Source: Sediminibacterium sp. (GTDB taxonomy: Bacteria > Bacteroidota > Bacteroidia > Chitinophagales > Chitinophagaceae). From it: a DNA stretch of 64,000 nucleotides. Each line of letters opens with the position of its first letter. The stretch's first letter is position 1. Under the pieces are notes generated by a model. The model saw only the letters and a list, made by a program, of their open reading frames with translations, did not search any database and had not been told where the DNA came from. Shown here piece after piece: positions 1 through 64,000 of this stretch. The stretch lies in NCBI GenBank assembly GCA_027487895.1, contig JAIYCS010000051.1, forward strand, positions 1 through 64,000. Direction: 5' to 3'. The translations under genes and the position numbers were made by a program.

Positions 1-157
1 ACAATTACTTTTTTCTTACCGGAAGGGATGGATTCGTTTGAGTTGAGCGTAGGGTGGGTCATTATTTACAAATTGTGCAAATTTAAGGTACCGCCGCAAT
101 TTATCCGTGTAAATTTTAAAATACTTCTTAGATGCTTATGCACAGGGCTTTTGAATC

Positions 158-1453
158 TTATTTGAGTAGTGGAAGCTCCTCCCAGCGTGTGGTATAGCGC
201 GGGCTCCGCATTTCTTGGCGCATTTTCCAGTTGCGGGTAGTGCCGCTGGCTGCAAATTTTAATATATCACCCCGCATCGAAAAATTGATATTGTCGATAG
301 CTTCCATGAGGGCGCGGCTTTTGGCTAGTTTTTCGCCATTTGTAGGTACTGCTACAAACAAGTTCCCCTGAATCACGGTTTCGGGGACAATATCACTTAA
401 AATAACCCCTGCTTTTTTGTAGGTTTTACCTGCTTCAAATAAGCTTCTTACCAGTTCAAGGGCTGCTTTTACGAGCTCGTTGGTAAGCGCCGTTGCAAGG
501 GGCAGGCGAACTGCTCCCGATTTTGTAGGCCCATGCCGGTAATAACTGCCCTTCACTTCTTGTTTGGGTACAATCAACACCGTAATGCCGCGCGCTGCTG
601 CGTGTTGTCTGCGCAGTTTTTCTGCGGCCCTTGCAGTGTAGGTAGCCACCGCTTCTTCTAACTCATGAAGCGTGGTAACGGGGTTTCCAAACATGCGCGT
701 GGTAGCAATCATGTGTTTGGTTACTCTTTCCGATTGCATATCGATGCAAGGAAATCCTTTGAGTTCTCTAAACAAACGCGCGCCTACTACACCTCCTAAT
801 TCTTGATGCGCCCAATTTTCGGTACGCAGTGTTAAATCGTACGCAGTGTTAATGCCGTAGTTACTTAATTTTTTAGCATACTGGTAACCAATACCCCACA
901 CATCAGCAATGGGTGTTTTTTGAAGTGCTTGTGTAATTTTTTTATCCGTATTTAAAATCAATACACAGCCCGTTATTTGTTTATTTTTTTTAGCAAGTCT
1001 ATTGGCTACTTTACTCAGTGCTTTGGTAGGTGCTACGCCAATCGAAACACTAATACCGGTCCACTGTTCAATGATGTTTTTAAGTGAAACAGTAAAAGAG
1101 GATAAGGCGTTTGGTTCAATATGTGCGAGGTCGATAAAGGATTCATCTACCGAATACACTTCTACACAACCCTCTGGTAGCATGGTTCTTAGCGTTTCCA
1201 TGACGCGCCAACTTAGGTCACCGTATAAATGATAGTTAGAAGAAAAAGTAATGACACCATTTTTTTTCAAATCATTTTTTTGCATAAAATACGGACTACC
1301 CATTTCTACGCCTACTGCTTTTGCTTCGTCACTTCTAGAAATAATGCAGCCATCATTGTTGCTTAATACCACTACCGGCTTGTGTAGTAAATCTGGTTTA
1401 AATAAACGTTCACAGGCGCAATAAAAACTATTGCAATCTACAATCCCAACCAT
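158..1453 (-). CDS. umuC: Y-family DNA polymerase V subunit UmuC
   Basis: MVGIVDCNSFYCACERLFKP N-terminus; SNNDGCIISRS; catalytic YSVDESFID intact. ORF track starts at 1501, but the Met at 1453 fits the family start. Confidence 0.93.
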   Translation of the reverse strand: MVGIVDCNSFYCACERLFKPDLLHKPVVVLSNNDGCIISRSDEAKAVGVEMGSPYFMQKNDLKKNGVITFSSNYHLYGDLSWRVMETLRTMLPEGCVEVYSVDESFIDLAHIEPNALSSFTVSLKNIIEQWTGISVSIGVAPTKALSKVANRLAKKNKQITGCVLILNTDKKITQALQKTPIADVWGIGYQYAKKLSNYGINTAYDLTLRTENWAHQELGGVVGARLFRELKGFPCIDMQSERVTKHMIATTRMFGNPVTTLHELEEAVATYTARAAEKLRRQHAAARGITVLIVPKQEVKGSYYRHGPTKSGAVRLPLATALTNELVKAALELVRSLFEAGKTYKKAGVILSDIVPETVIQGNLFVAVPTNGEKLAKSRALMEAIDNINFSMRGDILKFAASGTTRNWKMRQEMRSPRYTTRWEELPLLK

Positions 1454-1461
1454 TTTGTATT

Positions 1462-1896
1462 TTATAAAGTAGCATGAATACAATAGATCACCACGCCCCA
1501 TACTGCAAAAGAAGCGAGTGGATCAATTTCAATGTCGGCGCATTTTTTATTTTCGGCAGAAAGCATTTTTTTAACACCGTTATCGGTGTAGCGCCGAATT
1601 AAAAGTTCACCATTTAAAATGGCCACTACAATTTTTTGACTGCTGGCTCTAACGCTGCGGTCTACAATTAAAATATCGCCGGGGTAAATGCCGGCACCGG
1701 TCATGGCGTGGCTGTTCATTCTAAAAAAGAAGGTAGCAGGCTTGTTTTTAATGAGCTGCTCGTTGAGGTCAATCCCCCTTTCCATATAATCGTCGGTGGC
1801 GGCCCCAAAGCCAGTGGCATTGGCGGTTACAACGTCTTGTTGGGTGTATTTTTTGGAGCCTTTATAGGCAGCCCCCTGCCATTCTTGACTATCCAT
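1462..1896 (-). CDS. umuD: UmuD/LexA-like S24 family protein, catalytic Ser and Lys apparently replaced
   Basis: UmuD-like layout (GFGAATDDYMERGIDLNEQLI...FFFRMNSHAMTGAGIYPGDILIVDRS...NGELLIRRY), immediately upstream of umuC on the same strand. Confidence 0.85.
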   Translation of the reverse strand: MDSQEWQGAAYKGSKKYTQQDVVTANATGFGAATDDYMERGIDLNEQLIKNKPATFFFRMNSHAMTGAGIYPGDILIVDRSVRASSQKIVVAILNGELLIRRYTDNGVKKMLSAENKKCADIEIDPLASFAVWGVVIYCIHATL

Positions 1897-1914
1897 AAAA
1901 GTAAAAAAGTTTTG

Positions 1915-1950
1915 TTTTAGCTAAAATATTTAGTAAATTTATGCTAAAAT
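1915..1950. promoter_or_regulatory. Candidate operator in umuD / 2H-family divergent intergenic region
   Basis: 12-bp perfect palindrome TTTTAGCTAAAA (1915-1926) and a second GCTAAAAT (1943-1950) 23 bp downstream of the first GCTAAAAT (1920-1927). Confidence 0.4.
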
Positions 1951-1971
1951 AATTGACAAAATAAAAAAGTT

Positions 1972-2532
1972 ATGGACATTCATATGAGCGCGCGCACTGT
2001 TTTTACAGGTCAAACCCTTACTACCACTGGGGTGTATCAGTTGGTGGCCTACCCCGACGCAGATTTTACAAATTGGGCACGCACCCTTGGTTTTACCGAT
2101 AAGCCGGTTATTGAATTAGCCCAGTTTCATACCACTGAGCATATGGAAGCTACTTTACTCAAGTGGATGCACCGTATTATTAGCCAGCAAAAAAGTTTTA
2201 GGGTGGCCATCGATGGTTTTGGAGCCCTACCTTCTAGACGTATTTTTATGCGTATTGCCAATCAACAACCCTTTACACAGTTAGCCGCTAGTTTGCAAGT
2301 ACTCGATCAGTATTTAAAAAGTTATGGATGTACGCCTTCAAAACTGATACAACAACCTTTACTTGCACTCACTTCGCCACTACCGCCCGCAGCTTTTGAA
2401 CAGTTGGCGGCGCAGTATGTAAATAAAGTAGCGCAGCCATTTTTTGAACTCAGCACCGTTACACTGATTCGCAAAGAGCACGCGCTTGATAAGGGCAAAC
2501 AGGTAAGCGTTTTTGGGCTACAAACTTTATAA
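1972..2532 (+). CDS. 2'-5' RNA ligase / 2H phosphoesterase-like protein, HxT motifs degenerate
   Basis: Overall pattern of the Bacteroidota LigT-like family (KPVIELAQF...WMHRIISQQKSFRVAIDGFGALPSRRIFMRI...QPFTQLA...QPLLALTSPLP...KQVSVFGL). Confidence 0.65.
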   Translation: MDIHMSARTVFTGQTLTTTGVYQLVAYPDADFTNWARTLGFTDKPVIELAQFHTTEHMEATLLKWMHRIISQQKSFRVAIDGFGALPSRRIFMRIANQQPFTQLAASLQVLDQYLKSYGCTPSKLIQQPLLALTSPLPPAAFEQLAAQYVNKVAQPFFELSTVTLIRKEHALDKGKQVSVFGLQTL

Positions 2533-2586
2533 GCAAATTTGGGGTTTGCATACTAAGTTCTATTTTCGTTGTAAATCAATTTTGCT

Positions 2587-4026
2587 ATGGAGTCAGTGAT
2601 TAACGGAATAGAAACTTTATTTACCTCTATCAGAGGCACTGCAGCTACCAGGGTAGAAAAATTACCACAAAGTGGGAGTGATCGTATTTATTTCAGAATA
2701 TACGAAGGAAGCAAAACCTATATTGCTACTTATAACCTCAATCAAAAAGAGACACAAACATTTATAAACTTTAGTAAGCACTTTAAAGCTGCTGGCCTTC
2801 CAGTACCTGAAGTGCTTGGGGTAAATAACGATGATACCATTTATATCCAAGAAGATTTAGGTACCGAGTCGTTACTCAATCAAATAGAAAAAGAAGGGCA
2901 CTCTCAAAATGTATATGCACTTTTTCAAAAAAGTTTAGCGGCACTTGCACGCATGCAAATTAAAGGGGACGAAGGTTTTAATTACAACTGGTGTATTACG
3001 GCAAAGGAGTTTGGTAAACAAGCCATTTTAAGTGATCTCTTGTATTTCAAATATTACTTTTTAGATACCCTGCAACTTCCTTACGACAAGCAGGCCATGC
3101 TTGAAGATTTTGAAGCATTGAGTACCTATTTAACACATACGCAGCATAAGTATTTTATGTTCCGTGATTTTCAGAGTAGAAATATTATTGTCAATCAAAA
3201 TGATGTTCAATTCATAGATTTTCAGGGTGGCATGAAAGGCGCATTGCAATATGATGTAGCTTCTTTACTATGGCAAGCAAAAGCAGAATTAAGTGAACAG
3301 TGGAAAGACAATTTGCTTGACTATTATATGGATCAAGTAGACATTCTATTAAAAGAGCCCGTAGACCGTACTACTTTTGTGAGTCAGTACAATGGCTATG
3401 TATTAATCAGACTCTTGCAAGTAATGGGTGCGTACGGATTTAGAGGTTTGTTTGAACGCAAAGCACACTTTTTAGCGAGCATTCCACTTGCTATGCGTAA
3501 CCTTCAATTTTTTATTGAAAACAAACGCGTGGGTATTGTAACGCCAGAATTTGACAGGGTTTTAAAAATTGTGATGTCTGATGAAATGATTGCGCGTTTT
3601 GAACCACCCCAAGCCAATGAATCTACGCCACTCATTGTGTCTGTCAATAGTTTTAGTTATAAACGAGGATTTCCTGTCGATGATTCTGAAAATGGTGGTG
3701 GATTTATGTTTGATATGCGTGGCATTTTAAATCCGGGTCGCTTTGATGATTATAAAAAATTATCGGGCCTTGATAAACCGGTGCAAGACTTTTTAGAACA
3801 GCGTACAAAAATGAACGAGTACTTAAATAGTGTTTGGGATTTAATTGACATTACGGTAGAAGATTATTTAAAACGTGGGTTTCAAAATTTGCAAATCAAT
3901 TTTGGATGTACCGGCGGGCAACACCGTAGTGTATATGCTGCAGAACAAACAGCCAGACACCTTCGCAATAAGTATAAAATAAAAACACAACTCTCTCATA
4001 CCAATAAAGCCAACTGGGTAAAATAA
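2587..4026 (+). CDS. APH-type sugar kinase (AmgK-like) fused to RapZ C-terminal domain
   Basis: N-terminal YIQEDLGTESLL / FRDFQSRNIIV / IDFQGG phosphotransferase motifs; C-terminal VSVNSFSYKRGFPVD...FDMRGILNPGRF...LSGLDKPVQDFL...INFGCTGGQHRSVYAAEQTARHL matches RapZ C-terminus. Confidence 0.88.
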   Translation: MESVINGIETLFTSIRGTAATRVEKLPQSGSDRIYFRIYEGSKTYIATYNLNQKETQTFINFSKHFKAAGLPVPEVLGVNNDDTIYIQEDLGTESLLNQIEKEGHSQNVYALFQKSLAALARMQIKGDEGFNYNWCITAKEFGKQAILSDLLYFKYYFLDTLQLPYDKQAMLEDFEALSTYLTHTQHKYFMFRDFQSRNIIVNQNDVQFIDFQGGMKGALQYDVASLLWQAKAELSEQWKDNLLDYYMDQVDILLKEPVDRTTFVSQYNGYVLIRLLQVMGAYGFRGLFERKAHFLASIPLAMRNLQFFIENKRVGIVTPEFDRVLKIVMSDEMIARFEPPQANESTPLIVSVNSFSYKRGFPVDDSENGGGFMFDMRGILNPGRFDDYKKLSGLDKPVQDFLEQRTKMNEYLNSVWDLIDITVEDYLKRGFQNLQINFGCTGGQHRSVYAAEQTARHLRNKYKIKTQLSHTNKANWVK

Positions 4027-4031
4027 TTATT

Positions 4032-4760
4032 ATGAAGGCAATGATACTAGCGGCAGGACTCGGTACAAGGCTAAAACCTTTTACAGATAAGCATCCTAAG
4101 GCGCTTGCGTTAGTGAATGGAAAGTCTTTACTACAGCGCAATATCGAATACTTGCAAAAAATTGGTATCACAGAAGTGCTTATTAATGTGCATCATTTTG
4201 CAGATCAAATTATTGATGCCGTTACTACAAATAATGGTTGGGGGTCTACCATAACTATATCGGATGAAACAGACGCCGTATTAGAAACGGGAGGTGGTTT
4301 AAAAAAAGCGGCTTGGTATTTTGAGAACGAAACTTCATTTGTACTGCTCAATGCAGACATACTCACCAATTTAGATTTACAAGCAGTTATTGATGCGCAT
4401 ACGAACACGGGTGCGCTCGCTACGCTCGCTGTTTCTGTCAGAAACAGTAGTAGGTATTTCTTGTTTGATGAAGCCGGTAAATTGTGCGGATGGAAAAATC
4501 AAAATACCGGAGAATATAAGCCAGCACATTTAAACGACGGTAACACGGAACACCTTCAGGCAAAGGCTTTTAGTGGTATTCAGGTAATTGATACCAAATT
4601 ACTTTCGATGATGCATCAGACGGGTAAATTTTCGATGGTAGATGTGTACCTAGATCTCTGTACTGCACAAAATATTATGGCCTACGATCACACCGGCGCA
4701 ACATTATTAGATGTAGGTAAGCCAGAAAGTTTGGAGCTAGCGGCAACGCTGTTTGCATAA
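4032..4760 (+). CDS. murU: Sugar-phosphate nucleotidyltransferase, MurU-like
   Basis: MKAMILAAGLGTRLKPFTDKHPKALALVNGKSLLQ N-terminus; adjacent to AmgK-like kinase. Confidence 0.75.
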   Translation: MKAMILAAGLGTRLKPFTDKHPKALALVNGKSLLQRNIEYLQKIGITEVLINVHHFADQIIDAVTTNNGWGSTITISDETDAVLETGGGLKKAAWYFENETSFVLLNADILTNLDLQAVIDAHTNTGALATLAVSVRNSSRYFLFDEAGKLCGWKNQNTGEYKPAHLNDGNTEHLQAKAFSGIQVIDTKLLSMMHQTGKFSMVDVYLDLCTAQNIMAYDHTGATLLDVGKPESLELAATLFA

Positions 4761-4820
4761 GGCACAGTAATTTTTGCGCTATCACTTTGCGCGAGTTCGC
4801 TATTTACGCCATTAATCTCA

Positions 4821-5972
4821 CTACACCTTAATATAGATTTTCTTTTTATCGAGCACATACACAATGCTCCAATAAAAGGCAATCATACATATGGCGTAAA
4901 CCAAAGATCCATTGCGTAAATCCCCCGAAATGGGTTTGCAAATATGGTTCCAAAACCAAGGTAATGCACTGGTGGTAGTGTGTCCTGGTTCTAAACTAAG
5001 GTCTTCGAAACGCAGTAGTGCGAGTACTCTTGGCAAAAAGCCCGACAAGAAAAATATAAAGAGTGGGTTCTTTCCAAACACATCAAAAAACTTGCTCCAA
5101 GCGCCTTTTATTTCTTTAAACTCAATTAAATAAATAAGCACACTAATAGTTACAATGGCAAGGCCTGTCGTGTATAAAACATAACTACTAGTCCATATTT
5201 TTTTATTGATCGGAAATACCATGTCCCAGCAAAGTCCTGCTACAATTAATACCACGCCACTAATAAGAAGGTTGGCAAGCATTTCAAAAGACTTTCCTTT
5301 TTGCTGAATGTATTGACCTACTAAAAATCCAAAAATAACTTGCACAATACCGGTGAGTGTACTGGTAATGCCTTCCGGATCAAAAGCCACGCCTTCGCCA
5401 TGGTACATATGCGTTTCACCTAAAATAAGTTTGTCGATACCTGTTCCAAAATAACCGTTCATGCTATATGGATCGCCAGGGGTGCCAAGGCTCGCTGTAA
5501 TAAACCAATACAGTAATAAGATAACGCCGCCAAGCACAAAAGCACCTTTTGTTTTGGTATAATAAACGATAATCGAAGCAAAAAAGTAACTCAGCGCAAT
5601 GCGTTGTAAAACGCCAAGGATGCGCACGTTTTCCCATTTTTTAGCCACGAGTACGCCGTCTTCCCATTTAATAAAGGGGCTCCAATTTAAAAAGAGTCCA
5701 ATACCAAAAATGAGTAGGGTGCGTTTGGTAATTTTTTTCCAAAAAGCAGCACTGCTGCCAGCTTCAAATTTAGGCATCACAAAAGCCATCGCATTACCTA
5801 CCGCAAATAGGAAAAAGGGGAACACCAAATCGGTGGGGGTTACACCATGCCAAGGGGCATGTTTGAGGGGTCCATAGATGTTTCCCCAGCTACCAGGGTT
5901 ATTAACAAGTATCATGAGCGCCACAGTAGCACCTCTAAATACGTCTAAAGAATAGTAGCGTTGTTGTTGCAT
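4821..5972 (-). CDS. Transmembrane acyltransferase, heparan-alpha-glucosaminide N-acetyltransferase-like (DUF5009/COG4299)
   Basis: YYSLDVFRGATVALMILVNNPGSWG...PLKHAPWHGVTPTDLVFPFFLFAVGNAM signature; multiple TM segments. Confidence 0.85.
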   Translation of the reverse strand: MQQQRYYSLDVFRGATVALMILVNNPGSWGNIYGPLKHAPWHGVTPTDLVFPFFLFAVGNAMAFVMPKFEAGSSAAFWKKITKRTLLIFGIGLFLNWSPFIKWEDGVLVAKKWENVRILGVLQRIALSYFFASIIVYYTKTKGAFVLGGVILLLYWFITASLGTPGDPYSMNGYFGTGIDKLILGETHMYHGEGVAFDPEGITSTLTGIVQVIFGFLVGQYIQQKGKSFEMLANLLISGVVLIVAGLCWDMVFPINKKIWTSSYVLYTTGLAIVTISVLIYLIEFKEIKGAWSKFFDVFGKNPLFIFFLSGFLPRVLALLRFEDLSLEPGHTTTSALPWFWNHICKPISGDLRNGSLVYAICMIAFYWSIVYVLDKKKIYIKV

Positions 5973-6072
5973 GGCAATTGTTTATGCTCGAAAGATAGCA
6001 AATGTTGGTCTGATTTATGTATTTTGCAGGCCTAAAAGTAGCCTAGATAGGCTCATATTATTATTAAGTATT

Positions 6073-7167
6073 ATGGGAAAGAATATTTTAATTACGGGCG
6101 GTGCAGGATTTATTGGATCGCATGTTGTTCGTTTGATGGTGACCAAATATCCAGGGTATCAAATTTTTAATTTGGACGCGCTTACATATGCGGGTAATCT
6201 TGAAAATTTAAAGGACATCGAAAACGCTCCTAATTATCATTTTGTAAAGGCAGATATTTTAGATGCAGCAGCTTTAAAAAATATTTTTGAGCAGCATAAT
6301 ATAACGGATGTGATTCATTTGGCTGCCGAGTCACATGTAGACCGTTCTATTGTTTCACCACTTGATTTTGTGTACACCAATGTTATTGGTACTGTTAACT
6401 TATTAAATACGGCCAAAGATTTTTGGAAGCAGGATTTAAGTTACGAAAATGCACACGATGGTACTTGGGACAGCAAACGTGATCACCTTTTTTATCATAT
6501 CTCAACCGACGAAGTATATGGTAGCTTAGGAAAGGAAGGTTTATTTACCGAAACAACTTCGTACGATCCAAACTCACCATATTCTGCAAGTAAAGCTGCG
6601 AGTGATCATTTTGTGAGAGCCTACGGCGAAACCTACCACTTACCCATTGTGGTTTCTAATTGTTCTAACAATTATGGCCCCAATCATTTTCCAGAAAAAT
6701 TAATTCCTTTATTCATTCATAATATTATCAATAAAAAAGCCTTACCAGTATATGGTGATGGTCTCTACACACGCGACTGGCTCTATGTTATAGACCATGC
6801 ACGTGCTATTGATTTAATTTTTCATGAAGGTAAAAAAGGCGACACTTATAATATTGGCGGCTTTAATGAATGGACCAATATTGACCTCGTTAAATTACTC
6901 TGCGTACAAATGGATGAAAAATTAGGTCGTGCAAAAGGAGAAAGTGAGCAATTGATTACCTATGTGAAAGACCGTCCAGGACATGATCGTCGTTACGCTA
7001 TTGATGCTACAAAACTTAATAAAGAATTGGGTTGGACACCATCAGTTACTTTCGAACAAGGACTTGCTGCAACCATCGATTGGTATTTGCAAAACACGGC
7101 TTGGTTAGAAAATGTAACCAGTGGTGCTTATCAAACTTACTATAACCAAATGTATACGAACAGATAA
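6073..7167 (+). CDS. rfbB: dTDP-glucose 4,6-dehydratase
   Basis: KNILITGGAGFIGSHVV, HLAAESHVDRSI, YSASKAASDH, SNCSNNYGPNHFPEKLIP. Start refined from 5971 to ATG at 6073. Confidence 0.95.
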   Translation: MGKNILITGGAGFIGSHVVRLMVTKYPGYQIFNLDALTYAGNLENLKDIENAPNYHFVKADILDAAALKNIFEQHNITDVIHLAAESHVDRSIVSPLDFVYTNVIGTVNLLNTAKDFWKQDLSYENAHDGTWDSKRDHLFYHISTDEVYGSLGKEGLFTETTSYDPNSPYSASKAASDHFVRAYGETYHLPIVVSNCSNNYGPNHFPEKLIPLFIHNIINKKALPVYGDGLYTRDWLYVIDHARAIDLIFHEGKKGDTYNIGGFNEWTNIDLVKLLCVQMDEKLGRAKGESEQLITYVKDRPGHDRRYAIDATKLNKELGWTPSVTFEQGLAATIDWYLQNTAWLENVTSGAYQTYYNQMYTNR

Positions 7168-7718
7168 TGAGAATTGAGCAAACGCCTTTAGTAGACTGTT
7201 TTATCGTTCATGAAAAAGTGCATGGCGATGCAAGAGGTTATTTTATTGAAACTTTTAATCAACGTGATTTTAATGCAGCATCGGGTCTAGATATTTTGTT
7301 TGTACAAGACAATCAATCAAGATCTAGTAAAGGTGTATTAAGAGGGCTTCATATGCAAAGAGGTGCGTCTGCCCAGGCAAAGCTGGTAAGGGTTTTAGAA
7401 GGATCTGTACTTGATATCGCCGTAGATTTAAGAAAAGGTTCTCCTAGTTTTGGACAGCATTTTGCCATTGAATTAACTGCTAGTAACCACAAACAATTTT
7501 TTGTACCTGCAGGATTTGCACATGGCTTTGTGGTATTAAGTGAAGCGGCAACATTTTTTTATAAGGTTGATAAATTTTATGAGCCTGGTAACGAAGTGGG
7601 TATTATGTACAATGACAAAGATTTAAACATCGATTGGAAATTAGCAGACAGTGAAATTATATTGTCTGAAAAAGATAAAACACTAGGAAGCTTTGCAGAT
7701 TATGCGGCTTCTTTATAA
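7167..7718 (+). CDS. rfbC: dTDP-4-dehydrorhamnose 3,5-epimerase
   Basis: DARGYFIETFNQRDF, DNQSRSSKGVLRGLHMQ, VPAGFAHGFVVLSE. Confidence 0.95.
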   Translation: MRIEQTPLVDCFIVHEKVHGDARGYFIETFNQRDFNAASGLDILFVQDNQSRSSKGVLRGLHMQRGASAQAKLVRVLEGSVLDIAVDLRKGSPSFGQHFAIELTASNHKQFFVPAGFAHGFVVLSEAATFFYKVDKFYEPGNEVGIMYNDKDLNIDWKLADSEIILSEKDKTLGSFADYAASL

Positions 7719-7734
7719 ATTAAATTAGCACATC

Positions 7735-8595
7735 ATGAAAGGTATCATATTAGCAGGTGGTTCAGGTACTAGATTGTATCCAATTACAAAAGGAATTAGT
7801 AAGCAGTTAATGCCTATTTATGACAAGCCTATGATTTATTATCCGCTTTCTATTTTAATGTTAGCGGGCATCAAAGAAATTTTAATTATCACTACACCTG
7901 AAGACAGCGTGCAGTTTCAGCGTTTATTAGAAGACGGTTCTGAACTGGGTTGTAAGTTCAGTTACGCCGTTCAGGAAAAACCAAATGGACTTGCCCAAGC
8001 ATTTGTTATTGGTGCCGATTTTATTGGTAACGATAAAGTGGCGCTGGTACTTGGCGATAATATTTTTTATGGCGCAGGGTTTAGTAAACTTGTACAGTCA
8101 TTTAACAACATCGAAGGCGCTGCCGTTTTTGCTTATGAAGTAAATGATCCAGAGCGTTATGGTGTGGTAGAATTTGACGAAAATAAAAAAGCTATTTCCA
8201 TCGAAGAAAAACCAACTCAGCCAAAATCAAATTACGCCGTGCCTGGTTTATATTTTTATGACAATGACGTGGTAGAAATTGCTAAAAATATTGAGCCTTC
8301 TGCTAGGGGTGAGTATGAAATTACTACTGTTAACAATGAATACCTCCAACGTGGCACTTTACAGGTGGGCATCATGAACCGTGGAACCGCTTGGCTTGAT
8401 ACTGGCACTTTTGACTCTTTAAGTGACGCCTGCGAGTTTGTAAGGGTTATAGAAAAGCGCCAAAGCCAAAAAATAGGTTGTATTGAAGAAGTTGCCTTTA
8501 GGATGGGCTTTATTGACCGTGAGCAGCTCTTAAAACTGGCTGCCAAATACGAGAAAAGCGGCTACGGACAGTACCTTAAAGGAATAAAACCCTAG
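7735..8595 (+). CDS. rfbA: Glucose-1-phosphate thymidylyltransferase
   Basis: [57 protein letters not shown]. Confidence 0.97.
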
Positions 8596-8633
8596 CATTC
8601 GAACAAAACAAGGAACCTGTTGTTATTGGCTTT

Positions 8634-9515
8634 ATGGATGCATTTACCATTAAAGATTTAGAGAACCTTTCTGGGATTAAGGCCCATACTATACGCATAT
8701 GGGAACAGCGCTATCAATTCTTGAACCCTTCAAGAACGGATACCAATATTCGTTATTACACCAACGAAGAGCTTATAACCCTGTTAAACATTGCCCTACT
8801 TAACAAGTACGGGTACAAGATTTCCCATATCGATAAGATGAAACCCATCGAAATGAAAGAACGTATTCTTTCATTAACCCAATCGGAAGCACAACTCGAA
8901 AGAATTGTAAATGAACTGATTGAGTGCATGGTGGATCTTCGTATCGAAGATTTTGAATCGGTACTGGATTTCCAGATTACCAGCAAGGGTATCGAAAAAA
9001 CCATCACACAAATTATATTCCCATTCCTTGAAAGAATAGGCATACTATGGGTTACCAGCCGAATCAATCCTGCGCAGGAACACCTTGTTACCAATATTAT
9101 TAGACAAAAGCTGATTGTAGGGATCGAAAAAACTTCACCAGCTTTGCAAGCTAATTCTACAGCCCTCTTATTCTTACCGGAAGGTGAACACCACGAATTG
9201 GGTATCTTATTTATGTATTACTTGCTTAAAGCGCGTGGTGTTAAAGTACTTTATTTGGGTGCCAATGTGCCTATCAAAGACGTGCTCTATGTTGCAGACT
9301 TAAAGGTGCCTACATTTGTATATACGCACTTAACCTCTGTGGCTAGTAACTTTAATTTTGAAAAGTTTTTAACTAAAGTAGGTGCGACCCTTCCAAAATA
9401 CTCGGTGGTGGTGTCTGGTTTACTTACACAAACCTATAAAAAAGGGGTACCAAGCAATGTAAACCTTAAACGTTCTTTACCTGAAGTAATGGACTATTTA
9501 GGCAAGATTGCATAG
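8634..9515 (+). CDS. MerR-family regulator with cobalamin-binding domain (CarH/LitR-like photoreceptor)
   Basis: MerR HTH (FTIKDLENLSGIKAHTIRIWEQRY); W-x9-EH (WVTSRINPAQEH); ExHxxG B12 motif (GEHHELG) followed by GVKVLYLGANVP; upstream of carotenoid genes. Confidence 0.9.
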   Translation: MDAFTIKDLENLSGIKAHTIRIWEQRYQFLNPSRTDTNIRYYTNEELITLLNIALLNKYGYKISHIDKMKPIEMKERILSLTQSEAQLERIVNELIECMVDLRIEDFESVLDFQITSKGIEKTITQIIFPFLERIGILWVTSRINPAQEHLVTNIIRQKLIVGIEKTSPALQANSTALLFLPEGEHHELGILFMYYLLKARGVKVLYLGANVPIKDVLYVADLKVPTFVYTHLTSVASNFNFEKFLTKVGATLPKYSVVVSGLLTQTYKKGVPSNVNLKRSLPEVMDYLGKIA

Positions 9516-9547
9516 TTATCTTCCTCATTTTTCTACAATATTTTCAT

Positions 9548-9570
9548 AAGGAGCTGATAATCAGCACCTT
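9548..9570. terminator. Near-perfect hairpin after the CarH-like gene (terminator or operator)
   Basis: AAGGAGCTGAT-A-ATCAGCACCTT, one mismatch in 11-bp arms, followed by T-rich sequence. Confidence 0.5.
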
Positions 9571-9571
9571 A

Positions 9572-9660
9572 TTTGTTTAATAAATTTTAAAAAAAATTAA
9601 ACAAAAATGATTGCGGGATGATTTTCTTTGTTTAACTTTGGTTTTATAAAATTAAACAAA
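9572..9660 (+). promoter_or_regulatory. Promoter of sigma/carotenoid operon with two tandem inverted repeats
   Basis: TTTGTTTAA at 9572 and 9627, TTAAACAAA at 9597 and 9652; core promoter TTG (9611-9613)-N19-TAACTTTG (9633-9640), matching Bacteroidota TTG/TAnnTTTG. Confidence 0.8.
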
Positions 9661-10161
9661 ATGTCTACCCCCGAATTTAACGAGCTCATCATCAACAACA
9701 CTACATTTTTGAAGCCGTTTGCTTTTACGCTTACGCGTGATAACGAGTCGGCCAAAGACTTAGTTCAAGAAACACTTTTTAGAGCATTAGCTAACAGAGA
9801 TAAATACAATGTGGGCACCAATATTAAAGCTTGGTTGTACACGATCATGCGTAACATTTTTATCAATGATTACCGCAAAAAATCAAAGCAGGCTACTGTA
9901 TTTGATAATACACCAAACGATTTTTTAATTGACAATAACCAAACATCTGTTAGTAATGAGGCCATTGCTAAACTTAATTTAAAAGAAGTGCAAGAAGCCA
10001 TTCATAGCTTACCCATCATTTTTAAAAATCCTTTTTTACTTTATTTTGATGGCTATAAGTACCATGAAATCGCTGATATGTTAAATGAACCGCTTGGTAC
10101 TATCAAAAGTAGAATTCACTTTGCGCGTAAGCTGCTAAAAAATCAGTTGCACCGCTACTAA
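9661..10161 (+). CDS. ECF-type RNA polymerase sigma factor
   Basis: LTRDNESAKDLVQETLFRAL / IKAWLYTIMRNIFINDYRK / YKYHEIADMLNEPLGTIKSRIHFARKLL regions 2 and 4. Start refined to ATG 9661. Confidence 0.93.
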   Translation: MSTPEFNELIINNTTFLKPFAFTLTRDNESAKDLVQETLFRALANRDKYNVGTNIKAWLYTIMRNIFINDYRKKSKQATVFDNTPNDFLIDNNQTSVSNEAIAKLNLKEVQEAIHSLPIIFKNPFLLYFDGYKYHEIADMLNEPLGTIKSRIHFARKLLKNQLHRY

Positions 10162-10184
10162 TTTTTGCTTATTTTTATTAGACT

Positions 10185-11678
10185 TTGAAACAATCTGTTG
10201 TTATTATTGGAAGCGGCTTTGCCGGCTTATCTGCTGCGTCATTTATGGCAAAAGCAGGTTGGGATGTTACCGTTTTGGAAAAACATGAGCAGCCAGGTGG
10301 AAGAGCACGTAGGTATAAGGCCGCCGGTTTTACATTTGACATGGGACCAAGTTGGTATTGGATGCCCGAAGTTTTTGAACGTTATTTTAATCAGTTTAAT
10401 AAGTCGGTTTCTGATTATTACCAGCTTATAAGGCTTGACCCATCTTACCGCGTATATTGGCCTGATGGTCCGGTAGATATTCCTGCTAATTACAATGCCC
10501 TTAAAAATTTATTTGACACCATTGAGCCAGGGGCAGGTCATCAACTCGATTTATTTTTAGCAGAAGCTGCTTATAAATATGAAGTTGGTATTAACAAGCT
10601 CGTGCACAAGCCAGGTCAATCTGTTACCGAATTTTTAGATTGGGAACTCTTTAAAGGCGTTTTTAAACTTGATGTTTTTAATTCCATTAAAAAGCACGTC
10701 GCAAAACATTTTAAAAATCCAAAACTGCGTGAACTCATGGAGTTTCCAGTTTTGTTTTTAGGCGCTTTACCAGAGAACACACCTGCGCTTTATTCGCTTA
10801 TGAATTACGCGGACATTAAAGGCGGTACTTGGTATCCTAAAACAGGGATGTATAATATTGTTGAAGGCATGTATGATTTAGCGGTATCGCTTGGCGTACA
10901 ATTTAAATTTGAACACGAAGTCACTGCTATCGAAGTTGAAAATAAAATAGCAACACGTGTTTGTACCAGTAAAGGAAATTTTGAAGCAGATGTAATTATA
11001 GGTGGCGCCGATTATCACCACATCGAAACCGCGCTGTTGCCTGCTGCGGCTAGGTCTTATAGTGCTGCTTATTGGGATTCACGGGTTATGGCGCCAAGTT
11101 GTCTTCTTTTTTATATTGGACTTAATAAAAAATTAAAAGACGTTCAGCATCATACCTTGTTTTTTGATACATCATTTGACGTGCATGGTGCCGAAATTTA
11201 TACGACAAAATCTTGGCCCACCGATCCGCTTTTTTATATGAGTATCACATCTGTAACAGATGCTACATCGGCGCCAGAAGGTCACGAAAATATGTTTTTA
11301 CTCATGCCTGTGGCAACGGGTTTAGCAGGAGATACGGAAGACGTTCGTGAAAAATATTTAGATCAAATGTTAACCCGTATCGAAAAGAGGCTCGGTCAAT
11401 CTGTTAAGGATGCTATTGTTTATAAAAGGTCTTTTGCGCAATCTGATTTTATATCTGATTATCATGCCTTTAAAGGCAATGCATACGGGCTTGCAAATAC
11501 GTTACTGCAAACGGCTATTTTAAAACCAAGCTGTCGTAGTAAAAAAGTAAAAAATCTTTTTTATACGGGTCAGTTAACAGTGCCGGGTCCGGGCGTGCCG
11601 CCAAGTTTGATTAGTGGTGAAGTGGTGGCTGGACAAGTTGTAAAACATTATTCAACAAATAAAAACAAACAACTATGA
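10185..11678 (+). CDS. crtI: Phytoene desaturase
   Basis: VVIIGSGFAGLSAASFMAKAGWDVTVLEKHEQPGGRA; C-terminal LFYTGQLTVPGPGVPPSLISGEVV; next to crtB. TTG start. Confidence 0.93.
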   Translation: MKQSVVIIGSGFAGLSAASFMAKAGWDVTVLEKHEQPGGRARRYKAAGFTFDMGPSWYWMPEVFERYFNQFNKSVSDYYQLIRLDPSYRVYWPDGPVDIPANYNALKNLFDTIEPGAGHQLDLFLAEAAYKYEVGINKLVHKPGQSVTEFLDWELFKGVFKLDVFNSIKKHVAKHFKNPKLRELMEFPVLFLGALPENTPALYSLMNYADIKGGTWYPKTGMYNIVEGMYDLAVSLGVQFKFEHEVTAIEVENKIATRVCTSKGNFEADVIIGGADYHHIETALLPAAARSYSAAYWDSRVMAPSCLLFYIGLNKKLKDVQHHTLFFDTSFDVHGAEIYTTKSWPTDPLFYMSITSVTDATSAPEGHENMFLLMPVATGLAGDTEDVREKYLDQMLTRIEKRLGQSVKDAIVYKRSFAQSDFISDYHAFKGNAYGLANTLLQTAILKPSCRSKKVKNLFYTGQLTVPGPGVPPSLISGEVVAGQVVKHYSTNKNKQL

Positions 11679-12511
11679 TGAACCTGTTTCATGAAGTGAG
11701 TCAGGATTGTAGTAGAATAACCACCGAAAAGTATAGCACTAGCTTTTCTTCGGCGATTAGATTGTTGCATAAAGACTTACGTACTCCCATTTGTAATATT
11801 TATGGTTTTGTTCGTTTTGCGGATGAAATAGTAGATACTTTTCATGGTTACGATAAGGCCATGTTATTTGAAGAATTTAAGAAAGCAACCTACGATGCTA
11901 TTGAAAGAGGCATTAGTTTAAATCCAATTTTACATAGTTTTCAAATGACCGTTAATCAATATAAAATTGATCATGCACTCATTGATGCTTTTTTATACAG
12001 CATGGAACTTGATTTAGGTAAGCATACCTATGATAGAGCCGGCTACGAAACTTATATTTATGGTAGTGCCGAAGTGGTAGGTCTTATGTGTTTGTATATA
12101 TTTTGCGATGGCAACCAGGCGCAGTATGATGCATTAAAGCCTGCTGCAAAAAGTTTAGGATCTGCATTTCAAAAGGTGAATTTCTTACGTGATGTTAAGG
12201 CCGATTTTGAAGGATTAGACCGTATGTATTTTCCAGATTGCGATTTTGCCAATTTTACACAGGCCGATAAATTAGCTATTGAACAGGATATACAAAAAGA
12301 TTTTGATGAAGCGTATGCAGGTATTTTAAATTTACCCATCAAAGCAAGATTTGGCGTGTATGTTGCTTATAAATATTACTTATCGTTGTTTAAAAAAATA
12401 CAGCGCCTAGAGCCTGCGCATATTTTAGAGTCTCGTATTCGTATACCAGATTATGGCAAGGCCTTTATTCTTGCAAAAGCCGGCATTAGAAGTCAGTTAA
12501 ATATTATGTAA
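11675..12511 (+). CDS. crtB: Phytoene synthase
   Basis: YGFVRFADEIVD, FQKVNFLRDVKADFEGLDRMYFP squalene/phytoene synthase motifs. Confidence 0.93.
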   Translation: MMNLFHEVSQDCSRITTEKYSTSFSSAIRLLHKDLRTPICNIYGFVRFADEIVDTFHGYDKAMLFEEFKKATYDAIERGISLNPILHSFQMTVNQYKIDHALIDAFLYSMELDLGKHTYDRAGYETYIYGSAEVVGLMCLYIFCDGNQAQYDALKPAAKSLGSAFQKVNFLRDVKADFEGLDRMYFPDCDFANFTQADKLAIEQDIQKDFDEAYAGILNLPIKARFGVYVAYKYYLSLFKKIQRLEPAHILESRIRIPDYGKAFILAKAGIRSQLNIM

Positions 12512-12521
12512 AGCCCCCGTC

Positions 12522-13061
12522 ATGATAGAAGAAGTAGTGCTTGTAAACGAAAAGGATGAAGCGGTGGGCGCCATGGAAAAAATGGCTGCGCACGAACAGG
12601 CGATACTTCATAGGGCATTTAGTGTTTTTATTTTCAATAAAAATGGCGATGTATTAATGCAGCAGCGCGCGCATAGTAAATACCATAGCGGAGGTTTATG
12701 GACCAATACTTGTTGCAGTCATCCAAGACCCGGTGAGGAAGTTGTAGCTGCAGCTACTAGAAGGTTACAAGAAGAAATGGGATTTACAACAAATCTTACT
12801 AAAGCATTTGACTTTACCTATAAAGCAGCATTTGAAAATGGGTTAACAGAACATGAGTTTGATCATGTAATTATAGGACAGTATGATGGTGTGGTAAATT
12901 ATAATCCAAACGAAGTAGCCGCATATGCATTTATGCCAGTTCATGAACTAGAACATCAAATACAGGAAACACCAGAACGTTTTACAGCTTGGTTTCATAT
13001 CGCATATCCAAAATTAAAAGCATGGATGGCGCATCCACAAAATAAAATTCATGCAGCCTAA
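12522..13061 (+). CDS. idi: Isopentenyl-diphosphate delta-isomerase, type I
   Basis: HRAFSVFIFNKNGDVLMQQRA, WTNTCCSHPRPGEE, Nudix-like EEMGF. Confidence 0.95.
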   Translation: MIEEVVLVNEKDEAVGAMEKMAAHEQAILHRAFSVFIFNKNGDVLMQQRAHSKYHSGGLWTNTCCSHPRPGEEVVAAATRRLQEEMGFTTNLTKAFDFTYKAAFENGLTEHEFDHVIIGQYDGVVNYNPNEVAAYAFMPVHELEHQIQETPERFTAWFHIAYPKLKAWMAHPQNKIHAA

Positions 13062-14535
13062 AAGAGCGGTTATTATTGGTTCAGGTATTGCAGGACTTGC
13101 GGCTAGTATTAGGTTGGTGGCGCAGGGGTATGAAGTGCATGTATATGAAAAATCAGATAAGCCAGGCGGAAAACTCGGTCATTTTTCTGAAGCGGGGTAT
13201 CAGTTTGATACAGGCCCTAGTTTGTTTACCCAACCACATCAATTAGAGGCCCTACTTGCATTAGTTGGAGAAAAACTATCCGATTATTTTACCTATCAAA
13301 AAATGCCCGTTTCTTGTCATTATTTTTATGAAGACGGAACCGTAATTCATGCTGCTACAGATCCCGAATTATTTGCTCAAGAAGCGCATCTAAAAACGGG
13401 CGAGCCGGTTAGCAACATTAAAAATTATTTAGCTGCTTCCGAAAAATTATACACGCGTATCGGTCAAGTTTTTTTAGACCATTCGTTACATAAGTTTTCT
13501 ACGTTGTTTAAGATTCCGCTTTTGTCGGCGTTACGCGCATTTAAACTGCCCTATGTAACAAAGTCGATGCATAAGCACAACGAAAAGGCTTTTTCTTCTA
13601 AAAAATTAGTGCAACTATTTAATAGGTATGCTACTTATAATGGAAGCAATCCTTATGTGGCACCTAGTATGCTCACTTTAATTGCTCATTTAGAGCATAA
13701 TGAGGGAAGTTTTTATCCTATGGGCGGCATGATTTCAATTACAAACACACTAGTGGCTGTTGCGCAAAAAAAAGGCGTGCAATTCCATTTTAATAGTCCC
13801 GTTCAAAAAATTACAACATCAAATAATAAAGTAACGGGTATAGAGGTTAATGATTGTGGAGTACCCGCTGATATAGTTGTAAGTAACGCGGATGTTTATT
13901 TTACTTACCTAAATTTATTAGGCGAGCCTTCTAAGGCGCAACATATTTTAAAGCAGGAGCGGAGTAGTAGTGCCCTGATTTTTTATTGGGGTATCAAAAA
14001 AGATTTTCCACAGCTTAGTTTGCATAATATTTTTTTTACAGAAAATTATGAAGCCGAGTTTGCACATTTATTTGAGGTAAAAATTCCATTTTCGGATCCT
14101 ACCGTATACATTAATATTACATCGGTGTGTGAGCCAGGTATTCAGGCGCCAGCGGGTAAGCAAAACTGGTTTGTGATGGTGAATGTACCCGCAAACACCG
14201 GTCAAGATTGGACCGCCATTACTGCATCTGTAAAAAAACAAGTACTTGCCAAGCTCGAACGCATGTTGGGTGAGCCCATTGAACCTTTAATTGAAACAGA
14301 AAAAATATTAGATCCTTTATTGATTGAAGCAAAAACGGATTCATATCAAGGGTCTTTGTATGGCACCAGTTCCAATGCCCCCATGGCAGCATTTTTACGT
14401 CATCCTAATTTTAGCAAAGAGTACAAGGGTCTCTATTTTGTGGGTGGCAGTGTACACCCCGGTGGCGGTATTCCGCTTTGTTTAAAAAGTGCAGAAATTA
14501 TGAGTAATTTAGCGGCAAAAGACAGCGTGCTATGA
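13051..14535 (+). CDS. crtD: CrtI-family carotenoid desaturase, likely 3,4-desaturase CrtD
   Basis: AVIIGSGIAGLAASIRLVAQGYEVHVYEKSDKPGGKLG; GLYFVGGSVHPGGGIPLCLKSAEI; second CrtI paralogue, next to CruF-like gene. Confidence 0.75.
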   Translation: MQPKRAVIIGSGIAGLAASIRLVAQGYEVHVYEKSDKPGGKLGHFSEAGYQFDTGPSLFTQPHQLEALLALVGEKLSDYFTYQKMPVSCHYFYEDGTVIHAATDPELFAQEAHLKTGEPVSNIKNYLAASEKLYTRIGQVFLDHSLHKFSTLFKIPLLSALRAFKLPYVTKSMHKHNEKAFSSKKLVQLFNRYATYNGSNPYVAPSMLTLIAHLEHNEGSFYPMGGMISITNTLVAVAQKKGVQFHFNSPVQKITTSNNKVTGIEVNDCGVPADIVVSNADVYFTYLNLLGEPSKAQHILKQERSSSALIFYWGIKKDFPQLSLHNIFFTENYEAEFAHLFEVKIPFSDPTVYINITSVCEPGIQAPAGKQNWFVMVNVPANTGQDWTAITASVKKQVLAKLERMLGEPIEPLIETEKILDPLLIEAKTDSYQGSLYGTSSNAPMAAFLRHPNFSKEYKGLYFVGGSVHPGGGIPLCLKSAEIMSNLAAKDSVL

Positions 14536-15230
14536 GGCTTTTTGTAGAAAAATATAAACTTGCTATTTCTGTTTTTATAGCACTCCTTTTTCACGTGAGT
14601 GGCATGCTTGGTATTTTAATTTCTGACCATGGAGCTTGGTTTGTTTCAAATACGCCACTCAACCTTTGGATTATGTTTGTGCTGCTGCTTTGGAATCAGC
14701 CCAGCTTATCTCCTAAATTTTGGTATTTTTTTATCGCTGCATTTGTTACAGGCATGCTCTCTGAAATAATAGGCGTAAACACAGGTTTATTGTTTGGATC
14801 TTATTTTTACGGAAAGGCAATGGGCCCCGGACTCATGGACGTACCATATACTATTGGTATGAACTGGTTTGTGGTTGTTTTTTGTGCCGGTACTGTTATG
14901 AAAATGTTGCACCGCTGGTTACAGCATCAGTTTTTAAAAGAAGGGGAAGCTGTCCCTAAACGCATAGAGAATCTGGCATTTGTTATTGATGCAGCCCTTG
15001 TGGCGGTTTTATTTGATTGGCTAATGGAGCCTGTTGCTGTAAAACTTGGATTTTGGACCTGGCTATCACTAGATATTCCGGTGTACAATTATGTATGTTG
15101 GTTTATTGTGAGTGCGGGTTTACTGGTTTTATTTAGAAAATGGGAGCAACCTAAAGCCAACCCTTTTGCACTACATTTGTTATGTATTCAAGTGCTGTTT
15201 TTTTTAACACTTCGAAATTATTTACCATGA
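14532..15230 (+). CDS. cruF: Carotenoid biosynthesis membrane protein, CruF-like (carotenoid 1',2'-hydratase)
   Basis: Polytopic DUF422-type protein (SEIIGVNTGLLFGSYFYGKAMGPGLMDVPYTIGMNWFVVVF; DWLMEPVAVKLGFW) inside the crt operon. Confidence 0.78.
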   Translation: MRLFVEKYKLAISVFIALLFHVSGMLGILISDHGAWFVSNTPLNLWIMFVLLLWNQPSLSPKFWYFFIAAFVTGMLSEIIGVNTGLLFGSYFYGKAMGPGLMDVPYTIGMNWFVVVFCAGTVMKMLHRWLQHQFLKEGEAVPKRIENLAFVIDAALVAVLFDWLMEPVAVKLGFWTWLSLDIPVYNYVCWFIVSAGLLVLFRKWEQPKANPFALHLLCIQVLFFLTLRNYLP

Positions 15231-15697
15231 TCTATGTTTTTGTTGCTATAGGCGTTTTTTTGTTGATGGAACCCATTACTTGGGCTACCCATAAATATGT
15301 CATGCATGGCTTTTTATGGTATTTGCATGAAGATCACCACAAGAAAAGCGATGGCTTCTTTGAAAAAAACGACGCCTTCTTTTTAATATTTGCCATTCCA
15401 AGTTGGCTTTGTATTATGCTAGGTAGTATGGCGCAAAATTACTGGTCGGTGGGTATTGGTGCTGGTATCGCCATGTATGGCTTTGCCTATTTTTTAGTGC
15501 ACGAAATAATCATTCACCAGCGTTTTAAATTATTTACCAGATCTAATAATAAGTACATCAAAGCCATTAGATGGGCGCATAAAATGCACCATAAGCATTT
15601 AGGTAAAGAGGATGGCGAAAGTTTTGGTATGCTAATTGTCGCAAAAAAATACTGGGACAAAGTGCGCAAAGAAGAAGCCTTACAAAATCAAGCATAG
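15227..15697 (+). CDS. crtZ: Beta-carotene hydroxylase
   Basis: EPITWATHKYVMHGFLWYLHEDHHKKSDGFFEKND; His clusters; ATGA overlap with cruF stop supports ATG 15227. Confidence 0.9.
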   Translation: MIYVFVAIGVFLLMEPITWATHKYVMHGFLWYLHEDHHKKSDGFFEKNDAFFLIFAIPSWLCIMLGSMAQNYWSVGIGAGIAMYGFAYFLVHEIIIHQRFKLFTRSNNKYIKAIRWAHKMHHKHLGKEDGESFGMLIVAKKYWDKVRKEEALQNQA

Positions 15698-15703
15698 GCT
15701 TTT

Positions 15704-16885
15704 TTGAAATCACAGTACGATTATATCATTACAGGTGCAGGTCTTGCGGGTTTAAGTTTACTTATGCGCATGATGCAGCATCCTTTTTTTGATAATGCTC
15801 AAATTTTGGTGATTGATGCAGCTCAAAAAAATACCAATGACCGAACCTGGTGTTTTTGGGAAAAAGAACCTGATATTTTTGAACCCATCGTAATCAAAAA
15901 ATGGGATCATGTTTCTTTTATTGCACCCACTTATAAAAGTGAATTGAACTTATCGCCCTTTGTTTATAAAATGATTAGGGGAATTGATTTATATACGCAT
16001 GTATTATCGCTCGCTGCCAGTAAATCAAATATTACATTTTGTACAGAATCTGTTTTGTCGGTTCAAACGACACAAACTGGAGCTAGGGTTCAGCTCAAAA
16101 ATCAAACACTTACCGCCAATAAAGTTTTTAATAGCATTTTATTTGAACCAGTAAATGTGCTGGCGCAAAAGTCTTCTGATTATTTTTTATGGCAGCATTT
16201 TAAAGGCTATGAAATAAAAACGGAAACCCCTGTTTTTAACGATTCGGTAGCCACACTCATGGATTTTACCGTAGATCAATCAAAGGGCACTACGTTTATG
16301 TATGTAATGCCTACTTCTAGTACTACCGCACTTGTAGAATATACGTTGTTTACAGAAAATTTATTAGCAGACAAGGATTACAACGAAGCCATACAGGCCT
16401 ATATTCAAAAAACATATGGCGCCGTGGTGTATAGTATAACACATCAAGAATTTGGTCAAATACCTATGACTAATTTTGCTTTTTCTGTTGGTGCTGGAAA
16501 CATCATTAACATGGGTGTTGCTGGTGGTCAGGTAAAAGGAAGCAGTGGTTATGCATTTCATTTTGTTCAAGAAAAAACAAAAGCGATTATAGCTGATGTA
16601 GTGGCCGGCAAAAATCCATTAAGGACGCTGGGTTTTTCTCAAAAAAAGTTTAGCCTGTACGACGCCGTATTACTTAGGGTATTACAAGACAAAAAATTAG
16701 ATGGCGCTACTATTTTCACTCAAATATTTTCTAAAAATCCACCAGACCGTGTATTTCGTTTTTTAAACAACGAATCTTCACTACTTGACGATTTGCACAT
16801 AATGGCATCTGTGCCAACGCATATTTTTTTACCAGCCGCACTATATGCTTTACTGGGTGTAAAGCGGCGGCGAGGCCTTAATTAA
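15704..16885 (+). CDS. crtY: Lycopene cyclase
   Basis: YDYIITGAGLAGLSLLMRM, DRTWCFWE, FMYVMPTSSTTALVEYTLF, AGGQVKGSSGYAF. TTG start. Confidence 0.9.
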   Translation: MKSQYDYIITGAGLAGLSLLMRMMQHPFFDNAQILVIDAAQKNTNDRTWCFWEKEPDIFEPIVIKKWDHVSFIAPTYKSELNLSPFVYKMIRGIDLYTHVLSLAASKSNITFCTESVLSVQTTQTGARVQLKNQTLTANKVFNSILFEPVNVLAQKSSDYFLWQHFKGYEIKTETPVFNDSVATLMDFTVDQSKGTTFMYVMPTSSTTALVEYTLFTENLLADKDYNEAIQAYIQKTYGAVVYSITHQEFGQIPMTNFAFSVGAGNIINMGVAGGQVKGSSGYAFHFVQEKTKAIIADVVAGKNPLRTLGFSQKKFSLYDAVLLRVLQDKKLDGATIFTQIFSKNPPDRVFRFLNNESSLLDDLHIMASVPTHIFLPAALYALLGVKRRRGLN

Positions 16886-16935
16886 TACGGGCGGGTATTT
16901 GCAATTCATTTATTTTTGCTGCCCACCTTGCAATT

Positions 16936-17007
16936 GGCCTCGTAGTACAATGGATAGTATAAGAGTTTCCGAAGCTCCAGATTCAGGTTCGATTCCTGAC
17001 GAGGCCA
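16936..17007 (+). tRNA. tRNA-Arg (CCG)
   Basis: Acceptor GGCCTCG/CGAGGCC, anticodon loop TTCCGAA, T-arm GGTTCGATTCC. Confidence 0.88.
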
Positions 17008-17096
17008 CTAACAATCTTTTCTTTTTCTTCTATTTTTTGCCACTAATTAAGTAATATTAAGGACTCAATTTGAGTTCATCTATACTTATTTGTTGT

Positions 17097-18581
17097 ATGT
17101 TATTATTAGGAATAGATCTTGGCACTTCTTCTGTAAAAGTTTCTGTATTGGACGCCAGTAATGGCAAGGTAATGGCTACCGCACAACATCCTGAAACCGA
17201 GGCTGCCATTATTTCCCATCATCCCGGCTGGGCTGAGCAGTCACCCAATCAGTGGTGGCATGATGTTAAAGCTGCTATTTTAAAATTACACGCTTCAGGA
17301 GCTTATAATCCTTCTGATATTGGCGCTATTGGCATTGCCTATCAGATGCATGGACTGGTTCTGGTAGATAGTAATCAAAACGTAATTAGAGATAGTATCA
17401 TTTGGTGTGATAATAGAGCGGTAGCCATAGGTGAAAAGGCATTTGAACAAATAGGCAACGAATATTGCTTAACGCACTTATTAAATTCTCCAGGAAATTT
17501 TACGGCATCAAAACTTGCATGGGTCAAACAAAATGAACCTGAACATTATGCTCAAATTCATAAAATGATGCTCCCCGGCGATTTTATTTCGATGAAATTA
17601 ACCGGTGAAATTACTACTACCATTGCTGCATTATCTGAAGGGATGTTTTGGGATTTTAAAAACAATTGTTTGTCTGAGGCGGTTATAAATTATTACGGGC
17701 TTGATGCGCAGCATATACCGGTAATCAAAAATGTATTTGATACACACGGATATGTAACTGAACATATTGCCAGTGAACTTGGCATTTCAAAAGGAATTCC
17801 GGTGACTTATAAAGCCGGCGATCAACAAAACAATGCACTTTCATTAAATGTATTAAATTCTGGTGAAGTAGCTGCAACAGCAGGCACATCGGCGGTGATA
17901 TATGCAGTATCTAATAGTTTGCAAGCCGATACTGCGTCTAGGGTTAATTCATTTGCGCACGTCAATCACACACAGGAGCACAATAGCATCGGTGTATTAT
18001 TATGTATTAATGGTGCAGGCATTTCAAATAGTTGGATGAAAAATAAATTGGGTGCTAGTAGTTACAACGAGATGAATGCGCTTGCTGCATCTGTTGCACC
18101 AGGATCTAATGGCGTATCTGTACTTCCATTTGGGAATGGGTCAGAACGCATGCTACACAATAAAAATATTGGCGCTCATATTACGGGACTTGACTTTAAT
18201 AGACATGAGCTGTCGAACATATACCGAGCAGTTCAAGAAGGTGTTGTGTTTGCTATGCAATATGGTTTTAAAGTGCTGCAGCAAAACGGTGTGCAACCAA
18301 CAGTTATTAGAGCAGGTAAAGCCAATATGTTTTTGAGTGATGTTTTTGTAGACTGTTTTGTAAATACACTAGGGGTGCCGTTAGAGCTCTATAATACAGA
18401 TGGAAGTAAGGGTGCAGCAATTGGTGCAGGCTATGGCGCCAAAGTATATGCTACAATTGAGGAAGCTTTTGTTAATAGCAAGCCATTAACCACTATAGCG
18501 CCATCAGCAAATACCAATTACAGAGAAGCTTATCAAAATTGGGAAGCGCAATTGACACTTCAAATCAAAAACAATCAATAA
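17097..18581 (+). CDS. xylB: Xylulokinase
   Basis: LLLGIDLGTSSVKVSVLDA, HPGWAEQSPNQWW, GIAYQMHGLV. Start refined to ATG 17097. Confidence 0.93.
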   Translation: MLLLGIDLGTSSVKVSVLDASNGKVMATAQHPETEAAIISHHPGWAEQSPNQWWHDVKAAILKLHASGAYNPSDIGAIGIAYQMHGLVLVDSNQNVIRDSIIWCDNRAVAIGEKAFEQIGNEYCLTHLLNSPGNFTASKLAWVKQNEPEHYAQIHKMMLPGDFISMKLTGEITTTIAALSEGMFWDFKNNCLSEAVINYYGLDAQHIPVIKNVFDTHGYVTEHIASELGISKGIPVTYKAGDQQNNALSLNVLNSGEVAATAGTSAVIYAVSNSLQADTASRVNSFAHVNHTQEHNSIGVLLCINGAGISNSWMKNKLGASSYNEMNALAASVAPGSNGVSVLPFGNGSERMLHNKNIGAHITGLDFNRHELSNIYRAVQEGVVFAMQYGFKVLQQNGVQPTVIRAGKANMFLSDVFVDCFVNTLGVPLELYNTDGSKGAAIGAGYGAKVYATIEEAFVNSKPLTTIAPSANTNYREAYQNWEAQLTLQIKNNQ

Positions 18582-18605
18582 ATTTAAAGTATTAAAATAT
18601 AACGT

Positions 18606-19934
18606 ATGTCAGTAGTCTTAGGGTCTAAGGAATTTTTTAAAGGAATAGAAAAAATTAAATACGAAGGAACTTCTTCGCATAATCCACTTGCATTTAGATG
18701 GTACAACGAAAATCAAGTAGTGGCAGGCAAAACCATGAAAGAGCATTTTAGGTTTGCTTGTGCATATTGGCATAGCTTTTGTGGTTCAGGTGCTGATCCT
18801 TTTGGTGAGCCAACGCATTTGTTTGAGTGGGATACAAAATCTGATCCTATCGAAAGAGCAAAAGATAAAGCAGATGCTGCATTTGAATTCATGACAAAAT
18901 TAGGCGTGCCTTATTATTGTTTTCATGATGTAGATGCTGTTGAATATACAAATGATGTTCATGAAAATGAAAGACGCTTACAAGCCATTACAGCGTACTT
19001 AAAAGAAAAGCAAGCTGCTAGTGGCATCAAACTACTTTGGGGCACTGCTAATTTATTTTCAAGTAGAAAATACATGAACGGCGCCGCTACAAATCCAGAT
19101 TTTACTGTGCTCGCACATGCAGGCGCACAGGTAAAGGCTGCATTAGATGCAACAATTGCACTCGGTGGAGAAAATTATGTTTTTTGGGGTGGAAGAGAAG
19201 GCTACATGAGTTTATTAAACACCAACATGAAGCGTGAAAAAGAACATTTAGCAAGCTTTTTAAAAGCGGCTAGAGATTATGGTAGAAAAAATGGTTTTAC
19301 CGGGAAGTTTTTTATAGAACCTAAGCCTTGTGAGCCATCTAAGCATCAATATGATTATGATTGTGAAACCGTGATTGGTTTTTTACGTGAACACGATTTA
19401 TTAAATGATTTTAGTTTAAATATTGAAGTAAACCATGCAACCCTTGCTGGACATACGTTTACGCATGAATTACAAGTAGCTGCTGATGCTGGACTATTAG
19501 GTAGTATGGATGCCAACAGAGGCGATTATCAAAATGGTTGGGATACCGATCAATTTCCATCTGATATCAATGAATTAACAGAGGCACTACTTATTATTTT
19601 AGAAGCAGGTGGTTTTAAAGGAGGCGGTATTAATTTTGATGCAAAAATTAGACGTAACTCCACAGATCCACAAGATTTATTTTATGCGCATATTGGTGGT
19701 ATGGATGTTTTTGCAAGAGCGCTCCTAACAGCAGATGCTATTTTGCAGCAGTCTGAGTATAAAAAAATTAGAGCCGACCGTTATGCAAGTTATGATACCG
19801 GTAAAGGAAAAGATTTTGAACAAGGGAAACTTTCATTAGAAGATTTAAGAGACATTGCCATTGCAGCAGGTGAGCCAGCAACCATTAGTGGTAAGCAAGA
19901 GTTCATCGAAAATTTAATTAACCGCTATATTTAA
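18606..19934 (+). CDS. xylA: Xylose isomerase
   Basis: [70 protein letters not shown]. Confidence 0.97.
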
Positions 19935-21088
19935 TGAATAAGGCGGAAGTAAGTGCGCTATTTGCCCAGCAGTTTAATGAAGCGCCTTCATTTGTTATAG
20001 CCTCGCCGGGGCGCATCAATTTAATTGGGGAACACGTAGACTACAATAGTGGCTTTGTACTTCCTGCGGCCATTGATAAGTATATGTATGTGGCAGTTTC
20101 ACATCGAAACGATAGCCAAATATTATTGCACGCTACCGACCTCAATCAAAACTTCCAAACGAACTTAGACGCTGCTTTGCAGCCTTCAAGTAGTGGATGG
20201 CCTAATTATGTATTAGGTGTTATCGATGAACTTAGAAAAGATGGGCATGTTGTTTCAGGTTTTAACATGCTTATTACGGGTAATATTCCTATAGGTGCTG
20301 GGGTATCATCATCGGCGGCACTTGAATGTGCGACCGTTTTTGCATGCAAGCATCTTTTTGATTTAGATATTAGTAAACAAGTAATGGTAAAAACAGCACA
20401 ACGCTCCGAAAATAATTTTGTAGGCGTAAACTGTGGTGTGATGGATCAGTTTGCAAGTATGTTTGGCAAAGCGGATCATGTCATAAAACTAGATTGCGCT
20501 GATTTATCTTATACCTATTTTCCATTTAAGCTAGAAGGCATTTCTATTGTACTGTTTGATACATTCGTCAAACATTCACTAGCATCATCGGAGTATAATA
20601 CCAGAAGACAGGAATGCGAAACTGGTTTGGCGGCGCTTCGTCAACAATTTTCTATTACTTCTTTTAGAGAAGCGACGCTGTTTATGTTAGAAGCAGTAGC
20701 TGATTCAATAAGTGACAAAGTATACAACCGTTGTAAATACGTGATAGAAGAAATTGCCCGCATGGAAGCGGCTTGTGATCATTTGCTTGCTGGTGAAATA
20801 GATGCATTTGGTGCGCGTATGTACGAAACGCACAAGGGGCTTAGTGAACTTTATGAAGTTAGCTGTGCGGAGCTCGATTGTATTGTAGAAAACTGCAAAA
20901 AACAAAAGGATATTGTTGGCGCAAGAATGATGGGCGGTGGTTTTGGTGGCTGTGTAGTAGCACTTGTGCAAGCAACCAAGGTTGAAGAGATATATAACCG
21001 AATCAACACTGCCTACCATAACAAATTTGGGCGAAACATGGGAAAATACCTGATGCAAATTGGGGATGGCACTAGGCTACTAGATTAA
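19934..21088 (+). CDS. galK: Galactokinase
   Basis: SPGRINLIGEHVDYNSGFVLPAAID; GAGVSSSAALE; RMMGGGFGGCVVALV. Confidence 0.93.
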   Translation: MNKAEVSALFAQQFNEAPSFVIASPGRINLIGEHVDYNSGFVLPAAIDKYMYVAVSHRNDSQILLHATDLNQNFQTNLDAALQPSSSGWPNYVLGVIDELRKDGHVVSGFNMLITGNIPIGAGVSSSAALECATVFACKHLFDLDISKQVMVKTAQRSENNFVGVNCGVMDQFASMFGKADHVIKLDCADLSYTYFPFKLEGISIVLFDTFVKHSLASSEYNTRRQECETGLAALRQQFSITSFREATLFMLEAVADSISDKVYNRCKYVIEEIARMEAACDHLLAGEIDAFGARMYETHKGLSELYEVSCAELDCIVENCKKQKDIVGARMMGGGFGGCVVALVQATKVEEIYNRINTAYHNKFGRNMGKYLMQIGDGTRLLD

Positions 21089-21107
21089 TATTTACAACTA
21101 TTCAATT

Positions 21108-23075
21108 ATGAAAAAGAGTATGGTAACTCAAAAGAGATTCTTTTTGGCGTTATGCCTTTTTGTGCTTGTTATTTTACAAAAACATTCTTTTGGGCAAAGA
21201 AATATTTTATCAAAGGCCTTTACACAAAACGAGTTACAGAATAAATTATCAAATATTGCAGCTTGGCGACTAGAGCAAAAGAATAATTATTTACAAAAAG
21301 TAGCCGCGCTACCAGACTCTGTGAAAGCAAGGCTTGTAAAAGAAGGTGAGCGGGGATTAAAATATGATTGGCCAGCCTTACCAGCAAGTTTATACCTCGA
21401 TTACAAATTAACGGGTACCCGTTATAATTTCGAAAGAAAAAACAATGAACGTCGAAAAGTTTTAAACGAACTAGCGGTTGCTGCCATTATTACAAAAGAC
21501 AAAAAATACATTCCTCAAATCGCGAGTGGTATTTGGACGCTTTGTGAGCAAAGCACTTGGGTGCTTCCAGCGCATATTGTTGCTCAAAAAGAAAAAACAG
21601 GATTACCTGACCCCTACGAAGTGGTTATTGATTTAGGAAGCGGTACCGCTGCTGCGCAGCTGTCCATGATTCAGTTTATGTTAAGTGATGAACTAGATGC
21701 CTATTCGAAAGGTATTGGCAAACGCGTTTTTGCAGAATTAAATAAAAGAATATTTCAGCCTTATCTAACACGTACTGATTTTTGGTGGATGGGATTTACC
21801 GGACAGCCTGTAAACAATTGGAATCCATGGGTAAATACCAATGTACTTATGACAGCATTATATAGTGAGCTTAAAGCGGATAGCGTGGGTCTCATTATTG
21901 GCAAAACGGTTAAGAGTACCGATTTTTTTGTCAATCAATATCCTAATGATGGAGGATGTGATGAAGGTCCTTCTTATTGGAGCGAAGCTGGGGGTAAGCT
22001 CATGCGCTTTATTCATGTTCTAAATAAGTTAACAGCAACATCTATTGATTGGAAACAGCAACAACTTATTTACAATATGGGCAGCTATATTAGCAAGGTC
22101 CATATTGGAGAAAATAATTTCGTCAATTTTGCAGACGCTTTTTCTAAATCGATACCAGATCCTGAAAGCGTATACTCTTATGGCGCGCTTTATAATGACG
22201 CTGATTTAAAATCTTTTGGGGCCTATTTATTTGGGTTGCAAAAACACAAATTAGACAATGGTAATATCATTGATTTTTTAGAAACTGCATCTATTTATGA
22301 TTCGCTTACGTCGGTAACTGCAACCCCACCACTTCCTGCTGTGTCTTGGTTTGGGGACAGGCAGGTACTAACGGCTAGAACTAAAAGCAAATCTACCAAT
22401 GGCCTTTTTTTAGCGGTTCAGGGTGGACATAACGCCGAAAGTCATAACCACAACGATATTGGTAATTTTATTGTGTATGCAAATAATACCCCCGTTTTTG
22501 TTGATGCAGGTGTTGGATCTTATACTGCACAAACATTCAGCAGTAAGCGTTATGAGCTATGGAATATGCAATCGGGTTGGCATAACTGCCCTACTATTAA
22601 TGGTGTGATGCAAAAAGAAGGCATTTCCTATAAGGCAAATGATGTTCAGTTTCAACAAACAGCAAATAGTATTTCTTTATCTATGGATATAGCAGCTGCG
22701 TATCCAGCGGATGCAGCTGTTAAAAAATACATTCGAAAATTTGATTTTGATCCCTCAAAAAATAGTATTCAAATTTCTGAAAATTATGAACTGCTGGCAC
22801 TCAATCAAAAATTGGTGCTTCACTTTTTAGTGCATCTTAAACCGACTATAGAAAAGCCAGGAAAAATTGTGTTTAATAATGGCGAAAAAAAATTACTTGA
22901 ATTTAATTATGATGCAAAATTATTTGATGTAAGCATAGAAGATAAATTACTAGACGATGAACGAATTACTGGCATGTGGGGTAAGCAGTTATACCGTATT
23001 AATTTAACAGCAAAAGACCTTAAAAAAACCGGAAAACAAAACTTCACGATTCAATTGGTAGATGCTGTTTTATAA
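21108..23075 (+). CDS. Heparinase II/III-family polysaccharide lyase, secreted
   Basis: Signal peptide; AVQGGHNAESHNHNDIGNFIVYANNTPVFVDAGVGSYT...NCPTINGVMQ heparinase II/III domain. Confidence 0.82.
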   Translation: MKKSMVTQKRFFLALCLFVLVILQKHSFGQRNILSKAFTQNELQNKLSNIAAWRLEQKNNYLQKVAALPDSVKARLVKEGERGLKYDWPALPASLYLDYKLTGTRYNFERKNNERRKVLNELAVAAIITKDKKYIPQIASGIWTLCEQSTWVLPAHIVAQKEKTGLPDPYEVVIDLGSGTAAAQLSMIQFMLSDELDAYSKGIGKRVFAELNKRIFQPYLTRTDFWWMGFTGQPVNNWNPWVNTNVLMTALYSELKADSVGLIIGKTVKSTDFFVNQYPNDGGCDEGPSYWSEAGGKLMRFIHVLNKLTATSIDWKQQQLIYNMGSYISKVHIGENNFVNFADAFSKSIPDPESVYSYGALYNDADLKSFGAYLFGLQKHKLDNGNIIDFLETASIYDSLTSVTATPPLPAVSWFGDRQVLTARTKSKSTNGLFLAVQGGHNAESHNHNDIGNFIVYANNTPVFVDAGVGSYTAQTFSSKRYELWNMQSGWHNCPTINGVMQKEGISYKANDVQFQQTANSISLSMDIAAAYPADAAVKKYIRKFDFDPSKNSIQISENYELLALNQKLVLHFLVHLKPTIEKPGKIVFNNGEKKLLEFNYDAKLFDVSIEDKLLDDERITGMWGKQLYRINLTAKDLKKTGKQNFTIQLVDAVL

Positions 23076-23086
23076 ATAATATTATT

Positions 23087-24361
23087 ATGAAAAGAAGAAA
23101 TTTTATACAACTATCCTCTATATTAAGTTTTGTGGGTTTAGCACCCGCTATTACGAGTGCTACTGTAGTTGATACGAAGGCTATCGACGAGGCTTTTGAA
23201 ACTACAGGCGAAAAAGACCGCATGTATTGGGTTAAACTACTAGATAAAATAGCATCGCCAATTTTATCTAGTATGAGTAAAGGGGAGCTCCGGAAAAATA
23301 TGCCCATGGATTATAGTCCTACCTGGGACAACCGCAATAAAGAAGTGGCTTATATGGAAGCCATTGGGCGTTTAATTGTAGGTATTGCCCCATTTGTATC
23401 ACTGCCAGATGATGATACCGAAGAGGGGCGTATCAGAAAAAAAATGCGTAATCAAATTCACGCATCACTCGCACATGCCGTGGATCCGGAAAGTCCAGAT
23501 TATTTATATTGGGGTTCACTAAAAGTAGCGCAACCACTTGTGGATGCTGCCTTTTTAGCCCAGGCATTGTTACTCGCGCCTGCTGCGCTATGGGAGCCGC
23601 TTAGTAAACAAACCAAAGAGCGTTTTATTACAGAATTTACAAAACTTCGCGCCATTAAACCATCTAATAACAACTGGGTTTTATTTGCGGCCATCGTAGA
23701 AACATTTTTATTAAGTATTGATGCGCCTGTTGACGCTGCCCGTATTGATGCCGGTATAGATAAAATACAAGGTTGGTATGTGGGTGATGGTTGGTATAGC
23801 GATGGTGTTAAATTTCATTTTGATCATTACAATGGTTTTGTAATTCAGCCTATGCTAGTAACTGTACTTCGTGTAAATGTTAGTAAAGGAAGAAGAACAC
23901 AAGCGGAACTAGATATTGCTATTAAACGCATGCAGCGTTATGCTTCATTTCAAGAACGTTTTATTTCACCAGAAGGAACCTTCCCAATTTTTGGAAGATC
24001 CTCTACCTACCGTGTAGGTGCTTTTTGGCCACTCGCTACACTTGCACTAGAAGAAAACTTGCCAACGGGTGTATTGCATTCACAAGTAAGACCTGCGCTA
24101 ACTGCTGTATTCAAAAGAGTATTTGTCAAAGACACATTTAATGCAAATGGCTTACTAACACTTGGTTTTGTAGGAGCCAACCAGTCAAATATTGCAGATT
24201 CATACTCCAATACGGGTAGCATGTACCTTGCTTCATTTGCATTTATGCCACTCGGGCTACCGGCATCTCATGAATTTTGGACAGCGGCACCAACCAATTG
24301 GACGCAAAAAAAAGCATGGAATGGAGAAGTATTTCCCAAAGATTACGCAGTAGATTATTAA
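23087..24361 (+). CDS. DUF2264-family protein with Tat-like signal (KRRNFIQ)
   Basis: YWVKLLDKIASPILSSMSKGELRKNMP; AIGRLIVGIAPFVSLPDDDTEEG; WYVGDGWYSDG. Confidence 0.8.
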   Translation: MKRRNFIQLSSILSFVGLAPAITSATVVDTKAIDEAFETTGEKDRMYWVKLLDKIASPILSSMSKGELRKNMPMDYSPTWDNRNKEVAYMEAIGRLIVGIAPFVSLPDDDTEEGRIRKKMRNQIHASLAHAVDPESPDYLYWGSLKVAQPLVDAAFLAQALLLAPAALWEPLSKQTKERFITEFTKLRAIKPSNNNWVLFAAIVETFLLSIDAPVDAARIDAGIDKIQGWYVGDGWYSDGVKFHFDHYNGFVIQPMLVTVLRVNVSKGRRTQAELDIAIKRMQRYASFQERFISPEGTFPIFGRSSTYRVGAFWPLATLALEENLPTGVLHSQVRPALTAVFKRVFVKDTFNANGLLTLGFVGANQSNIADSYSNTGSMYLASFAFMPLGLPASHEFWTAAPTNWTQKKAWNGEVFPKDYAVDY

Positions 24362-24387
24362 CTTTAGAATATCATTAAATTTTGGAC

Positions 24388-25587
24388 ATGAAAAAATACA
24401 TTGTTGGTTTTGCATTTTTGTTTGTGATGATTCAATCCAGTTATGGACAAACTGCTTCTTTGAAAAATAAAATGAAAGATCTTATAGAAGATAATTTTGT
24501 TTTTGCAGCCAAACAGTATCAGTATTTAAAAGCAAATACGCCTGACTCTCTAATGCCACGTAGTTATGTGCAGGCAACTGGCACATCAGTAACTAGTGAT
24601 ACCAAATGGTGGTGTAGTGGATTTTATCCGGGCACTTTATGGTATTTATATGCCCATACCAAAGATGAAAATATTAGAAAGGAAGCAGAAAAACGACTTG
24701 GTATTTTAGAAAAAGAAAAATACTATACGGGCAATCATGACTTAGGTTTCATGATCTATTGTTCTTTTGGAACGGCATACAAATACACCAATAATCCTGC
24801 CTATAAAGACGTTGTTGCCATTGCAGCTAAATCTTTATCTACCCGCTATAGACCCACTATTAAATCAATTCAATCTTGGAATTCTAGTGCGCGTTTAAGT
24901 TGCCCAGTAATTATTGACAATATGATGAACCTTGAATTACTACACTGGGTAAGTGATCATGGTGGCGATCCGGTCTATAAAGAAATTGCAATTACACATG
25001 CCAACACAACAATCGAAAATCAATTTAGACCAGACAATAGTTCGGTACACGTAGTTGATTGGGATTTAGCCAATCAGCGCATCTTAAAAAAAGTTACTTG
25101 GCAGGGTGCCTCAGATTCATCGGCATGGTCGAGAGGTCAAACTTGGGGCCTTTATGGTTATACCATGATGTACCGTTTTACAAAAAATCAAGCTTATTTA
25201 AACCAAGCTAAAAAAATAGCAAAATTTATATTGTCTCATCCTAATTTACCAATGGATAAAGTGCCTTATTGGGATTTTAATGCACCAGGTATACCAAATG
25301 TTCCTCGTGATGCATCAAGTGGTGCCATTATGGCCTCTGCTTTGTTAGAGTTAGGGCAATATACCAGTGGTGCAGAAAAAAAGGAATACATCAAAACTGC
25401 CGAAACCATACTAATGGCACTTGCTTCTGATGCTTATAGGGCTAAGCTTGGCGAAAACGGAGGTTTTATACTCATGCATAGCGTGGGATCGCTTCCACAC
25501 AAGTCTGAAGTAGATGCGCCTTTAACCTACGCCGACTATTACTTTATAGAAGGACTTACCCGTTATAAAGATTGGTATTTGAAATAA
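24388..25587 (+). CDS. Glycoside hydrolase family 88 (unsaturated glucuronyl hydrolase-like)
   Basis: WWCSGFYPGTLWYLYAHT; HDLGFMIYCSFG; SWSRGQTWGLYGYTMMYR-type motifs. Confidence 0.88.
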   Translation: MKKYIVGFAFLFVMIQSSYGQTASLKNKMKDLIEDNFVFAAKQYQYLKANTPDSLMPRSYVQATGTSVTSDTKWWCSGFYPGTLWYLYAHTKDENIRKEAEKRLGILEKEKYYTGNHDLGFMIYCSFGTAYKYTNNPAYKDVVAIAAKSLSTRYRPTIKSIQSWNSSARLSCPVIIDNMMNLELLHWVSDHGGDPVYKEIAITHANTTIENQFRPDNSSVHVVDWDLANQRILKKVTWQGASDSSAWSRGQTWGLYGYTMMYRFTKNQAYLNQAKKIAKFILSHPNLPMDKVPYWDFNAPGIPNVPRDASSGAIMASALLELGQYTSGAEKKEYIKTAETILMALASDAYRAKLGENGGFILMHSVGSLPHKSEVDAPLTYADYYFIEGLTRYKDWYLK

Positions 25588-25662
25588 TACACATTTAAGG
25601 GCGTTTATTTGCCGTTCGTCTATTTTAACACTCTGTTTGGCAATACTTTGTAAACAACAAGG

Positions 25663-25670
25663 TACTTTTG
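25663..25670 (+). promoter_or_regulatory. -7 element TACTTTTG for the beta-barrel/GLPGLI pair
   Basis: TACTTTTG matches TAnnTTTG; TTTG about 23 bp upstream. Places the start at ATG 25716 rather than 25668. Confidence 0.5.
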
Positions 25671-25715
25671 TGCAGCATTTTTAATAATGCAACACTTAAG
25701 AACCAAACAAACTGC

Positions 25716-28496
25716 ATGAATTTATCATTTCAAGGACACAAAAGCATAGCGCTTACGCTATTTTCATTTTTAATTTCATTCGCCACATTTGCGCAAATCA
25801 GTTCGATTAAAGGAACGGTAAAAGATACCACCGAAAAAAAGGTTTTATCCCTCGCTTCAGTAAATGTATTAAGGGCCAAAGATTCGGTACTGGTAAAAAC
25901 AGTAAGAACCTCAAATAATGGAGAATATAGTATTTCAAGCTTACCAGTAGGGAATTATATTATAATGGTAAGCTATCCGCAGTACGCCGATTTTACAGAT
26001 AAAATTACTGTGGGCGCTGCGCCGACAGTGCTCAATATTGCCATTGATACGAAGGCGCATATACTTAAAGAAGTAATCGTGAAAAATACGGTATCAGCTA
26101 TTCGGGTTAAAGGTGATACCACCGAATATAAAGCCGATAGCTTTTATGTTACCCCAAATGCCGACGTACAAGAATTATTAAAAAAAATGCCGGGTATTCA
26201 AGTAAACGCACGTGGAGAAATTACAGCGCAGGGCGAAAAAGTAAATAAAGTACTTGTGGATGGCGAAGAGTTTTTTAGTGATGACCCTGCGGTGGTAACT
26301 AAAAATTTAAGAGCCGATGTGGTTGACAAGGTGCAAGTGTTTGATAAAAAATCGGATCAAGCGGTGTTTACCGGTATTGATGATGGGCAAAAGTCTAAAA
26401 CCATTAATCTTCAATTAAAGGAAGATAAAAAAAATGGATTCTTTGGTAAAGCAGAGGCTGGAAGCAACTTTAATCAGTTTGGTAATGGTAAATTAATGAC
26501 CAATGCTTTTAAAGGCAAAAGAAAAATTGCCGGTTATGTAACAACCGACAATACCAAATTTGATAATTTAAATTGGGATGAGGCTCAAAATTATGGTGAC
26601 GGTAGTGGCATGGTTACAGAATTTGGAGATGGTGGCATGTCAATGATTATGACAAGTGGCGATGGTGAAGAAGGGGGCTCTACAGGCTTTCCTAACCAAC
26701 AATCGGCGGGTGCTACCTATAGTAATAAATTTGATAAAGGTTCTGTTAATACCAGCGCGCAATACAATAGACTTATTGTAAATGGGTTAACAAGTTCATA
26801 TAGTAAAACCATTTTACCTACCAACTCTATTGTCAATAACACCAATAGTGCGCAGCGTACCGAAAAGAAAAAGTATAAACTATCCACCACCGATCAGTGG
26901 GGTACCGATAGCACAGGGCTCTTTAAATTAACACTAAAGGCAGCTAATGTCATTTCTGATAACACAACCAGCTTTACGGGTGGTTCATTTATCCCTGAAA
27001 CAGGTGCTAATCTTAATAACACTGCACGCACTACAAGTAATAGTACCAACGATAAAACATTGAACGGTTCACTAAGTTACCGCTTACGTTTTGCAAAAAA
27101 AGGTAGAACCATTTCTGTAAATTCAGATTTTAATTTTGGCGACAAAACACAGGATGGTTTATTACAAGCGCAAAACGATTATTTTAATGCGTCTAACGTA
27201 ATTATTAAACAGGAAACCATTGCGCAAACCAAATCCTTATCTCAACTTACCTCTGCGGGTAGCGTAAATACAGTGTATACTGAGCCGCTTGGCAAAAATT
27301 CATTTTTGATTTTTAATTATAAAATTGGGTTGGCAGGGAATAATTCTGAACGCAACACATTTGATGATAGGGTTGGACAACCAAAAATAAAAGTAGATAC
27401 TTTAAGTAACCATTTTAAATTTAATACGGTTAATAATAGTGGTAATATCAGTTACCGATATGCCGTTAAAAAACTGAATTTTAATATTGGTACAGGTATA
27501 GGTGCGGCAAATTATAGCATGTTTGATTATGCTACAAATGCTAGTAGAGCGGTTAATTTTACCAACTTTATTCCATCCGCTACATTTAAGTTTACGCCCA
27601 AGCAACAAAAAAGTTTGGTACTTAGTTATGTTGGAAATACCCAAAACCCTTCTTTACTTCAAATACAACCTATTATTGATAATACCGATCCACTTAATAT
27701 CACGGTGGGTAATGCTAATTTAAGACAGTCATTTACCAACAAGTTTTCATTCAACTATAATAGTTTTAAAGTAATGAAAAGTAAGTATGTGCAGCTGAGT
27801 GGTAGTTTTTCCAATACCAATGATGCGATTGCAACATCTTCAAATATTGATGCTTTTGGTAAGTCTGTTAACCAGTACGTAAACGTTGATGGCAACTATA
27901 ATTATGGCGCAGGTTTTTATTATGATTTTGAACTCTTCAAGGGTATTAATTTTGGAATGAATACAGGTATAAATGGCGGCAGGTACAATAATATCGTAAA
28001 TGGCATTAAAAATACCAACGACAATATTTCTACCCGATTTGCCATTCAATTTTCACAGTGGGGTGACAAAAAAATAAGCTTTTGGAGCAGTTTTGAGGCT
28101 TCCAATAATAAAACAGTATCTAGTATTAGGCCAGGTGCTTCTACTAATTTTTGGTCGTACCGCAATAATGCAAATGTTCAATTTAAGTTTAAAAAGGCTA
28201 AGTTTTTTATAGATCTAAATACAGATATTACGGTATACCAAAAAACGGCAGCTTTCCCCAATCAGCGTAATATTTATTTAGTGCACCCATCTATGCGTAA
28301 AGTGATTTCTAAAAATGACAAGTGGGAAGCTAAGCTAATGATCTACGATATATTCAATCAAAACCAATTTGTAGACAGAAATATCACAAGCAATTTTATT
28401 TCTGAAACTACCAATAATGGCATTAGACGTTATGCTTTATTTAGTATTGTCTATAATTTTTCAAAAAATGGGAAACCTATGTCAATGGGCTTCTAA
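25716..28496 (+). CDS. Outer-membrane beta-barrel protein, TonB-dependent receptor-like, with carboxypeptidase-like regulatory domain
   Basis: Signal peptide; ISSIKGTVKDTTEKKVLSLASVNVLRAKDSVLVKT...; plug-like VQELLKKMPGIQVNARGEITAQGEKVNKVLVDGEEFFSDDP; long beta-rich barrel. Confidence 0.88.
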   Translation: MNLSFQGHKSIALTLFSFLISFATFAQISSIKGTVKDTTEKKVLSLASVNVLRAKDSVLVKTVRTSNNGEYSISSLPVGNYIIMVSYPQYADFTDKITVGAAPTVLNIAIDTKAHILKEVIVKNTVSAIRVKGDTTEYKADSFYVTPNADVQELLKKMPGIQVNARGEITAQGEKVNKVLVDGEEFFSDDPAVVTKNLRADVVDKVQVFDKKSDQAVFTGIDDGQKSKTINLQLKEDKKNGFFGKAEAGSNFNQFGNGKLMTNAFKGKRKIAGYVTTDNTKFDNLNWDEAQNYGDGSGMVTEFGDGGMSMIMTSGDGEEGGSTGFPNQQSAGATYSNKFDKGSVNTSAQYNRLIVNGLTSSYSKTILPTNSIVNNTNSAQRTEKKKYKLSTTDQWGTDSTGLFKLTLKAANVISDNTTSFTGGSFIPETGANLNNTARTTSNSTNDKTLNGSLSYRLRFAKKGRTISVNSDFNFGDKTQDGLLQAQNDYFNASNVIIKQETIAQTKSLSQLTSAGSVNTVYTEPLGKNSFLIFNYKIGLAGNNSERNTFDDRVGQPKIKVDTLSNHFKFNTVNNSGNISYRYAVKKLNFNIGTGIGAANYSMFDYATNASRAVNFTNFIPSATFKFTPKQQKSLVLSYVGNTQNPSLLQIQPIIDNTDPLNITVGNANLRQSFTNKFSFNYNSFKVMKSKYVQLSGSFSNTNDAIATSSNIDAFGKSVNQYVNVDGNYNYGAGFYYDFELFKGINFGMNTGINGGRYNNIVNGIKNTNDNISTRFAIQFSQWGDKKISFWSSFEASNNKTVSSIRPGASTNFWSYRNNANVQFKFKKAKFFIDLNTDITVYQKTAAFPNQRNIYLVHPSMRKVISKNDKWEAKLMIYDIFNQNQFVDRNITSNFISETTNNGIRRYALFSIVYNFSKNGKPMSMGF

Positions 28497-28523
28497 TTAA
28501 GTTTTAATATTTAACACACAATC

Positions 28524-29270
28524 ATGAGAATACTATATATCCTTGTTTTATCTTTTATCGTTGGCACAGCTGCCGCACAAGTTAATTTCATTAATGCTGG
28601 GTCTATTACCTACGAGCGCCGTATTAGCCAGTTTGCTGCACTTATTAATGCAGAAGCTCAAGAAAATATATGGATGGAAGAGCTTAAAAAGCAGTTTCCA
28701 AAAGTGGTAGCAGATAATTATACACTTCAATTTAATAGTAAAGAAAGTTTTTATTTTCTGTCCAAAGAAAATCCGGACAACAAGTACATTAACATGATTT
28801 TTAAGCCTACCGAAACAAATTATGTGCACCAAAAGCATGAATCAGGAACGGTTACAAATGCAGCGAGTGTTTTTGAAACTGTTTATTTAGTAAGTGACAG
28901 TCTTGCAAAATATGAATGGAAAATTACCGGGGAGGTTAGAGATATCGCAGGTTTTGAATGTAAAAAAGCAGTTACTAAAATTTGTGACTCAGTGGTGGTA
29001 GTGGCTTTTTACACCGATCAAATTCCGGTGCAAGCAGGTCCCGAAAATTTTAATGGTTTACCAGGTATGATACTTGGCATTGCAGTGCCCCGTTTAGGTA
29101 CCACCATTTTCGCTACGAGTTTATCAGTTCAAGCAGCACCAACTTATACAGTGCCTAAATTAAGTAAGCCAGTAAAGACAACCTACAAACAATTAGATGC
29201 CGACCTTGTAAAAACTACCAAAGACTGGGGTAAAGAAGCGGCCGCTATTTTGTGGTTCTTAAAGCTTTAA
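28524..29270 (+). CDS. GLPGLI family protein
   Basis: Signal peptide and FNGLPGMILGI hallmark; ITYERRI near the N-terminus. Confidence 0.88.
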   Translation: MRILYILVLSFIVGTAAAQVNFINAGSITYERRISQFAALINAEAQENIWMEELKKQFPKVVADNYTLQFNSKESFYFLSKENPDNKYINMIFKPTETNYVHQKHESGTVTNAASVFETVYLVSDSLAKYEWKITGEVRDIAGFECKKAVTKICDSVVVVAFYTDQIPVQAGPENFNGLPGMILGIAVPRLGTTIFATSLSVQAAPTYTVPKLSKPVKTTYKQLDADLVKTTKDWGKEAAAILWFLKL

Positions 29271-29277
29271 TAAACGT

Positions 29278-30627
29278 TTAACCTAGGCCGCCTTTGCCTC
29301 TATAGAGTTTAATAGGTTTGTCTAGCGTCACTTTTAATACAGTAATATACTTGTCTAAGGTAGTTGCTGGAACATCTATGTAAACAAGCCCCGGTACTGG
29401 ACTCCACGAAATTTTTCCTACAATTTTTGATTTTAATGTTGTGCCGCTTCCTAGTACTTCTATCGATTTGATTTTATTGTCTAGGCCCTTTACCATCACT
29501 GGGCCACTTGTTTTACCATGTAAAAACAAATAGAGGGTAGTAGAGTCTTTAGATAAAGTAGTAGGGCCATAAAAATGACCTTGTGGAATACCTCCAATGG
29601 TGTTAAATATTGCACTGCCATTTCTTTTATTCCATGCACCTAATTCCTTTAAAATATTTACTTGCTCGTCCGGTATGGTGCCATCTGGTTTTGGGCCAAT
29701 ATCTAATAATAAATTACCGCCATTTGAAACAGCATCAACAAAAATTGAAATGACTTCGTAAGGTGTTTTCCAGTTGGTATCTGATTTTCTATAACCCCAA
29801 TTATCGTTGGTTGTCATACAAAGCTCCCACCATTTAAAACTAGGTCTAGTAACAGGAAAATTTTGTTCGGGTGTTTCATAGTCGCCATAGCCTTGTAAAC
29901 GGCCGTTGATAATGGTGCCTGGATTTTTTGCTAATAAGTTTGTTCTCACTTTGCTGCTTTCCCACTCTTCGGCACTATGCTCCCAATCGCCATCAAACCA
30001 CCATAAATCCGGATTGAATTTTGTAGATAGTTCTGTTAATTGATTTTGAAAAAATCCTTGGAATCTTTTCCAACGCTCGGGTTCATTGGCTACTTTATAC
30101 CTACTGCTATCTTTTAAAAATCCAGGATAATCAGGATGGCTCCAATCTATCAAAGAAAAATAAGCCCCCACTTTAATATTATTTTTACGCAGAGCATTAA
30201 CGAGTGGATCAATCAAATCTTTTTTTGCAGGCGTATTTCTGATAACATCATAATGTTTTTCTTTAGTATCCCATAGAGCAACACCATCGTGGTGTTTGGT
30301 GGTGATAACAGTGTAACGGGCTCCAGCTTCTTTAAATAAATTGGCCCAAGCAGTAGGATCATATTTGCTAGCCGTAAAGCCACTTAACTGACTCATGTAT
30401 GCGGGCCAGGTTACTTGTTTGTTGTGAAAACTCCAGCTTTCTGAAACGTCATTCACTGCATAGATACCATAGTGAATAAAAATACCAAGTTTTGCATCTT
30501 CAAACCAACCCATTTTTTGCGCAATACTATCTTGATTAATTTTGCTTTGCGCATTTGTAGGTGATGTCAATGTGGTAAAAAGTAATACCGCAATAAAAGC
30601 TACAGTGATTTTTAAAAAACGTTTCAT
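29278..30627 (-). CDS. Alpha-L-fucosidase, GH29
   Basis: GWFEDAKLGIFIHYGIYAV; TTKHHDGVALWDTK; WWFDGDWE; NGGNLLLDIGPKPDG. Confidence 0.95.
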   Translation of the reverse strand: MKRFLKITVAFIAVLLFTTLTSPTNAQSKINQDSIAQKMGWFEDAKLGIFIHYGIYAVNDVSESWSFHNKQVTWPAYMSQLSGFTASKYDPTAWANLFKEAGARYTVITTKHHDGVALWDTKEKHYDVIRNTPAKKDLIDPLVNALRKNNIKVGAYFSLIDWSHPDYPGFLKDSSRYKVANEPERWKRFQGFFQNQLTELSTKFNPDLWWFDGDWEHSAEEWESSKVRTNLLAKNPGTIINGRLQGYGDYETPEQNFPVTRPSFKWWELCMTTNDNWGYRKSDTNWKTPYEVISIFVDAVSNGGNLLLDIGPKPDGTIPDEQVNILKELGAWNKRNGSAIFNTIGGIPQGHFYGPTTLSKDSTTLYLFLHGKTSGPVMVKGLDNKIKSIEVLGSGTTLKSKIVGKISWSPVPGLVYIDVPATTLDKYITVLKVTLDKPIKLYRGKGGLG

Positions 30628-30771
30628 AGAAGATTGTTTATGGTATTAAAAATCGACTATTTTTAATCGCTAGCGCACTTTATTTGAAAAAATATTTTTA
30701 TCTTATTGTCTGATATTGAATGTGAATCTATTTGAATTTTTCCTGCTATTATTTTAACCCAATCTAGTTGT

Positions 30772-33042
30772 ATGCGCCTTTATCGTGTTGTTTATACATC
30801 CTTGTTTTTGTTTATTGTAAGTAGCTTATCTGCCCAATTGCAAAAAAGTAACCTTCAATTTTCTAGTTTACCTACTAGGTGGGACGAGTCATTGCCCCTT
30901 GGTAATGGTATGCTTGGTGCCATGGTTTGGCAAAAAGAAAATCACTTGCGTTTTTCGTTGGACTGTGCAGCACTTTGGGATGAGCGCCCAATGAAAGATT
31001 TGCACCGCAACGAATTTAGTTTTAAATGGGTAGAAGAGCAGTATCAAAAAAACAATTATGCAGCCGTACAAAAACTTTTTGATGAACCTTACGATAGAGA
31101 ACCGGCACCTAGTAAAATTCCTGGCGCGGCTTTAGAATTTGATACCCGCAATTTAGGTACCGTTACGAGTGCGCAATTAGATATTTCAAAAGCACTGTGT
31201 ATCGTTAAATGGCAATCGGGCGCTGAGCTACAAACTTTTGTTGACGCCACCGGGCAGCTTGGTTGGTTTTCGTTTTCAAATATCTCAGATAGTGTTGCAC
31301 TACAATTAATAGCACCAGCCTATGGTGGTAAAGCAAGTGCTGGTGGCGATGTGGTAGGTGGTGATGACCTTTCTAGGCTTGGTTATGTGCAAGGGACTGT
31401 AACGCGCACACCACATGAAATGGTTTATAAGCAAATGGGTTGGGGTGGTTTTTATTACACGGTTAAAGTAAAGTGGTGGTATACGAATAAAAATACACTC
31501 ACAGGGGTTTGGACCATCATTGCAAAAGGAGATACTTCAAAAGCATATCAAAATGCAAATGCCAATTCATATGCTGTTCAGTTATTTGCGCATGGTAAAT
31601 GGTGGAAAAATTACTGGTCTAAATCTAGTATTCAAGTGCCAGATACCCTACTTAATAAGCAGTGGTATCTAGAGCAGTATAAATTTGGATCCACTTCTCG
31701 TAAAGGTGCACCGCCCATTTCTTTGCAAGCTATTTGGACCGCCGATAATGGAAGGCTTCCACCTTGGAAAGGTGATTTTCACCACGATTTAAATACCCAA
31801 ATGAGTTACTGGCCAGGTTATACGGCCAATCACTTGGAAGAATCTAGTGTGTTTACCGATTATTTAGACGCGCATAAAAATAATTACCAGCGCTACACCG
31901 AATTGTATTTTAAAACAAAGGGATTGAATGTGCCGGGTGTTACAACGCTAGAAGGAACTGAAATGGGTGGATGGATACAATACGCTTTATCACCTACGGT
32001 AAGTGCATGGTTGTCGCAACATTTTTATTGGCAGTGGAAATATAGCATGGACAATCATTTTTTAACCACAAAAGCATATCCATGGTTTGCAGGAGTAGCA
32101 ACCTATCTAGAAAGCATTACGCGTTTAGATGCATCCGGTATTAGAGTACTTCCATTAAGTTCAAGCCCAGAAATTCATGACAATAGTAAGGATGCATGGT
32201 TTATAACGAATACCAATTACGATTTGTCATTGATGAAATATGTTTTTGAAAAAGCCGCAGAAATAGCCACCGTTTTAGGTAAGAAACAGGAAGCGCTTCA
32301 TTACAAAAAAATTCGAGGAGAGTTTGAGCCTTTTATAGTTTCTACAAAAAGTGAATTGATGTTTGCAAAAGATCATGCGTATACTAGTTCGCACCGTCAC
32401 TTTTCACATACTATGGCAATTTTCCCGCTTGGCTTGTACCAGTGGAAAAACGCGTCCGATAAACCTGTAATGAAGGCTACCATTGATTTATTAGATAAGG
32501 TAGGGCCATCCAATTGGTGTGGTTATTCGTATGCATGGCTTGGTAATTTAAAAGCGCGTATAGCTGATGGTGAAGGTGCGCAAAAAGCACTTCAAATATT
32601 TGCAAAAGCATTTTGTGCAGGTAATAGTTTTCATTTAAATGGAGATCAAACCAAAGAAGGCTATTCTAGTTTTACCTACCGTCCATTTACCCTCGAAGGA
32701 AATTTTGCATTTGCATCTGGCGTTCAGGAAATGCTAGTGCAATCGTATCAGGGATTTGTTGAAATATTTCCTGCCATACCTGTGGCTTGGACATCTGTTT
32801 CATTTAATCAGTTAAGAACAGAGGGCGCTTTTTTAGTGAGCGCTTCTAAGCAAAATGGACAGGTAAAGACCGTAACAATTAAGGCAGAAAAAGACGGAAT
32901 ATTGCGGTTGAAAAATCCATTTGGTGCCCATGCTAAATACAATGTTACTTTAATGGGCGCCGTTCAAAAAAATAGTGAGGAGGAAGGCATGCTTTGGTTT
33001 GATTGTAAAAAAGGAGCAACCATTAACATGCGCTTACCATAA
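30772..33042 (+). CDS. Glycoside hydrolase, GH95-like (alpha-L-fucosidase/galactosidase family)
   Basis: ESLPLGNGMLGAMVWQ; LQAIWTADNGRLPPWKGDFHHDLNTQMSYWPGYTANHLEES. Confidence 0.82.
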   Translation: MRLYRVVYTSLFLFIVSSLSAQLQKSNLQFSSLPTRWDESLPLGNGMLGAMVWQKENHLRFSLDCAALWDERPMKDLHRNEFSFKWVEEQYQKNNYAAVQKLFDEPYDREPAPSKIPGAALEFDTRNLGTVTSAQLDISKALCIVKWQSGAELQTFVDATGQLGWFSFSNISDSVALQLIAPAYGGKASAGGDVVGGDDLSRLGYVQGTVTRTPHEMVYKQMGWGGFYYTVKVKWWYTNKNTLTGVWTIIAKGDTSKAYQNANANSYAVQLFAHGKWWKNYWSKSSIQVPDTLLNKQWYLEQYKFGSTSRKGAPPISLQAIWTADNGRLPPWKGDFHHDLNTQMSYWPGYTANHLEESSVFTDYLDAHKNNYQRYTELYFKTKGLNVPGVTTLEGTEMGGWIQYALSPTVSAWLSQHFYWQWKYSMDNHFLTTKAYPWFAGVATYLESITRLDASGIRVLPLSSSPEIHDNSKDAWFITNTNYDLSLMKYVFEKAAEIATVLGKKQEALHYKKIRGEFEPFIVSTKSELMFAKDHAYTSSHRHFSHTMAIFPLGLYQWKNASDKPVMKATIDLLDKVGPSNWCGYSYAWLGNLKARIADGEGAQKALQIFAKAFCAGNSFHLNGDQTKEGYSSFTYRPFTLEGNFAFASGVQEMLVQSYQGFVEIFPAIPVAWTSVSFNQLRTEGAFLVSASKQNGQVKTVTIKAEKDGILRLKNPFGAHAKYNVTLMGAVQKNSEEEGMLWFDCKKGATINMRLP

Positions 33043-33057
33043 TCCTGAAATGCTATT

Positions 33058-33092
33058 AATAATAAAGGCTCCCAACGGGAGCCTTTATTATT
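33058..33092. terminator. Bidirectional intrinsic terminator
   Basis: AATAATAAAGGCTCCC-AAC-GGGAGCCTTTATTATT, 16-bp perfect stem. Confidence 0.9.
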
Positions 33093-33096
33093 TTGG

Positions 33097-33178
33097 TGCG
33101 GATGGAGGGGGTCGAACCCACACGCCTCGCGGCGCTAGATCCTAAGTCTAGTGCGTCTGCCAATTTCGCCACATCCGC
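33097..33178 (-). tRNA. tRNA-Leu (TAG)
   Basis: Minus strand GCGGATG...CATCCGC acceptor, anticodon stem CTAGA/TCTAG around CTTAGGA, long variable arm, GGTTCGACCCC T-arm. Confidence 0.9.
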
Positions 33179-33271
33179 ATCCGAAGCCCAGCAAATTTTG
33201 TAGTTTGCTGGGCTGCAAAAGTAGGGTTTCTATTGATTTATAGGTAGGGTTTACCGTATTTTTTTTCTGGA

Positions 33272-34570
33272 CTAGCTTTCTCTTCTAGATCTGCCAGCTG
33301 GGGCCGTTGAATAACGCCTAGGGTCCCCACCTCTAAAAGAGCGTCTTTCCCCGCTATTATTGCCGTTTCTGCGGTCTCTAAAGCCTCCGCCACCCTTTAC
33401 AGAGCCTGAATTTTGCTTAGACGCTTTTTCCTCGGCAAATGTGAGCACCCAGGGGTGATCCTTAACTTCTGGTATGCTTTGGGCAATTAGTTTTTGGATG
33501 TCTTTTAGGTAGGCTTTTTCTTCTCCATCGCAAAAAGAGATGGCAATTCCGGATGCCCCTGCTCTTCCAGTACGGCCAATTCGGTGTACGTATGTTTCGG
33601 CGATATTGGGGAGTTCGTAATTGAAAACGTGCGATAATTGATCCACGTCAATACCTCTTGCGGCAATATCGGTAGCTACCAGTATTCTTAAAGCGCCGGT
33701 TTTAAAATCGGTCAATGCTTTTTGTCTGGCATTTTGAGATTTATTACCATGGATAGCTGCCGCTTTTTCACCTAGTTTTAAAAGCTCTTTTACCACTTTG
33801 TCGGCACCGTGTTTTGTTCTTGTAAATACAAGGGCGGTTTTAATACCGGCATCTTGTAATAAATGTGCGAGTAGTAATTTTTTATTACCCTTGTCTACAT
33901 AATATACCGACTGTTCAATTTTTTCGGCAGTAGAAGATACCGGCGTAATTTCTACTTTAACAGGATTGTTTAAAATACTGTTTGCTAGCTGTCCAATTTC
34001 TGGAGGCATGGTAGCAGAGAAAAATAGGGTTTGTCTTTTAGCAGGAAGTTTTGCAATTACTTTTTTTACGTCATGGATAAAACCCATGTCTAGCATGCGG
34101 TCTGCCTCGTCTAGTACAAATATTTCGAGCTGGTTTAATTTAATATAACCCTGTTGCATTAAGTCTAATAACCTGCCGGGTGTTGCGATTAAAATGTCAA
34201 CGCCACGTCTTAACATAGAAACTTGAGGTACTTGTGAAACCCCACCAAAAATAACGCTATGGCTAAGGCCAGTTTTTTTACCATACGCTCCAAAGCTTTC
34301 ATCAATTTGAATCGCTAACTCACGGGTTGGTGTAAGAATTAAAGATTTAATGCCGTTATGACTACTTTTTTTATTGTATAATAATTGTAAAATAGGGATG
34401 GCAAAAGCGGCTGTTTTACCGGTACCTGTTTGTGCGCAACCGAGTAAATCTTTTCCTTCTAATAAAACGGGGATAGACTGCTCTTGAATAGGGGTAGGGT
34501 TCGTGTACCCTTCTGCTTTAACGGCCTCTAAAATAGGCTCAATTAAGTTTAATTGTTCGAATGATAACAT
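33272..34570 (-). CDS. DEAD-box RNA helicase (RhlE/DeaD type)
   Basis: [51 protein letters not shown]. Confidence 0.95.
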
Positions 34571-34699
34571 AGTATTATTTAATTATAAAAACACGGGGCA
34601 TTGGCCGGGTGCTATACAAACTTTCTGTTAAGGACTTGAATTACTTTGTCACTGAAGTGTGATCTAGTCTGATAGGGAGAGAACGTATATGAATAATAC

Positions 34700-34707
34700 A
34701 AAGGTAC
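34700..34707 (-). promoter_or_regulatory. Candidate -7 element TACCTTTG upstream of the DEAD-box helicase
   Basis: Minus strand TACCTTTG; start codon about 130 nt downstream. Confidence 0.4.
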
Positions 34708-34762
34708 GTAAAATAAAATTAGTGCGTTTTTTGGGTGTTACGAATGCAGTATAAATGCCTGA

Positions 34763-35254
34763 TTAGTGCTTTATAAGTGCAACTATCGCTTCTAAATAAA
34801 CCTTGTCTGTATCGTCAAACTGATCGAGCATATCACTATCTACATCGAGGACGCCCACTACTTTACCGTTATTAAAAAGGGGGACTACAATTTCAGATTT
34901 TGAAGCGCTACTGCATGCAATATGTCCTGGAAATTTTTCTACGTCTGGAACAATTATAGTTTCCTCTTTTGCCCAACTTGTTCCGCAAACGCCCCTGCCT
35001 TTTGCAATTCTAGTGCAGGCAACGGGTCCTTGAAAGGGTCCTAAAACGAGTTCGTCCACTCCTTTGGTTTTGTTTGGTTTTACCATATAAAATCCAACCC
35101 AAAACCAGCCAAATTGTTCTTTGAGGGCAGCTGCAATATTGGCCAGGTTGGCGGTAAGATCCGGCTCTCCATCAATCAGTGCTTTTATTTGCGCTGTAAT
35201 AGAAATGTATTTTTCTTGTTTGCTGCCGCTAACAATAGTTAGGTCTTCTGCCAT
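34763..35254 (-). CDS. GAF-domain free methionine-(R)-sulfoxide reductase
   Basis: FGWFWVGFYMV; VACTRIAKGRGVCGTSWAKEETIIVPDVEKFPGHIACSSASKSEIVVPL with conserved cysteines. Confidence 0.93.
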   Translation of the reverse strand: MAEDLTIVSGSKQEKYISITAQIKALIDGEPDLTANLANIAAALKEQFGWFWVGFYMVKPNKTKGVDELVLGPFQGPVACTRIAKGRGVCGTSWAKEETIIVPDVEKFPGHIACSSASKSEIVVPLFNNGKVVGVLDVDSDMLDQFDDTDKVYLEAIVALIKH

Positions 35255-36738
35255 ACAAATAGTTTTTGTAATTCACTTTTTTCGATGCGTGCAACAAATA
35301 AAAGATAACCAATTAATAATGCCGCACCGCTAATCGTTTGCCACCAAAAATCTAACACAAAAATACAAACCCCTTTATGTAGTAAAAATACCAGCACTGC
35401 AATTATTAAATAGGCTGTTATTTTTTTTGCAGGATAAGGAACTGGATATACTTTTTGTCCCCAGTTGTAACTTATGAGCATCATGGTGCCATAACAAAAA
35501 AACGTAGCCCAAGCACTTGCAATAAATCCATAATATGGGATAAAAATAAAATTAAGTACAATGGTAATGGCGGTTCCAATAAGGGTGATATAAGAACCTG
35601 CTGTTGTTTTATTACTTAGTTTAAACCAAATACTGAGGTTGTAATAAATGCCTAAAAATATATTAGCGAGTAATAAAATAGGAACAATGCCAATGGCAGA
35701 GCGGTAAGCAGGCCCAATTAAATAAGACCATATCGGTAAAAATAACGACACCACTAAAAACATAACGCTCAGTACAAGTACAAAAAACTTAAGCACGCGT
35801 GCGTATATTTTTTGTGGCTCTTGACCGGCTGATTGCTTAAAAAAGAAGGGTTCGGCGCCCATTCTAAAAGCTTGTACAAATAAGGTAATTAAAATAGAAA
35901 GTTTGTAGCAAGCATTGTAAATACCTACTTGTTCGTTTTTAAAAACATCTGAACCGGGTAGCCACGCTTTTAACATAAGCCTGTCAAAAGTTTCGTTGAT
36001 GATGCCGCCAAATCCTACAATTAATAAGGGAAGTGCATATACCATCATTTCTTTCCAAAGCTTGGTATCAAACGTAAGGCGCACGCTCAAAATTTCTTTA
36101 CTCAATAAAAGAAGTGTAATAACACTTTGAATTAAGTTAGCAAGTACTACATAGACAATTGGGTTGGTAGAAAAACTAAAAAAGTTTCCGGTCCAACTAT
36201 TTGGATTTGCCGCTAATGTGCGTGGGCAATAATTGATAAAAAACCAAGTAAGCAAAAGGTTTACAAAAATGCCTGCAATATTTACAAATGCATATTTAAT
36301 GGGGCGCTCTTCTTGACGAAGCTTTGCAAATGGAATTTTATTAAGTGTGTCTATTGCAATAATCCCAATAGTAATAATTGCAATTTGTGGAATATCAGCA
36401 AATCCAATCATTGCACTAAAAGGAACTCTAAAAATCCATAAAAGACTAGATAGTAAAAGGGTACTGATAACAATTGAAAAAAAGCTCGTACTATAAATTG
36501 TTTTTTTATAGGCTTCTATGGCAGAAAATCTAAAGTAGGCCGTTTCAAAACCATAGGTAAATAATATACTCAAAACAGGAATGGCAGAGTAGAGCAAACT
36601 TTGTCTACCAAAATCGGCGGGGGTTACATATTCCGAATAGGTTAAAAGCGGCACTAGTAAATAACCAATAAAACGGGCAGCAATGGAACTAACTCCATAC
36701 CACAGTGTTTGACCCGCTAATTTTTTAATACCGCTCAA
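35239..36738 (-). CDS. Polysaccharide biosynthesis protein / oligosaccharide flippase
   Basis: Polytopic protein; KKLAGQTLWYGVSSIAARFIGYLLVPLLTY flippase-type N-terminus. Confidence 0.85.
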   Translation of the reverse strand: MSGIKKLAGQTLWYGVSSIAARFIGYLLVPLLTYSEYVTPADFGRQSLLYSAIPVLSILFTYGFETAYFRFSAIEAYKKTIYSTSFFSIVISTLLLSSLLWIFRVPFSAMIGFADIPQIAIITIGIIAIDTLNKIPFAKLRQEERPIKYAFVNIAGIFVNLLLTWFFINYCPRTLAANPNSWTGNFFSFSTNPIVYVVLANLIQSVITLLLLSKEILSVRLTFDTKLWKEMMVYALPLLIVGFGGIINETFDRLMLKAWLPGSDVFKNEQVGIYNACYKLSILITLFVQAFRMGAEPFFFKQSAGQEPQKIYARVLKFFVLVLSVMFLVVSLFLPIWSYLIGPAYRSAIGIVPILLLANIFLGIYYNLSIWFKLSNKTTAGSYITLIGTAITIVLNFIFIPYYGFIASAWATFFCYGTMMLISYNWGQKVYPVPYPAKKITAYLIIAVLVFLLHKGVCIFVLDFWWQTISGAALLIGYLLFVARIEKSELQKLFVWQKT

Positions 36739-36778
36739 TGATTTCTTGTTTTGCTGCTGCTAAAGTAACAAAACCCTT

Positions 36779-37825
36779 TTACTGATGCGCGTGATTGGCC
36801 ATTTTATTATTGATTACCGCTTGCCCTGGTAAAAAAGCAGGGTTTGTTAATGCGCTAGAATCTGTGAGGGTATTTAAAAAAGCAGTCAGCTGGCCAATTT
36901 CGAAATTAGAAAGGGCTATTTGGCCCGAAGACCTATAATGGTTAAGTACATCTAGTAGTGAATAATAGCGGCCGTCATGCCCATAGGGGAAGGTAATGGC
37001 TACATTTCGGAGGCTGGGTACTTTAAATTTGAGTGAATCGGCGCTGTTACCGGTAAACCGCGCGCGTCCATTGTCTTTTAATTGAGGGTCTCTGGTGATG
37101 GCCGTGTTTTGATAACTATAATTGGTAAAAAGTGGCGGGGTATGACAAGACACACATTTTGTTTCGAATATTTCATACCCTAATTTTTCTGGTAAAATAA
37201 AAGAAGCTTCGCCGCGCATAACTTTATCATACTTACTATTAGATGATACCAACGAAAGTTGAAATTGACTTAACGCCCTAGTGATTTGATCCATGTTAAT
37301 TTTTGAAGGACCAAAAGCCGCAGTAAACATTTTCTTATAACTCGGGTTGGTATTTACATGCTTTAATAAAGCTGGAATATTGGTGTCCATTTCATCTGTA
37401 GAGTGCATGGGTAAAAGCGCCTGCTCCTCTAGGCTAGCAGCTCTACCGTCATACATCAGTTCCTTTTGCCATGCAACATTAAAAAGGCTAGGCGCATTGC
37501 GGGTAGTGAGGTTGTTAACGCCATGGCTAAGGGGGTGATCATAAGTGGCAAAAGCGGCGGATGGTTCGTGACAGGTGGCGCAGCTAACGGTGTTATCGCT
37601 ACTGAGTGCTGGGTCGTAAAATAATTTTTTACCTAATGCAATACCTTCTTTTGTAAGTGGATTTCCACTAAAATTGTAAGCGGGTGCTGGCCAACACTTG
37701 GGGCTTGTAAAGCTTACTGGGATTGGTTTGTACGAAAAAATATGCGTTGCGCTGATGCATAGTGCAGCAAAAGAAAAAATTGTAATTTTTGTTGCCACTG
37801 AAATTTTCATACACTTAAATAGATA
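36779..37825 (-). CDS. Di-heme cytochrome c peroxidase family protein
   Basis: CATCHEPSAAFATYDHPLSHG and CVSCHTPPLFTN heme motifs; signal peptide. Start refined to Met 37825. Confidence 0.92.
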   Translation of the reverse strand, partial: YLFKCMKISVATKITIFSFAALCISATHIFSYKPIPVSFTSPKCWPAPAYNFSGNPLTKEGIALGKKLFYDPALSSDNTVSCATCHEPSAAFATYDHPLSHGVNNLTTRNAPSLFNVAWQKELMYDGRAASLEEQALLPMHSTDEMDTNIPALLKHVNTNPSYKKMFTAAFGPSKINMDQITRALSQFQLSLVSSNSKYDKVMRGEASFILPEKLGYEIFETKCVSCHTPPLFTNYSYQNTAITRDPQLKDNGRARFTGNSADSLKFKVPSLRNVAITFPYGHDGRYYSLLDVLNHYRSSGQIALSNFEIGQLTAFLNTLTDSSALTNPAFLPGQAVINNKMANHAHQ

Positions 37826-37890
37826 CAGGATAAAGGTACAAACGTCTTTATTAATATCTTCATGCAAGAAACAATTAAGTAAACCTTATC

Positions 37891-38343
37891 ATGAGAGTTG
37901 TTATTCAGCGCGTATTGGAAGCATCGGTGGTGGTAGATGAAAAAGTGGTAGGCTCCATACAAAACGGGCTACTAGTGCTACTAGGTATCGAAGACGCAGA
38001 TACAGAGGAGGATATACATTGGCTTAGTAATAAAATTGTAGGACTTAGGCTTTTTGATGACCAAGATGGCGTTATGAATTTGTCCGTTAAAGATATAGGA
38101 GGCGACATTTTACTCATTAGCCAGTTTACATTAATGGCGAGTACCAAAAAAGGGAACAGACCTTCTTATATTAAAGCGTCTAAACCTCCCATCGCAGTAC
38201 CTTTGTATGAACTAATGATTGCTACCTTAAGTAATGATTTAGGTAAAGCGGTGCAAACCGGTATTTTTGGTGCTGATATGAAAGTGAGCCTTATTAATAA
38301 CGGACCTGTTACTATTACCATCGACTCTAAAAACAAAGAATAA
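37891..38343 (+). CDS. dtd: D-aminoacyl-tRNA deacylase
   Basis: MRVVIQRVLEASVVVDEKVVGSI; LISQFTLMASTKKGNRPSYIKAS; TGIFGADMKVSLINNGPVTI. Confidence 0.95.
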   Translation: MRVVIQRVLEASVVVDEKVVGSIQNGLLVLLGIEDADTEEDIHWLSNKIVGLRLFDDQDGVMNLSVKDIGGDILLISQFTLMASTKKGNRPSYIKASKPPIAVPLYELMIATLSNDLGKAVQTGIFGADMKVSLINNGPVTITIDSKNKE

Positions 38344-38669
38344 TGACAATTGAAAAAGCACAACAAGACGTAGACGCCTGGATACAAACAGTGGGTGTTA
38401 GATATTTTAATGAGCTTACCAATATGGGCATACTCATGGAAGAAGTGGGAGAGCTGAGTAGACTACTCGTGCGCAAATATGGCGAACAATCTTTTAAAGC
38501 TGGCGAGTCTGACAAAGATATTGCAGATGAAATGGCCGATGTGTTGTGGGTGCTTATTTGCCTTGCCAATCAAACCGGCGTTGATCTTACTAAAGCCCTT
38601 GAAAAAAACTTTGATAAGAAAAATAATAGGGATGCTACAAGGCATCTTAATAACGACAAATTAAAATAA
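38343..38669 (+). CDS. MazG-like nucleotide pyrophosphohydrolase
   Basis: LMEEVGELSRLLVRKYGE...DIADEMADVLWVLICLAN (EExxE/ExxD pattern). Confidence 0.88.
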   Translation: MTIEKAQQDVDAWIQTVGVRYFNELTNMGILMEEVGELSRLLVRKYGEQSFKAGESDKDIADEMADVLWVLICLANQTGVDLTKALEKNFDKKNNRDATRHLNNDKLK

Positions 38670-38714
38670 TGCGCGCGCTATTAAAGTGGCACTGCATATG
38701 TATTACAAAGTAAT

Positions 38715-38749
38715 AAAAAAAAGGCGCGCTTGAAAAGCGCGCCTTTTTT
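38715..38749. terminator. Bidirectional intrinsic terminator
   Basis: AAAAAGGCGCGCTT-GAAA-AGCGCGCCTTTTT between convergent genes. Confidence 0.9.
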
Positions 38750-38768
38750 AATCGAGTAAACTCAAATA

Positions 38769-40172
38769 TTATTTGCGCTTAAAAATACTTTTTTCTTTTG
38801 CCATTTTTTCAATGTCGGCAACGGTTCTTGGAGAAGAAGCCGATAAGTTTTGATTGCCAGTTGGGGTAATTAAAATATCATCTTCAATTCTTACACCAAT
38901 GCTCCACCACTTTTTATCGCAGTTGCTTCCTGGTGGAATATAAATACCTGGCTCCACTGTTAATACCACACCCGGATCTAATGTGCGAGGTCCCATATCG
39001 TGTACATCTAAACCTAAATGGTGTGAAGTGCCGTGTGGGAAATATTTGCGGGCTTCTGCTTCTGTTTTTACAATACCAAGTGCAACAAGTCCTTTGTTGA
39101 TAACGGCTCTTGCAGCTGCATCAACAGATGCAAACGGAGCACCTGGCTTACAAGCAGCGATACCAGCGTCTTGCGCTGCTAATACAAGTTCGTAAATGAT
39201 TTTTTGTTCTGGCGAAAACTTACCGTTAGCAGGAACCGTTCTTGTAACGTCTGCAGTATAACCATGGTATTCGGCAGCGCAATCGCTTAATAGTAAATCA
39301 CCATCGTTCATTAATTTCAGGTTGGTGATATAGTGAAGTACGCATGCATTTTCGGCAGCACCTACAATACTTGGGTAGCCAGGATATTCGGAACCATTTG
39401 TTTTAAAATGATATTCCATAATGGCTTGTGCTTGGTATTCTGTCATGCCTGGTTTAATAGCGCGCATCACGTCGTTGTGGCCTTCACAACTAATAGCAGC
39501 AGCTTTAGCAATGAGTGCAATTTCTTCTGGTTGCTTGATACCTCTTAAGCCTGATAAAATAGCTTGCAAACTGCGCGCGGCAACTGGTTTTTTTGTTGCA
39601 GCAATAGCGCTATCAACAATAGTAGCCATGCGGGTTAGAGGATCTACGTTTCTTTTGTACGTCGAAAAAATGTCTTCGCTTTTATACGCTGTAAATACAG
39701 AATCGATATTTGAAAAATCGATGGTGTTAGCGCTAAATTTATCGTTGATAAAAACGTTGGCAATTTTATATTTTTCTTGTACGCCCTCTACGCCTAAAAT
39801 TTTTCCGGTCCATAATTCTCTTTGCGGATCACGGTTTTGAACAAAAATAAATTCGGTACCTGTTTTATCTAAAATGGTAACAGGCTGCTTGAATAATAAG
39901 AGCACCGCATTAGGCTCTTCTAAACCGGTAAAGTAGTAGAAGTTTTTATTTTGAGAATATTGAAAATCAACATCGTTGGTTCTTACACGCACCTGCGATG
40001 CAAAGAAAATACCCACGCCATTTGCAGAGAGTTTTTCTTTAAATGCAGCCCTGCGTCCAGCATGGAACTCGGGTGTTAAATAATCACTTGGATAGAGGGT
40101 TGTTTGCTGAGCAAAAACGAGTACTGGTGCCATAAAGGTGAGCACCCACATCATCACTTTCTTTTTATTCAT
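38769..40172 (-). CDS. Xaa-Pro aminopeptidase (M24B), secreted
   Basis: Signal peptide; LLSDCAAEYHGYTADVTRTVPANG; HGTSHHLGLDVHDMG; VLTVEPGIYIP; GVRIEDDILIT. Confidence 0.93.
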   Translation of the reverse strand: MNKKKVMMWVLTFMAPVLVFAQQTTLYPSDYLTPEFHAGRRAAFKEKLSANGVGIFFASQVRVRTNDVDFQYSQNKNFYYFTGLEEPNAVLLLFKQPVTILDKTGTEFIFVQNRDPQRELWTGKILGVEGVQEKYKIANVFINDKFSANTIDFSNIDSVFTAYKSEDIFSTYKRNVDPLTRMATIVDSAIAATKKPVAARSLQAILSGLRGIKQPEEIALIAKAAAISCEGHNDVMRAIKPGMTEYQAQAIMEYHFKTNGSEYPGYPSIVGAAENACVLHYITNLKLMNDGDLLLSDCAAEYHGYTADVTRTVPANGKFSPEQKIIYELVLAAQDAGIAACKPGAPFASVDAAARAVINKGLVALGIVKTEAEARKYFPHGTSHHLGLDVHDMGPRTLDPGVVLTVEPGIYIPPGSNCDKKWWSIGVRIEDDILITPTGNQNLSASSPRTVADIEKMAKEKSIFKRK

Positions 40173-40284
40173 GGTATTTAAATTTATCCCGCTAAAGCTA
40201 TAGGATTTCTCTGAGTAAGAGAAAAAAAATGGATAAAGGGGCTAAAGCGCCTTTTTTAGGGAGAATGGCTTATTTTTGCCCTGT

Positions 40285-41763
40285 ATGAGTAAGCCCGCGT
40301 TAACCCCACAAGAAAATAATTTTCAGGCCATTATATCGCATGCCAAAGAGTATGGATTTGTGTTTCCTAGTAGTGAAATTTATGATGGATTAAGTGCCGT
40401 ATATGATTACGGTCCGTACGGGTCTGAACTTAAAAAAAATATTAGGGATTATTGGTGGCATAGCATGACCCAAATGCATGAAAACATTGTGGGTATTGAC
40501 GCTGCCATTTTTATGCACCCAACCACCTGGAAGGCGAGCGGGCACGTAGATAATTTTAGCGATCCCATGATCGATAATAAAGACTCTCAAAAACGCTACC
40601 GTGTAGACCATTTGATTGAAGCCAAAGCCGATAGTTTACGTGCGGCCGGAGCGGCAGCGGAGGCCGATGCCTTGCTAGCACAAATGGACCAGCTTTTAGC
40701 GGCCGAAAATTTTGAAGGCTTAAAAAATCTACTAACAGAACAAAAAATTACTTGTAGTGTAAGTGGTACCTCTAACTGGACCGATATTAGACAGTTTAAC
40801 CTCATGTTTGATACGCAGTTAGGTTCTGTGGCCGAAGACGCAAACACGATTTACCTGCGTCCAGAAACCGCACAAGGTATTTTTGTAAACTTTTTAAACG
40901 TGCAAAAAACAGCACGTATGAAAGTGCCTTTTGGTATTGCACAAACAGGTAAGGCCTTCAGAAATGAAATTGTTGCCCGTCAATTTATATTTAGAATGCG
41001 TGAGTTTGAACAAATGGAAATGCAATTTTTTGTTCGTCCTGGCACGCAAATGAAATGGTACGAATATTGGAAGGAAGCGCGTTTAAAATGGCACACCGAT
41101 TTAGGTATGCCTGCAAATAAATATCGTTACCACGACCACGTTAAATTAGCGCACTACGCTGACGCGGCACTCGATATTGAATTTGAATTTCCATTTGGTT
41201 TTAAAGAGTTAGAAGGTATTCATTCTCGTACCGATTTTGACTTAACCAGACACCAAGAGTTTAGTAAAAAGAAGCAACAATATTTTGACAACGATATCGA
41301 TGAAGCAACCGGAAAGCCTTATGGCAACTACATTCCGTACGTTGTAGAAACTTCTATTGGACTTGATCGTATGTTTTTAGCTGTGTTAAGTAATGCATAC
41401 GAAGAAGAAAAAATTACCAAAGAAGATGGTAGCACCGACGAACGCGTGGTGCTTCATATTCCAGCAAAAATTGCACCAGTAAAACTCGCTATTTTACCAC
41501 TCGTTAAAAAAGATGGTCTCCCAGAAATTGCACGTGAACTCATGGACAGTTGCAAAGGTCAGTTCAAATGTTTTTACGAAGAAAAAGATGCGATTGGGAA
41601 ACGTTACCGCAGACAAGATGCGATTGGTACGCCGTTTTGCGTAACCATTGATCACCAAACGAAAGAAGACCAAACGGTTACCATTCGTTACCGTGATGCG
41701 ATGACACAGGAGCGCGTGCATATTAGCAAGGTAAAAGAGATTGTGCTCGGAGCTATTGCTTAA
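40285..41763 (+). CDS. glyS: Glycyl-tRNA synthetase
   Basis: GFVFPSSEIYDGLSAVYDYGPYGSELKKNI; LRPETAQGIFVNF; PFGIAQTGKAFRNEI. Start refined to ATG 40285. Confidence 0.96.
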   Translation: MSKPALTPQENNFQAIISHAKEYGFVFPSSEIYDGLSAVYDYGPYGSELKKNIRDYWWHSMTQMHENIVGIDAAIFMHPTTWKASGHVDNFSDPMIDNKDSQKRYRVDHLIEAKADSLRAAGAAAEADALLAQMDQLLAAENFEGLKNLLTEQKITCSVSGTSNWTDIRQFNLMFDTQLGSVAEDANTIYLRPETAQGIFVNFLNVQKTARMKVPFGIAQTGKAFRNEIVARQFIFRMREFEQMEMQFFVRPGTQMKWYEYWKEARLKWHTDLGMPANKYRYHDHVKLAHYADAALDIEFEFPFGFKELEGIHSRTDFDLTRHQEFSKKKQQYFDNDIDEATGKPYGNYIPYVVETSIGLDRMFLAVLSNAYEEEKITKEDGSTDERVVLHIPAKIAPVKLAILPLVKKDGLPEIARELMDSCKGQFKCFYEEKDAIGKRYRRQDAIGTPFCVTIDHQTKEDQTVTIRYRDAMTQERVHISKVKEIVLGAIA

Positions 41764-42503
41764 CCATAAATCTCTAAGTGGATGTCTTTCTTGTCGTAAC
41801 CGGCTGCCATGATGCGCTGCTTGGCTTCGTCAATCATATTTTTCCAGCCACACAAATAAAACTGTGCCGGATTTTTTGCAGCCAATAACTGCTCGTACAC
41901 AGCGTGTACATACCCGTTATGCGCGCCATCAGGAACCGCGTCTTCTCTAGAAAAAACGGGGTGATAAAAGAAATTTTTCTCTTGATTTTCTAATGCTTTT
42001 AACTCGTGGCCATATAAGCAGTCGTGCATTTTTCGGCAACCAAAAATTAAGTGAATATTTTTATGTGCTATCTTTTGTTGATGTATCCAATTCACCATAG
42101 ATCTAAATGGCGCAACGCCCGTACCCGTACAAATTAAATAAAGGTCTTTGTCGAGTGTATCAGGTAGTGTAAATACGCCTACCGGGCCTCTTAAAGTAAT
42201 ATTGCTGCCTACTTTTATTTCATTGAATAAATAGGTGGTTCCAAGGCCTCCTTCTAATAACACAATAACCAGTTCTATAATGTTGCTGCCATCCGGTGCA
42301 GATGCAATGGAGTAACTGCGCCAGCGTTTGTTGGTTTTTTCGTGAATGGGTAAATCGAGTGTCACAAACTGCCCAGGCTTAAAATTAAAACTGTCTAGCT
42401 CTGGAATTTGAATCCAAAACCGCCGCGTGCTTTCCGATGCGTCTTCAATTTTGATGACCGTTCCTGTGCGCCAAGGCTCTAACATAGTTTTAGTCTTTGA
42501 CAC
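41760..42503 (-). CDS. FAD/NAD(P)-binding oxidoreductase (ferredoxin-NADP reductase family)
   Basis: RRYSIASAPDG-like RSYSIASAPDG; GPVGVFTLP; LICTGTGVAPFRSMV; FYLCGWKNMIDE. Confidence 0.92.
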   Translation of the reverse strand: MSKTKTMLEPWRTGTVIKIEDASESTRRFWIQIPELDSFNFKPGQFVTLDLPIHEKTNKRWRSYSIASAPDGSNIIELVIVLLEGGLGTTYLFNEIKVGSNITLRGPVGVFTLPDTLDKDLYLICTGTGVAPFRSMVNWIHQQKIAHKNIHLIFGCRKMHDCLYGHELKALENQEKNFFYHPVFSREDAVPDGAHNGYVHAVYEQLLAAKNPAQFYLCGWKNMIDEAKQRIMAAGYDKKDIHLEIYG

Positions 42504-42562
42504 AATTTAAATGAATGTAGCCGAACTATAAAAAATAAGTTGCTCGAAAAAAATGGGACAAA

Positions 42563-42593
42563 AAAAATCCGAGGGCGAAGCCCTCGGATTTTT
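42563..42593 (-). terminator. Intrinsic terminator of the metalloprotease gene
   Basis: AAAAATCCGAGGG-CGAAG-CCCTCGGATTTTT; a second hairpin GATCGAAA/TTTCGATC at 42595-42614 precedes it on the minus strand. Confidence 0.85.
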
Positions 42594-42632
42594 CGATCGA
42601 AAAAAATTTCGATCTCAATCAAATTCAAAATA

Positions 42633-45212
42633 TTATTTAGGATCTAACGACAACTTAATCGTTTGTGCTAAATCTGCTAAATGCATTTTGCTCATTTTGT
42701 CTGTAGTAGAAGCCATTGCTGCGTTTACAGTGCCTTTAAGGGCTACTAATTGCGCACGAGCAATGCTATTTACGTCACTACGGCTATTGTAGCCAGATCC
42801 GTAAGGATTGTTAAATCCGCCACCGCCGCCAAAACTAATGGTAATACCACCAGCACTTGCTTTAGGGTTGATGATCGCATCTAATTTATCTACATAACTC
42901 TTTTGTAACATTCTGCGGTACATGTCTATTGCTTTGCCAGACTTTAACTCGCTAAATAAATCGTTTTGTAAGTCGTTGATCATTTCGGTAGCAGCATATA
43001 CTTTGTCTGCACCAAAACGGTCTACGTTAACTTGCATGCGGTGTAAACGGTCTGTGCTTAACATAGATGCTAAAGCACTTTCTTGTGCACCTGCAATTGG
43101 ATCAGAAGAACCAGGAACGTTTATTTTGTCCCAAATTCTTTTGTCAATCAACCAAGTTGGTGTTTGGAATAATTGTCTGTTCAAAAATCCTAATGCATCT
43201 TTTTGATGTTGCTTAGGTGTTGGCTCATAAACAGCTACACCACTTGCAGATGTTTGGAATGTTTCATATACACCACCTACGTTGCGGCTTACATGACCAA
43301 CGTATCTTCTAAATTGGCCTAATAATTGACCATAAATTACAGCAACGTTTTCGTTTAAATCACCTTCTTCAGTTGTATACTCAGGAAGTTTGGCAAGTAA
43401 ACGTTGTAAGTTTTTAACACCATAATCACTCGCTTTTACAGCGTTGTCACTAAGGTCTTCAGACTGGCTACGTGGATCTTGCGTGTTACCACCTTCGTAG
43501 GTGCCAAACCAAGCACGAGGGTTTGCTTTAAGTGTTTCAGTAATTAACTTATTGCTCGCTAATTTAGTTTCTTCTTCTGTGTTACCTGGAATATATCCAT
43601 AGCCCCAACGAATAGCCCATAAATCATAATCACCAATGCGTGGGTATAAGCCTGCTTTAGAAATATTGTCTTCTGGTTGTGCTACATAGTTAAAACGAGC
43701 GTAGTCCATGATAGAAGCGGTGTGACCGTTTGCTTCTACCCATGTTTTATCACGTAATTTTTCTACTGGGGTTTTGCTACTGCTACCCATGTTGTGTCTT
43801 AAACCTAAAGTATGTCCTACTTCGTGAGAAGAAACGAAACGAATTAAATCGCCCATTAAATCATCATCATATTTCATGCTTCGCGCACGTGGATCAACCG
43901 CTGCAGTTTGAATCATGTACCAATCGTGTACAAGCTTCATAACGTTGTGGTACCAGCCAATATGGCTTTCTAAAATTTCTCCACTGCGTGGATCGTGTAC
44001 GTTAGGACCGTATGCGTTTTCTGTTTCAGAAGCAAAATAACGCACTACAGAATAACGCGCATCTTCTAGGCTCATAGTGGTATCATTTTCTGGCCACTCT
44101 TTACCTACAATTGCATTTTTGAAACCAGCTTGTTCAAAAGCTTTCTGCCAATCATTAATACCTAAAATTAGGTGCTTACGCCACTGCTTTGGAGTTGCAG
44201 GATCGATGTAATAAATGATTTGTTTTTTAGGCTCTACTAGTTCACCTTTTTTCCATTTTTCTACGTCTGCATCTTTTGGCTCTAATCTCCAACGTACTGC
44301 AAATTCTTTGTTCTCTACTTTTTGTTGGTTGTCGCCAAACACAACATAATCATCTGTAAAGAAACCTACACGCTTGTCTGCAATCCTTGCTGCCATTGGC
44401 TTTTCAGGTAGTAGTAAAAGCGAAGTGTTTAATTCAATCGTAATCGCGTTGTTGCCATTAGCTGTTGGAATCGATGCTGTAGGCGTAGGACTTGGGGCGC
44501 CAAATCCACCACCAGCTGCCGAAGAACCAAAAGTTTTTACGGTTCTAATTTCGGTATTAATTGGGTAGGTAGAAATTTTGTCGATATAAGATCTATCTGC
44601 AGAAATTTGCGTTAAGCTTAATGAGCGCTTTACTTGAGAACTAACACTTACTAAAGGGTTGTCACCTTTAAAGTAATCGGTTACATCAATTACCACACCG
44701 CTGCTATCTTTTGAGAAAGCTGCAATTGGGAAAGCTGCTGCAATAGCATTTAAATTTGAATTGGTAACAGCTTTGTAAATATCATCTGTTGGATTTGCAT
44801 TATTAATAAGTGCAATACCACGTAAAAAGATATTACTGCTTGGTCCTTTTTCAAAAGCCATGGTTTGTTGGTTGGCAATTTCACCACCATAAACACCACG
44901 TCCGCCTCCTACTGCAGGTACTTTAATATAGCGTGTTACAGCTAATATTTGACGGCCCATAAGGCTATTTGGAATTTCAAAGTAGTATTTGTCTTCTACC
45001 TTGTGTACGGTAAATAAACCCTTTTGTGATATAGCTTTTGAGGTGATCACGTCTTTAAATGCTTTTGGAGCTTGACGTGCACCACCCATACCGGCCATGC
45101 CAGCCATGCTTGGCATACCCGCTCTAGCACCAGGTGCTTGCGTGGAGTCTCTTTGTTGTGCGGTACCCATTGTCGTAACTAGGAGCGCCGCCGCGATAAA
45201 ATAGTTTTTCAT
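42633..45212 (-). CDS. Zinc-dependent metalloprotease, DUF5117/DUF5118 type
   Basis: Signal peptide; FVSSHEVGHTLGLRHNMGSS zinc motif; DARYSVVRYFASETENAYGPNVHDPRSGEILESHIGWYHN. Confidence 0.92.
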   Translation of the reverse strand: MKNYFIAAALLVTTMGTAQQRDSTQAPGARAGMPSMAGMAGMGGARQAPKAFKDVITSKAISQKGLFTVHKVEDKYYFEIPNSLMGRQILAVTRYIKVPAVGGGRGVYGGEIANQQTMAFEKGPSSNIFLRGIALINNANPTDDIYKAVTNSNLNAIAAAFPIAAFSKDSSGVVIDVTDYFKGDNPLVSVSSQVKRSLSLTQISADRSYIDKISTYPINTEIRTVKTFGSSAAGGGFGAPSPTPTASIPTANGNNAITIELNTSLLLLPEKPMAARIADKRVGFFTDDYVVFGDNQQKVENKEFAVRWRLEPKDADVEKWKKGELVEPKKQIIYYIDPATPKQWRKHLILGINDWQKAFEQAGFKNAIVGKEWPENDTTMSLEDARYSVVRYFASETENAYGPNVHDPRSGEILESHIGWYHNVMKLVHDWYMIQTAAVDPRARSMKYDDDLMGDLIRFVSSHEVGHTLGLRHNMGSSSKTPVEKLRDKTWVEANGHTASIMDYARFNYVAQPEDNISKAGLYPRIGDYDLWAIRWGYGYIPGNTEEETKLASNKLITETLKANPRAWFGTYEGGNTQDPRSQSEDLSDNAVKASDYGVKNLQRLLAKLPEYTTEEGDLNENVAVIYGQLLGQFRRYVGHVSRNVGGVYETFQTSASGVAVYEPTPKQHQKDALGFLNRQLFQTPTWLIDKRIWDKINVPGSSDPIAGAQESALASMLSTDRLHRMQVNVDRFGADKVYAATEMINDLQNDLFSELKSGKAIDMYRRMLQKSYVDKLDAIINPKASAGGITISFGGGGGFNNPYGSGYNSRSDVNSIARAQLVALKGTVNAAMASTTDKMSKMHLADLAQTIKLSLDPK

Positions 45213-45563
45213 TGGTCAATTAAGTTGTTGAATAATGCTTTAAAGATAGGGCGGTATATAATTCACTCCTTTATTTTTTAGACGAACTTGGATGAATGGC
45301 AAAATAAATTAAACAAATCGGTGAAAAATTGTGGATTTTGAGCTAATAAGCCGCTTATACTGAGTTATTTAGGCCTTTACATAGGCCCTAAAAATTATTT
45401 TTCTGTAACCAAATTTGGCTATTTCAATAAATTAACTAATTTGTAAGCCCCTAAGGGTTTATTTGAAGAAGTTTTATGTTTAAAACGTTTTTTTTATTAG
45501 CATTGTAGGGACAAATTTTTAAATCGGTTTTAATTATTTAAAAAACAAAAAATCTATCGAATC

Positions 45564-46430
45564 ATGGCTGAGACAAAACCAACTGCAACAGCTGCAAAAA
45601 GTAGTTCAACTGCACAACCTAACAAAAGCAGTAACTTAATTGCAACAATCGCTCCAATTGCTTGTATTATTGGCGGTTACCTTATTTGGCGCGTATTATT
45701 AGGCAGCGCTTCAAACTTTACAACTCCTGATCCTGATGCTAGCCATTGGTTTTGGCCTAACCACAAAGGACCTAAAGGAACTTTCACAAAAATGTATGAA
45801 GGTGGTATCATTGTACCTATCCTTATTGGTTGCTTATTAACGGTATTAACTTTCGTTATCGAAAGATTATTAACAGTATCTAAAGCTTCTGGTAAAGGAA
45901 ATATTGCTGAGTTTGTACGTAAAGTGCAATATCATTTAGCAAACAAAGACGTTGAAAAAGCGTTAGCAGAGTGCGATAAGCAACAAGGTTCTGTAGGTAA
46001 TGTAATGAAAGCAGGTCTTAAGAAATACAAAGAAATGATTTCTAATACTGAACTTACTACAGATCAAAAAGTATTAAACATTCAAAAAGAAGTAGAAGAA
46101 GCAACAGCACTTGAACTTCCAATGTTAGAAAAGAACTTAGTATTCTTATCTACTATCGCATCAGTAGCAACCCTTTTAGGTCTACTAGGTACGGTAATGG
46201 GTATGATCCGTTCATTCTCTAAATTAGGTGATGAAGGTGGTGGAGAAGCTGCTCGTGAACTTTCTCAAGGTATCTCTGAGGCCCTTTACAATACGGCTTT
46301 AGGTATTGGTACTTCTGCAGTAGCGATCATCATGTACAACGTATTTACAACTCGTATCGATGCAGTTACTTACGGTATTGACGAGTCTGGTTTCACATTA
46401 ACACAAAGCTTTGCTGCAAACTACAAATAG
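45564..46430 (+). CDS. exbB: MotA/TolQ/ExbB proton channel family protein
   Basis: LERLLTVSKASG-like region; IASVATLLGLLGTVMGMIRSF; ISEALYNTALGIGTSAVAIIMYN. Confidence 0.93.
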   Translation: MAETKPTATAAKSSSTAQPNKSSNLIATIAPIACIIGGYLIWRVLLGSASNFTTPDPDASHWFWPNHKGPKGTFTKMYEGGIIVPILIGCLLTVLTFVIERLLTVSKASGKGNIAEFVRKVQYHLANKDVEKALAECDKQQGSVGNVMKAGLKKYKEMISNTELTTDQKVLNIQKEVEEATALELPMLEKNLVFLSTIASVATLLGLLGTVMGMIRSFSKLGDEGGGEAARELSQGISEALYNTALGIGTSAVAIIMYNVFTTRIDAVTYGIDESGFTLTQSFAANYK

Positions 46431-46499
46431 TTGATACCAACTATCATGTATTGCACAATGTTTTGAATTTTAATCTGAGAACCTAATAAATTATTAACA

Positions 46500-47147
46500 A
46501 TGGGAAGAGCCAAATTACCACGTAAGAGTACCAACATAGACATGACGGCTATGTGTGATGTGGCGTTCCTTCTATTGTCATTCTTTATCTTAACAACAAA
46601 GTTTAAACCTGCCGAAGCTATCGCAGTTACCACGCCAAGTTCTGTGGCAGCAAAAATAGCTCCAGACAAAGACGTTGTTTTGATAACAATCGACAAAGAT
46701 GGGAAAGTGTTTCTTACGATGGATAATGAACAAATTAAAGAAGTAGTGGCTAATACACTTAATACCACCATGAACCTAGGCGTAGACGTAAATGCGTTTA
46801 AAAAAGCTGGTTTTTATGGTGCTCCATTTAGTGGCCTTGCTTCATTCCTTCAAATCCCTGAAGAAAAACGCAAAGGAGACCTCTTACCAGGTATTCCAGT
46901 AAAAGATTCTACTGACAACCAGTTAAATACTTGGATGCGCGTTATCAAAGATGCGTACATGGGTAAAAAAATGAATCTCTTATTAAAAGGCGACAATGCT
47001 TCAAAGTTCCCTGCATTTAAAGCGGTGATCGATGCTTTCAAAAAGAACGACGAACAGAAGTTCCAAATGATTACAAATCCTGAAAGCGTTCCAACCGGTA
47101 CAGAATTATGGAAACTAACAATGGCGGGTGAGAAGAGAGAAGAATAG
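46500..47147 (+). CDS. exbD: ExbD/TolR family biopolymer transport protein
   Basis: STNIDMTAMCDVAFLLLSFFILTTKFKP. Confidence 0.92.
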   Translation: MGRAKLPRKSTNIDMTAMCDVAFLLLSFFILTTKFKPAEAIAVTTPSSVAAKIAPDKDVVLITIDKDGKVFLTMDNEQIKEVVANTLNTTMNLGVDVNAFKKAGFYGAPFSGLASFLQIPEEKRKGDLLPGIPVKDSTDNQLNTWMRVIKDAYMGKKMNLLLKGDNASKFPAFKAVIDAFKKNDEQKFQMITNPESVPTGTELWKLTMAGEKREE

Positions 47148-47183
47148 ACAATATATCATTCACGAAAATTAAATGCTACTATC

Positions 47184-47729
47184 ATGGCAGAAATGGATAC
47201 ATCGAGTGGCGGGGGTCATAAAAAGGGCCCCGGGGTCAAAAAAGGGAAGAAGCTTTCTACCCGTGTAGACCTAACACCCATGGTTGACTTGGGTTTTCTA
47301 CTCATTACATTTTTTATTTTCACCACAACCATGAGTCAGCCAACTGCGCTGAAACTCATGTTGCCAAAGGATGCAGATAAGCCAGAAGAACAAAATAAAG
47401 CAAAAGAGTCAGGTGTTATCACCCTTTTATTAGGAAAAGACAATACTGTTTTTTACTACGAAGGTCAACTAGACAACACAGCTTCTAACTTTAAGTCTTC
47501 TAACTTTTCTGGAATTCGTGAAGTGTTGCTTGATAAAAAAAGCCGCACACCCGAAAAAGATTTGGTAGTGGTGTTAAAAGCATCTTCAGAAAGCACGTAT
47601 AAAAACGTGGTTGATATTTTAGACGAAATGACTATTAACGTGTTAAAGCGTTATGCATTAGTTGATATATCAAAGCAAGAAGAAGAGCTTGTAAAAATAT
47701 CTGTAGCAAATGCTGCAGGGGCAAACTAA
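47184..47729 (+). CDS. exbD: ExbD/TolR family biopolymer transport protein (second copy)
   Basis: TRVDLTPMVDLGFLLITFFIFTTTMSQPTALKL. Confidence 0.93.
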   Translation: MAEMDTSSGGGHKKGPGVKKGKKLSTRVDLTPMVDLGFLLITFFIFTTTMSQPTALKLMLPKDADKPEEQNKAKESGVITLLLGKDNTVFYYEGQLDNTASNFKSSNFSGIREVLLDKKSRTPEKDLVVVLKASSESTYKNVVDILDEMTINVLKRYALVDISKQEEELVKISVANAAGAN

Positions 47730-47750
47730 TTATTTAAAGAAGAACCGATC

Positions 47751-48575
47751 ATGGACGTAAACAAAATATTAACAGCGGATATTCTCGATATTATTTTCGA
47801 GGGTAAAAATAAAGCGTACGGTGCTTATGATTTAAGACGCACCTACGAAAAGCGTGTCAAAATTGCCTTAGCTGGTACGTTTGCCATTTGCCTTCTTTTG
47901 TTCGTTGGTTCTATTGTTGCTAATTCATCTTCTAAAGGCAAATCTCAAATTATTGTTGAAGACGTTAATTTGGAAAATGTAAAAGAAGAAAAAAAGCCTG
48001 AACCACCGCCACCGCCACCACCACCAAAACAAGAGCCTCCAAAAATCGAAATGGCCAAATTCACTCCTCCAAAAATTGTGAAGGATGAAGAAGTAAAGCC
48101 TGAAGATGAAATCAAAGAGGTTGAAAAATTGGAAGACACCAAAATTGGTACTATCAACCAAGAAGGTGCTAAAGATGATGGTATTGTGGCTCCTCCAGTA
48201 GAAAAAGGTACTGGTACGGTAGAAGCACCAAAAGAAGAAGATTACGATAGGGTATTTACCGTGGTACAAATTCCTGCAGAATTCCCTGGTGGATTACCTG
48301 CATGGGCTAAGTACCTTGAGCGTAACCTTAATCGTGATTTACCTGTAGATAACGGAGCACCTCCCGGAAAATACACTGTTATTGTATCATTTATCGTTGA
48401 TAAAAGCGGCGGTATCTCTGAAGTACAAGCAGAAAATGATCCAGGTTACGGAACCAAAGAAGAAGCGGTTCGTGTAATTAAAAAAGGTCCATCATGGAAG
48501 CCAGCTGTTCAAAACGGCCGAAACGTAATTTATCGTCACAGACAATCAATTACATTCATGGTTTCTGAAGAATAA
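47751..48575 (+). CDS. tonB: TonB family energy transducer
   Basis: Single N-terminal TM, proline-rich PEPPPPPPPPKQEPPK, C-terminal TonB domain (GGLPAWAKYLERNL...VSFIVDKSGGISEV...WKPAVQNGRNV). Confidence 0.93.
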   Translation: MDVNKILTADILDIIFEGKNKAYGAYDLRRTYEKRVKIALAGTFAICLLLFVGSIVANSSSKGKSQIIVEDVNLENVKEEKKPEPPPPPPPPKQEPPKIEMAKFTPPKIVKDEEVKPEDEIKEVEKLEDTKIGTINQEGAKDDGIVAPPVEKGTGTVEAPKEEDYDRVFTVVQIPAEFPGGLPAWAKYLERNLNRDLPVDNGAPPGKYTVIVSFIVDKSGGISEVQAENDPGYGTKEEAVRVIKKGPSWKPAVQNGRNVIYRHRQSITFMVSEE

Positions 48576-48596
48576 TTGGATACTCAAGTATCTTAC

Positions 48597-48625
48597 AAAA
48601 AGCCACCGAATTTCGGTGGCTTTTT
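48597..48625 (+). terminator. Intrinsic terminator of exbB-exbD-exbD-tonB
   Basis: AAAAAGCCACCGAA-T-TTCGGTGGCTTTTT. Confidence 0.9.
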
Positions 48626-48652
48626 GTTTTCATTTCATTTCGTGTACTTTTG
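48623..48652 (+). promoter_or_regulatory. Promoter of mnmE
   Basis: TTTG (48623-48626)-N18-TACTTTTG (48645-48652). Confidence 0.65.
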
Positions 48653-48668
48653 ACAAAATTTAAAGCCG

Positions 48669-50051
48669 GTGGCAAGTCATGTAATAGATTGGGATGATAC
48701 CATCGTAGCACTTGCTACACCTCCTGGCATGGGTGCTATTGGTGTTATTCGGGTAAGTGGTAAACAAACTTTTTCCATTTTAAATGATTTGTTTCCTTCT
48801 AAAAATTTATTGGAGCAAGCTTCGCATACGATTGTTGTTGGTTTATTAAAAGACCAAAACAAAGTGCTGGATGAAGTGGTGTTGTCTTTATTTAAAGGCC
48901 CCAAATCCTACACCGGCGAAGACGTCATCGAAATTAGTTGTCACGGATCTGCGTATATACAATCTCAAATTATTGCATCCATAACCGCGCGCGGCGCAAG
49001 GCTTGCAAAAGCAGGGGAATTTACACAACGCGCGTTTTTAAATGGCAAATTAGATTTGGCGCAAGCAGAGTCTGTAGCAGATTTGATTGCCAGTAATTCG
49101 GAAGCTAGTAAGCGTGCAGCCATTCATACCATGCGTGGTGGTTTCTCCAACGATTTAGCGTACCTGCGAGAACAGCTGATAAAATTTTCGGCACTTATAG
49201 AACTCGAATTGGATTTTGCAGAAGAAGATGTAGAGTTTGCTAACCGATCGGCACTGTACAGCACCGTTAACGAATTGCAGCAAGCTACCCAACAACTTAT
49301 CAATTCATTTGCATTAGGCAATGTGATCAAAAATGGCGTGCAGGTGGCCATCATTGGCAAGCCCAACGCAGGCAAGTCAACACTACTCAATGCGCTTTTA
49401 AATGAAAATAGGGCTATTGTAAGCGATATAGCAGGCACTACAAGAGACACCATCGAAGAAGTGTTAAATATTGAAGGCGTTTTATTTAGACTTATTGATA
49501 CGGCAGGTATTCGCACCCAAACCGATGATGTAATTGAGCAACTTGGTGTTGCTAAAAGTCTCGAAAAAATGAATGCCGCCGATGTAGTGGTGTATCTTTT
49601 TGATGCCGGAACAACAAGTATACAAGATATTGAAGTCGTAGCAAAAGAGTTAACATCCACAGGTATTAAGCATGTGCTTGTTGCTAATAAAATAGATAGC
49701 ATTACACCCCAAAAACTGGCGGAATTGCAAACGGTTACTTCTATTGTTTGTATTGCAGCTAAAAATAAACTAGCCATTGATGCACTTAAAAATGCATTGG
49801 TTCAAAAAGCAGTTGGTGGTGATGTGCAAACAGAGTCTACGGTAGTAACAAATGCCAGACACCATGATGCGCTCTTAAAACTGCAAGCTTCATTGCAAGA
49901 TGTATCTGCAGGTTTATCCGCTAAAATCACTGGCGATTTACTAGCACTCGATATTAGACAGTGCTTACATTATTTAGGACTTATTACCGGCGAAATCACC
50001 AACGACGATCAGCTCGATTATATCTTTTCTAAGTTTTGTATCGGAAAATAG
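48669..50051 (+). CDS. mnmE: tRNA modification GTPase MnmE
   Basis: DTIVALATPPGMGAIGVIRVSG; AIIGKPNAGKSTLLNALLNE; DIAGTTRD; C-terminal FCIGK. GTG start. Confidence 0.97.
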   Translation: MASHVIDWDDTIVALATPPGMGAIGVIRVSGKQTFSILNDLFPSKNLLEQASHTIVVGLLKDQNKVLDEVVLSLFKGPKSYTGEDVIEISCHGSAYIQSQIIASITARGARLAKAGEFTQRAFLNGKLDLAQAESVADLIASNSEASKRAAIHTMRGGFSNDLAYLREQLIKFSALIELELDFAEEDVEFANRSALYSTVNELQQATQQLINSFALGNVIKNGVQVAIIGKPNAGKSTLLNALLNENRAIVSDIAGTTRDTIEEVLNIEGVLFRLIDTAGIRTQTDDVIEQLGVAKSLEKMNAADVVVYLFDAGTTSIQDIEVVAKELTSTGIKHVLVANKIDSITPQKLAELQTVTSIVCIAAKNKLAIDALKNALVQKAVGGDVQTESTVVTNARHHDALLKLQASLQDVSAGLSAKITGDLLALDIRQCLHYLGLITGEITNDDQLDYIFSKFCIGK

Positions 50052-50071
50052 GAACGCTTTTTATTTGTGCT

Positions 50072-51070
50072 ATGATCAAAAAATTCTTTTTTATATTTTT
50101 TGTTTGCATTTCTTCTTTCGTGAACGCGCAAACCGTAAGCTCCAGTCAGTTCATATACGATACCGCTTCCTTTGCATCCTGTCATGCGTCCACCATTGTG
50201 GAAACACCAAAAGGGATCATGGCAACTTGGTTTGGTGGAAAATTTGAAGGCGATAGGGATGTAAATATTTATGCAAGTTGGTTTATCAATAATAAATGGT
50301 CTGAACCCTTTCAAATTGCTGATGGTTTTATAAACGATTCCATTAGGTATGCTTGTTATAACCCCGTTTTATTTTTGACATCAAAAAACGAACTACTTCT
50401 TTTTTATAAAATTGGACCCAATGTTCAGGGCTGGACGGGTTGGATGAAAAGGTCAACCAATTATGGTGTTACTTGGAGTAAGCCAGAACGCTTGCCGGAT
50501 GGCATTTTAGGACCTATCCGAAACCAGCCATATGAAATTGACGGTATGCTTGTATGTCCATCAAGCACCGAAAAAAATGGATGGAAAGTGCATTTCGAGT
50601 ATACCCCCGATGCTGGTAAAACCTGGACCAAGGGACCAGACCTTAATGACGCAAATCCCATTACCGGGATACAGCCTACCATGTTGAGACATAGTAATCA
50701 AATGTTACAAGCCCTTACTAGAAGTCAAAATGGAACGGCCAATGAAACCTGGAGTTACAATAATGGTAAAACCTGGACGCCCCTGCAGCAAACAAGTTTA
50801 ATCAATAATAATTCGGGTATTGATGCCATTACATTACAAGACGGCAAACACTTACTTGTTTACAACAATTGTAAAGCACCAAGTAGGTCACCACTTAATG
50901 TAGCTATTTCAAAAGATGGAAAAAATTGGGAGCCCTTACTTGAATTAGAAAATGAAATAGGTGCCGAATTTTCTTACCCTTATGTAATTCAAACTGCAGA
51001 TAAAAAAATTCATATTACTTATACCTGGAAGCGTAAAAAAATAAAGCATGTGGTGTTAACTGCTAGGTAA
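50072..51070 (+). CDS. Sialidase/BNR-repeat family secreted protein
   Basis: Signal peptide; FASCHASTIVETPKGIMATWFGGKFEGDRDVNIYASWF; repeated GKTWTxGPD / GKTWTPLQ BNR-like motifs. Confidence 0.85.
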   Translation: MIKKFFFIFFVCISSFVNAQTVSSSQFIYDTASFASCHASTIVETPKGIMATWFGGKFEGDRDVNIYASWFINNKWSEPFQIADGFINDSIRYACYNPVLFLTSKNELLLFYKIGPNVQGWTGWMKRSTNYGVTWSKPERLPDGILGPIRNQPYEIDGMLVCPSSTEKNGWKVHFEYTPDAGKTWTKGPDLNDANPITGIQPTMLRHSNQMLQALTRSQNGTANETWSYNNGKTWTPLQQTSLINNNSGIDAITLQDGKHLLVYNNCKAPSRSPLNVAISKDGKNWEPLLELENEIGAEFSYPYVIQTADKKIHITYTWKRKKIKHVVLTAR

Positions 51071-52138
51071 ATGAAGCTGGGCGGTAATTTCGCGCAACGG
51101 TGCATTTTTATCAACTTCTTTAAATGATACAGTTCCATTGTGAATGCCAGCAATAAGTTTAGTAATGGCGAGGCCAATACCTAGTCCTTGTTGCTCTGTT
51201 ACTTCTCTATGGTGTTGTTCAAATAAGCGGTATTGATTGAGTGCTTCTGCTGTTGTGTGATTTGTTGTGTTGCTGACACTTATATTACTACCTCTGGCGT
51301 CTTCAAAAATACGAACTACAATGGGAGTTCCTTTTTCGGAAAATTTACACGCATTTTCTATCAATTCTTTGGTAGCTGTATGAATCAGTTTAGAAAAAAA
51401 TAAGGGCGGTTTTGGTTCGGTGTAATCTAAATCTTTAACCCTATCATATTTGAGCATCACCGTTTTTATAACGTCAATAATATGATGCGGGTCTGGCGCA
51501 CCGATTTCCGGCATTTCTTTTAGGTGTAGTGCTTTTTGAAGCGTATAATAGGTGTTTATTTTGTCGTAGGTGTTTATGAGCCTTTCGGCGCTAATATGTA
51601 AGTAGCTACATAAACTTTGTAATTTTTCATTATTGATACTTATTGCATTTTCGGCAATGAGGTTGTTAAAATTAATAATCCCATTCATGGGCGTTTTAAA
51701 TTCGTGACCTACCATGAGCTCGATGGTCTTTTCCAACATTGCCGCCTTTTGGCTTTGTAGTTGATTTAATTTTTCATGCTTGGAGAGTCTGGTTTCTATG
51801 GCACTTAGTAAATCTTTGCTTTTAAAGGGTTTGTGCAAATAGTCGTCGGCCCCTAAATTCATGCCAGTTCGTAAATCGTTGGATTGTACTTTAGCCGTTA
51901 AAAAAATAAAGGGGGTAACAAAGGTTGGATCTTTTTTGAGTGCAGTGAGTAATGAAAATCCATCCATTTCGGGCATCATAATATCACAAATAATTAAATC
52001 AAAGGGGTTTTGCATGAGCGCCTTAATGCCAGCCGCTCCATTTGCAATAGGGGTTACCTCATAACCCGCCATTTCAACAATTTCTTGAATGGAATCTCTA
52101 ATGTCTTGTTCGTCCTCAATAACTAAAATCTTTTTCAT
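51056..52138 (-). CDS. Response regulator receiver fused to histidine kinase domain
   Basis: Receiver KKILVIEDEQDIRDSI...LIICDIMMPEMDG...FLTAK; H-box GHEFKTPMNGI; N-box ELIENACKFS; G2 box GLGIGLAIT. Confidence 0.88.
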   Translation of the reverse strand: MKKILVIEDEQDIRDSIQEIVEMAGYEVTPIANGAAGIKALMQNPFDLIICDIMMPEMDGFSLLTALKKDPTFVTPFIFLTAKVQSNDLRTGMNLGADDYLHKPFKSKDLLSAIETRLSKHEKLNQLQSQKAAMLEKTIELMVGHEFKTPMNGIINFNNLIAENAISINNEKLQSLCSYLHISAERLINTYDKINTYYTLQKALHLKEMPEIGAPDPHHIIDVIKTVMLKYDRVKDLDYTEPKPPLFFSKLIHTATKELIENACKFSEKGTPIVVRIFEDARGSNISVSNTTNHTTAEALNQYRLFEQHHREVTEQQGLGIGLAITKLIAGIHNGTVSFKEVDKNAPLREITAQLHLPSS

Positions 52139-53649
52139 TCAAATGTATTAAGTGGGAAACTAATTAATATGGCTGTTCCTTTATGGATACTACTTTTTAT
52201 GTGAATTTGCCCTAAGTGTTGTTGCACGAGGTAGTGCACAAGCATGAGACCTAGTCCAGTTCCTTCTATGCTTCCTACATTACTGCCCCTCAAAAAGGCA
52301 GTAAATAGTTGTCTTTTATATTTTTCAGGTATTCCAATGCCCGCGTCAACTACAAGTAGTGTCCATTTGTTTTTTTGAAAACGAATTTGCGCCTGCGGGG
52401 CTCTCTTATTGGGTGAATATTTGAATGCATTTGATATTATATTTTCAAATATCATATGTAGCATATTGCTATCGGCAATTTGTGCTTTTCGCTCCCCTTT
52501 TGTTTTTACCTCTAGTTGTCTACCGTCTTTGTACGGCATAAACGACTCTGTAGCCACTTTATGTAAAATAGACACCACATTGCAACTACTTAATTGAAGG
52601 GCTAGGTTCCCCGATTCAATTTTGCTGATGAGTAAAAAGTCGTTGAGTAGTTTGGTCATTTTATCTACTTGACTAATAATTCTGGAGAGATATTTTGAAG
52701 TAGCAATGGGAATGTTTTGAAACTGATTAGCAGTTTGCATTTCTAGTATTTCGGCACTGGATAAAATAATGGACAAAGGCGTTCTTAATTCGTGAGAAAC
52801 CAGGTTGATAAAATTTGATTTTAATTGACTGAGTCTGCGAGCGGCACGTTCTGCTTTTTGATGTTCCTGCTCTGCTCTTATGATGTCAGTGATATTGGTA
52901 AAAAACACAGCCACATGTAGCTTGTTGGTATTGTAATCGGTAAATTTTGTGAAGTGATAACTAAGCCTCACTTTATTTTTTTGCGCATCTAGTAACCAGG
53001 CTTTTTTGTTTTGATGGACATACGACTCTGTGGCAGTATAGGAAATAAAATTTTTTAAAAATTGTCCGCCGCTACTTTTAATGATGTCAAAAATGTTTTT
53101 TGAATTACTGCCTGAAGTTTGTTTCCACATGGGATTGGCATAGGTTAACTGCCCTTCGTGGGTACAAACAACAACGAGTTGCTCCATGGCATCAATCAAA
53201 TGCCTAAAGTCTTTTTCACGTTCTATTTGTAGCTTTTCACGATTTCTAATATTGGTAATATTAATACCATACCCAATGACAAAATCATGGTTGCCGTTTT
53301 GATCCCTTACCGGAAAAAATTTTCGAAGATTAAAAACGGGCTTACCTTCTTTATCTTTATTGATTTCTTCAAACTCTACTTGTATGCCTTCTGCTAGCGC
53401 TTCTGTAAAATAAGACCTTCTGTTAATGGCAAGTTCCATGGGTTTGTTAAACGCGCTGCAATATTCGAAATCATTTTTACCAATAATCCAGTTTCTCGAA
53501 TCTCCTTTAGAAAGGGCTAGTTTGTTTACGTACAAATAATTATGGTTGGTATCAAATATGGCAATGTCGGCGGGGATATTAAAAAGCAATTGCTTGAAAA
53601 AATCATTTTCTTGTTGTAGTGAATGTATCAAATGCATTTGATCCCCCAT
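52135..53649 (-). CDS. PAS-domain sensor histidine kinase
   Basis: PAS regions; SHELRTPLSIILSSAEIL; FENIISNAFKYSPN; VDAGIGIPEKY; GTGLGLMLV. Confidence 0.93.
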   Translation of the reverse strand: MGDQMHLIHSLQQENDFFKQLLFNIPADIAIFDTNHNYLYVNKLALSKGDSRNWIIGKNDFEYCSAFNKPMELAINRRSYFTEALAEGIQVEFEEINKDKEGKPVFNLRKFFPVRDQNGNHDFVIGYGINITNIRNREKLQIEREKDFRHLIDAMEQLVVVCTHEGQLTYANPMWKQTSGSNSKNIFDIIKSSGGQFLKNFISYTATESYVHQNKKAWLLDAQKNKVRLSYHFTKFTDYNTNKLHVAVFFTNITDIIRAEQEHQKAERAARRLSQLKSNFINLVSHELRTPLSIILSSAEILEMQTANQFQNIPIATSKYLSRIISQVDKMTKLLNDFLLISKIESGNLALQLSSCNVVSILHKVATESFMPYKDGRQLEVKTKGERKAQIADSNMLHMIFENIISNAFKYSPNKRAPQAQIRFQKNKWTLLVVDAGIGIPEKYKRQLFTAFLRGSNVGSIEGTGLGLMLVHYLVQQHLGQIHIKSSIHKGTAILISFPLNTFE

Positions 53650-53651
53650 GG

Positions 53652-54104
53652 TTATCTGACTTTTAATTGTTGCTGTTCAATGACTTCATTTGCTGTGCTT
53701 GTTAATAGTTCCAGTAGTTTATTTTTATTGATAGGCTTTTGTATATAGCCACTGATACTAGAGGCATCTTCTTTTTTTGTAAAATGCTCGTAACTCGAAG
53801 CGCTAATCACGATAATGCGTGTAAAGGGATACGATGCTTGATTGTTTTTAACAGCCTTTATAACCGCGTATCCATCCATAATGGGCATATTGAGGTCAAG
53901 AAGCATGATGGTGGGAATATTTTTACCCAGGTTTAATTGCCTCATGGCCTCTTCACCATTAATAGCATCAGCGGTGATACAATCAAAAGATTGCAGCAAA
54001 AAGTGAAGTAAAGCTCTGTTTACTTCGTCGTCATCTACTATGAGTAACCTACATTTTGAAACCTTCAAAGGCATATCTTGACAAGCTAGCATTTTAGTTA
54101 TCAA
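53652..54104 (-). CDS. Single-domain response regulator
   Basis: CRLLIVDDDEVNRALL...IMLLDLNMPIMDGY...IIVISAS...YIQKPINK. Confidence 0.92.
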   Translation of the reverse strand: MITKMLACQDMPLKVSKCRLLIVDDDEVNRALLHFLLQSFDCITADAINGEEAMRQLNLGKNIPTIMLLDLNMPIMDGYAVIKAVKNNQASYPFTRIIVISASSYEHFTKKEDASSISGYIQKPINKNKLLELLTSTANEVIEQQQLKVR

Positions 54105-54222
54105 TCACCCATTTTTGCCCCTCATTTGAGCCATGTATTTACCGCAAATTTTTATTAGACGTCTTCCGCCTAAAACCATAAATTAGCTGAAGCATTCTAT
54201 TATTATACGCTAAACCCTTGTT

Positions 54223-55596
54223 ATGCAAATACTTAAATCCACCATTCTTACCACTATTTTATGTGCTTTTATAATGGCACCCATGGTAGCTCAAACCAAA
54301 AAAGGAGGGAATTGGACCTCACTTTTTAATGGAAAGGACTTAACAGGGTGGAAGCAGTTGAATGGAAAGGCCAAATATGAGGTAATCAATGGAGAGATTG
54401 TAGGTGCTACTGTTTTAGGAGAGCCCAATTCTTTTTTAGTAACGGAAAAAAATTACGGTGATTTTATATTGGAACTAGAATTCAAATTAGACGACATGAT
54501 GAATTCTGGTATTCAATTTAGAAGTGAAAGTAAACCCGACTATTTAAATGGTAGGGTACATGGGTATCAATACGAAATTGATCCTTCACCAAGGGCATGG
54601 ACAGCGGGTATATATGATGAGAGCCGCAGAGATTGGTTGTACCCTGTGTCTTATAACGAGCCAGCTAAAACGCTCTTTAAATTTCAAGCATGGAATACTT
54701 GTCGGATAGAATGTATTGGAAATACCATCCGTACTTTTTTAAATGGCAAACCGGTAGCTAGTTTAGTGGATGACCTAACGGCTTCTGGTTTTATTGCACT
54801 TCAAGTTCACTCTATTGGTAAGCCAGAAGAAGCAAATAAAAAAATTAGATGGAGAAATATTAAAATTCAAACCACCAATTTACAGGCCACACCACTCGAG
54901 CCCATATTTGTCGTAAATCTACTGCCCAATCATGTGTCGGAGCAAGAAAAAATGCAAGGGGTGCATTTATTATTTGATGGTAAAACGACAAACGGATGGA
55001 GAGGCGCCTATAAAGCAGGTTTTCCGGACAAGGGTTGGAGCGCACAGGATGGTATTTTAACGGTACAATCTTCTAATGGTGCAGAGTCTACCAATGGTGG
55101 AGATATTGTATCCGAAAAAGAGTATGATGCCTTTATATTTCAGTTTGATTTTAAATTAACAGCTGGTGCCAATAGTGGCGTAAAATATTTTGTTACAGAA
55201 AAAGAAAACAATGCGGGTTCTGCTATTGGTTTGGAATATCAAATACTCGATGACGCCCTCCACCCTGATGCTAAATTAGGGTCCATTGGAAATAGAACAT
55301 TAGGATCACTCTATGATTTAATACCTGCTGTTAAAGAAAACCGCGCGCGCCGTAAAATTGGCGAATGGAATAGGGGTATGATTAAAGTAACAAAAGACGG
55401 AACCGTATCGCATTATTTAAACGGCTGGAAAATGCTTGAATACAAAAGAGGTGAGCAATATTTTTATGCACTGGTGGCAAAAAGTAAATATGCCAACTGG
55501 CCTAATTTTGGCATGGCGCCAAAAGGTCGATTGCTCCTTCAAGACCACGGCAATGAAGTTTCTTATAGAAGCTTAAAAATGCAAATGCTTCAATAA
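54223..55596 (+). CDS. Secreted protein with two DUF1080 (3-keto-disaccharide hydrolase-like) domains
   Basis: Signal peptide; WTSLFNGKDLTGWKQLNGKAKYEVINGEIVG...NSGIQFRS and HLLFDGKTTNGWRG...NSGVKYFV. Confidence 0.9.
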   Translation: MQILKSTILTTILCAFIMAPMVAQTKKGGNWTSLFNGKDLTGWKQLNGKAKYEVINGEIVGATVLGEPNSFLVTEKNYGDFILELEFKLDDMMNSGIQFRSESKPDYLNGRVHGYQYEIDPSPRAWTAGIYDESRRDWLYPVSYNEPAKTLFKFQAWNTCRIECIGNTIRTFLNGKPVASLVDDLTASGFIALQVHSIGKPEEANKKIRWRNIKIQTTNLQATPLEPIFVVNLLPNHVSEQEKMQGVHLLFDGKTTNGWRGAYKAGFPDKGWSAQDGILTVQSSNGAESTNGGDIVSEKEYDAFIFQFDFKLTAGANSGVKYFVTEKENNAGSAIGLEYQILDDALHPDAKLGSIGNRTLGSLYDLIPAVKENRARRKIGEWNRGMIKVTKDGTVSHYLNGWKMLEYKRGEQYFYALVAKSKYANWPNFGMAPKGRLLLQDHGNEVSYRSLKMQMLQ

Positions 55597-55599
55597 AAA

Positions 55600-56568
55600 T
55601 TAAATTTTACCCTCCTTCCAAGATATGCTGCGGCTATTTTCGGTGGCAGGTGTTTTTTCTTGCATAATTTTAAGCAACAACTCAATGGTTTCTGTGGCAG
55701 CAGCTTTGCCGCTATAATATGCATATGAAATAGTGGGTGGCAGTAAGTTTGGTATGCCTGTTTCACTCATGCCAAATAGCGCTATAGGAGATGGAGCAGC
55801 TTGTAGTGCCTGCCATGCGCCCAGAATGAGTGCATCGTTCATACAAAAAATGGCATCGTATTTTTTTTGTGTTACTGCGCGTTTACAAAGCGAATACGCT
55901 TCTGATGTGGATGAAGCATATTCCACACCAACATTATTTTCGTGAGCTGAAACAGTATCAATAAATGCGTTTAAAATAAGCTCGGTTCTTTGTGGGGTGC
56001 TTTCATCAAAAACGGCTAGAATTTGCTTTTTGTTTTTTGCTATTATTTTTTGTGCAACCAAATTGGCTACTGCTTCAATATCTTCTTTAAAATAATGCAA
56101 CCCTGTACTTGGGAGGTTGCCGCCAACTACAATAACAGGAATACCCAATTCTTTTATTTTTTTAAATTTTGGGTTGGGTGGTTGTAGTGGGTCTTGACAT
56201 ATAATTATGCCGTGTACTTTATTTTGTTTACAAAACTTTATTTGAGCAGTAGTGCTAACCGTATTATTTGTAAGTGGCAAAACCAGTAAACTATAATCTG
56301 CATTTTCCGCTAACTGATTGGCCGTATGTATAAAATCTTGAAAATAGTTTGAAGGTGTCACCGGAATAAAGAGTGCTATAAAATGACTACTTCTAATAGC
56401 ATTGTACACCGTATTTGGATTGGGAGAGTAATTGAGCTTGGCGGCCGCTGCTAGCACTTTTTTTCTGGTTTGCACCGAAATATCCGGATGTCCTTTAAGC
56501 GCCCTTGATACCGTTGAAATACTAAGCCCAAGTGTAGTAGCTATTTTATGTAGCGTAGTGTCTGACAT
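55600..56568 (-). CDS. LacI-family transcriptional regulator
   Basis: TLHKIATTLGLSISTVSRALKGHPDISVQTRKKVLAAAAKLNYSPN HTH; periplasmic-binding-like C-terminal domain. Confidence 0.95.
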   Translation of the reverse strand: MSDTTLHKIATTLGLSISTVSRALKGHPDISVQTRKKVLAAAAKLNYSPNPNTVYNAIRSSHFIALFIPVTPSNYFQDFIHTANQLAENADYSLLVLPLTNNTVSTTAQIKFCKQNKVHGIIICQDPLQPPNPKFKKIKELGIPVIVVGGNLPSTGLHYFKEDIEAVANLVAQKIIAKNKKQILAVFDESTPQRTELILNAFIDTVSAHENNVGVEYASSTSEAYSLCKRAVTQKKYDAIFCMNDALILGAWQALQAAPSPIALFGMSETGIPNLLPPTISYAYYSGKAAATETIELLLKIMQEKTPATENSRSISWKEGKI

Positions 56569-56607
56569 AATTAAAATTAGTTACTTTTGGCCTAATCTAT
56601 TTCAAAT

Positions 56608-57081
56608 ATGCAGCATTCATTTAGTTACGAGAAAAATAAAGTGATCCAAGGGGTGCGTTATCACTTTGTACAGGACAGGGCCATCAAATTACTCGTGATA
56701 CTAATCAATGTTTTTGCGATTGTTTCGGCTGCATTATTTTATTCAAAAAAAATTAGGCCAGAGCCCTTTTTATTGGGATCTATTTTGTGGATTGTAATGA
56801 TGGTTACATTTTGGTACATCATGCCACATTCTATTTATAAAAAAGCAGCCACTTTTAAAGATAGCTTCACCATTTTGTTTACAGACATGCAGGTGAGCCT
56901 TAGTAATGATAGAGGAACTGTTAACTGGGACTGGCAAAAGTTTTCAAAATTTTTTGAAAGCCCGCATTTCTTTCATTTGTATTTTGACGCCAAATCTTTT
57001 TTTATTGTTCCAAAAGAAGGTATGACCGAAGACATGCGTCATGAACTAAGGGGGCTACTCAATAAAAAAATAGGTGCCTAA
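56608..57081 (+). CDS. YcxB-like membrane protein
   Basis: Two TM segments followed by LFTDMQVSLSNDRGTVNWDWQKFSKFFESPHFFHLYFDAKSFFIVPKEGM. Confidence 0.7.
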   Translation: MQHSFSYEKNKVIQGVRYHFVQDRAIKLLVILINVFAIVSAALFYSKKIRPEPFLLGSILWIVMMVTFWYIMPHSIYKKAATFKDSFTILFTDMQVSLSNDRGTVNWDWQKFSKFFESPHFFHLYFDAKSFFIVPKEGMTEDMRHELRGLLNKKIGA

Positions 57082-57084
57082 ACT

Positions 57085-57513
57085 TTATAAGGTTTTTTGC
57101 ATCTCAAAGTGCGGGATGGTTACTTCTTCAAATTCATCGCCTACAATCTTATAGCCTAGTTTTTCATAAAAGCCTACCGCAGACTTTCGGGCATGCATAT
57201 GTAATACTTTATAGCCTCTATCGCGGGCTACATTTTCGGCAAAATTCATAATAACCCGTCCAATTCCTTTTCCTTGTAGTCCAGAAACCACTGCCATTTG
57301 ACGCAAACGGATGTTAGTTTTATTGTCTGGTGTTAAAATACAGCAGCCTTCCAAGTCATCATCTTCAAAGAAACCAATTAAAATGTCATCCTTTTCTTTG
57401 TCTAAATCGGACTGATCAAAGGTTAAACCAAGTGGATGACGCAGTATTTGGAACCTTAAATCCACCATTTTCTGGTATGAAGGAGATCCAAATTCAATTA
57501 TTTTCAGAGACAT
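57085..57513 (-). CDS. GNAT family N-acetyltransferase
   Basis: LRQMAVVSGLQGKGIGRVIMNFAENVARDRGYKVLHMHARKSAVGFYEKLGYKIVG. Confidence 0.92.
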   Translation of the reverse strand: MSLKIIEFGSPSYQKMVDLRFQILRHPLGLTFDQSDLDKEKDDILIGFFEDDDLEGCCILTPDNKTNIRLRQMAVVSGLQGKGIGRVIMNFAENVARDRGYKVLHMHARKSAVGFYEKLGYKIVGDEFEEVTIPHFEMQKTL

Positions 57514-57624
57514 ACTGTAAGGTTTAAGTACAATATAGGTATGATTTTCATGATTTTAGCGCTTAGTTGCACCATTGTGCATAATTGAGCCTCGGGCCTG
57601 TGGAAACAAAAATGTCCGAAAAGA

Positions 57625-57653
57625 TTGGTTATTTAACAAAAAGTATATTTTTG
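57625..57653 (+). promoter_or_regulatory. Promoter of acpP-fabF-rnc
   Basis: TTG (57625-57627)-N18-TATTTTTG (57646-57653). Confidence 0.65.
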
Positions 57654-57676
57654 CGCCGTAAACAAAACCTTTTACA

Positions 57677-57913
57677 ATGTCAGACATCGCAACAAGAGTT
57701 AAGAAAATCATCGTTGACAAATTAGGCGTAGACGAAGCAGAAGTTACAAATGAAGCTTCTTTTACCAATGACCTCGGTGCAGATTCACTCGATACCGTTG
57801 AGTTAATTATGGAATTCGAAAAAGAATTCAACATTTCTATTCCAGACGAGCAGGCTGAAACCATTACTACAGTTGGCCAAGCTGTTGCCTACTTGGAAGA
57901 GCACGCTAAATAA
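57677..57913 (+). CDS. acpP: Acyl carrier protein
   Basis: [29 protein letters not shown]. Confidence 0.97.
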
Positions 57914-57939
57914 GCATTCTATTTAGGAATAATTTTTTT

Positions 57940-57981
57940 TAATCCGCCTTTCTGAAGTTTACTACTTTGAAAGGCGGATTA
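57940..57981 (+). other. Intergenic hairpin between acpP and fabF
   Basis: TAATCCGCCTTTC / GAAAGGCGGATTA, 13-bp stem with inner AAGT/ACTT pairing; no U-tract after it on either strand. Confidence 0.75.
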
Positions 57982-58002
57982 TCACTTAATCAGGTTTAAG
58001 TT

Positions 58003-59256
58003 ATGGCACTTAAAAGAGTCGTTGTTACAGGAATTGGTACGCTAACACCTATTGGAAATAATCTCAATGATTATTGGCAGAATTTATTAGCGGGCGTTTC
58101 AGGGGCAGCACCTATCACTCTTTTTGACGCTTCTAAATTTAAAACACGTTTTGCGTGTGAGATTAAGGGCTTTGATCCAACTCAGTTTATGGATCGTAAA
58201 GAAGCCAGAAAATTAGACCGTTTCGCACAAATTGCCCTTGTAGCCAGCGATCAAGCTGTTGCAGATGCGGGTATTTCAAAAGATAATGTAGATCCAGACC
58301 GTGTAGGTGTCATTTTTGCTAGTGGCATTGGTGGTCTCGTAACTTTTCAGGAAGAAGTATTAAACTTCGCCGCAGGAGATGGAACACCTCGTTTCAATCC
58401 TTTCTTTATTCCAAAAATGATTTTAGATATTGCTGCCGGACAAATTTCCATGCGTCATGGATTTAGAGGTCCTAACTATGCAGTGGTGAGTGCTTGTGCA
58501 TCTAGTACCAATGGTATTGTTTGTGCAGTAGACACCATCAGATTAGGAAAAGCAGATATCGTTGTTGCCGGAGGCGCCGAAGCCGTAATTGGTGAAGCAG
58601 GTATTGGTGGTTTTAACGCCATGAAAGCCATGAGTGAGCGCAACGATGACCCAGCAACTGCCAGCCGCCCTTACGACAAAGACAGAGATGGATTTGTAAT
58701 GGGAGAAGCTGCAGGTGCCCTTATTTTAGAAGATTATGACCACGCTGTAAAACGTGGTGCCAAAATATATTGTGAAATTGCTGGCGGTGGTGCAACTGCC
58801 GATGCTTACCATTTAACGGCTCCACATCCAGAAGGACTAGGTGCATTAAACGTAATGCGCGCTGCATTAAACGATGCTGGTATGCAGCCTGATGAAATTG
58901 ATTATATCAATACGCACGGTACTTCAACGCCGCTTGGTGATGGCGCCGAAACAAAAGCCATTACTGGAGTATTTGGTGAGCACGCTTACAACCTCAATAT
59001 CTCGGCAACTAAATCAATGACAGGTCACTGCCTAGGTGCTGCTGGAGTTATTGAAACCATTGCCTGTATCCAGTCGGTGATTCATGATATTGTTCCGCCT
59101 ACCATCAACCATTTTACAGACGATCCAACCCTAGATCCAAGACTTAATTTCACATTCAACGCTCCTCAAAAAAGAGTGGTGCGTGCTGCTTTAAGTAATA
59201 CGTTTGGATTTGGCGGGCACAATGCTTGTGTGATTGTCAAAAAATTCATAGCTTAA
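58003..59256 (+). CDS. fabF: Beta-ketoacyl-ACP synthase II
   Basis: RVVVTGIGTLTPIGNN; VSACASSTNGI; NTHGTSTPLGD; SATKSMTGHCLGAAG. Confidence 0.97.
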   Translation: MALKRVVVTGIGTLTPIGNNLNDYWQNLLAGVSGAAPITLFDASKFKTRFACEIKGFDPTQFMDRKEARKLDRFAQIALVASDQAVADAGISKDNVDPDRVGVIFASGIGGLVTFQEEVLNFAAGDGTPRFNPFFIPKMILDIAAGQISMRHGFRGPNYAVVSACASSTNGIVCAVDTIRLGKADIVVAGGAEAVIGEAGIGGFNAMKAMSERNDDPATASRPYDKDRDGFVMGEAAGALILEDYDHAVKRGAKIYCEIAGGGATADAYHLTAPHPEGLGALNVMRAALNDAGMQPDEIDYINTHGTSTPLGDGAETKAITGVFGEHAYNLNISATKSMTGHCLGAAGVIETIACIQSVIHDIVPPTINHFTDDPTLDPRLNFTFNAPQKRVVRAALSNTFGFGGHNACVIVKKFIA

Positions 59257-59259
59257 GTT

Positions 59260-59967
59260 GTGCAGTTTTTTAAGCAACTTTTTTCTTCTTCATCATCAAA
59301 TAGTTTTGATCAGCAACTAAGAAATGTGCTTGGTTTTAAACCAGGTAAATTACTGCTGTATTCTACTGCCTTAAGCCACCGTTCTGTGAAAGAAACGGCA
59401 GAAGCAAACAATGAACGATTAGAGTATTTAGGAGACGCTGTGTTAAGTGCTGTTGTTGCCGATTATTTATTTAAAAGATACCCCTACAAAGGCGAAGGAT
59501 TTTTGACAGAGATGCGCAGCAAAATGGTAAACAGACAACAACTCAATGACGTTGCCTTAAAAATGGGACTTCGAAAATTAACCATGTATAATAAATTTGA
59601 CAATGCTTTAAAAGGAAGTCAAATTTTTGGCAATACGCTAGAAGCATTGGTGGGAGCGGTTTACCTGGATCAAGGATATATAAAAACGCAGGCATGGGTA
59701 CTCAAACAAATTGTGATACCACATATGTTTGTGGACGATTTAGAACAGATCGATATTAATTTGAAAAATAAATTAATTGGCTGGGCTAGCAAAAATGGTA
59801 AACTATTAGACTTTGAACTCGTAGAAGAAAAGATGGAAGGAACACGCAGGCTTTTTACTATTCATGTAACCATCGATGGAGAAGTCATTGCACTTGGTAA
59901 GGGTTACAACAAAAAAGACGCCAGTCAAGTAGCGGCGCAAGTAGCCGTAGAAAAATTAGCGTTGTAA
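59260..59967 (+). CDS. rnc: Ribonuclease III
   Basis: NERLEYLGDAVLSAVVADYLF; NTLEALVGAVYLDQGY; C-terminal dsRBD. GTG start. Confidence 0.95.
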   Translation: MQFFKQLFSSSSSNSFDQQLRNVLGFKPGKLLLYSTALSHRSVKETAEANNERLEYLGDAVLSAVVADYLFKRYPYKGEGFLTEMRSKMVNRQQLNDVALKMGLRKLTMYNKFDNALKGSQIFGNTLEALVGAVYLDQGYIKTQAWVLKQIVIPHMFVDDLEQIDINLKNKLIGWASKNGKLLDFELVEEKMEGTRRLFTIHVTIDGEVIALGKGYNKKDASQVAAQVAVEKLAL

Positions 59968-59999
59968 ACGCGCTGTTTTTACGCCATCACATGAAGGCA

Positions 60000-60410
60000 C
60001 TATTTCGCCTCAATAATTTCTTGACATAATTCTACTAGCACACCTCCTGTATTTTTGGGGTGTAAAAAGCAAACCCATTTATTATCGGCCCCTCTTTTGG
60101 GCGCTTCTTGGAGTAGGGTAAAGCCCTCAGCTTGCATACGGGCCATTTCGGCGTAAATATCCTCCACTTCATAAGCGATATGGTGGATGCCTTCCCCCTT
60201 TTTGTCTATGTATCTAGCGATAACTCCTTCAGGATCAGTGGAACATACCAGTTCAATTTTACTATCGCCCACTTTAAAAAAGGCCGTATTTACTTTTTCG
60301 GAAGCCACGAGTTCCTGCTTGTAACAAATTGTGTTTAACATTTTCTCGTATAATGGCACGGAAACTTCAAAATTTTTGACCGCGATACCAATATGTTCGA
60401 TTTTTTTCAT
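60000..60410 (-). CDS. mce: Methylmalonyl-CoA epimerase
   Basis: KKIEHIGIAVKNFEVSVPLYEKML; EGIHHIAYEVEDI; LHPKNTGGVLVELCQ. Start refined to Met 60410. Confidence 0.93.
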   Translation of the reverse strand: MKKIEHIGIAVKNFEVSVPLYEKMLNTICYKQELVASEKVNTAFFKVGDSKIELVCSTDPEGVIARYIDKKGEGIHHIAYEVEDIYAEMARMQAEGFTLLQEAPKRGADNKWVCFLHPKNTGGVLVELCQEIIEAK

Positions 60411-60532
60411 GACAAGCCGTTTTTTGCTTTTACGAATTGAGAAAAAATGAGGCTTTGTGCCCCTTTTGACCCGCAATTATAAACCTATTGCAGTACTTTC
60501 GTGTTTATAAGTAAAGCAAATTTCAGAATATT

Positions 60533-61750
60533 ATGTTGAAGTTACCTATTTACCTAGATAATAACGCCACAACCCCAATGGATCCGAGGGTTTTAGAGGC
60601 CATGATTCCGTATTTTACCGAGCATTTTGGTAATGCAGCGAGCCGTAACCACCCATTTGGATGGGAGGCAGAAGAGGCAGTAGATTATGCACGTGAGCAA
60701 GTAGCTAAATTAATTGGTGCCGACCCTAAAGAAATCATCTTTACATCGGGCGCAACAGAGGGCGATAACCTTGGTATCAAGGGTGTTTACGAAATGTATG
60801 CGAGTAAGGGTAATCATATCATTACTTGTACGACCGAGCACAAAGCCGTTTTAGATACCTGTAAACATATTGAGCACTTAGGTGGTGAGGTAACTTACCT
60901 TCCAGTAGCTGCTAACGGTTTAATTGACTTAACAGCGCTTGAAGCTGCTATTAAGCCAACCACTATTTTAATTGCCATCATGTACGCCAACAACGAAATT
61001 GGTGTGGTGCAACCGGTAAAAGAAATTAGCGCTATTGCTAAAAAGCATGGTGTATTATTTTTCTCTGATGCGGTGCAGGCTGTTGGTAAAATTCCAGTAG
61101 ACGTAAACGCTGACGGTATTGATATTATGGCATTTACAGCGCATAAAATGTATGGTCCTAAAGGGATTGGTGCACTTTATGTTCGTCGTAAAAACCCACG
61201 TGTTAAAGTTACTGCTCAAATGGACGGTGGCGGACACGAAAGAGGTATGCGTAGCGGTACTTTAAACGTACCTGGTATTGTTGGATTTGGTAAAGCATGT
61301 GAACTTGCAAGACTAGAAATGGCTGCTGACGCTGAGCGCTTAAGCAAGCTAAGAGATAAGCTAGAAGCGGCTTTAACACAAATAGACGAGTCTTATGTAA
61401 ATGGTAGCACCGAGCACCGTTTACCACACGTTGCTAATATTTCTTTCAAATATGTAGAAGGAGAAGGCTTAATGATGGGCTTTAATAAAACCATCGCACT
61501 TTCTTCAGGTTCTGCTTGTACTTCTGCATCACTTGAGCCTAGCTATGTTTTAAAAGCATTAGGTTTAGGAGATGATTTAGCACACAGTTCACTTCGTTTT
61601 GGACTTGGACGTTTTACCACCGAAGAACAAATTGATTATACCATTAAAGCGGTTACTGATACTGTTTTAAAACTTCGTGAAATGAGCCCACTTTGGGAAA
61701 TGTTCAAAGAAGGTATTGATTTAGATTCTATCGAATGGGCGCACCATTAA
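60533..61750 (+). CDS. iscS: Cysteine desulfurase
   Basis: [76 protein letters not shown]. Confidence 0.96.
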
Positions 61751-61789
61751 TTTATAAAATTATTATTTTTACCCTTTCAAAATAAAAAT

Positions 61790-62209
61790 ATGGCATACTC
61801 AGAAAAAGTTATCGATCATTATAGCAATCCTAAAAACGTAGGAACTTTAGATAAGGCAAAAAAGAATGTAGGTACCGGTTTAGTAGGTGCTCCAGAATGT
61901 GGCGACGTTATGCGCTTACAAATTGAAGTAGACGACGCTTCAGGTGTTATCACCGATGCTAAATTCAAAACCTTTGGATGTGGCTCTGCTATTGCTTCTT
62001 CATCACTTGCAACCGAGTGGTTAAAAGGTAAAACAGTAGATCAAGCAGTTGCTATTGACAACATGGATCTAGTAGAGGAATTAAATTTACCGCCAGTAAA
62101 AATTCACTGTTCTGTATTAGCTGAAGATGCTATTAAAGCAGCTATCAATGACTACCGCACTAAAAACGGTTTAGAAGCATTACAGTTTGAAGAAAAAGGC
62201 GTTCACTAA
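61790..62209 (+). CDS. iscU: Fe-S cluster scaffold protein IscU
   Basis: VIDHYSNPKNVGTLDK; GAPECGDVMRLQI; FKTFGCGSAIASSSL; LPPVKIHCSVLAEDAI. Confidence 0.97.
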   Translation: MAYSEKVIDHYSNPKNVGTLDKAKKNVGTGLVGAPECGDVMRLQIEVDDASGVITDAKFKTFGCGSAIASSSLATEWLKGKTVDQAVAIDNMDLVEELNLPPVKIHCSVLAEDAIKAAINDYRTKNGLEALQFEEKGVH

Positions 62210-62237
62210 TCATATTTAACCGAGCATTCATTTCCAA

Positions 62238-62588
62238 ATGGTAGCTACCGAAAATACAATCTATGTTAGCGAAAAGGCGAAGTCCAAAGTTTTACAACTT
62301 ATGGAGGATGCTGGCATTACTGGCGATAGTAGCTATTTTTTGCGTGTAGGTGTCGTTGGAGGTGGATGCTCTGGTCTTAGTTACAAACTTGATTTTGACA
62401 ACGAGGTAAAACCCATGGATCAGGTTTTTGAAGACAATGGCGTTAAAGTGGTCACAGATCTCAAAAGCTTTTTGTACCTCGTAAACACCGAGCTTGATTT
62501 TTCGGATGGCCTCAATGGCAAAGGATTTTATTTCAATAACCCCAATGCAAGTCGCAGTTGTGGCTGTGGGGAAAGCTTTTCGGTATAA
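62238..62588 (+). CDS. iscA: IscA/HesB-type iron-sulfur carrier
   Basis: LRVGVVGGGCSGLSYKLDF and C-terminal SCGCGESF. Confidence 0.93.
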   Translation: MVATENTIYVSEKAKSKVLQLMEDAGITGDSSYFLRVGVVGGGCSGLSYKLDFDNEVKPMDQVFEDNGVKVVTDLKSFLYLVNTELDFSDGLNGKGFYFNNPNASRSCGCGESFSV

Positions 62589-62630
62589 TTTAACTTTTTA
62601 CTTTTTAAGATTGCCTAAGAACAATTAGTT

Positions 62631-63359
62631 TTGGGCATGCTAAATATTAGCCTCAAAGAGTGGAAGCAGTTTTTTACCAGCCTAACAGGCTATATGGCAC
62701 TCTGCCTTTTTTTACTACTCACCGGCCTTCTTTTATTTGTTTTTCCTGATACCAGTATTTTGGTCATGGGCTATGCAACCCTTGCTGGCTTTTTTAATAT
62801 AGCGCCTTGGTTACTCCTATTTATGATTCCCACTATAACCATGCGCAGTTTTTCTGAAGAATATAAGTCGGGTACTTTTGAATTACTTAAAACATTACCC
62901 ATTCGCCCAGCGGTACTCGTGTATGGAAAATACGTTGGTGCACTGCTGGTTGTACTTTGTTTACTCCTTCCAACTTTACTATATGGTGTTGCTGTAGAAT
63001 CACTATCGGTGGTAGGCGGTATTGATATGGGTGCTACTGCTGGTTCTTATTTGGGACTATTTTTATTGGCTGGTGTATTTGTAGCTATTGGTATTTGTGT
63101 AAGTAGTTTTACTAATAATACCGTGGTTGCTTTTATTGGCGCTGCTTTTATTTGCTATTTAATTTTTGCAGGTTTTGAAGCAGTAAGTAAGCTCTCGTTC
63201 TTTCAAGGAAAACTTGGTTACTATATCGAAGTACTAGGTCTTCATTTTCATTACAAAAGTATAAGTAGAGGTGTTATTAGAATCGATGACATTATTTATT
63301 TTTTGGCTGTCACCTATAGTTGTTTGTACATCACTAAGCAAAATATTATTAAGCGCTAA
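62631..63359 (+). CDS. gldF: Gliding motility ABC transporter permease GldF
   Basis: MLNISLKEWKQFFTSLTGYMALCLFLLLTGLLLFVFPDTSIL; followed by GldG-like gene. Confidence 0.85.
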   Translation: MGMLNISLKEWKQFFTSLTGYMALCLFLLLTGLLLFVFPDTSILVMGYATLAGFFNIAPWLLLFMIPTITMRSFSEEYKSGTFELLKTLPIRPAVLVYGKYVGALLVVLCLLLPTLLYGVAVESLSVVGGIDMGATAGSYLGLFLLAGVFVAIGICVSSFTNNTVVAFIGAAFICYLIFAGFEAVSKLSFFQGKLGYYIEVLGLHFHYKSISRGVIRIDDIIYFLAVTYSCLYITKQNIIKR

Positions 63360-63374
63360 TTGCATCTGAAAAAC

Positions 63375-64000
63375 ATGTTTCAAAAATATTCAAATATTAT
63401 TATTGGATGCTTGCTGGTTGGCGTTATTTATGCTTCTAATGCCTGGTTGCATGGAAGCCTAGACCTCACTGCCGAAAAGCGTTACAGCCTTAGTGAAGCC
63501 ACAAAAAAATTATTGGATAAAAAACTGGACAGCACCATTACTATTGAGGTTTTTTTAACGGGCGATTTACCTGCCGATTATAAAAAACTAAATATTGCTA
63601 CTGCCGAAATTTTAGAAACATTTGCGTCTTACGCTGCAAGTTCGGTGCAGGTTTCATTTATAGAACCAGGAAGTGGTATTACCGACGAAGCTGCAAAAGT
63701 TAAATTATATGATAGCCTTGCTACGCTTGGCGTGGTGTTTGAAAGAACCGCTACAAGCGAGGGTATCGAAAAATCCACATCACAACTTATTGTGCCAGCT
63801 GCCATTGTACGATATGGTAACCGCGCGCCAGTAGTGGTTGATTTAAGAAGCAGTAAAAAAATATTTTCTAGTTACAATGTTATAGAAGCGGTAGAACCTA
63901 AAGAAGACAAAGAAGCTACCCGCAATGCTGCAGAAGCATTACTTGAATATAAATTTGCTGCTGCTATAGACAAGGCTACTAAAGTAAGTTATCCAACTGT
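63375..64000 (+). CDS. gldG: Gliding motility ABC transporter substrate-binding protein GldG (truncated by window end)
   Basis: Own translation MFQKYSNIIIGCLLVGVIYASNAWLHGSLDLTAEKRYSLSEATKKLLDKKLDSTITIEVFLTGDLPADYKKL..., open to the window edge. Confidence 0.83.
   Translation, partial: MFQKYSNIIIGCLLVGVIYASNAWLHGSLDLTAEKRYSLSEATKKLLDKKLDSTITIEVFLTGDLPADYKKLNIATAEILETFASYAASSVQVSFIEPGSGITDEAAKVKLYDSLATLGVVFERTATSEGIEKSTSQLIVPAAIVRYGNRAPVVVDLRSSKKIFSSYNVIEAVEPKEDKEATRNAAEALLEYKFAAAIDKATKVSYPT

Follow-up and report, generated by a model that had tools for sequence, protein, structure and literature searches.

Inverted repeats at a Sediminibacterium carotenoid operon as a candidate operator of a CarH-type regulator in Bacteroidia

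In Sediminibacterium sp., two inverted repeats of identical geometry bracket the promoter of an operon that begins with an extracytoplasmic function (ECF) sigma factor gene and continues with carotenoid genes. They lie in the window, the 64-kb stretch of DNA analyzed here; among named organisms, its closest relatives are Sediminibacterium and further members of the Chitinophagaceae. From sequence comparisons we assign a probability of about 0.76 to the reading that the repeats serve as operator for the adjacent B12-dependent, light-responsive CarH-type repressor, which would in turn control a class-wide light regulon. The features concerned are as follows.

8634 to 9515, + strand: CarH/LitR-type regulator gene (MerR helix-turn-helix [HTH] plus B12-binding region), identified by Pfam, motifs, and an AlphaFold2 model
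9572 to 9605, no strand: IR1, candidate upstream operator, TTTGTTTAA-N16-TTAAACAAA, upstream of the -33 element
9611 to 9613, + strand: -33 element TTG, between IR1 and IR2, which lie 21 bp apart
9627 to 9660, no strand: IR2, candidate promoter operator, TTTGTTTAA-N16-TTAAACAAA
9633 to 9640, + strand: -7 element TAACTTTG, of the Bacteroidetes sigma-A type TAnnTTTG
9661 to 10161, + strand: ECF sigma factor gene, first gene of the operon (Pfam Sigma70_r2 and r4_2; adjacent orthologues in relatives)
10185 to 16885, + strand: carotenoid genes, 3' of the ECF sigma gene, comprising the next seven entries
10185 to 11678, + strand: crtI-type desaturase
11675 to 12511, + strand: crtB
12522 to 13061, + strand: NUDIX/idi-type gene
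13051 to 14535, + strand: second desaturase
14532 to 15230, + strand: carotenoid synthesis membrane protein
ending at 15697, + strand: hydroxylase-like open reading frame, with no family match
15704 to 16885, + strand: lycopene cyclase

A tRNA gene (16936 to 17007, + strand) lies immediately 3' of the carotenoid operon, and a second is found elsewhere in the window (33097 to 33178, - strand).

Each repeat is 34 bp long and pairs TTTGTTTAA (9572 to 9580 and 9627 to 9635) with TTAAACAAA (9597 to 9605 and 9652 to 9660). The cores TGTTTA and TAAACA occupy 9574 to 9579 and 9598 to 9603 in IR1 and 9629 to 9634 and 9653 to 9658 in IR2. The promoter has the layout TTG-N19-TAACTTTG, followed by the ATG of the ECF sigma gene at 9661; the left arm of IR2 lies over the -7 box, and the last base of its right arm is directly 5' of the ATG. 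On rechecking the sequence, the positions that the initial annotation had given for the 9-mers, TTG, TAACTTTG, and ATG were all exact. In the Bacteroidetes sigma-A promoter type to which these elements belong, the consensus -7 element occupies positions -12 to -5 (PMC9723704), and transcription is predicted to start near 9645.

The lone 9-mer is common, with 6 matches in the window against 4.6 expected, and it is the pairing that is rare. The genome-wide motif search that the initial annotation had proposed, run as TTTGTTTAA-N12-20-TTAAACAAA over the 2.21-Mb genome, returned IR1 and IR2 only, with none in the control, and not one of 20,000 dinucleotide shuffles of the intergenic region (9516 to 9660) contained even a single strict N16 repeat. 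The relaxed pattern TGTnnA-N18/19-TnnACA gave 99 matches in the genome and 108 in the control; it is thus too loose for a genome scan, and further weak sites in Sediminibacterium sp. are not callable with it.

Conservation was followed in a set of loci gathered through protein similarity to the CarH-like homologues and through ECF orthologues; most were not chosen for the repeat, while about 20 entered the set through the motif itself. The regions upstream of the ECF gene were scanned with mismatches allowed. At orthologous crt operons, where the initial annotation had proposed to look, the repeats are present in relatives, namely, in 142 of 144 distinct ECF-sigma/crt upstream regions with a CarH-like gene (two repeats in 94, one in 48, none in 2). 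The spacer is 16 to 17 bp in 236/238 repeats, compared with about one match per spacer in shuffles. Where two repeats occur, the left arms are offset by 54 to 57 bp in 90/94 pairs, and the repeats themselves are separated by 21 bp in 64/91 and by 20 to 22 bp in 89/91. IR1 and IR2 typically lie about 95 and 40 bp, respectively, upstream of the ECF start, with IR2 ending 0 to 7 bp 5' of the ATG in nearly all cases. The claim that AT-richness is a poor explanation of the repeats is thus borne out by the shuffles, the uniqueness of the pair in the genome, and its conservation in the family. Elsewhere, among orders and families that have a CarH-like protein, a single repeat is often found; the binding unit is therefore probably one inverted pair, and the tandem would be a doubling seen mainly in the family of the window.

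At the promoter, TAnnTTT lies directly at the left arm of IR2 in 108/131 aligned family members, and TTG is found 14 to 18 bp 5' of that arm in 63/131 aligned regions, as against 10 to 13 of 131 at control offsets. IR1 has no -7 box, and its conservation is therefore not explained by promoter constraint.

Within the arms, the core TGTTTA/TAAACA is nearly invariant and the flanks vary. CarH contacts the sequence TnnACA (PMC9304148; PMC8156234), and in known CarH operators an 11-bp unit, nnnnTnnACAn, is repeated directly in tandem three or four times (PMC9304148). The TGTTTA/TAAACA core fits TnnACA and, through IR2 on the -7 box, overlaps the promoter of the carotenoid genes. A direct-repeat reading of the site is ruled out, since half-sites at the 11-bp direct spacing of the known operators are at or below background (3, compared with a mean of 7.7 per spacing). 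Inverted half-sites are enriched at spacings of 24 and 25 bp (97 and 115, respectively, compared with a mean of 6.6). The true core spacing is N18-19, and a control core scan at the off-spacing N20-21 gave one match. Upstream of one carH-like gene (L216) stands TTTGTCTAA-N16-TTAGACAAA, in which the two arms are changed symmetrically and TnnACA still fits. At the level of sequence, then, the half-site of CarH is kept but the architecture differs, being an inverted pair 24 to 25 bp apart.

The distribution of the repeat follows that of the CarH-like gene. In the family sample, all 50 ECF orthologues in CarH-positive genomes carry the repeat (49 by scan and L202 by a core with the right spacing), compared with none of eight CarH-negative genomes from seven genera. 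Six of these eight have no homologue at E<1e-20. In another, G224, the CarH-like neighbor of the ECF operon (L148:1508-2359) no longer has W-x9-EH or the ExH histidine, and the operon is without repeats. The last, G256, has only a 40% homologue, encoded elsewhere, and that gene has its own symmetric variant, TTTGTCTAA-N16-TTAGACAAA. In a phylum sample of 80 genomes, the strict repeat was found in 32/44 CarH-positive and 0/36 CarH-negative genomes; the strict pattern misses degenerate sites, and 12 of the 44 CarH-positive genomes have no strict copy. Fisher values for the family sample (5e-9, counting 49/50) and the phylum sample (1e-12) serve as guides only, because the genomes share ancestry and independence is overstated; many of the compared genomes are metagenome assembled. 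In one genus whose carH is remote from the operon, the ECF gene keeps its repeat, while G204 of the same genus has neither. The repeat is also found directly 5' of carH itself in four loci (L033, L035, L263, and L267). Repeats with spacers of 18 to 20 bp in three CarH-negative genomes (G216, G363, and G280) look like chance. A repeat located within a coding gene (L224 and L233) was set aside.

In other families of the class, the strict repeat directly precedes a crtI gene that adjoins carH, and close ECF homologues were not found there. Across Bacteroidia families other than that of the window, it precedes crtI, rhodopsin, retinal synthesis, photolyase, fasciclin, and carH genes, and order-level loci have photolyase and lipocalin beside it. 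Pfam searches of 81 proteins flanking class-level repeats identified 13 fasciclin proteins, 9 CrtI-type desaturases, 5 TetR_C_23 proteins, 4 flavin reductases, 4 ECF sigma factors, 3 rhodopsins, 2 beta-carotene dioxygenases (retinal synthesis), 2 pterin synthases, and 2 CarH proteins, a set whose coherence was judged by eye. On balance, we favor the broader proposal that Bacteroidia CarH-type photoreceptors read a wide inverted TnnACA pair, with a class-wide regulon that would include rhodopsin phototrophy, retinal synthesis, carotenoids, photolyase, fasciclin-domain proteins, and the carH gene itself, though we hold it less firmly than the reading of the repeats given at the outset.

Several individual loci were also recorded. 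The repeat is 5' of rhodopsin genes at L245:1501-1532, L266:1501-1532, and L284 (near 1201), and in L266 and L284 the repeat is flanked, opposite the rhodopsin gene, by the start of a beta-carotene dioxygenase gene. Secreted fasciclin-domain proteins are the commonest neighbors outside carotenoid operons (L228, L232, L246, L249, L250, L251, L257, L261, and others); in L232 the repeat stands between photolyase and fasciclin genes. Near position 1500 of four loci from one genus (L225, L226, L227, and L229), the repeat is kept between genes for a START-like domain and a primary sigma factor although the spacer sequences differ. DUF2452-type proteins occur beside the repeat in L259 (by Pfam) and in L283 and L291 (by similar N termini).

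The protein encoded next to the repeats is CarH-like by its motifs and modeled fold. It has a MerR DNA-binding domain at the N terminus (PF13411; E value, 1.9e-14), scores over the cutoff for PF02607 and under that for PF02310 (22.2 < 32.1), and contains the B12 site motif W139-x9-E149-H150 together with His187 (ExH) at the lower-ligand position, as in Thermus thermophilus CarH (TtCarH); W-x9-EH and H187 are invariant across 18 relatives. The AlphaFold2 model (mean pLDDT, 88) has as its best PDB match 5C8E, TtCarH with adenosylcobalamin (AdoCbl) and DNA (E value, 2.5e-15). With 101 bits (E value, 6e-29) against a cutoff of 400 for the NCBIfam CarH equivalog NF052513, the protein is homologous to members of that family but outside the curated equivalog. 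A PF01923 cobalamin adenosyltransferase is encoded in the genome, as is a cobalamin riboswitch, which makes a supply of AdoCbl in the organism plausible. A second MerR/B12 paralogue, 34 to 42% identical and retaining W-x9-EH, occurs in L204 to L215 and in L222 in a different conserved setting with no repeat nearby.

His132 of TtCarH takes part in bis-His ligation and disassembly in light, the H132A mutant failing to monomerize in light (PMC11796333); its equivalent here is Val140, and aligned relatives have other non-His residues. The position is variable in other B12 photoreceptors too (PMC11796333). Release by light may therefore differ in the Sediminibacterium sp. protein, and this substitution is the chief reason to question simple light-driven disassembly.

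We infer physical binding, repression rather than activation, and dependence on B12 and light. In the proposed mechanism, each TnnACA half-site would in the dark receive one DNA-binding domain of the AdoCbl-bound protein, so that every inverted repeat holds two. Occupying IR1, 5' of the -33 element, and IR2, over the -7 box and up to the start codon, the protein would keep RNA polymerase away from the ECF-sigma/crt operon. Light would break the B12 cofactor and release the protein, and the sigma factor and carotenoid genes would then be made. The initial annotation had suggested the CarH-like protein as a fitting factor for the repeats around the promoter. Co-occurrence, co-loss, the cases in which carH lies at a distance, the TnnACA core, and the fold all speak for that assignment and for an operator pair around a sigma-A-type promoter. 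Its further argument that a tetramer fits four arms is weak because single repeats are frequent elsewhere and because the CarH proteins described so far form either tetramers or dimers.

The alternative that survives best, though we consider it unlikely, keeps the CarH-like protein on the repeats as a B12 or redox sensor or a MerR-style activator instead of a light-released repressor. In its favor, most MerR proteins are activators, valine stands in place of His132, and the CarH of one myxobacterium is a dimer (PMC9304148), so that oligomer-based logic varies. Against this, IR2 sits on the -7 box and start codon side, not in the -33/-7 spacer used by MerR activators, W-x9-EH and the lower-ligand histidine are kept, and the neighbors elsewhere are light related (photolyase, rhodopsin, and carotenoid genes).

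Less probable still is that a different protein, such as the ECF sigma factor or a TetR-type regulator, owns the repeat and that CarH co-occurs with it through a common light response. The five TetR_C_23 proteins and four ECF genes flanking class-level repeats would fit such an owner, but the repeat at crtI beside carH in other families stands without a close ECF homologue, the ECF orthologues of CarH-negative genomes have no repeat, the core is the TnnACA of CarH, and presence and absence at the phylum level match CarH. That the repeats are no operator at all is effectively refuted by the conservation seen in the sequences: the arms are AT-rich and the left arm of IR2 covers the -7 box, but chance and AT-richness are ruled out by genome uniqueness and the shuffles, duplicated promoter elements do not account for an IR1 without a -7 box, an RNA hairpin or terminator is ruled out for IR1, which lies 5' of the predicted start and would be untranscribed from this promoter, spacing and offset are fixed across the family, and the repeat is missing from the CarH-negative genomes of this class.

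In canonical MerR family operators, which are palindromic, MerR-type DNA-binding domains contact the inverted half-sites as a dimer. The candidate CarH operator shares the inverted half-sites; by comparison, its half-sites are wider apart and do not lie between the -33 and -7 boxes. The CarH systems of T. thermophilus and Bacillus megaterium resemble the one proposed here in the MerR HTH plus B12 domain, W-x9-EH, the lower-ligand histidine (His132 of TtCarH being replaced by valine), promoter overlap, and the TnnACA half-site core. Their operators consist of 11-bp units repeated directly in tandem three or four times (PMC9304148), whereas the half-sites here are inverted and 24 to 25 bp apart, often as two such pairs 54 to 57 bp apart. 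The CarA/CarH operator of Myxococcus xanthus and Cystobacter, which likewise controls a carotenoid operon, spans about 55 bp and was first described as two inverted repeats, one 5' of the -35 element and the other overlapping it (PMC9304148). Those inverted repeats are not conserved, and the site was reinterpreted by the authors as direct repeats (PMC9304148), whereas in the operator proposed here it is the inverted pair that is conserved, with no direct repeats.

In the literature covered, mostly outside subscription journals, we found nothing on CarH operators in Bacteroidetes. Carotenoids and rhodopsins occur commonly in Bacteroidota. For proteorhodopsin expression in the flavobacterium Dokdonia, the authors state that regulation needs further work (PMC3587595). 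A defined operator with a candidate photoreceptor would make light control directly testable and regulon members predictable by sequence. If the proposal is true, CarH recognition extends from direct to inverted repeats, which would bear on the arrangement of the DNA-binding domains and on optogenetic use.
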